From contig JAFSZJ010000074.1 in NCBI GenBank assembly GCA_017458965.1, forward strand, positions 1 to 35,147: DNA of 35,147 nucleotides. The letters are read 5' to 3'. Positions 1 to 35,147 of the stretch are shown here, piece by piece. The position numbers and the translations under genes are program-made. How positions within the stretch are numbered: the stretch's first letter is position 1; each line of letters opens with the position of its first letter. The notes under the pieces are model-generated. The model saw only the letters and a program-made list of their open reading frames with translations, was not told the origin of the DNA and searched no databases. The stretch comes from Kiritimatiellia bacterium (lineage in GTDB: Bacteria > Verrucomicrobiota > Kiritimatiellia > RFP12 > JAAYLN01).

Positions 1-77
1 AGATAAGGGATAATAGCTAATGGATAATAGATATAAGATTTGAGATTTGAAATATGAGATTTGAGATTTGAGGATTT
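1..77. repeat. Heptanucleotide tandem repeat tract A (11 units)
   Basis: Eleven consecutive 7-bp units fit in phase: AGATAAG, GGATAAT, AGCTAAT, GGATAAT, AGATATA, AGATTTG, AGATTTG, AAATATG, AGATTTG, AGATTTG, AGGATTT. The unit drifts from GGATAAT-like to AGATTTG-like without losing the 7-bp register. The tract is AT-rich against a GC-rich background and ends about 33 bp before the mutS start. Its left end may lie outside the window. No promoter could be separated from the repeats. Confidence 0.85.
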
Positions 78-110
78 TTGGGGATCTGGCAACGACGCTT
101 GGGATTTGAG

Positions 111-2621
111 ATGGATGAGACGACCGCCACGCCGATGATGCGGCAATACCTGAAGATCCGGCGGGAGCTTCCGGAGGACGTGATCCTCCTGTACCGCCTC
201 GGAGACTTCTATGAGATGTTCATGGACGACGCCAAGCGCGCGGCGCCGATCCTCGGCGTGGCCCTGACCCAACGCGCCGGACAGCCCCTCTGCGGCGTAC
301 CGTACCACGCGCTCGACGTCTATCTCGCCAAGATCATACGCGCAGGGAAGAAGGCCGCAGTCTGCGAGCAGATGGAGGACCCGAAGCTGGCCAAGGGCGT
401 AGTTAAGCGCGAGATCACCCGCATCGTCACGCCCGGCACCGTGATCGAGGACGCCATCCTCGATTCGTCCGCCAACAACTTCGTCGCGGCCATAGCCCGT
501 GTCGGCGACGCCGTTTTCGGCCTTGCGTCGCTCGACATCTCGACCGGCGCCTTCTACGTTGAGCGTGCCGAGGGCATGCAGGCGCTCACGGACGCGATCA
601 TGCGCCTCGCGCCGTCCGAATGCATCGCGGGGCGCGAGGAACTGGACTCTGGCCGCCTCGCTACGGCATTGCGCGCCGCCTCGGGCGCCACCATCACCGC
701 GGTCGATGACTGGACCTTCCAATACGACGTGGCGCGCGGTGAACTGCTCCGCCTCTTCGGGGTGCACTCGCTCGACGGCTTCGGCTGCGAGGGCGACCAT
801 GCTCTCGTAGGCGCGGCCGGAGCGCTCATGCACTATGTCCGCGACGACCTCCACGACGACGTCGCGCATGTGCGTGCGCTTTCCGTCCGCTCGCCCGGCG
901 GCTCAATGGTCATAGACGAGACCACCTGCTCGAACCTCGACATCCTGCCGGGGCGCACACGCGAAAAGACGGACACCCTCCTCGGCGTCCTTGACGCCAC
1001 GCGCACCCCGATGGGTGCACGCCTCCTCCGCGACTGGCTACGCCGCCCCGCCGGCATGCTCGCCTCGATCAACGAGCGTCTGGACGCCGTGGAATGGTTC
1101 ACGACCCACCGCACGGCACTCGCCGCCCTGCGCGAGGCGCTTACCACGGTTCGCGACCTCGAACGGCTCATAACGCGCATAGCGTCGGCGCAGGGCAACG
1201 GACGCGACCTCAGGGCGCTCGCCGCCTCGCTGCAGGCGGTCCCCAACGTGGCGGCCGCAGTGGACTCCTGCGGCTCAGGCCTCATATCCTCCGAGGCCTC
1301 GCGCCTCGACCCGCTTCCGGACCTTGCCGGGGATCTTCTCTCCGCCCTCGTGGACTCCCCGCCCGTCACGGTCCATGACGGCGGCATCATCCGCGACGGC
1401 TTCGACCCGACGCTCGATGAACTGCGCTCGCTCTCCGCCGGCGGCCACGCATGGCTCGCCAGGTTCCAGACGGAGGAGCAAGAGCGCACCGGGATCAAGA
1501 CGCTCAAGGTGCGCCATAACAAGGTCTTCGGCTTCTACATTGAGGTATCCAAGAGCTTCGTCAACCAGGTGCCGGACAACTACGAGCGCCGCCAGACGCT
1601 CGTAGGAGGGGAGCGCTACGTCACGCCGGAGCTAAAGGAGTACGAGGCGAAGATCGTCGGCGCGGAGGAGAAGGCTAAGGCCCTCGAATACGAGATCTTC
1701 AAGACGCTGCGCGAAAAGACCGTCGCGCAGACGAGGCCGATCCAGGCCACGGCCTCCGCCATCGCGGCCCTCGACGCCCTCGCGTCGTTCGCGGACAGGG
1801 CGCTCGCCCTCGGCTACGTGCGGCCCGAGATGCACGACGGCGACGCGCTGGAGATCGTCGCCGGGCGCCATCCGGTCATCGAGCAGCTGCCCGACGCCGA
1901 GCGCTTCGTGCCCAACGACACGCGACTCGACTGCTCCACGAACCAGATCGCCATCATCACCGGCCCGAACATGGCCGGCAAATCGACCTACATCAGGCAG
2001 GTCGCCGTCATAGCGATCATGGCCCACGTCGGGTCGTTCGTCCCCGCCACCAAGGCCCGCATCCCGGTCATCGACCGCGTATTCTCCCGTGTCGGGGCCG
2101 GCGACGACCTGGCTCGGGGCCGAAGCACCTTCATGGTCGAGATGCAGGAGACGGCGAACATCCTGAACAACGCCACGCCGCGCAGCCTGATAGTCCTTGA
2201 CGAGATCGGGCGCGGCACAAGCACCTTCGACGGCATCAGCATCGCTTGGGCCGTCGCGGAGCACCTCCACAACACCCCGTCCGTCAAGGCCAAGACGCTC
2301 TTCGCAACGCACTACCACGAGCTGACGGACCTCGCGATCACGCTTCCCGGGGTGAAGAACTACTCCGTCCAGGTCCGCGAGCGCGGCGACGACATCGCCT
2401 TCCTGCGAGTCATCGCGCCCGGAGCGGCGGACAAGAGCTACGGCATCCATGTGGCCCGTCTCGCCGGACTTCCCGCGCCTGTCGTAGCCAGAGCAGGCGA
2501 AATCATGCGCAACCTCGAATCCGACGAGCTCGACGCCGCGCTGCAGCCCAAGCTCTCCCGCCGCGCCAAGCGCCCGCGCGAGGAGATATCCGCCCAGCTC
2601 ACCTTCTTCGACGAGATCTGA
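111..2621 (+). CDS. mutS: DNA mismatch repair ATPase MutS
   Basis: MutS recognises base mismatches and small loops in DNA and starts mismatch repair with MutL, using ATP. The protein is about 837 residues, normal for MutS. The N-terminal mismatch-binding motif Phe-x-Glu is visible in GDFYEMF (near residues 33-35). The C-terminal ABC-type ATPase has a Walker A GPNMAGKST near residue 620, then the DEIGRGTSTFDG Walker B/signature region and an ATHYHEL segment. The protein ends in a typical QLTFFDEI tail. The ATG at 111 is preferred over an in-frame TTG at 78 because homology starts right after it (TPMMRQYLKI). Neither start has a good Shine-Dalgarno. The gene is preceded by a heptamer tract and converges on ybeY, with only 14 bp between the stop codons. 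No mutL is in the window. Confidence 0.96.
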   Translation: MDETTATPMMRQYLKIRRELPEDVILLYRLGDFYEMFMDDAKRAAPILGVALTQRAGQPLCGVPYHALDVYLAKIIRAGKKAAVCEQMEDPKLAKGVVKREITRIVTPGTVIEDAILDSSANNFVAAIARVGDAVFGLASLDISTGAFYVERAEGMQALTDAIMRLAPSECIAGREELDSGRLATALRAASGATITAVDDWTFQYDVARGELLRLFGVHSLDGFGCEGDHALVGAAGALMHYVRDDLHDDVAHVRALSVRSPGGSMVIDETTCSNLDILPGRTREKTDTLLGVLDATRTPMGARLLRDWLRRPAGMLASINERLDAVEWFTTHRTALAALREALTTVRDLERLITRIASAQGNGRDLRALAASLQAVPNVAAAVDSCGSGLISSEASRLDPLPDLAGDLLSALVDSPPVTVHDGGIIRDGFDPTLDELRSLSAGGHAWLARFQTEEQERTGIKTLKVRHNKVFGFYIEVSKSFVNQVPDNYERRQTLVGGERYVTPELKEYEAKIVGAEEKAKALEYEIFKTLREKTVAQTRPIQATASAIAALDALASFADRALALGYVRPEMHDGDALEIVAGRHPVIEQLPDAERFVPNDTRLDCSTNQIAIITGPNMAGKSTYIRQVAVIAIMAHVGSFVPATKARIPVIDRVFSRVGAGDDLARGRSTFMVEMQETANILNNATPRSLIVLDEIGRGTSTFDGISIAWAVAEHLHNTPSVKAKTLFATHYHELTDLAITLPGVKNYSVQVRERGDDIAFLRVIAPGAADKSYGIHVARLAGLPAPVVARAGEIMRNLESDELDAALQPKLSRRAKRPREEISAQLTFFDEI

Positions 2622-2635
2622 CGCCTGGGGCGATG

Positions 2636-3055
2636 CTACAGGCGCTCCAGCGAGCGGAGCCATCGCCATTCGCGGCGGTGCATGGAAGTTCGCGAAGCCG
2701 GCGTGGAGTCGTCATGGCCCGCCAGATGGTCGAACGCATGGGCCAGATAGAAGGACAGCTCTAGAAGCGGATCCTCCGGCCTCTGCGAAAGCGCCATCTC
2801 CGCATCGATAACGATCTCCGCCGATGCTGGGACGCCGGGGACGGCGTCGCACGGCATGGTGATAACGTCCGTTGCGCCCTGATGGCCGACGGCCGCCTCG
2901 TTGATCGGCGCGATCCCGGCGTCGTCCACCAGTATCACCGTGACCTCGCCCAGATCGACCTTGGCCTTGGCCGCAAGGTCGCGGACAAGCCGTCTGAACG
3001 CCGGGATCGGCACCCATAGCGCCTTCTGCCGGTTCTCTATGACGATATCCATCAT
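2636..3055 (-). CDS. ybeY: Endoribonuclease YbeY (rRNA maturation factor)
   Basis: YbeY is a zinc-dependent RNase involved in 16S rRNA 3' maturation and ribosome quality control. At 139 residues it is slightly short for the family. It carries the N-terminal VTVILVDD segment, the NEA...TDVITMP motif and the metal site region HAFDHLAGHDD. The usual metal site is HxxxHxxxxxH. Here the first two His are present, but the third ligand position (ten residues after the first His) is Asp, with an extra His two residues earlier. This was checked on the codons. The start overlaps the stop of the upstream HD-domain gene as ATGA (3052-3055), suggesting translational coupling. A 7TM-HD gene followed by ybeY is a conserved order in many bacteria and supports the call. 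Confidence 0.88.
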   Translation of the reverse strand: MMDIVIENRQKALWVPIPAFRRLVRDLAAKAKVDLGEVTVILVDDAGIAPINEAAVGHQGATDVITMPCDAVPGVPASAEIVIDAEMALSQRPEDPLLELSFYLAHAFDHLAGHDDSTPASRTSMHRREWRWLRSLERL

Positions 3056-4422
3056 TTTGCGGACGGATACGGCAGGCGGCCATGGAGCAGGTGGACGAGC
3101 GTCTCCTCGAAGGAGGCCCGCACCACGGCAAGTTCGGCCTCCGTGATTTCGCTCTCGGCGAGCTGGCCGTCTGACCAGCGGTCCGCGACTATTCCCCTCA
3201 CGACCTCCTCGATCCTGGCCTTGTCGAAGAAGCGCATAGAGCGCGAGGAGGCCTCTACCGAATCGGCGAGCGAGACAATGGACTCCTCCTTTGTGACAGG
3301 AAGAGGACCGGGGTAGCGGAAGAAGTCCTCGGGGCTGTCGGAGCGCTCGTTTTCCTCGCCCTTGGCGGCAAGACGCTCGCGCTCCTTCACGAGGAACCAG
3401 CGGGCGACACTGGTACCGTGATGCGTAGCGATGAAGCGGCGAAGGACGCGTGGCAGCGCGTTGAGGCGCGCCAGAACCAGTCCCTCCTTGACATGGTTGA
3501 CGAGGATGATGCGGCTGATGTTCGGCGGAAGCGCGTCATGGGGGTTAGTAGCGCCGGTCTGGTTCTCCATGTAGTAGGAGGGGTGCGCGAGCTTGCCGAT
3601 GTCGTGGTAGTACGCGCCTGCGCGGGCGAGCACGCCGCTGGCCCCGATAGCCTCGGCTGCGGCCTGGGCGAGGTCGCCCACCATCATCGAGTGGTGGTAG
3701 GTGCCTGGCGCCTCAAGGCTCAGGCGCCTCAGAAGCGGCGACTCAAGGTCGGTGTAGCGAGCCACCGACACGTTGGAAAGCCGATGGGAGATCCGTTCCG
3801 CAAGCGGCAGCAGCACGGCGGCGCATACGACGGTGGAGGCCGCCAGCGCCAAATAGAAGAGGCCGACGCCGGCAATGGCTGAGGCCACGCCCCACCCCAA
3901 GCCTCCAAGTGCGGGGTGCAGGATGATGAGCACGAGAACCGGCAACTGCAGCAGGCCGGTCCTGACGGCTATCGGCGCCATCTGCGACCTGCGCGTGATG
4001 CGCGGCGCGCAATGCGCCACGACGCATGTCGGGCAAAGCGAAACGAGGAACACGCCCAGATCGAAGCCGTCGAGCAGCGCGGCGCACACTCCGCCGGCGA
4101 TTCCGGCGGCGACGGCCATCTGTCCGCCATAGAGCATGGCCACGACAAGGGTGGCGGCTATGCACGGGTACGCCAGCGGCCCCGTGTCTCCGGCCACGCC
4201 GACCAACGGCGCGATGTGCGAGAAGGCCAGCTTGATGAGCAAGACCTCAGCGGCGGCAATGACCATCGCGGCGGCTATGACCAGCCATCGTCTGCGAAGC
4301 GACGCCAGAAAGCCTCTTGCCAGGATGTCCGACCTTGCGGTTCCCTGCCGCGGGGTGCGCGTCGCCTCGCGCGAGCGGCGCCGCGCCATGTCGATCCGCA
4401 TTTTCGACAGCAACTGCTGCAT
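3052..4422 (-). CDS. 7TM-HD family membrane phosphohydrolase (PgpH-like c-di-AMP phosphodiesterase candidate)
   Basis: This is a membrane protein of about 456 residues with a cytoplasmic HD domain. After a basic N-terminus come roughly six to seven hydrophobic segments (residues about 45-220), then EAPGTYHHS, the YYHDIGKL HD motif, ENQTGATNPHD, HVKEGL and ATHHGT. These match the catalytic half of PgpH-type proteins, which hydrolyse cyclic di-AMP in Firmicutes. The large extracytoplasmic 7TMR-HDED domain of PgpH (over 200 residues) is missing here, so the protein looks like the TM plus HD part only. The ATG at 4422 is preferred to an upstream ATG at 4494 because AGGGG lies just upstream and it avoids overlapping ruvB. 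It overlaps ybeY by 4 bp. The exact substrate is inferred. Confidence 0.85.
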   Translation of the reverse strand: MQQLLSKMRIDMARRRSREATRTPRQGTARSDILARGFLASLRRRWLVIAAAMVIAAAEVLLIKLAFSHIAPLVGVAGDTGPLAYPCIAATLVVAMLYGGQMAVAAGIAGGVCAALLDGFDLGVFLVSLCPTCVVAHCAPRITRRSQMAPIAVRTGLLQLPVLVLIILHPALGGLGWGVASAIAGVGLFYLALAASTVVCAAVLLPLAERISHRLSNVSVARYTDLESPLLRRLSLEAPGTYHHSMMVGDLAQAAAEAIGASGVLARAGAYYHDIGKLAHPSYYMENQTGATNPHDALPPNISRIILVNHVKEGLVLARLNALPRVLRRFIATHHGTSVARWFLVKERERLAAKGEENERSDSPEDFFRYPGPLPVTKEESIVSLADSVEASSRSMRFFDKARIEEVVRGIVADRWSDGQLAESEITEAELAVVRASFEETLVHLLHGRLPYPSAK

Positions 4423-4441
4423 AAGTCCCCTGCCCCGCGCT

Positions 4442-5482
4442 CTACAAGCCGAGCTCCCCCTGTCGGGCGCCGGGTTGATCCGCGATACGCGCATCGGAAG
4501 GGTTGATTCCCAGGCGGTCCAGGCAAAGCTTCGTGACGATCCGTCCGCGCGGCGTGCGATCTATGTAGCCCTCCTGGATGAGGTACGGCTCATACACCTC
4601 CTCGATGGTGTCCTGTTCCTCTCCTACGGCGACGGCAAGGGTGCCAAGCCCGACCGGACCGCAGTTGAACTTGTATATGATCGTCTCCAGAAGGCGCTTG
4701 TCCATCTCGTCGAGGCCATAGGGGTCGATCTCGAGAAGCGCCAAGGCGTCCGCGGCGACCTGACGGGTGATGTGCCCGTCGGCGCGGACCTGGGCGTAGT
4801 CGCGGACGCGCCTGAGCAGATTGTTCGCTATGCGCGGCGTTCCGCGGCTTCGTCCGGCTACCTCAAGCGCGCCGCCCTTGTCGATGCCTACGGAGAGCTT
4901 CCCGGCGGAGCGCGTCACGATGTCGGCCAGCTCCTCGTTGCCGTAGTAGTCGAGGCGGCAGTTGAGACCGAAACGAGAACGCATGGGCGACGAGATGAGA
5001 CCACTGCGCGTCGTGGCGCCGACGAGGGTGAACTTCGGCACGTCGAGTCGGATCGAGCGGGCGTTCGGCCCCTGGTCGATCATGATGTCGATCACGAAGT
5101 CCTCCATCGCCGAATAGAGGTACTCCTCCACCGAGCGCTGCATGCGGTGGATCTCGTCTATGAAGACGATGTCGCCGGGCTGGAGGCTTGTAAGAAGGCC
5201 GGCGAGGTCGCCGGGCTTGTCGATGACCGGCCCGGAGGTCGTCTTGACGCTGACGCCCATCTCCTTGCCAAGGATGAACGCCAGCGTTGTCTTGCCAAGG
5301 CCGGGAGGTCCGGACAGAAGGACATGGTCGAGGGGGTCGCCACGACGGCGCGCCGCCTCGACGGCCAGCATCAGCTTATCCCGCACCTTGTCCTGCCCGC
5401 GGAAGTCGGAGAACGCCAGCGGGCGGAGGTTGTTGTCGAACGAGGTGTCGCGCTTGTTTAGTGTTTCGTTGAGACGTTCCAT
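4442..5482 (-). CDS. ruvB: Holliday junction branch migration DNA helicase RuvB
   Basis: RuvB is the AAA+ motor that, with RuvA, drives Holliday junction branch migration in recombinational repair. The 346-residue length is typical. Walker [10 protein letters not shown], Walker B FIDEIHRM, sensor ATTRSG, and the [17 protein letters not shown] segment with the sensor 2 arginine are all present, followed by the winged-helix C-terminal domain with DRTPRGR. It lies between rhaA (39 bp upstream) and the 7TM-HD gene (19 bp downstream), all on the minus strand, so it is probably co-transcribed. No Shine-Dalgarno is evident; a GC hairpin at 5493-5511 sits about 10 nt before the start. ruvA and ruvC are not in the window. 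Confidence 0.97.
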
Positions 5483-5492
5483 GGCGTATGCC

Positions 5493-5511
5493 GCCGCGCC
5501 GGCGGCGCGGC
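5493..5511 (-). other. GC-rich intercistronic hairpin between rhaA and ruvB
   Basis: GCCGCGCC and its exact reverse complement GGCGCGGC flank a 3-nt loop, giving a perfect 8-bp stem. It has no T-run, so it is not a classic intrinsic terminator. It lies 10 nt upstream of the ruvB ATG in the transcript and could stabilise mRNA or affect ruvB translation; both roles are inferences. Confidence 0.5.
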
Positions 5512-5521
5512 GCCGTCAACC

Positions 5522-6793
5522 CTAGCGGCGCGAGGTGACGCGCTTCTCGTAGTCCTTGCAGTCGAACAGCCAGGCACCGTCGGGCAGAACGCCGTTCTTC
5601 TCGCAGAAGCCGTTCCAGATCGCGCCGAACGGCAGCATGCGGAAGTCCTCCTGCATGGCCAGGCGCCCGGTCAAGTCGCCATCCTTCTCGGCCTTGAGGG
5701 CGCATCCGGGGGTGAGGAGCGCGACGAGAAGCGCCTTGCGGAAGTTGCGGGCGCCGATGGCCCAAGCGGCGACGCGGTTGATGGAGGCGTCGAAGTAGTC
5801 GAGGCCGATGCGCGTCTTGGGAACGAGCCCGCAGCGGACAAGCTCGAAGGCGATGCGGCGCGTCTCGTCGTCGAGGCACACCACATGGTCGCTGTCCCAC
5901 CGCACTGGACGGGATATGTGAAGGGCGATGCCAGGGACGAACGGCGCGATGGCCGACAGCTTGTCGGAGATGACCTCGGTCGGGTGGAAATGCCCGGAGT
6001 CGAGGCAGACGAACTTGCCGCGGCTCACGGCGTAGCCCATGTAGAACTCGTGCGAGCCGACGGTGTAGCTTTCGCATCCCATGCCGAAGAGCTTGGACTC
6101 CACGGAATCGACCGTGAGCGACGCCGGGTACTTGGTCGCGAAGCAGGCGTCAAGCGCCTTCTCCAGACGGAGGCGCGGGGCGAGACGGTCCTCCGGGGTG
6201 TCCTTCGAGCCGTCCGGTATCCAGAAGTTGTCGAGGACGCTCGTCCCGAGGGCCTTGCCTATGGCGCGGGAGATCTCGCGGGCGCGCTTGCCGTGCTCGA
6301 TCCAGAAGTCGCGGACGCCCTTGTCGGGTGAGGAGAGAGTGCATCCGCCCACGACCTTGGGATGCGAGAAGAAGGTAGGGTTGAAGTCGAGGCCGACGCC
6401 TGCGGTCTTCGCCCAGTCGATCCAGTTCGCGAAGTGCTTCGCCGAGATAGCGTCGCGATCGACCTTCCTGCCCGAGCCGAACTCGGCGTAGCAGGCGTGG
6501 AGCGCTATGCGGTTCGCCCCCGGCACGTACGAAAGCATCTTCTCGATGTCGGCGCGCAGCTCCTCGGGGTTGCGGGCCTTGCCTGGGTAGTTGCCCGTGA
6601 CGGCCAGACCGTCGCCGAGGCTGGCGGATTCACCGAGATGCTCGAAGCCGCCGACGTCGTCGCCCTGCCAGCACTGTATGGAGAGCGGGATGTCGAGCAG
6701 CTTGCGCTCGGCCTCCGCCACATCCACGCCGAGTTCGGCGAACTGCTCGGCCGCGACTTCGTATGCCTTTGAAATGAGGTTCTTTTTGGCCAT
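5522..6793 (-). CDS. rhaA: L-rhamnose isomerase
   Basis: This enzyme converts L-rhamnose to L-rhamnulose in the cytoplasm, the first step of the RhaA-RhaB-RhaD pathway. The protein is about 423 residues (E. coli RhaA is 419). Near the N-terminus it has the characteristic SIQCWQGDDVGGFE stretch, followed by NYPGKARN, DFNPTFFSHPK, FWIPDGSKD, LDSGHFHPTEVISDK and FDASINRVAAW, all hallmarks of the family. The ATG at 6793 is preferred over one at 6811 because AGGAG lies 9 nt upstream. It is the first gene of an apparent operon with ruvB, the 7TM-HD gene and ybeY, and diverges from a secreted hydrolase. No rhaB, rhaD or rhamnose regulator is in the window, so it is unusual to find it heading a housekeeping operon. 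Confidence 0.96.
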   Translation of the reverse strand: MAKKNLISKAYEVAAEQFAELGVDVAEAERKLLDIPLSIQCWQGDDVGGFEHLGESASLGDGLAVTGNYPGKARNPEELRADIEKMLSYVPGANRIALHACYAEFGSGRKVDRDAISAKHFANWIDWAKTAGVGLDFNPTFFSHPKVVGGCTLSSPDKGVRDFWIEHGKRAREISRAIGKALGTSVLDNFWIPDGSKDTPEDRLAPRLRLEKALDACFATKYPASLTVDSVESKLFGMGCESYTVGSHEFYMGYAVSRGKFVCLDSGHFHPTEVISDKLSAIAPFVPGIALHISRPVRWDSDHVVCLDDETRRIAFELVRCGLVPKTRIGLDYFDASINRVAAWAIGARNFRKALLVALLTPGCALKAEKDGDLTGRLAMQEDFRMLPFGAIWNGFCEKNGVLPDGAWLFDCKDYEKRVTSRR

Positions 6794-6826
6794 GTTTCTA
6801 TGCTCCTGCATTAAGGATACGCCTCA

Positions 6827-6856
6827 ATCCTAGCAGATGGGGCGCGTCGCCTTCAA
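6827..6856 (-). promoter_or_regulatory. Candidate sigma-70 promoter for rhaA operon
   Basis: Reading the minus strand, TTGAAG (6856-6851) and TAGGAT (6832-6827) are separated by 18 bp. Each matches 4 of 6 consensus positions. Initiation near 6820 would give a leader of about 27 nt containing the AGGAG ribosome site. Assigned by eye. Confidence 0.4.
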
Positions 6857-6869
6857 GCACATTCTGGGA

Positions 6870-6899
6870 TTGTAATCGCAATGGGCCGATTGGTATGAT
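6870..6899 (+). promoter_or_regulatory. Candidate promoter for secreted hydrolase (near-leaderless)
   Basis: TTGTAA (6870-6875) and TATGAT (6894-6899) are separated by 18 bp; the -10 matches 5 of 6 positions. Only 7 bp separate the -10 from the ATG at 6907, so a transcript would start at or next to the start codon. No Shine-Dalgarno is present, in agreement with this. Confidence 0.4.
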
Positions 6900-6906
6900 A
6901 TCCGGC

Positions 6907-8622
6907 ATGAAAACAAGACTTGCCTGCATCATGGGATGCGCGACGGCCGCGATGACGGCGTTCGCGAACTTCGACATAGAGCTGGACATCAAGGCCGCGC
7001 CGATCAGGGACGTGCGCACCTCGACCTGCGGGCCGGTCATCGGCTACGCCGGCTCCGTGCAGAGCATAGCGTCATCCATCGGCGGCGACACATTCTGGAC
7101 AGTGACCAACAAAATGGAGATGTCGCGCGCCTGCCGCGAGGCCGGTGCCTGGCTCCAGCGCGTCTGGAGCGCCGAGGAGTGGTTCGCCCACGGAGGCGAA
7201 AACCCCTACGACCCGAACTCGACAGACCCAAAGGAGGTCAAGCGCTACAAAAGCTTCAAGAAGACAGACCCCCTGAATATGTTCAAGTTCTGGAAGGACA
7301 ACGACATAAAGGTGCTCTTAACGATCGAGGCGTGGGGCGGAGAGCGCGCGAAGAAGCGCATTATCGACCTCGTTGACTTCATCGTCTCGAACAAGTTCGA
7401 ATCAGTCGTCGCGGGCTTCGAGCTCGGCAACGAAACCTACTTCGCCAGACCCGAGAACGTGGACGGCCTCTGCAAGAACTGGAACGAGATCATCCCGGAA
7501 ATCAAGAAGCGCATGCCCAAGGTCAACCTCGGCATCCCGATCTGCGAGCTTTTCGAGAACAACCCCGACCTTACGCAAGTCCGCAACCGCATGCTGGAGG
7601 CGGGCGAGATCAAGCGCGACACCTACTTCGCGGCCGGCTACTTCAACCAGACTTCGGCGCGCATGATCATCAACCTCAAGCCGAGCATGGACATGATCAC
7701 CCACGTCATCTACCACGCCTACGGCACGGAGACGCCCTATAGCTGCACCTACTACGGCATGCAGCGCTTCCGCAACTTCGCCGAGGCGTTCCCAGAGATC
7801 AAGGGCAAGAAATACTGGCTAACCGAGATCCGCCCCCGCTCCGACGAGGACGATCGTTGCCAGCGCCTCTTCCGCGAGTCGCTCATCATGTCGCACTACG
7901 CGCTCACGATGATCTGCCAGCCGGACGTCGACGGCTACAACCACCACCAGCTCTATGAGATTGCCGGAGGACTCTACATCTCAAGCGGCAAGGGCTGGCC
8001 CGTCCAGTGGCGCGACGGCGGCGGCGACTACCCCGACTACCGTGCGCCCTACAACCTGCCGCGCCTTGAGGTCGGTTCGATGGGCGTTGCATACCGCATA
8101 TACACGGAGGCGATCAAGCAGCACCCGCTCGTCCTCGCCCACGGCACCTTGAAGGAGGCGAACACCGAGGACACGTTCTTCACCTCCGCCCGCGTCGCCG
8201 ACGAGGTCTACGCCCACCGCCGCGCCCTAAAGGAAGGCCGCAAGCCGCCGAAGGTCAAGGGCGAAGTCGAGTGGACCGCCCTCGCCAACGCGAACCGCAA
8301 CCAGATATGCTTCCTCATGGTCAACTCCAAGCAGACGCCCGAGACCATCAAGGTCAGCATCCCCGGCAAGCAGTTCGCCGCCCCGACGTACGTGACGCTT
8401 TCCTGCCCCGAGAAGTTCCTCGACAGGCGCGACGTCCCCGGCGACGGCAAGGCGTGGTCGCAGCTATCCTGGGAGGACACCCAGACGGGCTACGACATCA
8501 TCGGAATGGAGCCTTATGTGGGCATGAAGCCATACTGCGACACGATGACCATAACGATCGAGCCGAACACGATCCAATCCGTCACCGTGGTTGTTCGTAA
8601 TACCCCGCAGCCAAAGAAGTAG
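6907..8622 (+). CDS. Secreted clan GH-A-like glycoside hydrolase candidate
   Basis: This is a 571-residue protein with a signal peptide (MKTRLACIMGCATAAMTAFA). The middle looks like a TIM-barrel hydrolase. GFELGNE (Glu near residue 176) resembles the NE acid/base motif at the end of beta-strand 4 in clan GH-A. KYWLTEIRPR (Glu near residue 307) resembles the nucleophile strand 7, preceded by HVIYHAYG. The last 120 or so residues look like a beta-sandwich. The pattern recalls GH39, GH51 and GH79-type enzymes, but no specific family could be assigned. Divergence from rhaA suggests plant or host glycan use; the substrate is unknown. The ATG at 6907 is chosen over 6895 because the signal peptide begins there. 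Confidence 0.6.
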   Translation: MKTRLACIMGCATAAMTAFANFDIELDIKAAPIRDVRTSTCGPVIGYAGSVQSIASSIGGDTFWTVTNKMEMSRACREAGAWLQRVWSAEEWFAHGGENPYDPNSTDPKEVKRYKSFKKTDPLNMFKFWKDNDIKVLLTIEAWGGERAKKRIIDLVDFIVSNKFESVVAGFELGNETYFARPENVDGLCKNWNEIIPEIKKRMPKVNLGIPICELFENNPDLTQVRNRMLEAGEIKRDTYFAAGYFNQTSARMIINLKPSMDMITHVIYHAYGTETPYSCTYYGMQRFRNFAEAFPEIKGKKYWLTEIRPRSDEDDRCQRLFRESLIMSHYALTMICQPDVDGYNHHQLYEIAGGLYISSGKGWPVQWRDGGGDYPDYRAPYNLPRLEVGSMGVAYRIYTEAIKQHPLVLAHGTLKEANTEDTFFTSARVADEVYAHRRALKEGRKPPKVKGEVEWTALANANRNQICFLMVNSKQTPETIKVSIPGKQFAAPTYVTLSCPEKFLDRRDVPGDGKAWSQLSWEDTQTGYDIIGMEPYVGMKPYCDTMTITIEPNTIQSVTVVVRNTPQPKK

Positions 8623-8631
8623 TCGGGCCGA

Positions 8632-8820
8632 TGACGGCCGTGTTGTTCATGCGCACGGGATCCGTCGAGCGCTTCACGACGGCCATCGAGCCGTCAGGCA
8701 GAACGAAGTCTGGATCAAACGAGAATGAGATAGACGGCGAGACGGCGAATTTGCGGACGATGGTGGCATCGTCAACACGGCTGTGTCCTTCACGGCGAGC
8801 CAGTTCTTTTCTTGTATGGC
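8632..8820 (-). pseudogene. Possible frameshifted remnant of an exported-protein C-terminus
   Basis: The gap between the hydrolase and the next minus-strand gene is about 240 bp. On the minus strand one frame reads NWLAVKDTAVLT and an adjacent frame continues DDATIVRKFAVSPS followed by FDPDFVLPDGSMAVVK. Together these look like the end of a beta-rich extracellular protein with a frameshift between the two parts. No start, signal or stop could be defined and the family is not recognised. It may be chance protein-like sequence. Confidence 0.25.
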
Positions 8821-8860
8821 ATGATGCGCGAAGTGGCATGGATACGGCCTGCTGCAAAAT

Positions 8861-9595
8861 TTAATGGGACGGCGGCGACGGGGTTGGTGGCGGATTGCGA
8901 TCCTCCCAGTCATATCTGTGGCTCTTATACCTCCACAATTGATTCCAGATGACTTCCGGAAGACCGCTGTTCGCCCATCCGACCCCAATGAGATTCGTGA
9001 TGGTATGGCGCATCAGTTGCTCATCGTTGCGTATTCGTGCGATGTCAACCAAATTTGTGACCAAGGCGCGTGTTCTAGGCCAGTAGTTGCTGCCATTGTA
9101 ATTGATCTTGCTGAATGGGATTGCTGTAAAGGGCGGAAACATTGTTCGGTAACCGTCGAACACAGCATGCCCAGGAGGGCAGCTGGTGATAGAAAGGTAA
9201 CGGCACAGCCGTTCATAGTAAGTGTCATCCCAACTCTGGTTCGCCCACCAGTTGTTCGTGAATGCGCACACTAGATAGCGCTCATTGGGAACGAAACCAA
9301 ATTGAATCCCATAAGTCGTCTCCTCGCGGGATACACTGCGAATGGTAATGTTCGATGAGTTGACGTGCCCCCACAGCACATCGTCCACGACAAAATCGGC
9401 GGCGCATTCCTCGTTGTCGGACATAATCGTTCCATCTATTGTGGTGCCGGCAAAGATAAGGTCGCAAATACCAGCCTGATGTGGTAGAAAACATAACTCA
9501 AAAAAAGCATAGGGCGACTCTTCATTGGCTCGGCAATCACCGACCAAAAGTATGATTGAAAGGGTAAGAAATGACAGAAATGCAAACTTTGACAT
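8861..9595 (-). CDS. Secreted protein with TIMP/netrin-like N-terminal pattern
   Basis: This is a 244-residue exported protein; the signal peptide covers about residues 1-23 (ending GDCRA). Residues 35-112 follow the pattern of the netrin/TIMP-like OB fold: C-x-x-PHQ-x-x-x-CDLIFAG, then FVVDDVLWG, ITIRSV, and YGIQF...NERYLVCAF. In known TIMP-like domains this corresponds to C...C-(A)D-V-V..., V...WKG and G...YLV. The C-terminal 130 residues are not recognised and end in a Pro/Ser-rich tail. The start has a perfect AAGGAG 6 nt upstream and lies 9 bp after the stop of the HExxH surface protein, so the two are co-transcribed. The gene is visibly lower in GC than its neighbours. The TIMP-like reading is a by-eye pattern match and the inhibitor role is inference. 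Confidence 0.55.
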   Translation of the reverse strand: MSKFAFLSFLTLSIILLVGDCRANEESPYAFFELCFLPHQAGICDLIFAGTTIDGTIMSDNEECAADFVVDDVLWGHVNSSNITIRSVSREETTYGIQFGFVPNERYLVCAFTNNWWANQSWDDTYYERLCRYLSITSCPPGHAVFDGYRTMFPPFTAIPFSKINYNGSNYWPRTRALVTNLVDIARIRNDEQLMRHTITNLIGVGWANSGLPEVIWNQLWRYKSHRYDWEDRNPPPTPSPPSH

Positions 9596-9604
9596 GATTT
9601 CTCC

Positions 9605-12508
9605 TTATGGTGCATTTGGGAAAACGAATTCCAAATAGAAGGTGTTGTTCGTCTTCCATCGTTGGGTGTATTGCGGAATCAAACCAAGGCGCATAAGAGC
9701 ATATTTATCCTTGCCACGATCCATGTAATGTATGCCGCAAGTGCAGTTGTTATGACCATTGTACTTGGCGGATGCCGTAGGTACGAGTCCCATTGAGTGA
9801 CAGCATTCGTGGAGAGCAACCTGGGCGATGTAGTCCGATATCAAATCGGCTGAAAGAGGCAATGGCACATTGCGCCAGTCGTTTGTGGGATTAACGGACC
9901 CGCCTGTGTCGAGATAAAAAGATCGGTATTGCTCTGGCAGAGACTCACGGATTGTTCCGTCGTACACATACGCAGCCCCCAATGGCGAGTCGTTGCGTTG
10001 ATGGCAGTGTTCATTGGGGGTGCGTCCGAGGGCGCTGGTGTACCGTCCCGTTGCCGGATTCGTATATCTGCCGGTCTGAATAACGATGGTTTTGTGCGGT
10101 TGGGGAACGTTGGCGTCAGGCCCGACGACGACGATGTTGGCGCTTGGCGGGAAGATGGCCTGCACCTTTGCCGCTATGTCCGCGAATGCTGATGCGGCTT
10201 CCTGCGCCGTACAGCCGGCGAAGATGGTCACGTTCGTCGGCGGGAGCGTATTTGCGCCGGGATAGTCGAATACTATCGGCTGGCGGAACTCCTCAAGCAC
10301 GGCGGCGTCCCATGTGATCTGGACGTACTGCGGGATGGCAACCGTCGAGGACTGCTCTTCTACGACATTGCCATTCGCGTCGAGGATTCGGCCCTTGACC
10401 GTCGCGAAGGGAGGCGGGACGTACTGGCCAGCCGCGACCGCCGGAAGGGCGCGGGCAAAGGTCGTGTTGGCATCGTACACGAGCGAGTCCGTGCCGTCCA
10501 CGAGGGGCGCGGATGATGTCGCCTTCATGTCCCATTCCAGCGAGTGATGTCGGCCACCGGAAACACGCGTCCGCCTTTGGGTGCCGGGGGTTGACGGGTC
10601 GGTGTCGATCCAGGCGAGGTGCTGCCAGCCAGTCGCCGTTTCTCGTCCCGCCTCGGCCTCGATCATGTACTCCTCCTCGTCGTCAAGCGGGTGCCCGCAA
10701 GACGGATATGACACGTCAATCACCGTGTTGCTCGGGGATTGGGAGACTTCAACGCCCATGTGGTCGCGGCCGCCGCAGTACGTCACGATCGCCGTGCCGG
10801 CGAGGCCTTCAGGCGGGTTCGCGCCAACCGCCGCATGAAGCGTGACGGACGACGTCCATCCTTCGCCAAGTCCCGTCACCGTTGCGGACAACTTGTCGTC
10901 GGCAACCGCGACGTGACCGGTCATGTATTCAGGATCGAAAGTCCAGTTGAGCCTTTCGGCCAGTCCGGGGGTGTCCGGGATGCAGTGCGCAGTCACGAGG
11001 GCGCTTTGGCCCCTATGGACCACCTGCATCGTCGGGTAGAGGAACACACATGGCGCGTAGATGGTCGCACCGCCGCCACGGGATCCGCCGACTTCCATGC
11101 CGCCGCGCAGGGGCGGCGGGGGCGCATCGTAGGCCGTTGTGCAACTTGCAAAGACATTATCCCCGTTATCGACAAAGACGCCATCGCCCCCTTCAAGGGA
11201 GAGCCGGACGGGCAGCCCAGCCGTCCGCAGCTCAACGTTCCACACGGTTCCCGTCGGTATTGCGAAGGTCCATGAGTTCGTTTCGCAAAGCAGAAGCGGC
11301 AGGTCGCCAACCCGGAGAACAGCGCGATTGCCAATGGGCGTGGGGGCGTCGAGGCGCACTGTCACGGCGCGGTCGCCGGGCTGCGCGATGAAAAGCCGGT
11401 GGGCATAGTATGAACCCTGCGACCATCCGTCGGGGATGCCATCGTTGTCGGAGTCGGGATTGTTCGGGTCGGTGGCACCGTTCACCTCGTCATAGTCCGT
11501 CAGCCCGTCGCCGTCGGTGTCGGCGCGGCGCGGGTCGGTATGCGTCTGCATGATCTCCTGCCAGTCGGTGAGACCGTCACCGTCCGTGTCGCAGGTTCCA
11601 TCTCCCAAGTCGCCGATGTAGGACCAGTGGACAGTGGTTAGAGGATAGTCGTTAGTGGTTAGTGAATTGGAGGAGTTGGGAGTGGAGGAGTGGAGGAGTT
11701 GGGCGGTGCCGTTGCGGAAGAGGCCTATGGAGGTGGAGGAGTTGGGGAGTGGAGGAGTGGGTGAGTAGCTGTAGATGACGTCGCCGTCTTCGCGGAACTC
11801 GGCCTGGAAGGAAACTGGCGTTGCCGGGTCGCGGTCAAGCAGGGCGTTTTCCCATGTTATGACGCGCGTTCCGCTGTCCGTGACGGCGGTCCAGATGCGG
11901 GACTGGCAATGATCGTTCCATCGGCTTGCGGGAAGGAAGCCATACGAACTCTGAAGCGGCGCATAGACCGTTATGTTGGAATAGGTCGTGTAGAGCGCCA
12001 GCTCTTCAATGGGGATGCCGGGGGCGGGCGACTTGACCGTGATGGTGCCGTCGGTCTGTATCCAAACCGGGTTCGCCGACGCAATGCCGTTCGTGAAGGC
12101 GTCGAAGAGCCAGAAGCCGTCATTGTGCGCCCCGCGCCGCGCAATGCGCTCGGCGAGTTGCGCGCCTTCCGGCATCGTGAAGTCGTGCGTCTCGTTCGTG
12201 GCAACGGACGATATGGAGTACCCGGTCAGCTGCGCTATTGCGGAAAAGGCGTTTGTGCAAAGCGTGGTGAGAGCCGGGGTGATGGAACGCAGTCCCTCGC
12301 CAATCATTCCGCCCAGTTGCTTGCTGGAGCCGTATGCGAAGACGGCGATGAAGAAAGCCAGAGCCACGGACTGCGCGAAGCGCGAAAGACCGCGCCACCC
12401 GTGCAAGAGCGGCGCGAACGCGCCGTGACGATAGGCTCGATATGCGAAGGGCGCGACCGTCAGAAGCGCCAGCAAGATAGCAAAGATTTGACGCACGAGA
12501 CTTGTCAT
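9605..12508 (-). CDS. Large membrane-anchored surface protein with TSP3 repeats and terminal HExxH motif
   Basis: This 967-residue protein has two N-terminal hydrophobic segments (about residues 7-22 and 44-60), so it is probably membrane-anchored with the bulk outside. A beta-rich region follows, then a thrombospondin type-3-like calcium-binding run (DTDGDGLTDWQE, DTDGDGLTDYDE, DSDNDGIPDGW; about residues 310-365), then several beta-domains. Near the C-terminus, HECCHSMGLVP (residues 900-910) is a zinc-peptidase HExxHxxG motif, followed by a Cys-rich stretch and HYMD, which could be a Met-turn. The position where metzincins have the third His is Pro here, so catalysis is uncertain. A heptamer repeat tract is translated within the protein around residues 245-290. 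It overlaps the upstream gene as ATGA and is followed after 9 bp by the TIMP-like gene. Confidence 0.75.
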   Translation of the reverse strand: MTSLVRQIFAILLALLTVAPFAYRAYRHGAFAPLLHGWRGLSRFAQSVALAFFIAVFAYGSSKQLGGMIGEGLRSITPALTTLCTNAFSAIAQLTGYSISSVATNETHDFTMPEGAQLAERIARRGAHNDGFWLFDAFTNGIASANPVWIQTDGTITVKSPAPGIPIEELALYTTYSNITVYAPLQSSYGFLPASRWNDHCQSRIWTAVTDSGTRVITWENALLDRDPATPVSFQAEFREDGDVIYSYSPTPPLPNSSTSIGLFRNGTAQLLHSSTPNSSNSLTTNDYPLTTVHWSYIGDLGDGTCDTDGDGLTDWQEIMQTHTDPRRADTDGDGLTDYDEVNGATDPNNPDSDNDGIPDGWSQGSYYAHRLFIAQPGDRAVTVRLDAPTPIGNRAVLRVGDLPLLLCETNSWTFAIPTGTVWNVELRTAGLPVRLSLEGGDGVFVDNGDNVFASCTTAYDAPPPPLRGGMEVGGSRGGGATIYAPCVFLYPTMQVVHRGQSALVTAHCIPDTPGLAERLNWTFDPEYMTGHVAVADDKLSATVTGLGEGWTSSVTLHAAVGANPPEGLAGTAIVTYCGGRDHMGVEVSQSPSNTVIDVSYPSCGHPLDDEEEYMIEAEAGRETATGWQHLAWIDTDPSTPGTQRRTRVSGGRHHSLEWDMKATSSAPLVDGTDSLVYDANTTFARALPAVAAGQYVPPPFATVKGRILDANGNVVEEQSSTVAIPQYVQITWDAAVLEEFRQPIVFDYPGANTLPPTNVTIFAGCTAQEAASAFADIAAKVQAIFPPSANIVVVGPDANVPQPHKTIVIQTGRYTNPATGRYTSALGRTPNEHCHQRNDSPLGAAYVYDGTIRESLPEQYRSFYLDTGGSVNPTNDWRNVPLPLSADLISDYIAQVALHECCHSMGLVPTASAKYNGHNNCTCGIHYMDRGKDKYALMRLGLIPQYTQRWKTNNTFYLEFVFPNAP
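11632..11766. repeat. Heptanucleotide repeat tract B inside a coding sequence
   Basis: Plus-strand units in phase from 11632: CAGTGGT, TAGAGGA, TAGTCGT, TAGTGGT, TAGTGAA, then GGAGTTG/AGTGGAG-type units to about 11701. A second GGAGGAGTTGG-type tract covers about 11729-11766. The two are separated by about 28 bp of ordinary coding sequence. All of it is read through in frame by the minus-strand HExxH surface-protein gene. Confidence 0.8.
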
Positions 12509-13074
12509 CTGAAGATGAGCTGCGTCCCGTCGGGCGCGTTGCGGACGGCAAGGTTTTCAAGCGTCGGCTCGACTCCGCGCACGGACAGGCGGAGGACATT
12601 CCACGACAGGGCCGATGGCATGGCGAAAGGATTTGCGGAAATGGGCGTTTCGCCATCGAGAAGGGCGATGTCGCGAAGCGTGCCGTTCGGGCGTATGCCG
12701 AGTTTCAGCGTCAGCATCTTGCGGACATCCTTATTCGCCGGAACGACATCAATGCGATTCGTGAGGCCTGGCGCCGCCAGAAACCACAGGCCGGAATCCC
12801 AGCCGAAGCGCAGCGACTCTTCGGATGGCGAAAGAACCCCATCGACGGGCGCGGCATCGTTGTCGACTGCAACTTCGACATTATTTGATGCCGTGGCGTC
12901 AAGCGAAAGCGCAACCGAGAATGTGCGGCTGCCGATGAATGGAGTTATGGAAATGTTCGTCGAAACCTCCGTGTCTGCAAAGTCTGTCGCCGGGAGTGTA
13001 GGTAGGGCGATGCGCTCGGCGGAAGCGATTGCAGCCGAAAGGGTGAATAACTGAATGGCGAGGTAAGACCTCAT
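12505..13074 (-). CDS. Small exported protein of unknown function, first gene of surface-protein operon
   Basis: This is a 189-residue protein with a clear signal peptide (MRSYLAIQLFTLSAAIASA). The mature part is predicted to be beta-rich, with motifs such as FGWDSGLWFLAAPG and NAFAMPSALSW-like segments; I do not recognise a family. The ATG at 13074 begins the signal peptide, so the in-frame upstream ATG at 13119 is rejected. The stop overlaps the start of the 967-residue surface protein as ATGA, so translation is probably coupled. A candidate promoter ends 7 bp before the ATG and there is no Shine-Dalgarno. Co-location suggests it acts with the large surface protein, for example as a partner or chaperone, but nothing in the sequence proves that. 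Confidence 0.7.
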   Translation of the reverse strand: MRSYLAIQLFTLSAAIASAERIALPTLPATDFADTEVSTNISITPFIGSRTFSVALSLDATASNNVEVAVDNDAAPVDGVLSPSEESLRFGWDSGLWFLAAPGLTNRIDVVPANKDVRKMLTLKLGIRPNGTLRDIALLDGETPISANPFAMPSALSWNVLRLSVRGVEPTLENLAVRNAPDGTQLIFR

Positions 13075-13081
13075 GCGAATT

Positions 13082-13109
13082 AGTGTAGCAAAAGGAGGTT
13101 TGGCCGCAA
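13082..13109 (-). promoter_or_regulatory. Candidate near-leaderless promoter for surface-protein operon
   Basis: On the minus strand, TTGCGG (13109-13104) and TACACT (13087-13082) are 16 bp apart. Only 7 bp separate the -10 from the ATG at 13074. The upstream sequence carries two CGCAAAG direct repeats 10 bp apart, so the -35 match could be fortuitous. Confidence 0.35.
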
Positions 13110-13127
13110 AGGAGCGCAAAGACGTAT

Positions 13128-15605
13128 TTAGCCTCGAAGGAATCCGTGTTCGTAAACTTTCGGTTTGATCTTGGCGGCAAGCGCCTTGACCGCCGAGCGG
13201 AGCGCGGCGATACGTTCGTTATACCCAGCGTCGGACGAGTCGGGGTTCATGTGCCCGTTGGGCTTGAAGCCTTGGAAGTGCGCCCGGATGTCGTAGAACG
13301 AGGCGTCGGGCAACGTGGTCTGTTGCGCATGGTAGTAACGCCACAGTTCGCGTCCGGCGTCAAGCACCGCACGGGCATCCGGGGAAAGCGAGTTTATAGG
13401 GGCACCATAAGGTTCCGAAGGATTCTCCGCCGCTTCAGGGACATCATCCAGGTCCAGCGCAGACTGCACCGGCCCGCTCGGAGCGCTTGCTCCACTCTTC
13501 TTTCCCCGTAGCCAATCCGACATGAAGTGCGACGCGAAGGCACTTGTACAGCCAACCTCATCCTCCGTGAACGGAATCCAATGGTTCACGCCCGCCTTGC
13601 ACGAAATGCGGTTCTGCCCGTGGAACAGCGCGTAGATGATGCAGTCCAACTGGAACTCGCGATCCGCCTTCCAGGTGTCTTTAGGCCATAGAAACTGGTC
13701 GCGGTCGTTCAGCCAGTCGGCGGCGATACAATGGCGGATGGAAAAATAGATACAAGAGGCAAGGGCGTTCGTTCTCGTGACGGGCTTGAAGAACGTCGAT
13801 GTCTCGTTGCTGCGCTCCGAGAGAATGACGATCTCGTTCTGATGCTGGAAGTCATTGCCGTTGCATACCATCCAGCCGAGGATTTCTGATTCCATCGGAT
13901 TTTTCCATGTTGGGCGCATCCAGTCATTCAGCAACGGAACGCCGTCATAGGAGAGTATTTCCTTGTCTGGCAATCGATTTCCAGATGCGTCATAGACTTC
14001 AAAAAGGCAATGCTTGAATCTCTCTTTCGCAGTTGTATCCCAGACCATGAAGCCAATCGGAAACGGCCCCTTAACATTGTCGAACGATTCTGCGGGAACT
14101 ACGAATCCCGCGCAGAGCCTTGCAAGAAAACCTTCACGGAACAATCGAAAGTAAGGTCCGTTCAAATGCTTAAGTTTTGAAAACTCCGCGATGATGCACC
14201 CTGGGATGTCGGCATATATCCGAGCCAGAAACTGTGCGAACAGCTCTCGTTTCGCAAACGCGGCTAGCATCGCAGAAGACCTGTCTCTCACGGCGGTTTC
14301 ATTCGAAACACCAACTTTCGCCTTCTTTGACTTTGTACTTCCCGCCTCCGCATACGGCGGGTTCATGAACACGACCAGTTTCCGCCTCTTTTCGGGGTCT
14401 TTTACAATGTCACGAAGTCCATCGGGCAGTTTATCGAAGGAGTCGTTGAGAAAGTCGAACTGGAAGACATGGTTGTCGAATAGGGCCGCGCCGTTTCTGA
14501 TGCGCTCGTGGACGATGTCCACGTCGGCCTGCTGGAGCGTCGAGAGCCAGACGTGGTGCTTCGCCTTGGGGTCGAGTCCGGCCAGGAGATTGCCGGTGCC
14601 GCCGGCGGGATCCCAGACATCGTATTCGTCCTGCCAGTCCTCGCCAAGGACGGAGGCAATGGCCTCCTGCGCCTTCTCCACCCAGATCTGCGGCGTGAAG
14701 AAGGAACCCTGCCGTTCGCGGACGTCGGGCGGCATCAGGAGATCGCGGCGCTCGTTGATGAACTCCCAGAACTCCTTGCGGGGCGGGCGTCGGTACTGGT
14801 TCCAGAACGCCGTGTGCGCCTTCTGCCCGTCGTTGAAATCGACGCGCTTCTCGTTGAGAATGCCCGAGGGGTCGAGCTGGCGGTCGGCGAGGTAGTGGTT
14901 GCCGCGCAGCACGACGAAGAGCTTCTGCATGAGCGTGGCGTTGTCCTTCGAGAGGAGGTCGGCGAGGAAGAAGTCGGCGTCGTGAATGCCCTGTTTCCGG
15001 GCCAGCGCCCAGTTGATGGCGATGGAGGGCTTAACTGCCTTGAGCCACTTCTGATAGACAAAGGGAAAGTTGTTGCGCGTCACCTGCAGCTGGCTGGTGC
15101 CCGTCGCGCCGACGACGAGGTTCTTCTTCGTGAACTTCGCGAGGTCGGGGTCGCTGAAAAGGAACTGGACGAGGTTCGCGCCCACGATGGGTTGGACAAG
15201 CCCTAGGACGTGGGCGAAGGCGGGGGTGGTCCAGTCCGAGGGCGTGGCTGTCCAGTCGATATCGCTGCGGAAGAGGAGGTCGAGGACCGTGTGCCAGGGG
15301 AGGAAGGCGATCTTCTCTGAATCAAAGGCGCCGAGGAACGGGGGCGGGCTGTGCTTTTCATACGTCTTCTCCCCGCCGATGGTAAGGACGAGCTGCGCGA
15401 AGAGCGGGGCAACGTCCCTGTGGATGCCGTTCTTCGCCTCCGCCCACAGGAGCGACTCCGTTTCCCATAGCGTCGGCCCCTGGTCCTTGGGCTGGACGCA
15501 GAAGTCGATCTTCCCCAGAATCCGCGTGCAGTCATACGACGGGAACAGGTCCGCAGCCACCTTGTTCTTGATCTCCTCTTCCTTGAGCTTCGGATCGTAG
15601 GCCAT
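13128..15605 (-). CDS. Type IIG-like restriction endonuclease/N6-adenine methyltransferase
   Basis: This 825-residue single polypeptide appears to join nuclease, methyltransferase and specificity parts. The N-terminus has a PD-(D/E)xK-like arrangement: GKIDFCVQ (Asp34) and LLWAEAKNG (Glu56, Lys58), followed by QLVLTIG. The methyltransferase has the FFTPQIWVEKA segment, motif I WDPAGGTGNLL (near 331-341) and motif IV FMNPPY (413-418), typical of N6-adenine enzymes. The C-terminal 350 residues probably recognise DNA. Such enzymes both methylate and cut near their site; a defence role follows from the family. The ATG at 15605 has a GGAAG-type ribosome site; a longer 5' extension to 15836 reads poor, repeat-adjacent sequence. 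There is no separate specificity or nuclease gene nearby. Confidence 0.82.
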   Translation of the reverse strand: MAYDPKLKEEEIKNKVAADLFPSYDCTRILGKIDFCVQPKDQGPTLWETESLLWAEAKNGIHRDVAPLFAQLVLTIGGEKTYEKHSPPPFLGAFDSEKIAFLPWHTVLDLLFRSDIDWTATPSDWTTPAFAHVLGLVQPIVGANLVQFLFSDPDLAKFTKKNLVVGATGTSQLQVTRNNFPFVYQKWLKAVKPSIAINWALARKQGIHDADFFLADLLSKDNATLMQKLFVVLRGNHYLADRQLDPSGILNEKRVDFNDGQKAHTAFWNQYRRPPRKEFWEFINERRDLLMPPDVRERQGSFFTPQIWVEKAQEAIASVLGEDWQDEYDVWDPAGGTGNLLAGLDPKAKHHVWLSTLQQADVDIVHERIRNGAALFDNHVFQFDFLNDSFDKLPDGLRDIVKDPEKRRKLVVFMNPPYAEAGSTKSKKAKVGVSNETAVRDRSSAMLAAFAKRELFAQFLARIYADIPGCIIAEFSKLKHLNGPYFRLFREGFLARLCAGFVVPAESFDNVKGPFPIGFMVWDTTAKERFKHCLFEVYDASGNRLPDKEILSYDGVPLLNDWMRPTWKNPMESEILGWMVCNGNDFQHQNEIVILSERSNETSTFFKPVTRTNALASCIYFSIRHCIAADWLNDRDQFLWPKDTWKADREFQLDCIIYALFHGQNRISCKAGVNHWIPFTEDEVGCTSAFASHFMSDWLRGKKSGASAPSGPVQSALDLDDVPEAAENPSEPYGAPINSLSPDARAVLDAGRELWRYYHAQQTTLPDASFYDIRAHFQGFKPNGHMNPDSSDAGYNERIAALRSAVKALAAKIKPKVYEHGFLRG

Positions 15606-15743
15606 GTCTCTTCCTTCCGTCCCCGTCGCGACGGGAGGAAGACGAATCGGCACATAAAAGGGACGCGCCCTTCCCCTTGACCTCATACTCGTTGGAGGTG
15701 CCTCGGATGGACCTTTGCATGGGTATGAGCAAGCAGAAAAAGC

Positions 15744-15760
15744 GCGCCCTACGCGGGCGC
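15744..15760. other. Inverted repeat upstream of the type IIG-like gene
   Basis: GCGCCC (15744-15749) and GGGCGC (15755-15760) form a 6-bp stem with a 5-nt loop. It lies about 140 bp upstream of the restriction-modification start, within the 430-bp gene-free stretch 15606-16038. It could be a short hairpin in the leader or an operator; no function is evident. Confidence 0.35.
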
Positions 15761-15820
15761 ACCCTGCCAACTCGATGTCCATGCAAGAAAAGTTTCCGAG
15801 GCTTTCCAACGAACGTCGCG

Positions 15821-15836
15821 TTGCGCAGATGCGCAA
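15821..15836. other. Perfect short palindrome TTGCGCA-GA-TGCGCAA
   Basis: A perfect 7-bp inverted repeat with a 2-nt centre lies in the divergent interval between the type IIG-like gene and the serine hydrolase, immediately left of heptamer tract C. Its size and symmetry suit a dimeric repressor operator, but no regulator gene is nearby. Confidence 0.4.
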
Positions 15837-15842
15837 AATCAG

Positions 15843-15884
15843 TTGTGGTTAGTTGTTAGTCGTCAGTCGTTAGTCGTTAGTACA
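15843..15884. repeat. Heptanucleotide repeat tract C (6 units)
   Basis: Six units in exact phase: TTGTGGT, TAGTTGT, TAGTCGT, CAGTCGT, TAGTCGT, TAGTACA. The TAGTCGT unit is also present in tract B, 4.2 kb away. It is intergenic, in the gap 15606-16038. Confidence 0.85.
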
Positions 15885-15980
15885 AGTGTCGGGAGTCCAA
15901 CGTCCCGATACGGCTACTATCTTAAGCGAATCGTCATGCGCTTGCAATCGGAAAAGATCGAAAAAAGATCGAAATACATG

Positions 15981-16010
15981 TTGCGGGGACAGGGCGGCAT
16001 TTGGCATAAT
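15981..16010 (+). promoter_or_regulatory. Candidate promoter for secreted serine hydrolase
   Basis: TTGCGG (15981-15986) and CATAAT (16005-16010) are separated by 18 bp; the -10 matches 5 of 6 positions. A start near 16017 would give a leader of about 22 nt before the ATG at 16039. Confidence 0.4.
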
Positions 16011-16038
16011 ACCTTCCGTAGTCTGGGAATAGAAAACT

Positions 16039-18138
16039 ATGATGGTACGCAACAAACTTCTCTTCATCACGGTATTAGCCATGGCCATTGGACTTCAATG
16101 CGAGGCCGACACGCTCGGCAAGTGGTTCTTGTTCGGGGACGCCCCGCTTACCGTCGCCGTGACCTCCGCCGCGCCCTGCGCCGTGTATGTCGATGGCAAG
16201 GTCCAGGGATGGATGGCAGGCGGGGACGCGCCTGAGTATTTCCGCCTTGTGAGCGGCAAGGGCTGGCGCTACTCCACGCTCGTGAGCGAAGCCTCCCCCC
16301 ACGGCATCGGCGTCAAGGTGCTTCCCGCCGACGAGGCGGCGAAGGTGAAGGTCTCCGACATAGTCCTCGGCAGCGCTAAGTTCAATTGCGACGAAGGCCG
16401 CAAATGGCTGTACCGCCTGAATGGCGGCAAAAGACTGGTATTCAAGGCGAACGGGACCTACCGTGGATACCCGACGGCCTCCATATACTGCAAAAAGCCG
16501 GGCTCGATCAAGGTGAGCTGGGGCGACCGCGAGACCACGCTCGTGAAGACGAACGCCGGCGCTGTCGCCTTCGCTCCGGTCGCGCTAACGGACGCCGACG
16601 CTATTGAATTCGGATGCGAAAGCGGCGAGTTCGAGGTCTCCGGCGTCGGCTTCACGACCGTCGCGGACAGCGCGACGGCCGCCACGGAGTTCACCTCCAG
16701 CGACGCGCGCCTCAACGAGTCGTTCACGGCGGCGAAGCGCCTCTGCGACCGCGAGAATATGGCGGCTGTCGTTTGCGAGGGACTCGGCCTCAAGTCGATC
16801 GACGAGGCGGCGAAGATCGTCACGGTCGATCCGATGACCAAAAACGGCCGCACCTTCTGCGGCGTCAAGCTGCCCGTCGCGGACGGCATCCTCGACATCC
16901 GCTGGATGCGCGAGACCCCGGACGAGATGGCTACCGTGTCCCAGACCCTTCCGGAAGGCTGGAAGCTCGTCCGCGACTTCGACATGCAGGCCGAGTGCCA
17001 GCGTCTCTGCGACAGCGCCATCGCCGACGGCATGGAGGGCGGCGTGCAGTTCTGCGCGTACAAGGGCGGCAAGAAGATCGTCGATGTCTGCGCCGGGCAT
17101 CTCTCCACCAACGAGAACGCAGAAGCCGTGCGGAGCGACACCCTCTTCCCGATCTTCTCGACCGAGAAGCCGCTTCTCGCCACCGCTTGCCACCGCGCCG
17201 TCGAGCGCGGGCTAATGGACTACGACAAGCCGCTCTGCACATGGTGGCCGGAGCTCACAGGCGACGGCAAGGAAAAACTTACGCTGCGCGAGACGCTCGC
17301 CTACCGCACCTGTCTCCCCGGCGGCGCGCCCGGCGGCAAGAACAACCCCGTCTGCGACCACAGCCTTTCCGACCGCGAGCTCTGCGACTGGGACTTCGTC
17401 TGCAAGGTCGCGGCCGCCGACAAGCCGAACGGCGTCCCCGGCACGACGCAGGCCTACCTCCCCTACGCCTACGCGTGGATGGTCGGCCACCCGCTCGAAG
17501 TCGCGCTCGGCAAACCCCTCAAGCAGGTCCTCGACGAGGAGGTGCTCATCCCGTCCGGCATCGAGAAGGACTTCTACTTCGTGGTTCCGCGCGAGGAGTA
17601 CCCGCGTGTCGCGCTCTACTGGTCGGGGCAGTTCGTCGAGAACATGAACGAGGACTGGGCGCGCCAGGCGATCATGCCGTCAGCGTGGGCGGTCTCTTCC
17701 GCCGATGCGCTGTGCCGGTTCTACAACCGGCTCTGCGGGTACGACGGCAAGCCGCCGCTGATCCGCAAGGAGACGCTTGACGCCGCACTCAAGCCGTGCC
17801 GCCACCCAAGCGACCCGCTGCCGTCCGAGGAGTCGATCAAGCGCGACTGGTTCATGCTCTTCGGCATGGGCTACGGACTCTGGGGCGAAGCCGAGCGGAT
17901 GGACCGCGTCTTCGGACACGGCGGTGCCGGAGGCTCCGAGGCTCTGGTCGACCGCGACAACGAACTGGTCGTCGCCTTCACCGCCAACATCCCCAGGGGC
18001 TGCATCGAGCTACGCGACCGCCTCTACGAAGTCGTCGGCATGCGCTGGCGCTACTGGAACGACAATGTGAGCATCCAGGACCTGCAGATGACGACCGCGT
18101 CCGGCGGCAACTACGGCAAGGGTATCACATCGCACTAG
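16039..18138 (+). CDS. Secreted beta-lactamase-fold serine hydrolase with N-terminal beta-domain
   Basis: This 699-residue exported protein has a signal peptide at residues 1-23. Residues 24-305 are beta-rich and unassigned. From about residue 310 the protein is a class C beta-lactamase/esterase-type (PF00144-like) domain. The nucleophile motif SxxK is STEK (Ser374, Lys377) in FPIFSTEKPLL; the second motif appears as YAYAW near residue 475; the third is GHGGAGGS near 640, a form common in esterases of this superfamily rather than true beta-lactamases. The substrate is unknown; acyl-ester or peptide bonds in cell wall or glycan side groups are plausible. A second, cytoplasmic member of the superfamily is at 20207-21721. 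It is followed by a convergent gap of 518 bp. Confidence 0.85.
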   Translation: MMVRNKLLFITVLAMAIGLQCEADTLGKWFLFGDAPLTVAVTSAAPCAVYVDGKVQGWMAGGDAPEYFRLVSGKGWRYSTLVSEASPHGIGVKVLPADEAAKVKVSDIVLGSAKFNCDEGRKWLYRLNGGKRLVFKANGTYRGYPTASIYCKKPGSIKVSWGDRETTLVKTNAGAVAFAPVALTDADAIEFGCESGEFEVSGVGFTTVADSATAATEFTSSDARLNESFTAAKRLCDRENMAAVVCEGLGLKSIDEAAKIVTVDPMTKNGRTFCGVKLPVADGILDIRWMRETPDEMATVSQTLPEGWKLVRDFDMQAECQRLCDSAIADGMEGGVQFCAYKGGKKIVDVCAGHLSTNENAEAVRSDTLFPIFSTEKPLLATACHRAVERGLMDYDKPLCTWWPELTGDGKEKLTLRETLAYRTCLPGGAPGGKNNPVCDHSLSDRELCDWDFVCKVAAADKPNGVPGTTQAYLPYAYAWMVGHPLEVALGKPLKQVLDEEVLIPSGIEKDFYFVVPREEYPRVALYWSGQFVENMNEDWARQAIMPSAWAVSSADALCRFYNRLCGYDGKPPLIRKETLDAALKPCRHPSDPLPSEESIKRDWFMLFGMGYGLWGEAERMDRVFGHGGAGGSEALVDRDNELVVAFTANIPRGCIELRDRLYEVVGMRWRYWNDNVSIQDLQMTTASGGNYGKGITSH

Positions 18139-18161
18139 AGCGGACTGCGGCGCGGGTTTTC

Positions 18162-18190
18162 TTGACACTCCTGCCGCCGTTTGGTACCTT
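18162..18190 (+). promoter_or_regulatory. Candidate promoter of intergenic RNA (perfect TTGACA)
   Basis: A perfect -35 TTGACA (18162-18167) is followed after exactly 17 bp by TACCTT (18185-18190), a weaker -10 matching 3 of 6. It lies 24 bp beyond the serine hydrolase stop and points into an interval with no convincing coding sequence. Confidence 0.4.
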
Positions 18191-18196
18191 CTTCAA

Positions 18197-18451
18197 CGGA
18201 AAAACCGCGAGGCGTTTCCCGCTTCCGGTTTTCATTGGACCGCCGCCTTGCGCGGCGGGTGGATCGGAAAACGGCCCTGTCTGGTACGCGAAACAGCCGA
18301 AATCCCTGTTCCACGCGATGTTCAGGGTGCCGAAACGCCTGACGGACCGCACGCCTCCTCCGGGGGGAAGCGCGAAAACAGGCCGGGGCGCCCACCTGGC
18401 TACAGGGAACATAGGGACGAAAGCGATACGGCCCGATGGGGTTTTTATTTT
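18197..18451 (+). ncRNA. Candidate structured noncoding RNA (unassigned; weak 6S-like resemblance)
   Basis: This is a gene-free stretch between convergent genes, about 255 nt from the predicted start to a TTTTTATTTT tract at 18442-18451. It has several stems. AAAACCG (18201-18207) pairs with CGGTTTT (18226-18232). CCCTGTTCC (18304-18312) pairs with GGAACA-TA-GGG (18406-18416), leaving a 2-nt bulge and enclosing about 93 nt. CCTG-GCTA-CAGG (18395-18406) forms a small hairpin at the 3' side, competing slightly with the long stem. The GCCCACCTGG...CAGGGAACA...AGGGACG segment resembles the 3' half of some 6S RNAs by eye, but the 5' half could not be matched. No SRP, tmRNA or RNase P hallmarks were found. 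Short open frames here are poor. Confidence 0.4.
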
Positions 18452-18459
18452 GCCTCCTC

Positions 18460-18626
18460 ATCCGGAGGTGCGGCATCTTGCCGCGCAGGCGCGGCGTAGG
18501 TCGTCGGGTTATCGGGATATCGGACGGCGGCTGCGCCGCCTTTATCGGGATTTCGCGCCGGGATTTCGGCGCTTCGCTTGGATCGGGATATCCGAAACAA
18601 GCGCGGCGGGACGCCGCACCTCCACA
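18460..18626. repeat. REPIN-like element: inverted pair of REP-like palindromes
   Basis: A REP-like unit at 18460-18486 (CCGGAGG head, then GTGCGGCA-TCT-TGCCGCGC stem-loop) is matched by an inverted copy at 18601-18626, whose minus strand reads GGAGGTGCGGCG-TCC-CGCCGCGC. The A-T pair closing the loop in the first is G-C in the second, preserving the stem. The 110 bp between has further hairpins (GGCGGCTGCGCCGCC) and ATCGGGATAT/ATCGGGATTT repeats. The same unit is in tandem at 28997-29157. No RAYT-type transposase is in the window. Confidence 0.7.
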
Positions 18627-18656
18627 CGTACTACTCACTAGAACTAGTCCCTAGAA

Positions 18657-20156
18657 CTAAAAATACAGATCGCGTTCGCCGGCGCAGATGCGGTTGTAGC
18701 GCTCCATGACGGTCGGGAAGAACTTCGGGTACATCTCCTTGATCGCCGCCAGTTCGGCTTCGATGACCGGCTCGCACGCCTTTATGCTTTCGGGCGATGC
18801 GAAGTCGTCCAGCCACTCGCGGTAGGTGAGCACCGCGTTGATCTTGCAGAAGGTCCCCTCGCGCCCGGTCTTGAGCGCGTCCAGGATGCATCCGCCCGTG
18901 CGCCCGCAGCGGTAGCCGGCGGTGCAGAACGAAGTGATGACGCCCTGCTTCGCGAGATCGACGATCATCTCCTCTAGCGAGCGCGTATCGCCCAGCATGA
19001 ACTGCTGCTCGTCGATCTTCTGCTCCTTGTTCGCAGCCGAGTAGCCGCCGATGTCGATGCGCGTTCCGGCATCCATCTGCGTGAGGCCGATTCTGAGACA
19101 GCGGTCGCGCAGCTCCTTCGACTCGCGCGCGGTGACGATGAGGCCGGTGTAGGGCACGGCGAGACGGAGCACGAGGACCGCCTTGAAGAAGTCGTCGTCG
19201 GTGAAAGCGCTCTTGGCGTTGGCCACGTCGGAGCCGGACGCCGCATGCATGCGCGGGACCGAGAAGGTGTGCGGACCGATGTTGACGAAGCGCTCCAGCT
19301 CGCGGGCATGCGCGCACATGGCGGCCACATCGAACTTCCAGTCGGGGTTGAGGCCGAAAAGTACGCCGAGTCCGACATCGTCTATGCCGGCGTCGAAGGC
19401 GCGGTGCATGCACGTCACGCGCCAGCCGTAGTCGCCCTTGACCGTGTCCGCCGGATGCATCGCGGCGTACACCTTGTGGTCGTAGGTCTCCTGGAAGACC
19501 TGGAAGGTGCCGATCCCGGCGTCGTGGACGATCTTCAGATCGTCGATGGACATCGGCGCGGCGTTGACGTTGATGCGGCGCACGGTGCACTCGCCTCTGC
19601 GCATCTTCACGCGGGCGGAGTAGATCGACGCAAGGGAGTCGGCGATGAAGCGGGCGCCGGTCATCGGATGCTCGCCGTATACGGCCATGACGCGCTTGTG
19701 TCCGCCGCGTATCATCGCCTCGGCCTCGGTCTTGATCTCGTCCATCGTCAGGCAGCGCCGCTTCTCGCGGACGTTGTCGGCGCTGAAGCCGCAGTAGCGG
19801 CAGCGGTTGACGCAGTAGCTCGAGATGTACATCGGCGCGAAGGTGACTACGCGGTTGTCGTACACCTTGTGCTTGACCTTCCACCCGGCGTCCGCCATCT
19901 CGGCGATGAGGTCAGGATCGTCCACGGCGAGGAGCGCCGCGACCTCCGGACCGGAAAGGGTCTGTATCGCGAGGGACTTCTGGATTATGTCGCGGACGCG
20001 GGCCTTGTCCGGCTTTGCGTTGTCCGCGATCTCGGCGCGTATAGCGTCGTCGTCGATGAAGTCGCGCCCGTCCTTGCAGTAGCGGTCGATCTCGTCCCGC
20101 TTGATCATCTTTGAAAGCATGTCGGCCGAACCGCCATGCGTGGCGATATCACTCAT
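18657..20156 (-). CDS. hydG: HydG-type radical SAM enzyme with altered C-terminal cluster motif
   Basis: HydG cleaves tyrosine and builds Fe-CO-CN units for the [FeFe]-hydrogenase H-cluster. This 499-residue homologue has the radical SAM motif CVNRCRYC (Cys115, 119, 122), NVNAAPM, FQETYD, GLGVLFGL and SVPRMHAASG, all in the expected order. The C-terminal region SFCTAGYRCGRTG...FC aligns with the HydG auxiliary-cluster motif CxxC-x22-C. The first and third Cys are at the right spacing (411 and 437, 26 apart), but the middle Cys is Gly414. Extra Cys occur at 417 and 423. ThiH is a less likely alternative because it lacks this extension. The ATG at 20156 is chosen for AAGGA 7 nt upstream. hydE, hydF and a hydrogenase are not in the window. 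The product of this variant is uncertain. Confidence 0.85.
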   Translation of the reverse strand: MSDIATHGGSADMLSKMIKRDEIDRYCKDGRDFIDDDAIRAEIADNAKPDKARVRDIIQKSLAIQTLSGPEVAALLAVDDPDLIAEMADAGWKVKHKVYDNRVVTFAPMYISSYCVNRCRYCGFSADNVREKRRCLTMDEIKTEAEAMIRGGHKRVMAVYGEHPMTGARFIADSLASIYSARVKMRRGECTVRRINVNAAPMSIDDLKIVHDAGIGTFQVFQETYDHKVYAAMHPADTVKGDYGWRVTCMHRAFDAGIDDVGLGVLFGLNPDWKFDVAAMCAHARELERFVNIGPHTFSVPRMHAASGSDVANAKSAFTDDDFFKAVLVLRLAVPYTGLIVTARESKELRDRCLRIGLTQMDAGTRIDIGGYSAANKEQKIDEQQFMLGDTRSLEEMIVDLAKQGVITSFCTAGYRCGRTGGCILDALKTGREGTFCKINAVLTYREWLDDFASPESIKACEPVIEAELAAIKEMYPKFFPTVMERYNRICAGERDLYF

Positions 20157-20173
20157 TTTCGATCCTTGCATAT

Positions 20174-20190
20174 CGGGGGCCTTCCCCCCG
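20174..20190 (-). other. Hairpin in the hydG leader
   Basis: CGGGGG (20174-20179) and CCCCCG (20185-20190) form a perfect 6-bp GC stem with a 5-nt loop, between the predicted transcription start and the hydG ribosome site. There is no T-run. It could influence hydG mRNA stability or translation. Confidence 0.45.
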
Positions 20191-20205
20191 CAAAACAGTC
20201 TTTTG

Positions 20206-20214
20206 ATTATACCA
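20206..20214 (-). promoter_or_regulatory. Extended -10 promoter for hydG (TGnTATAAT)
   Basis: The minus strand reads TGGTATAAT at 20214-20206, a perfect -10 hexamer with the extended TGn element. No good -35 is 17 bp upstream, as expected for extended -10 promoters. It overlaps the stop codon of the upstream serine hydrolase gene. Predicted start is near 20199, leaving a leader of about 43 nt. Confidence 0.6.
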
Positions 20215-21721
20215 CTCCCTCAAGGGCGCATCCTCTCATCCCCCAGAAACCGCCGGAGACGGCGAACGAGCCGTCGGAGGCCCGGGCGAAATCGAGGTCC
20301 ATGCGATTGACGTCCCGGATGAGATGGCAGGATAGATGGAAGGCGCCGGAGTCGTCCGTCATGCCGCTCGCCGCGACGGGGCTTCGGGAGGCATATCCGG
20401 GGATGAAGTCAAGCGACGGAGGGTTGAGCGTAAGCTCGCCAATCGCCCATCCGCCGTCGCCGACCGGAATACGCTGAAGTCCGGCCTGGCCATCGATCTC
20501 GAGCGTCCATCCGTCGGTCCCGGCGTCGAACACGCGGAGCGACTTCACTCCCCGTGGGTTGCCCTTGAGCTGGAAAAGCATGCCATCAAACGGAAGAGGC
20601 TTGCGTCCGGCGCCGCGAAGCGGCTCCACCGCCAGTCTCCAGCATCCATCGCGCAGTGCGGCCAGAGCCGCCGGATTCTCCGGCAGCGGCTTGTCCCCCA
20701 TTGCAGGCAGAAGTATCTCCCATACTAGGTCGATCTCCTTCTGCATGTCGCGGACGGAGGCGTTGATCGAGACGACCGCGTCCTTGTCGGGGATGATGAT
20801 CGTGTACTGGCCGGATGCGCCATCGGCGCGGAAGGAGTCGTTGTGGCACCGCCAGAACTGGAACCCGTAGCCCTGCTCCCAGTCGGTCCCCTCGCCCACC
20901 GACTGCGGGCCGACATGCGCCCATCCGCTCCAGGTATGGCGCGCCGTGGCGAGTTCGGTCCATTCACGCGAAAGCACACGTTCACCATTCCAAAGACCCT
21001 TGTCGAGGTATAGCTGCCCGAAGCGCGATATCTCGCGGGTCGTCATCCGCATCCCCCATCCGCCGCACGGGATCCCGTCCGGCGACATGTCCGATGTGCC
21101 GTTGGAGATGACGATCCTGTTGAAGAGCCGGTCGCGCAGCAGCTCCATCATCGGGCGGCCGGATCTGCGCTCCACTATCGCGGCGAGGACGTAGGTGGCG
21201 TCGGAGTCGTACTTGAAGCCGGTGCCCGGTGGGTTGGCGATCTCCTTGGCGAGGAAGCCCCGCACCCAGTCGCCCTTGGAACCGACCTCGTTCGCGAGGA
21301 TGTGGTCACGCGGCGCGCCGACGTTCATCGTTAGGAGGTCGCGGACGCGCATTTGGCGCAGGTTCTCCGAAGGCGAAGCCGGGGCGCTCTCGGGGAATAT
21401 GTCGATCACGCGCTCGTCCAGCCCCACGAGGCCTTCATCGACTATCAGACCGATGGCGGTGGATGTGAACGCCTTCGAGTGGGAATAAAGGGCATGGGGG
21501 ACGCGGAGCGTGTCGAACGGACTCCATGTTCCTTCGGCGACCACCTTGCCATGTCGCCTGATCACAAACCCATGCATGCACCCCGCCGGGCCACCGGGGA
21601 AGAACCTCCCGCATTCGGCGATGTAGTCGGAAATGGCCTTCGAGGGCATGCCCTGCGATTCCGGGGAGTGAAGCGGCTCCGAGCCGTCAGCCGCGATCAG
21701 TGCTTCGGTTGCGTTGCTCAT
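20207..21721 (-). CDS. Cytoplasmic beta-lactamase-fold serine hydrolase
   Basis: This 504-residue protein has no signal peptide. The class C beta-lactamase-type core has the SxxK motif in YSHSKAFTS (Ser80, Lys83), preceded by the family's VIRRHGKVVAEG strand. The second motif is YDSDATYVL (Tyr171, Ser173), and GGWGMRMTTREISRFGQLYLDKG is a conserved PF00144 stretch. The third motif region falls around GYGFQFWRC...FRADGASGQY. About 150 C-terminal residues form an extra beta-rich domain. The substrate is unknown. A -10-like TAGAAT lies 9 bp upstream of the ATG and no Shine-Dalgarno is present. hydG follows directly under its own promoter, so a functional link between the two is not implied. Confidence 0.85.
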   Translation of the reverse strand: MSNATEALIAADGSEPLHSPESQGMPSKAISDYIAECGRFFPGGPAGCMHGFVIRRHGKVVAEGTWSPFDTLRVPHALYSHSKAFTSTAIGLIVDEGLVGLDERVIDIFPESAPASPSENLRQMRVRDLLTMNVGAPRDHILANEVGSKGDWVRGFLAKEIANPPGTGFKYDSDATYVLAAIVERRSGRPMMELLRDRLFNRIVISNGTSDMSPDGIPCGGWGMRMTTREISRFGQLYLDKGLWNGERVLSREWTELATARHTWSGWAHVGPQSVGEGTDWEQGYGFQFWRCHNDSFRADGASGQYTIIIPDKDAVVSINASVRDMQKEIDLVWEILLPAMGDKPLPENPAALAALRDGCWRLAVEPLRGAGRKPLPFDGMLFQLKGNPRGVKSLRVFDAGTDGWTLEIDGQAGLQRIPVGDGGWAIGELTLNPPSLDFIPGYASRSPVAASGMTDDSGAFHLSCHLIRDVNRMDLDFARASDGSFAVSGGFWGMRGCALEGVV

Positions 21722-21730
21722 GATGTGGAT

Positions 21731-21736
21731 ATTCTA
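21731..21736 (-). promoter_or_regulatory. -10-like element, near-leaderless start of serine hydrolase
   Basis: The minus strand reads TAGAAT (5 of 6), 9 bp before the ATG at 21721. No clear -35 is seen. The arrangement resembles those before the genes starting at 6907 and 13074. Confidence 0.3.
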
Positions 21737-21826
21737 TCAGTTGGCCGCCCTCCGGACCGCATGTGCGACCCTTTCCACGGACACCATGCCGGATGTCCGC
21801 ATCATCAGCAAAGGAAAGGATCCATC

Positions 21827-23155
21827 ATGCATACCACAGCAATCAAGGCCATCGCCCGATATGAACTCCGCCCGGTCTGCGGAAGCCTGTTCAAAAGGAA
21901 GGGGGCGCGATATCTACCCGCGACAAGCGACATATCCGCCCCCTTCTGGTTCGAGTTCCACACGCCAGGACATAAGAGCGGCGTCAGCCGCCTCGCCCTG
22001 CGGACGAGGGATCCGGCGGAGGCCATGCTCAGGGCCAACGCGCTCGTCTGGAAGGCCCGCCAATTCGCGGACGAGCAGTTCCTGCGCGACCGTATGACGC
22101 AAAGGATCCGCGCCGCCATGGTCCAGGCCGGATCGGATGTTCCAAGGGCCTACGAGACCCCGCGTCTAGCCACGGTCCAGAGCGTCCGCGCGGGACGCAT
22201 CACCCTTGACGAACTCTGGGCGGCGGTGAAGCCCAGATACGACGCGAGGGCGAAATCGCTGGAGCTATACAGGACGCAGACGGCCAAGTTCGTCAAGTAC
22301 GCCCTTCGGCATGGGATATCCTGCATAGACGAGGTCACCCGCGACTTCGCCGAGGGATACGCCAGATGGCTCTTCCCCCGCGTCACGACTGCGCAGAAGC
22401 ACATCGGCACGCTCCGCCGCGAATGGTCCTTGCTCTTCCCCGATTCTCAGACCAACCCATGGAACCTCGGCATACGGCTTCAGCCCAAGGAGAAAGACCA
22501 TGCCATGAACTATCGGTGCCTCACCCTCAACGAGGTCAGGCGCATACGCCAGACCGCCGCAAGGCTGGCCGCGAACCCCTCCCTTCTGGCAGGTTCGCGG
22601 TTGCGCGTCTTGTCCCCGGCGATACTCCTGGACATGTGCGACGCCATCGTCTTCTCATACCGCTACGGTCTTCGCATCGGCTCGATCGGAAAGATACGGG
22701 GCAAGGACTTCGACACCGAAACTGGCACATGGACGCACAGGCCGCCGAAGACATCGCGCGCCACGCTTGGCATGGACTACCCGATACTGCCGGACATAGC
22801 CGAGATACTCGCCCGCAGGGGAGTCGCAGGCAACGCCCCGATCTTTCCCGCCTTCGCGAAGGCGCATTCGGCGGCGGAGCAGAAGCTTAACCAGGCGATC
22901 AAGGCGGTGTTCCGTCTCTCCGGGGTCGAGGACTCCAGACTGAAGGGACGCGCCTCGTGGCACTCGTTTCGCGCCACATTCATCACGCGCCTCACCGAGG
23001 CCGGGTGTCCGCATTCGATAGTCAAGGAACTCGCCCAGCACGCCAAGGGTGATGTCACACAGCGCTACATCCACACTTCAATGGAGACCAAGCTCGAATG
23101 GCTCTCGAAAATCCCGCCTCTCGGCGACATAGACCTGACCGTAAGGGGTCAGTGA
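21827..23155 (+). CDS. Tyrosine recombinase/integrase
   Basis: This 442-residue site-specific recombinase has an N-terminal DNA-binding region with a basic start and an SAM-like core-binding domain (about residues 120-215). The catalytic domain carries every active-site residue: Arg283 in YRYGLRIGSI, Lys308 in PPKTS, His379 and Arg382 in WHSFRATF, His405 in AQHAKGD and the nucleophile Tyr414 in QRYIHTS. The ATG at 21827 follows AAAGGA by 6 nt. An open frame extends 474 bp further upstream, antisense to the serine hydrolase, and is rejected. It stands alone, with no excisionase, cargo or phage genes recognised. Immediately downstream are a strong palindrome (23245-23275) and a truncated outer-membrane protein gene, suggesting an integration event. 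It is not a chromosomal XerC/D by its longer N-terminus. Confidence 0.9.
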   Translation: MHTTAIKAIARYELRPVCGSLFKRKGARYLPATSDISAPFWFEFHTPGHKSGVSRLALRTRDPAEAMLRANALVWKARQFADEQFLRDRMTQRIRAAMVQAGSDVPRAYETPRLATVQSVRAGRITLDELWAAVKPRYDARAKSLELYRTQTAKFVKYALRHGISCIDEVTRDFAEGYARWLFPRVTTAQKHIGTLRREWSLLFPDSQTNPWNLGIRLQPKEKDHAMNYRCLTLNEVRRIRQTAARLAANPSLLAGSRLRVLSPAILLDMCDAIVFSYRYGLRIGSIGKIRGKDFDTETGTWTHRPPKTSRATLGMDYPILPDIAEILARRGVAGNAPIFPAFAKAHSAAEQKLNQAIKAVFRLSGVEDSRLKGRASWHSFRATFITRLTEAGCPHSIVKELAQHAKGDVTQRYIHTSMETKLEWLSKIPPLGDIDLTVRGQ

Positions 23156-23244
23156 AGTGCGGGGCTGATTTGCCTCGCGCCAAGTTCGCCATATCCGCAA
23201 AGTTTGGCAGAGCCGGCGATGCGGGCATCGCGGGTGCTGGCGGG

Positions 23245-23275
23245 TGCGCATGTCATGCTTGCATGAAGATGCGCA
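23245..23275. other. Nested palindrome downstream of integrase, possible recombination site
   Basis: TGCGCAT-gt-CATGC-tt-GCATG-aag-ATGCGCA is a two-part inverted repeat (7-bp outer and 5-bp inner arms), extendable by GGG/TCC to 23242-23278. It lies 90 bp after the integrase stop and about 120 bp before a truncated gene. Its size suits a tyrosine-recombinase core or att site, or a hairpin terminator lacking a T-run. No second copy was found in the window. The flanking interval 23156-23396 holds nothing else convincing. Confidence 0.45.
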
Positions 23276-23396
23276 TCCGCTGCACCGAAGGACGCCAGGG
23301 GCGGCCCGCCGCGACAAAGGCCTCCGTGTTTCGCGCGGAGCGCATATTACTTTGCGACACCCGCCCCGTAAGTCCTCGTCCAGCGCTACCGGCGCG

Positions 23397-24128
23397 ATGT
23401 CGTGGGATGATGACGACATGGACGGCTGGGGCTTCCGCCTCGAAGCGGACTATCCGCTCATTGACATAGCAGACTGGGCGAAGATTGGCGCCTTCGCCGG
23501 CTTCCGCGGATTCTGGGATGTCAAGGGCAGGTCCGCCGGAGGCGGCGCCGGAGTCGCAACCCGCACCACGACAACAACCTCGGGCACCGCCACAAAAACG
23601 ACAGACTATTTCTATGACGTGACTGCGCCGCTCAACCTCGACGGCACACTCGACTTCCCGAACGCCGAGATCTTCGAGGGAAGCGTGGTCAGGTACACGC
23701 CGTCTGGCGACTCTTCCTCGCACAAGCGCACCGCCGCTTTCTCCATCGCAAAGATCGAGGCGGAGGCGGACATCTACCAGACTGCGATTGGGGCATCGCT
23801 TCGCTTTGATACCGGACGCCTTGCTCTTTCCCTCCGCCCGTCACTGCTTCTAAACTGGATTGATGCCGAGGCGACTCGGACGGAAGTCCTTGCGACCGCG
23901 GCGGGCAAGGTGAAGGGGGCATGGACCGACAAGGCGGATGACTGCGCTTTCGCGCTTGGGGCAGGGCTTGATCTCATTGCCGAATGCGCCTTGTCCGACA
24001 ACTGGTCGCTTTGGGTCTCCGGCGGGTATGAGTGGATCGGCAAGGTCGAATTCGACATTGGCCCGCAAAAGGTGGAAATCGATCCGTCGGCCTGGACTGC
24101 CACCGTTGGCGTTGCATTCTCGTTTTAG
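23397..24128 (+). pseudogene. Outer-membrane beta-barrel protein, N-terminally truncated
   Basis: About 243 residues with alternating beta-strand patterns (FRLEADYPLIDIADWAKIG, AFAGFRGFWDV, GASLRFDTGRLALSLRPSLLLNW, NWSLWVSGGYEWIG). It ends in VGVAFSF, the terminal-Phe signature used by the BAM machinery to insert outer-membrane barrels. No signal peptide or ribosome site precedes it. The coding-like sequence can be followed upstream only to around 23350-23397, where a Ser-rich stretch begins. The first Met at 23397 is already inside the barrel-like part. The 5' end therefore appears lost, possibly when the integrase element to its left inserted. A short but intact gene with an unusual start remains possible. 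Confidence 0.55.
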
Positions 24129-24140
24129 AGCGGTCCAGGA

Positions 24141-24193
24141 AAAGGCGTTGAAGAGCGTTGAAGGGCGTTGAAGAGCGTTGAAGAGCGTTGAAA
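24141..24193. repeat. Decanucleotide tandem repeat (5 units)
   Basis: Five 10-bp units of AAG(A/G)GCGTTG type run in the gap between the convergent barrel fragment and ABC-F gene, immediately left of heptamer tract D. The period equals about one DNA helical turn. No gene is present here. Confidence 0.85.
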
Positions 24194-24223
24194 GGTTTGG
24201 AGGGTTTCTGGTTCCGAGTTTTT

Positions 24224-24286
24224 TAGTTAGTCACTCGTCACTCGTACCTCGTCACTCTTCATTCGTCACTCGTACCTCGTACTTCG
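24224..24286. repeat. Heptanucleotide repeat tract D (9 units) covering the ABC-F gene end
   Basis: Nine units in exact phase: TAGTTAG, TCACTCG, TCACTCG, TACCTCG, TCACTCT, TCATTCG, TCACTCG, TACCTCG, TACTTCG. The minus-strand ABC-F gene ends inside the tract: its last eight or so codons and its TGA stop (24261-24259) are made of repeat units. Confidence 0.88.
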
Positions 24287-25800
24287 CAGCGCAGCAGCGC
24301 GACGGTGTCGGATCCCGTTTCGGCGAGGCGCCACTCAATGCGGGCGACGCGCTCGATGAAGCGCCTGTCATGGCTGACGATGATCATCGCGCAGGGGCAT
24401 TCGACGAGGGCGTCCTCCAGGCATTCTATGCCAGGCAGGTCGAGATGGTTGGTAGGCTCGTCCATCACCAGCAGATGTATGCCGCGGTTGACGCCTAGGG
24501 CAAGCATGAGTTTGCGCACCTCGCCAGGGCTGGGGCATTCGCTCTGGAGGAGCCGTCCGGGGCGCGAGCCGAGGCGGCTCACGCTTGTCATCACGCGGCC
24601 AAGCTCCTCGTCGTGGAGTTCCTTGACTTCGGCGAGTAGTCTTGCGGACTCCTCGGCGGTGATCTCCTGCGGCACCACAAGGATCTTGTCCTCAGGAACC
24701 CGGGCGAAGGGCATGATGTGGCGCAGGAAGGTGCTTTTGCCGATCCCGTTTGGACCAGTGAGGGCGATGCGGTCCGTGGGCGAGACGCGCAGATCCGGAT
24801 AGACGAGGCGGCGTCCGCCACCGAGCGGCGCCTCGCCGGCGTCGAGGACGAACACGGCGTCGCGCTTCGACGCCTCCCCGCCGTCGAGCCAGAAGCCCAT
24901 CTCGTACTCCTTGCGGACGGCGAACGCCTTGCGCTGGGCGTCGGCCTTAGCGGCGCGCTTCGAAATGGCGGCGGACTGGGTGACTGCCCAGGAGTTCTTG
25001 CCCGTGAGCTTGGCGAGGTTGCGCTTGGCGCGTCCGTCATGGTCGTTGGCGGTGATGCGGTCCTTGCGCGAAGGCTTGTTCCTGGCGGCCAGCTGCTGGG
25101 CGAGCTCGAAGCGGCGCTGTGCCGAGGCGTGGAGGGTCCGCGACTCGACCACGGCCTTCTCGTGACGCTCGCGAATGTGCTCCTGCTCGCGCCGGTCCTG
25201 CTCCTCGCCTTCGGTCACCCCGCCCGGGCGCATCGTTGCCGAAGGCGGGAAGATGAAGAGGCACTGCGAGCAGAGCGCATCCAGGAACTCCCTGTCGTGG
25301 CTGACGATCAGACCGGCGCCATGAAACGCCTTGAGGGCTGAAAGAAGCGTGTCCTTGGCGGATGCGCCGAGGTGGTTCGTTGGTTCGTCGAGGGCCAGCA
25401 CCTGAGGTCCGGAGGCGAGCGCGACGCCGATCTGGACCCGCTTACGCTCGCCATGGCTCAACGTCTCCCAGCGTCCGGCCCATTCGGGGCGTATGTCGAG
25501 ACGGACACGCCAATCGACCGCCTCGAGCGAATCGTCCGCCATGAAATCGTCGAAGCCATCTGGGGCGGTGTCGGTGCGCTGAACGACGTAGCTGGCGGCG
25601 CCGATGGTCGATATGGAGCCCGCCGACGGCTCCAGCTCGCCGGCGGCAAGCCTGAGGAGCGTCGTCTTGCCGCACCCGTTGGCGCCGACGATGCCGGTCC
25701 AGCCGCCCTGCGGGAAATAGGCAGTCACATCGGAGAGAAGGTCGCCGGGCATGCCGTCGTAGGCGAACGAGACGCGGTCGAACTTCAGCGACGGTCGCAT
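24259..25800 (-). CDS. ABC-F family ATPase
   Basis: This 513-residue soluble protein has two ABC nucleotide-binding domains and no membrane segments, typical of ABC-F factors that act on the ribosome. Domain 1: Walker A GANGCGKTT, signature LSHGERKR, Walker B VLALDEPTNHL, SHDREFL. Domain 2: GPNGIGKST, a degenerate signature SPGEVRK, LLVMDEPTNHLDL, SHDRRFIE. A basic, coiled linker (about residues 205-300) joins them. Some ABC-F proteins confer antibiotic resistance by target protection and others regulate translation; the sequence does not decide between these. The ATG at 25800 follows the metallophosphoesterase stop by a single base (TAGcATG), so the genes are coupled. The last residues (EVRGTSDE) are encoded by heptamer tract D. 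Confidence 0.9.
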   Translation of the reverse strand: MRPSLKFDRVSFAYDGMPGDLLSDVTAYFPQGGWTGIVGANGCGKTTLLRLAAGELEPSAGSISTIGAASYVVQRTDTAPDGFDDFMADDSLEAVDWRVRLDIRPEWAGRWETLSHGERKRVQIGVALASGPQVLALDEPTNHLGASAKDTLLSALKAFHGAGLIVSHDREFLDALCSQCLFIFPPSATMRPGGVTEGEEQDRREQEHIRERHEKAVVESRTLHASAQRRFELAQQLAARNKPSRKDRITANDHDGRAKRNLAKLTGKNSWAVTQSAAISKRAAKADAQRKAFAVRKEYEMGFWLDGGEASKRDAVFVLDAGEAPLGGGRRLVYPDLRVSPTDRIALTGPNGIGKSTFLRHIMPFARVPEDKILVVPQEITAEESARLLAEVKELHDEELGRVMTSVSRLGSRPGRLLQSECPSPGEVRKLMLALGVNRGIHLLVMDEPTNHLDLPGIECLEDALVECPCAMIIVSHDRRFIERVARIEWRLAETGSDTVALLRCEVRGTSDE

Positions 25801-25801
25801 G

Positions 25802-26755
25802 CTACGCGGCCTTCCCGCCCTTTCGGCGCAGGCGATGGAGCGTGACCTCAGCCGGGCAGAAGTAGCGCACCGGCAGACCACACCCACCGGTGCCGCGCGA
25901 GGTGTAGCCCTGCATACGGCCGTCGGTCCAGCGTCCGGAGATGAAGCGGCGTGATGCGCGGTCGTTGTTGAGTATCGGGATGCCGCCGGGAAGGCAGACC
26001 TGTCCGCCATGCGTGTGGCCGCAGAGCATCGCGTCAAAGCCGGCGGCTGCGGCCTCGGCATGTATGACCGGCGAATGCGAGAGCAGTATCCGCACCGCCG
26101 CGTCCGGGGCCGACGCCATGGCGCGGCCGATGCTGTGCGTCTGGTAGATATACGGGTCGTCCACGCCGGCGATGACGATGGACGCGTCGTCGCGCCGGAT
26201 GACGTCGTGTTCGTTCAGGAGGATCCTGTAGTCGGCTCGCTCAAGGGGTGCGACCATGTCGAGCGTGTCGTGGTTGCCGAGGACGGCGTAGGCCGGGGAT
26301 GGAAGAGATCGACGGAGCTCCGACATCAGCGCGATGGCGTTCGTTGGGTCGCCGACGGTGAGGTTCATGTAGTCGCCCGTGAGGACGCAGACATCGCATG
26401 CCACGCCACTGACGGCACGCGACACGGCTCCGATGATCGCGGGGTCGATGTCGATGTGCAGATCGCTCAGGTGGAGTATCGAGAAGCCTTCGAGGGCCTC
26501 GGGAAGATTGGCGACGGGGATGTCGTTCTCAACCACCCTGACATCGAGGAAGTTGCGAAGGCCGCGGCGGTACAGGCCGAACGCCTTCAGCATCGCCACC
26601 TCGATCGGGCGGAATACATGGATCTTCAGATAGGTGAACTTCGGCGACACATAGCGGCAGGCCTCCGCGATGCGGTCGTGCTCCCCCTGCCTGCGCTTGG
26701 CATGGAGCGACTCGCCCATTCGTCTGGCCAACACGGCTTCGCCTATATCATCCAT
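25802..26755 (-). CDS. Calcineurin-like metallophosphoesterase (YkuE/YaeI type)
   Basis: This 317-residue protein has all metallophosphoesterase motifs in order: LSDLHID, LTGDYMN, LGNHD, LLSHSP and CGHTHGGQ. They bind two metal ions for phosphoester hydrolysis. Related proteins such as YkuE and YaeI act on membrane-associated substrates. No clear signal or TM segment is seen here; the first 85 residues are basic and unassigned. The ATG at 26755 lacks a good ribosome site, and a later Met is possible. It is followed after one base by the ABC-F gene and preceded by fusA 57 bp upstream on the same strand. A perfect 12-bp palindrome lies in that gap. Confidence 0.85.
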   Translation of the reverse strand: MDDIGEAVLARRMGESLHAKRRQGEHDRIAEACRYVSPKFTYLKIHVFRPIEVAMLKAFGLYRRGLRNFLDVRVVENDIPVANLPEALEGFSILHLSDLHIDIDPAIIGAVSRAVSGVACDVCVLTGDYMNLTVGDPTNAIALMSELRRSLPSPAYAVLGNHDTLDMVAPLERADYRILLNEHDVIRRDDASIVIAGVDDPYIYQTHSIGRAMASAPDAAVRILLSHSPVIHAEAAAAGFDAMLCGHTHGGQVCLPGGIPILNNDRASRRFISGRWTDGRMQGYTSRGTGGCGLPVRYFCPAEVTLHRLRRKGGKAA

Positions 26756-26771
26756 GCGCTGAGGAGGTCAT

Positions 26772-26783
26772 CCTTGTACAAGG
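26772..26783. promoter_or_regulatory. Perfect palindrome CCTTGTACAAGG between fusA and metallophosphoesterase gene
   Basis: A perfect 12-bp palindrome lies in the 57-bp gap, 16 bp upstream of the metallophosphoesterase ATG. Its size and symmetry suit an operator; there is no T-run for a terminator. No regulator is nearby. Confidence 0.35.
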
Positions 26784-26812
26784 TCGCCGGATCGGCGATG
26801 CCGGCCATGCGG

Positions 26813-28912
26813 CTACAGCGACGACATGCCGCGGATCTTGCCTTCCTTGCGGCGCTTCTCGATGATCGTCTGCGCCATCTCGAACGGGACGGCCTCATAC
26901 CTCTCGAAGGACATCGAGAAGGTGCCGCGCCCCTGCGTGAGGGTGCGGATCGTGTTGGAGTAGCCGAACATCTCGGAAAGCGGGACGAATCCGTGCACGA
27001 TCTTCGTCGGGCCGCGGTCCTCCATGCCCTCGACGCGTCCGCGACGCTGGCAGAGCGACCCGGTTGCGGCGCCCATGAAGTCCTCGGGAACCGTGACGTC
27101 GACCTTCATCACCGGCTCGAGAAGGCGCGGGTTGCCCTTCATGAAGCACTGGCGGAAGCACTGGCGGCCGGCCTCGGCGAAGGCGAACTCGCTGGAGTCG
27201 ACCTCGTGGTAGGTGCCGTCGAAGACCGTGACCTTGACATCGACGACCGGATAGCCGGCAAGCGGCCCGGAATCGAGGGCGCTGATGACGCCCTTCTCGA
27301 CCGCCGGGATGTACTCGTTCGGGATCGCGCCGCCGTGGATGTCGTTGACGAACGTGAAGCCGCGACCGGGCTCCTGCGGCTCGACGCGCAGATAGACATG
27401 GCCGTACTGTCCGCGACCGCCGGTCTGCTTGGCGTGCTTGTACTGGCCTTCGTTCGGGATCGTCATCGACTCGCGGTAGGCGACCTCGGGGCGGCCGACC
27501 TCGCAGTTCACCTTGTACTCGCGGCGGACGCGCTCGACAAGGACCTCGAGATGAAGCTCGCCCATGCCGGCGATGATCGTCTCTTCGGTCTCCTGGTCGA
27601 ACTCCACGGCGAACGTCGGATCCTCAGCCGCAAGAGCGTGGAGCGCCTTGCCGAGCTTCTCGTTGTCGTTGCGGGACGCCGGCTTGATGGAGACGGATAT
27701 GACCGGCGGCGGGAACTCTATCGTCTCAAGCGTGATCGGGTGGCCCTTGTCGCAGAGGGTGTCGCCAGTGCGGGTGTTGCTGAGACCGGCCACGACGACG
27801 ATGTCGCCGGCGTGGGCCTCCTCGAGCGCCTCCTGCTTGTCCGCGTGCATGCGGAAAATGCGGCCGACGCGACCGGTCTTGCCGAGGGAGGAGTTCAGGA
27901 CCTCCTCGCCGACATGCAGCGTGCCGGAGTAGATGCGCACGTACATGATGCGGCCCATGTGGATGTCCGACACGATCTTGAAGGCGAGGCCGGCGAACGG
28001 GGCGGCGACATCGGGATCGCGCGTTTCCTCGCTGTCGCCGAAGGCACGGACCGCGCCGATGTCGAGCGGCGACGGCAGATAGCGCACGACGCCGTCCATC
28101 ATGAGCTGGACGCCCTTGTTCTTGAAGGCGGTGCCGCAGAAGACGGGCACCAGGCTGCGGCCGACGCATCCTTTGCGTATTCCGCGGATGATGTCCTCCT
28201 TCGAGAGGTCTCCGTCCGCGAAGAACTTCTCCATCAGCTCCTCGTCCTGCTCGGCGGCGGACTCCACCATCTTCTGGCGCGCCTCCTCGCATGCCACCTT
28301 GATGTTGGCCGGGATGTCGGAGTAGATCATCTTCACGCCGTTGGTCGCCTCGTCGAAGCGCACGGCCTTCATCTCGATGAGGTCAACGACGCCCTCGAAC
28401 GTGTCGGACGCGCCGATCGGATAGACCATCATCACGGGGTTGGCCTTGAGGATGTTGCGGATTTCATCGACGGTCCCGAGGAAGTCTGCGCCGATGCGGT
28501 CCATCTTGTTGACGAAGCAGATCTTGGGAACCTTGTAGTTCTCGGATTGGCGCCAGACCTGCTCCGACTGCGGCTGCACGCCGCCGACGGCGCAGAATAC
28601 GGCCACGGCGCCGTCGAGGACGCGCAGCGAACGCTCGACCTCGGCGGTGAAATCGACATGCCCCGGGGTGTCTATGAGGGTGATGCGGTGCTCCTTCCAC
28701 GGGACGACCGTAGCTGCGGAGGCGATCGTGATGCCGCGCTCCTGCTCCTGCTCCATCGAATCCATCGTGGCGGCGCCGTCATGGACCTCGCCGAGCTTGT
28801 GGTTGACGCCGCTGTAGTAGAGAATGCGCTCCGAGCATGTCGTTTTGCCCGCGTCGATATGGGCCATGATGCCTATGTTGCGGACCTTGTCTAGTGGGAA
28901 TGCCTCTGCCAT
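26813..28912 (-). CDS. fusA: Translation elongation factor G
   Basis: EF-G is the GTPase that drives ribosomal translocation and, with RRF, recycling. The 699-residue length is normal. GTPase motifs are G1 [10 protein letters not shown]2 region RGITI, G3 DTPGHVDF and G4 NKMD; domains II-V follow, with [11 protein letters not shown]-like, [21 protein letters not shown] and [15 protein letters not shown] segments. G1 continues with Cys where Thr is usual (KTTCSERI), a small change of unknown effect. The gene is not in a str operon (no rpsL, rpsG or tuf nearby), which suggests either operon break-up or a second EF-G paralogue. A 31-bp REP-like array lies just upstream of its promoter region. Confidence 0.96.
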
Positions 28913-28948
28913 GTCTTGCTCGCTTTTCCTGAAAAAAAGTATTTAAAT

Positions 28949-28977
28949 ATTTTGCCAGAACCGTCCTTGCGAAGCAA
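28949..28977 (-). promoter_or_regulatory. Candidate promoter for fusA
   Basis: On the minus strand, TTGCTT (28977-28972) and CAAAAT (28954-28949) are exactly 17 bp apart, matching 3 and 4 of 6 positions. The AT-rich stretch just downstream (TATTTAAATAC) could also serve as a -10. The leader would be about 30 nt. Confidence 0.3.
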
Positions 28978-28996
28978 GCCGTATTTGCGGATTGTC

Positions 28997-29157
28997 GCGC
29001 ACACATCCGGAGGTGCGGCATCTTGCCGCGCACATACCCGGAGGTGCAGCATCTTGCCGCGCACACATCCGGAGGTGCGGCGTCCCGCCGCGCACATATC
29101 CGGAGGTGCGGCATCTTGCCGCGCACACATCCGGAGGTGCGGCATCTTGCCGCGCAC
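28997..29157. repeat. Tandem array of five 31-bp REP-like palindromic units
   Basis: The CCGG that starts each head is at 29007, 29038, 29069, 29100 and 29131, an exact 31-bp period. Each unit is GCGCACAYATCCGGAG followed by a GTGCGGCA-TCT-TGCCGCGC stem-loop. Unit 3 has GCGGCG-TCC-CGCCGC, a compensatory base-pair change; unit 2 has one unpaired change (GCAGCA). There are no spacers. The array fills most of the 285-bp gap between fusA and the LemA-operon end. The same unit is at 18460 and, inverted, at 18601. Confidence 0.9.
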
Positions 29158-29197
29158 CCATCCCACACACAAGCCTTGCGCGGAGCGGGCGTGACGA

Positions 29198-30967
29198 TCA
29201 AGAGCACGCGACAATGGAGCGGCGATAGACGGCACCGGCAGCATCGGTGCCAAGGTTCCTGAAGAAGTCCTGCCATTCCCGGTTTGTCTGGACCGCGTCG
29301 CGGAACTCCGGAAGAGTAAGCCCCTCGCGCTCCTTCGCGCTGATCGACGTGGTCCTGCTGACGGCGATGTAGTCGTCCCATGGCACATCGACTTTGTACG
29401 GAACGCCGTTGCGCGCCACGACCACCACCGTGTCGACGCGGTGCTCCACGCGAAAGCCGCTGGCCGTGACGTCGATGGACGCCACCTCGCCGTCGCGGCC
29501 CACGACCCTCGTCTTGAGGATGTTCCGAGTGACAGACTGCGGATTGCGGAAGCGGTCCTCGCCCATGAAGTTCGCCAGTGCCTCGTGCTCCCAGAAGCAT
29601 GACCTGTGATCGAGGACGTCGCGGTAGATGTTCTCATGGGTGCGGGTCTGGCTGTAGAGCGGGATCGAGAGCAATGGCGCCAGCGCGAACCATGTCGATT
29701 TGAAGAACCGTCCGCAGAAATCGAGGAACTTCCCGCGTACGGCCTGGAAGTCATAGTCTGTGAACTTCGCCGGATTGGCGTCGAGATCGCTCTGCGCGAG
29801 ATGGCTGGCTCGGATGACATTGATCCTGTGCGCCTTCACGAAACTGAAGTCATCGCCGTACCCTATCTCGCGGTCCTTGAGCAGTGCCAGCATCTGCTTC
29901 TGGGCGAGCGGCGTGAAGAGCATGCGGTACTCCACCTCGTCGGTGCGGTCCTTGGTCTGGAAGAGAGCCTCGAACTCGCGGTTTCCCATGATGGTGTAGC
30001 CGTGCTCGTCGTCGAGATTGCGCGAGAACTTCTCAAGCGCGCGGATATCGTGGCGCATGCGCATGCGCGTGAAGAACCCGTCGGGGGCCGAGGAGAGGCC
30101 GGTAGGTTCGCGGGTGAAGCGAAGGTTCGGCGCGGCGTCGTTGCCGTATATGAGCAGAATGTCCTGCGAGTATTCGGGTATAGGCTTGGTGACCGTGGCC
30201 GTCAGGGTCTGGTAGCGGCGGACGACTCGCGGCTTGCCCTCCGAATCGCGCTCGGTCTCCGTCCAGGAAACGGTGCGGGATCCGCTGTAGGTCTTGCTAC
30301 CCCACTCCATCTGGAGCAGACGCGCGAATACGAAGGGGTTGCCGTTTATCTCGCCGCTATGAGCGCCGAGAACGGACTTGTTCTCGTTGAAGGCGTCGCT
30401 CCAGCCGAAGGCGTCATGGAGTTCGCCGAGGCGGCCTTGCGTGAAGAAGGGGTCGAAGCGTATGAGGGGGACCGTCCTCTCGATGATGCGGGCCGGCGCG
30501 TCCCAGTCGAAGAGGGTGTTGAGCGGCGCCATCTGGCTCCAGGCTTCGGCCTTTTGCCCTTCTACCCTGGCGCGCAGCTCATCCGCCGCTTTGGCATGGG
30601 CGCGCCGTCTGGGGATGCACACGCCGAAGAGAAGCGCGGAGGCGATGGCGGCAAGGGCGGCAAGAGCTGCGATGACGGCGGACTCCCCGCCCTTCGTGAA
30701 GGCGTCGGCGGAGCCTAGGACGCCTGCCAGCGCCGCGATCGCGGAGAGGCCGATCCCCCACCCCCAGCCGTTGCGGGCGGCCTCCTCGGACGCGAGCGCC
30801 GCCTCGGTCTTGCGGATGTCCGCGACGGTCTTGCCGTTGGCCTCCGCATCGACGCCTGACTTCACCACCAGATCGTCGAAGAACTTCTCCGCGTTGGTGG
30901 CGAAGGCGTCGCGATAGACGTCGCGGTAGAGCGGGAGTGGCTCAAGGACGCCGTTGCCGTCGATCAA
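29198..30967 (-). CDS. LemA-associated membrane protein (DUF3137-like), unknown function
   Basis: This 589-residue protein has two hydrophobic segments near residues 66-115 (GWGIGLSAIAALAGVLGS and AVIAALAALAAIASALLFGV) after a short N-terminal region, and possibly a third near 430. The middle carries LRFDPFF, SGEINGNPFVFARLLQM and a Tyr/Ser-rich segment like proteins often encoded beside LemA (DUF3137 type). That assignment is tentative. The start is a TTG (30967-30965) overlapping the lemA TGA as TTGA, with GGGAGA upstream in the lemA end, so the two are co-translated. Later Met codons would remove part of the conserved-looking N-terminus. Function is unknown. Confidence 0.6.
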   Translation of the reverse strand: MIDGNGVLEPLPLYRDVYRDAFATNAEKFFDDLVVKSGVDAEANGKTVADIRKTEAALASEEAARNGWGWGIGLSAIAALAGVLGSADAFTKGGESAVIAALAALAAIASALLFGVCIPRRRAHAKAADELRARVEGQKAEAWSQMAPLNTLFDWDAPARIIERTVPLIRFDPFFTQGRLGELHDAFGWSDAFNENKSVLGAHSGEINGNPFVFARLLQMEWGSKTYSGSRTVSWTETERDSEGKPRVVRRYQTLTATVTKPIPEYSQDILLIYGNDAAPNLRFTREPTGLSSAPDGFFTRMRMRHDIRALEKFSRNLDDEHGYTIMGNREFEALFQTKDRTDEVEYRMLFTPLAQKQMLALLKDREIGYGDDFSFVKAHRINVIRASHLAQSDLDANPAKFTDYDFQAVRGKFLDFCGRFFKSTWFALAPLLSIPLYSQTRTHENIYRDVLDHRSCFWEHEALANFMGEDRFRNPQSVTRNILKTRVVGRDGEVASIDVTASGFRVEHRVDTVVVVARNGVPYKVDVPWDDYIAVSRTTSISAKEREGLTLPEFRDAVQTNREWQDFFRNLGTDAAGAVYRRSIVACS

Positions 30968-31626
30968 AAGAAGGTCTCCCTAGCCCTGGACTTGGTCTCG
31001 GCCGATGCCGTGAAGGGGATGCGCGTGGTGTAGCCGGCGCGGGCGGCCACGATCATCTTGGTGGGCCACGCGAAGATGTCGGCGTTCCACTGCGCGACGG
31101 AGTCGTTGTACTTCTCGCGTGCGGCAGTGATCTCCTTCTGGAGATAGCTGTTCTGCTGCATGGCGTCGGCTATGGCGGCGTGGGCCTTGAGGTCGGGGTA
31201 GGCCTCGACATGCGGGAACATGCGCGCGAAGGCGCCGTCGATCTGGCCGGCGAAGGCGTTGCGCTGCTCGTCGGGGATGATGCCGCCGCGGTACGCGGCC
31301 ACGGCCTTCATCACGTCCTTGTCCAGATCGACGGCCTTGTTCACCAGGCCGGCCACGTTCTGCAGGATCTGGACGCGCTGCTCAAGGTAGTTGTCGATGC
31401 GCGAGGCGTCGGCCTGGATCATCTGCTGCAGCTTGTTGAAGTAGGCGCGGGCGTTGATCTTCATGAAGAGGAATATAAGCCCGGGCAGTATTCCGCAGAC
31501 CCAGAGCAGCACCTCGAATATCGTGGAGCCTACGCCGACCTTCACCGGCAACTGCCGCTCGATCACGTTGATATCGCGTCCAGCGCCGTTCACGGGGCCG
31601 GACATCTCATCCAGTTCATTGGCCAT
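30964..31626 (-). CDS. lemA: LemA family membrane protein
   Basis: This 220-residue protein has one N-terminal transmembrane helix (about residues 36-56, STIFEVLLWVCGILPGLIFLF) and a long helical part. It has the LemA hallmarks NKLQQMIQADASRIDNYLEQRVQILQNV and later AYPDLKAH...LQKEITAAREKYNDSVAQWN, a sequence typical of the family. LemA proteins are widespread bacterial membrane proteins without a settled function. The ATG at 31626 has AAGGAG 9 nt upstream; the open frame runs far beyond, but the extension is unrelated sequence that overlaps the tRNA. It is the first gene of a two-gene operon with the partner at 29198-30967. Confidence 0.88.
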   Translation of the reverse strand: MANELDEMSGPVNGAGRDINVIERQLPVKVGVGSTIFEVLLWVCGILPGLIFLFMKINARAYFNKLQQMIQADASRIDNYLEQRVQILQNVAGLVNKAVDLDKDVMKAVAAYRGGIIPDEQRNAFAGQIDGAFARMFPHVEAYPDLKAHAAIADAMQQNSYLQKEITAAREKYNDSVAQWNADIFAWPTKMIVAARAGYTTRIPFTASAETKSRARETFF

Positions 31627-31643
31627 GGCATCTGTCTCCTTAG

Positions 31644-31655
31644 GGTCGCGCGACC
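31644..31655. other. Perfect palindrome GGTCGCGCGACC in the lemA leader
   Basis: A self-complementary 12-bp sequence lies 18 bp upstream of the lemA ATG, between the candidate promoter and the ribosome site. It may act as an operator or a leader hairpin. Confidence 0.3.
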
Positions 31656-31692
31656 GCGCCCTTGCGCGGAATGCGCCAACCGAAATATGGCA

Positions 31693-31720
31693 ATGATAGC
31701 ACATCGGCGCGCTTTCTGAA
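31693..31720 (-). promoter_or_regulatory. Candidate promoter for lemA operon
   Basis: On the minus strand, TTCAGA (31720-31715) and TATCAT (31698-31693) are 16 bp apart, matching 4 and 5 of 6 positions. The leader would be about 60 nt. Confidence 0.4.
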
Positions 31721-31752
31721 GGGCTCCCGGATTTTTCTCTCTCTCTTTTTTC

Positions 31753-31781
31753 TTGCACGGAGGGGGCGTTTCTGCGATAAT
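31753..31781 (+). promoter_or_regulatory. Candidate promoter for tRNA-Tyr
   Basis: TTGCAC (31753-31758) and GATAAT (31776-31781) are separated by exactly 17 bp; the -10 matches 5 of 6. Start near 31788, 30 nt before the tRNA 5' end. Confidence 0.5.
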
Positions 31782-31817
31782 ATTTCCTCGTCGTGGAGAT
31801 CATGGATCCAGCGGCAT

Positions 31818-31903
31818 GGTGGGGTACCGAAGCGGCCAACCGGGGCAGACTGTAAATCTGCTGGCAATTGCCTTCCTTGGTTCGAATCCAAGCCCCACCA
31901 CCA
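31818..31903 (+). tRNA. tRNA-Tyr (anticodon GUA)
   Basis: Acceptor arms GGTGGGG (31818-31824) and CCCCACC (31893-31899) pair fully, followed by discriminator A and an encoded CCA (31901-31903). The anticodon stem-loop CAGAC-TGTAAAT-CTG has GTA in the loop, giving Tyr. A long variable arm and the T-loop GGTTCGAATCC are present, as expected for a bacterial class II tRNA-Tyr. It has its own promoter upstream and a terminator downstream, so it is probably a stand-alone unit. Confidence 0.97.
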
Positions 31904-31909
31904 TCTTCG

Positions 31910-31945
31910 AGCCTCCGGCCACACGACCGGGGGCTTCGCTTTTTT
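31910..31945 (+). terminator. Intrinsic terminator after tRNA-Tyr
   Basis: AGCCTCCGG (31910-31918) pairs with CCGGGGGCT (31927-31935) in a 9-bp stem with one G-T pair and an 8-nt loop, followed by a T-run at 31940-31945. It ends the tRNA transcript just before grpE, so grpE must either have a promoter hidden here or depend on read-through. Confidence 0.8.
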
Positions 31946-31957
31946 AAAGGGAAAGGA

Positions 31958-32611
31958 ATGAGCAATATGGACGATGACAAGGAAAAGACGGACAAGACGC
32001 CCGCCTCCGCAACGGAGGACAGCCTTCACGAGGAAATGGCCACGGAGGATAAGACAGAGGGCAAAAAAGAAGCCGGTCAGGGTGCAGAAGAGGCACCGCA
32101 GGTCTCGGAGACAGACCGCCTTCTCGGCGAGATAGAGGCGGAAAAGGAGCGGAACGTCCGCCTTCTCGCGGACTTCGACAACTTCCGCCGCCGCACCGCG
32201 CGCGAGAAGAGCGAGACATACGAGCGCGCCAAGGAAAGCCTCATCGAGGATATCCTGCCAGTGATAGACAATTTCGCCCTCGCGATGGCGAGCGCGCCGG
32301 AGGCCGATCCGTTCGCAGACGGCGTCCGCATGGTCCACGGGCAGTTCATGGACTTTCTGTCCAGACAGGGCGTAGCGGCGATAGAGGCGGTCGGGGCGAA
32401 GTTCGACCCGGCGCTGCATGACGCCATCGCATACCAGCCATCCGCCGAAGTGGCGGAGGGATGCGTGGTGTTCGAGGCTAAGAGGGGCTACAGGATGGGC
32501 GAGCGCGTGATTCGCCCCGCCTCGGTGATTGTATCGAGCGGCAGCCCCGCCGCCAAGGACGACGACGGCCAGGCCGGAGCAGGCGAGCCGCAGGACGGGA
32601 CGGAGGCGTAG
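31958..32611 (+). CDS. grpE: Nucleotide exchange factor GrpE
   Basis: GrpE releases ADP from DnaK in the DnaK-DnaJ-GrpE chaperone cycle. The protein is 217 residues. It has an acidic, disordered N-terminus (about 1-45), a coiled-coil dimer helix ([29 protein letters not shown]) and the GrpE core with LLPVIDNF-like [25 protein letters not shown] and [17 protein letters not shown], the family signature. The ATG at 31958 follows AAAGGGAAAGGA; an ATG three codons later is also possible. dnaJ starts 2 bp after its stop. dnaK and hrcA are not nearby, and no CIRCE-type operator was seen. Confidence 0.95.
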
Positions 32612-32613
32612 CC

Positions 32614-33786
32614 ATGGCCGAGCAGAAACGCGACTACTACGAGGTGCTTGGCGTCCCCCGCGACGCATCGGCCGACGATATCAAGAAGGCCTATCGCAAA
32701 CTCGCGATGAAGTACCACCCCGACCGCAACCAAGGCGACAAGGACGCGGCCGAGAAGTTCAAGGAGGCCTCCGAGGCATACGAGGTCCTCTCCAACGCCG
32801 AGAAGCGCCAACGCTACGACCAGTTCGGCCATGCTGGGACGAATTTCGGTCCTGGCGGCTTCGATTTCGGGCGCGACTTCACCGGCGGCGCGGAGTTCGC
32901 CGACATCCTGGGCTCGCTCTTCAGCGGCGGCTTCGGGGATTTGTTCGGCCGTTCGCGCCAGCGCCAGAATCCCAACGCGCCGCAGCGCGGCGGCGACCTC
33001 CGCTTCGACATGGAGATCGACCTAGAGGAGGCGATGTTCGGCGCGAGCCGCGATGTCGAGCTGCCAATCGGCGAGGATTGCGAGGAGTGCGGCGGCACCG
33101 GCGCCGCCAAAGGCACCAAGCGCGAAACCTGCCGCCAGTGCGGCGGACGAGGCGTCGTCACGACCAGCAACGGCTTCTTCCAGCTTCAGCAGACCTGCCC
33201 CGTCTGCCACGGCGAGGGGACGATGATCACCAATCCCTGCCATGCGTGCGGCGGCACGGGCCGCACACGCAAGCGCCGCAAGATCACGCTCACCATCCCC
33301 AAGGGCGTCGATACCGGATCGCGGCTGCGCCTTTCTGGCAAGGGCGAGAAGGGCCAGCGCGGCGGCGAGCCGGGCGACCTGTACGTCGTCGTCCATGTCC
33401 GCGACCACAACGTCTTCGAGCGCAACGATTCCGACCTCGTCTGCCAGGTGGCCGTACCGCCGCACATCGCAGCGCTTGGCGGCCTTGTGCAGGTGCCCAC
33501 GCCCGATGGCGAGGCTTCGCTCAAGATCCAGCCCGGCACCCAGGGTGGCAAGGTCTATCGTCTGCGCGGCAAGGGCATACCCAACCTTCGCGGGGATGTC
33601 GGCGACCTCCTCGTCAGGATCGAGATCGAGGTTCCCCAGGACCTTTCCTCGTCGCAGCGCAAGGCGCTTGAGCATTTCGGCAAGTCCTGCTCCGAAAGCA
33701 ACTTCCCGATCGGGAAGCGGATGAAAAAGGACGTCGCGGACTTCATGGAGCGGCGCAAGGCGCTTCTTGAGGCCCAGAAGAAATAG
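32614..33786 (+). CDS. dnaJ: Chaperone DnaJ
   Basis: DnaJ (Hsp40) delivers unfolded clients to DnaK and stimulates its ATPase. The 390-residue protein has the J-domain with HPD in MKYHPDRN, a Gly/Phe-rich segment with FGPGGFDFG, and four complete CxxCxGxG zinc motifs ([32 protein letters not shown]), followed by the C-terminal client-binding domains ([23 protein letters not shown]). GGAGG lies 7 nt upstream in the grpE end. It is followed by rsmE after a single base. Confidence 0.98.
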
Positions 33787-33787
33787 C

Positions 33788-34558
33788 GTGCACAGACACC
33801 TCGTCACAACGGACGCAATCAGCGCCGGGCGCATCACGCTCGACCGCTCCGAGGCGCGTCACTTCGCGACAGTGCTGCGGCTCGGCGCCGGCGACGACGT
33901 GGAGCTCTTCGACGGCAAGGGTTCGACGGCGCGGTTCCGCATCGTGGCATCCGAGCGCTCTTCGATGACGCTTGAGCGGCAGGGCGACGCCAGGCTCACG
34001 CCTCCGCCGCAATGCCGGCTAATCCTCGGCGCATGCATCAGCAAGGGGAAGCGGATGGACTGGACGATCGAGAAGGCCGTGGAGCTTGGCGCGGCGGAGA
34101 TCATACCGATAGCCTCCCGCTTCTCGGTGGTCCGCGTCGCGGACGACGAGGCCAAGCGTGAACGCTGGGAGCGCATAGCCATCGACGCCGCGAGACAGTC
34201 GTCCGCCGCGTATCTCCCCGAGATCACTGAGCCGATGTCCTTCGACGACGCCATGGCGCGCATAGACGACGGCGATCCGGGCACCGCGATCTTCGCCGGA
34301 GCCCTCCAGCCCGACGCCATCCCGTTACGTGACGCCATCGCCGCCCGCCGCGCCCTCCCCTGCCCCGTCAGACGCGCCGCGTGGCTCGTCGGCCCCGAAG
34401 GCGACTTCTCGCCCGAGGAATATGCGGAAATGCGCCGCCGCTCCTTCAACTTCGTCTCTCTTGGCGACACCGTGCTCCGCACGGAGACGGCCGCCATATA
34501 CGGTCTCTGCGTCCTTGGCGCGGAATACCTAGTAAAGTCTTCAGGAGCAAACTCATGA
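33788..34558 (+). CDS. rsmE: 16S rRNA (uracil-1498-N3)-methyltransferase RsmE
   Basis: RsmE methylates U1498 of 16S rRNA in the 30S subunit, using SAM. The protein is 256 residues with an N-terminal PUA-like domain (HLVTTDAI...RHFATVLRL) and a C-terminal SPOUT fold with trefoil-knot motifs LVGPEGDFSPEEYA and VSLGDTVLRTETAA. The start is a GTG at 33788, one base after the dnaJ stop; an in-frame ATG at 33767 inside dnaJ is less likely. A dnaJ-rsmE neighbourhood is common in bacteria. The stop overlaps the next gene as ATGA. Confidence 0.93.
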   Translation: MHRHLVTTDAISAGRITLDRSEARHFATVLRLGAGDDVELFDGKGSTARFRIVASERSSMTLERQGDARLTPPPQCRLILGACISKGKRMDWTIEKAVELGAAEIIPIASRFSVVRVADDEAKRERWERIAIDAARQSSAAYLPEITEPMSFDDAMARIDDGDPGTAIFAGALQPDAIPLRDAIAARRALPCPVRRAAWLVGPEGDFSPEEYAEMRRRSFNFVSLGDTVLRTETAAIYGLCVLGAEYLVKSSGANS

Positions 34559-35085
34559 TCAAGCTCATACAGAACGCCCTCACCATCCGGAAGGGATCGG
34601 TCAACTTCATGGACCAGAACGGTGTCGTGATCGGCTTCAATCCGAGGCCGGACGGCAACCCGCTCTCCTTCTACGTCTATTCGCGGAACGGCGACCTAGT
34701 CGATACCGGAGACACCTTCATCGAGCAGTACCTGGACGGCGTCCCCTACCATTTCGGCAACGACGGGCACATCATAAAGCACGGCGTGACCTCGGAGGAG
34801 GAGGACAAGCTCATAATCACCCTCGTCCCAGACGATGGCGGAGATCCGCTCACGCTACAGATCGTCTGCATGAACAGCCTCTACTACACCGCGAATTTCG
34901 TCCTCTCGGACAAGGACAGGGTCGCATTCCGCAAGCCGAGCCGCCCCACCGACGCCGAATCGGCGCGCGACTGGCAGCTCGCCGAGATCAACCACGCCAT
35001 GGACGAGCTCGTCCACGCCCGCGAGCAAGTATCGAAGGCCCTCGCCGACCTCGACCTCATCAAGCAGAAGCTGCTGGCAAGATGA
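34555..35085 (+). CDS. Unknown protein, last gene of the grpE-dnaJ-rsmE operon
   Basis: This 176-residue protein has no recognised family. It starts MIKLIQNALTIRKGSVNF and has a beta-rich N-terminal two thirds (FYVYSRNGDLVDTGDTF, GVPYHFGNDGHIIKHGV, DKLIITLVPDDGGDPLTL) and a C-terminal helix likely to form a coiled coil (about residues 135-175, ending ADLDLIKQKLLAR). There is no signal peptide or membrane segment, so it is probably cytoplasmic. The ATG overlaps the rsmE stop as ATGA and has AGGAG 7 nt upstream. Its position and coupling imply co-expression with protein-quality and ribosome genes, but its role is unknown. Confidence 0.8.
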   Translation: MIKLIQNALTIRKGSVNFMDQNGVVIGFNPRPDGNPLSFYVYSRNGDLVDTGDTFIEQYLDGVPYHFGNDGHIIKHGVTSEEEDKLIITLVPDDGGDPLTLQIVCMNSLYYTANFVLSDKDRVAFRKPSRPTDAESARDWQLAEINHAMDELVHAREQVSKALADLDLIKQKLLAR

Positions 35086-35147
35086 TAGATAGTAGATAGC
35101 AGATAGCAGATAGCAGATAATAGATAATAGATAATAGATAATGGATA
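35086..35147. repeat. Heptanucleotide repeat tract E (8.9 units, runs off window)
   Basis: Units in exact phase directly after the TGA stop: TAGATAG, TAGATAG, CAGATAG, CAGATAG, CAGATAA, TAGATAA, TAGATAA, TAGATAA, TGGATA. It is AT-rich and related to the first units of tract A at the left end of the window. With a 7-bp unit containing TAG or TAA, stops appear in all three plus frames. Confidence 0.92.

Follow-up and report, generated by a model that had tools for sequence, protein, structure and literature searches.

Stop-bearing heptamer arrays at gene 3' ends of a Kiritimatiellia bacterium and their possible spread by slippage and template switching

The STRR heptamers of filamentous cyanobacteria are tandem repeats of 7-bp units that differ between genomes. 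In Xanthomonas and Nostoc, heptamers of the types GGGAATC and GGGGA(C/T)T occur genome-wide, and the sections of Rehm et al. (2015; PMC4692102) on which we draw describe a polar arrangement: the repeats are located on the coding strand at most 50 bp from stop codons, overlaps with the stop included, and on the non-coding strand at most 50 bp from start codons; they lie between aligned genes and are rare between divergent ones. For Beggiatoaceae, cyanobacteria and Bacteroidetes, TAACTGA direct repeats have been described, the stop codons of which probably control where copies can lie, and some genomes harbor mixed heptamers (MacGregor, 2015; PMC4679880). As cited in the latter paper, Mrazek (2007) found heptamers to be the commonest long simple sequence repeats in many genomes and proposed slippage as their source, with 7 nt as a contact length of the polymerase.

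The window analyzed here has a length of 35,147 nt and represents an entire contig (C24) of bin G000 (1.75 Mb in 122 contigs, 63% complete, GC content of 63% in the sampled part). The scope of the study is this single incomplete bin, which was sampled as stretches. A first sample of 487 kb was drawn according to contig number and supplemented with one stretch and the window; a further 294 kb was mostly picked for contigs with TAGATAR arrays, so that counts for the resulting 781 kb are enriched. Genes were predicted with a home-made, hexamer-based caller (89% coding), and some of the tests rest on small numbers.

In the initial annotation of the window, five tracts were described as exact arrays in a strict 7-bp register. 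The period of 7 was confirmed for four of them, whereas the tract at 11632–11766 is intragenic and consists mainly of 8-bp repeats (11633–11664 is weakly period 7, with 76% matches, and 11668–11699 and 11733–11766 have a period of 8). "Exact" was too strong, as the TRF matches of the four period-7 tracts are only 78–90%. The terminal array (35080–35147 by TRF) comprises 9.7 copies of TAGATAG, CAGATAG and TAGATAA units with a period of 7 and 90% matches. The last codons and the stop of the gene in front of it (KLLAR at the C-terminus; AGA TGA) lie within a degenerate array unit, and searches of Pfam and NCBIfam with this gene gave no match. At the other end of the contig, the AGATTTG array proper (36–77, period 7, 85%) follows degenerate GGATAAT units, and the whole tract precedes a plus-strand gene at about 110–2621. 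The minus-strand array (period 7, 78%) is a mixture of TCACTCG and TACCTCG, with CGAGTGA carrying a TGA, and the TTAGTCG/TTAGTTG array has 4.9 copies of period 7 with 88% matches. The window also contains a 10-bp array that differs from the heptamers in its period and is similarly placed, and a 6S RNA (RF00013) at 18271–18446 on the plus strand (52.7 bits versus a gathering score of 46.4).

Table 1. Repeat tracts of the window and the gene preceding the terminal array
Feature	Position	Strand	Context	Basis
Degenerate GGATAAT/TAGATAT units, then AGATTTG array	1..77	+	At contig start	TRF, sequence
Weak 7-bp, then 8-bp purine-rich repeats	11633..11766	.	Inside a gene predicted on the minus strand; no clean member	TRF
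TTAGTCG/TTAGTTG array	15848..15881	.	Between divergent predicted genes; exception to the position rule	TRF
10-bp array GCGTTGAAGA	24145..24192	.	16 bp after stop of plus-strand gene	TRF 94%
CGAGTGA/CGAGGTA array	24230..24280	-	Sense to minus-strand gene, overlaps its stop 24259-24261	TRF, sequence, gene end
Predicted gene of no known family	34555..35085	+	Start possibly further upstream (34381)	
Class S (TAGATAR) array	35079..35147	+	Sense, directly after stop of upstream gene, runs off contig end	TRF, sequence, gene context

The genome-wide scan for period 7 that the initial annotation had named as a check revealed a clear excess. The first 487 kb contain 38 period-7 arrays, compared with 0 in a third-order Markov shuffle of this subset, which also lacked arrays of periods 8 and 9. 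In the enriched 781 kb, arrays of period 7 number 83, followed by periods 8 (20 arrays) and 9 (11 arrays); no other period up to 12 is represented by more than 3. Tandem 7-bp units are far above chance, as in heptanucleotide long simple-sequence repeats (LSSR/STRR). The excess of lag-7 autocorrelation is 0.08–0.12 for tandem and convergent spacers; it is 0.016 for divergent ones and −0.018 for coding DNA. The arrays are mainly non-coding, and some lie inside predicted genes. The dominant family has the unit TAGATAR/CAGATAR and is designated class S. A degenerate TAGATAR pattern had 132 overlapping hits in G000, the reversed pattern had none, and the pattern was absent from the 287 other genomes of the class (present in 1 of 288). 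In a related genus (G004), 25 period-7 arrays were found in 291 kb, the main units being GGGAACR, CTAGGGG and CTAACGA, among others, and no such arrays were found in 200 kb of another relative (G001). G000 and G004 both favor period 7 with different units; within one bacterial family, the dominant unit is exchanged and the period is retained. The proposal that the unit changes at a constant period is borne out, and local expansion by slippage, suggested at the same time, is plausible. Some words, such as GTCGAAA, AGTGACG and a GTTGAAA octamer, are common to several genera. In G000, arrays of period 8 form a genuine second class with families of its own (GTTGAAAG, CCAACGGA). The family GTTGAAAG/GAAGGGTT was encountered at L140, L143, L151, L152, L164, L171, L208, L212 and other loci; it often occupies a full codirectional spacer, in either orientation, and is also present in the relatives G004 and G002.

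The placement of the class S arrays in G000 is polar. Upstream of 36 of the 47 arrays lies the 3' end of a sense gene, and for 7 of the 47 it is the 5' end of an antisense gene, so that 36 of the 43 arrays with a gene on this side are in sense. Each of the 26 arrays located within 40 bp of a stop codon is rich in stops on the sense strand and not on the other (binomial p = 3e-8), and for codirectional gene pairs alone the ratio is 17 to 5 (p = 0.017). A stop triplet had been noted in most arrays from the start, and this holds for the majority of arrays next to stop codons. No sense bias was seen for other period-7 units near stops in G000 (n = 8, with 1 sense-only and 1 antisense-only), and 10 of the 13 non-TAGATAR period-7 arrays in front of start codons are pyrimidine-rich on the sense strand. 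Several spacers have the order stop codon, class S array, H1 (a conserved 30-bp hairpin), pyrimidine-rich 7- or 8-bp repeats and ATG. The share of spacer DNA taken up by arrays of period 7 or 8 is 9.7% between tandem genes, 5.9% between convergent genes and 0.6% between divergent genes. This avoidance of the promoter-holding divergent spacers would be expected if ordinary heptamer slippage without any extra rule led to growth anywhere in non-coding DNA, so that placement simply marked promoter-free spacers, and in many genomes no class of long repeats is as common as heptamers (Mrazek, 2007, as cited in PMC4679880). However, such slippage does not predict 26 sense arrays out of 26 at stop codons, nor does it predict the variant order, the hairpins and H1 treated below; already weakened by the strand bias, this explanation is in our view improbable.

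The arrays extend into the coding sequences. In 25 genes, the first array units contain the stop codon or directly adjoin it, and the arrays encode protein ends such as ADSR, IADNR and DGR, each directly before the stop. For several proteins of known families, the Pfam or NCBIfam models stop 3–14 residues short of the C-terminus. LysS of G000 ends with QLKTWQIADNR, the tail being array sequence, and the LysS proteins of five relatives end with QLRN, QLKMREP, QLKAR, QLRQK and QLRN, without an array tail. Three gene junctions could be compared with those of relatives. The same gene follows etfA at a distance of 340 bp in G000 versus 23–71 bp in four relatives, in which etfA has about 15 more codons; in G000, a hairpin arm and an array are found instead. 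The galE spacer has a length of 192 bp in G000 and 39 bp in one relative. For hldE-gmhB, most relatives have the gmhB frame directly at the hldE stop, and in G000 gmhB starts about 124 bp downstream, apparently at an ATG within the degenerate end of the array. At all three junctions, the relatives have no TAGATAR array, and their spacers are short or missing. With the ancestral state deduced from the relatives, the simplest reading is that the longer, array-bearing spacers of G000 would have arisen by insertion. At the hldE-gmhB junction (L298 / L217), the degenerate 3' end of the array, GAGATGTCAGATGG, seems to provide both the gmhB start and the hldE stop. The rnfG junction was discarded as an unclean example, because the following gene is not that of the relatives. 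In the stretch L202 (contig C63 of G000), positions 5626–8423 contain an inverted duplicate of rnfG with its array, which is either a palindromic artefact of the assembly or a genuine inverted duplication.

A further feature is a strong hairpin that abuts the 5' side of 13 of 33 dereplicated class S arrays; none of the 33 has one on the mirrored side, and it is present at 3% of random places (p = 6e-5). Counted per stop codon, the hairpin is present at 19 of 36 class S cases, so that about half of the array-bearing stops have no strong hairpin. The stems preceding the arrays differ from locus to locus. Of the two arms of the etfA hairpin, only the first consists of conserved coding sequence (encoding ASLR), and the hairpins of galE and of an acyltransferase-like gene (L203:9220-10128) resemble it. 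Hairpin arms of this kind match what fold-back copying would leave behind, with one clear and two consistent cases. A T-rich tail follows only 4 of 97 hairpins near stop codons, and the array hairpins run into AGATAR; they do not have the GC hairpin followed by a T tract that is typical of intrinsic terminators. The idea that arrays had split a terminator from its T tract was rejected, as 11 of 40 arrays are followed by TTTT within 45 bp versus 17% of control places, a weak difference.

It might be argued that hairpin, array and H1 together form a selected boundary, i.e., a signal for the end of transcription or translation or a stabilizer of mRNA 3' ends, which is kept for its function. The abutment of hairpins and arrays, the small number of stop-proximal hairpins with a T tract (4 of 97), the scarcity of arrays in divergent spacers and the stop codons in all frames would agree with such a role. 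Arrays also occur within conserved operons, however, where a terminator should harm the expression of the next gene, the class S unit is absent from the relatives, and the strong hairpin is missing at about half of the array-bearing stops. We regard a selected boundary as unlikely.

The class S arrays also have an internal order. GATAG variants come first, GATAA next, and GATGA and others last, with mean relative positions of 0.35, 0.47 and 0.60, respectively, and none of 2000 within-array permutations was as extreme. H1 has 9 copies in G000 (at most 3 mismatches), and, judged by coordinates, every copy closely follows the 3' end of a class S array and shares the orientation of that array. H1 is absent from five family relatives, and a comparison with Rfam left the arrays and H1 of five stretches unmatched, yielding only tRNAs and one 6S RNA. 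The shared variant order and H1 are not accounted for by independent expansion at each locus; copying between loci would account for them.

A rival reading is a dispersed non-autonomous element that consists of a TAGATAR array plus H1 and inserts in sense just 3' of gene-end hairpins, similar to the insertion of class IIC group II introns behind terminators. The heptamers would then be its body, later trimmed and expanded. The occurrence of the class S unit at about 50 loci in a single orientation, the conserved variant order, the presence of H1 only downstream of arrays, the hairpin at the 5' boundary and the absence from other genomes of the class are compatible with such an element. It is at odds with the lack of a constant 5' end, with the many arrays that have no H1, and with the etfA hairpin, which is not ancestral; furthermore, no target duplication was noticed, H1 was not seen with other unit families, and no reverse transcriptase was found in G000, which is 63% complete. 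Taken together, an element of this type is rather unlikely. RVT_1 was found once in G004 and four times in the array-free G001, and Y1_Tnp is present in G000 and likewise in the array-free G001. Across six family genomes, with G000 63% complete, neither family tracks the arrays, which speaks against a reverse transcriptase or a Y1/RAYT transposase as the driver; the suggestion of a protein with a 7-bp step in the initial annotation found no evidence. A GGAG-plus-hairpin palindrome resembling REP (H2, GGAGGTGCGGCGTCCCGCCGCGCA) has 56 copies in G000, 6 in the relative G002 and none in four others; in the window, it occurs at 28992–29163 and 18600–18623, with a 31-bp array of 5.5 copies. The two Y1-transposase matches of G000 could be the RAYT of H2.

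The unit is not confined to this lineage. A TAGATAR-type unit was found in at least 119 stretches of named genomes (Bacteroidales, Clostridia, Chryseobacterium, Serratia symbiotica and others), in which genes were taken as long open frames only. Among the matches listed, the other arrays near these stretches mostly have a period of 7 (65 arrays), the next most frequent periods being 21 (13), a multiple of 7, and 9 and 18 (7 each). Again among the matches listed, sense arrays outnumber antisense arrays in codirectional pairs (53 versus 22, p = 4.5e-4), and 48 of 78 arrays lie within 30 bp of a stop codon. The hairpin rule fails in other phyla (8 of 130 versus 7 of 130 among the matches listed). 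The initial annotation had placed heptamer repeats in filamentous cyanobacteria, a view too narrow given Xanthomonas, Beggiatoaceae and Bacteroidetes (PMC4692102, PMC4679880) and the many phyla among the stretches with the class S unit. The rule on strand and position, the hairpins next to arrays, the ordered variants, H1 and the 8-bp families of G000 go beyond that annotation. In three stretches from Bacteroidetes/Bacteroidales bins (L085, L090 and L061), AGTTAAA-type units follow stop codons and the near-complementary TTTAACT/CTTTAAC units precede start codons, and the entire spacer could fold on itself.

Because the sequence stems from a metagenome bin, the arrays might also be suspected of being assembly artefacts. 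Contig ends lie in 7- or 8-bp arrays in 10 of 104 cases versus 1.75% of random places, arrays are found at or close to both ends of the window, and part of contig C63 is palindromic. Yet most arrays are internal to contigs and lie between intact genes, some of them in conserved order, and the class S unit occurs in named isolates, including the complete genome of Serratia symbiotica (CP002295). Repeats made by the assembly are therefore very improbable. Rather, the assemblies are broken by the repeats: the excess at contig ends indicates that arrays help to fragment the assembly, and the true array lengths are perhaps underestimated.

The reading that we prefer, and to which we give roughly even credence, is that lineage-specific heptamer arrays spread by 7-nt slippage and template switching and are filtered for orientation by selection. 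An array would be seeded at a gene 3' end and would grow in 7-bp steps through slippage and template switching of the polymerase. The junction of gene and array would often be marked by an inverted repeat into which a fold-back switch had copied the gene end, and arrays would be copied from locus to locus. Selection would then filter them by strand and place. In sense, TAGATAR/CAGATAA would offer a stop in every frame within 21 bp, so that such arrays could abut or replace the stop of the gene and add only few residues; antisense arrays would be read through, and pyrimidine-rich units would persist in front of start codons. Several points count against this reading: slippage by itself leaves the shared variant order and H1 unexplained, selection by itself leaves the hairpins unexplained, the other period-7 units near stops in G000 have no sense bias, the hairpin rule fails in other phyla, and fold-back is based on one clear and two consistent cases. 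What we infer from the patterns described above is that slippage with template switching generates the arrays, that they are copied between loci and that selection causes the strand bias. A more general version, in which DNA synthesis copies a gene end into a fold-back hairpin, extends it with stop-bearing 7-nt repeats and thereby makes new gene ends, and in which the same process operates in unrelated phyla and underlies the heptamer excess of bacteria, appears doubtful.

The STRR heptamers share with the arrays of G000 that they form a family of 7-bp tandem units differing between genomes; the lineage and the units are others. For units other than class S, heptamer repeats and such a polar placement have been published before (Rehm et al., 2015; MacGregor, 2015). 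Like the repeats of Rehm et al. (2015), as far as characterized in the sections cited, class S arrays lie on the coding strand near stop codons and are rare in divergent spacers. In contrast to those repeats, TAGATAR/CAGATAR lacks a G tract, is unable to form that quadruplex and contains stop codons; with no G run in the unit, a G-quadruplex explanation was dismissed. Gene-derived hairpins, ordered variants and H1 are features of G000 that the cited sections of PMC4692102 do not describe. Like TAACTGA, the class S heptamer is AT-rich and contains a stop codon on one strand, but TAACTGA mostly forms short sets just upstream of start codons (PMC4679880), whereas class S forms longer arrays just after stop codons; TAACTGA was not among the array units found in G000. 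The strand rule based on stop codons exists in G000, and none is described for the repeats of Mrazek (2007) in the account given in PMC4679880. The present case adds the placement without G tracts, the array-encoded protein ends, the comparisons of junctions, the hairpin boundary, the ordered variants and H1. The case of G000 separates the placement rule from G-quadruplex formation, the arrays supply stop codons and alter the C-termini of proteins, and the hairpin arms and ordered variants are testable clues to the origin and spread of the arrays.
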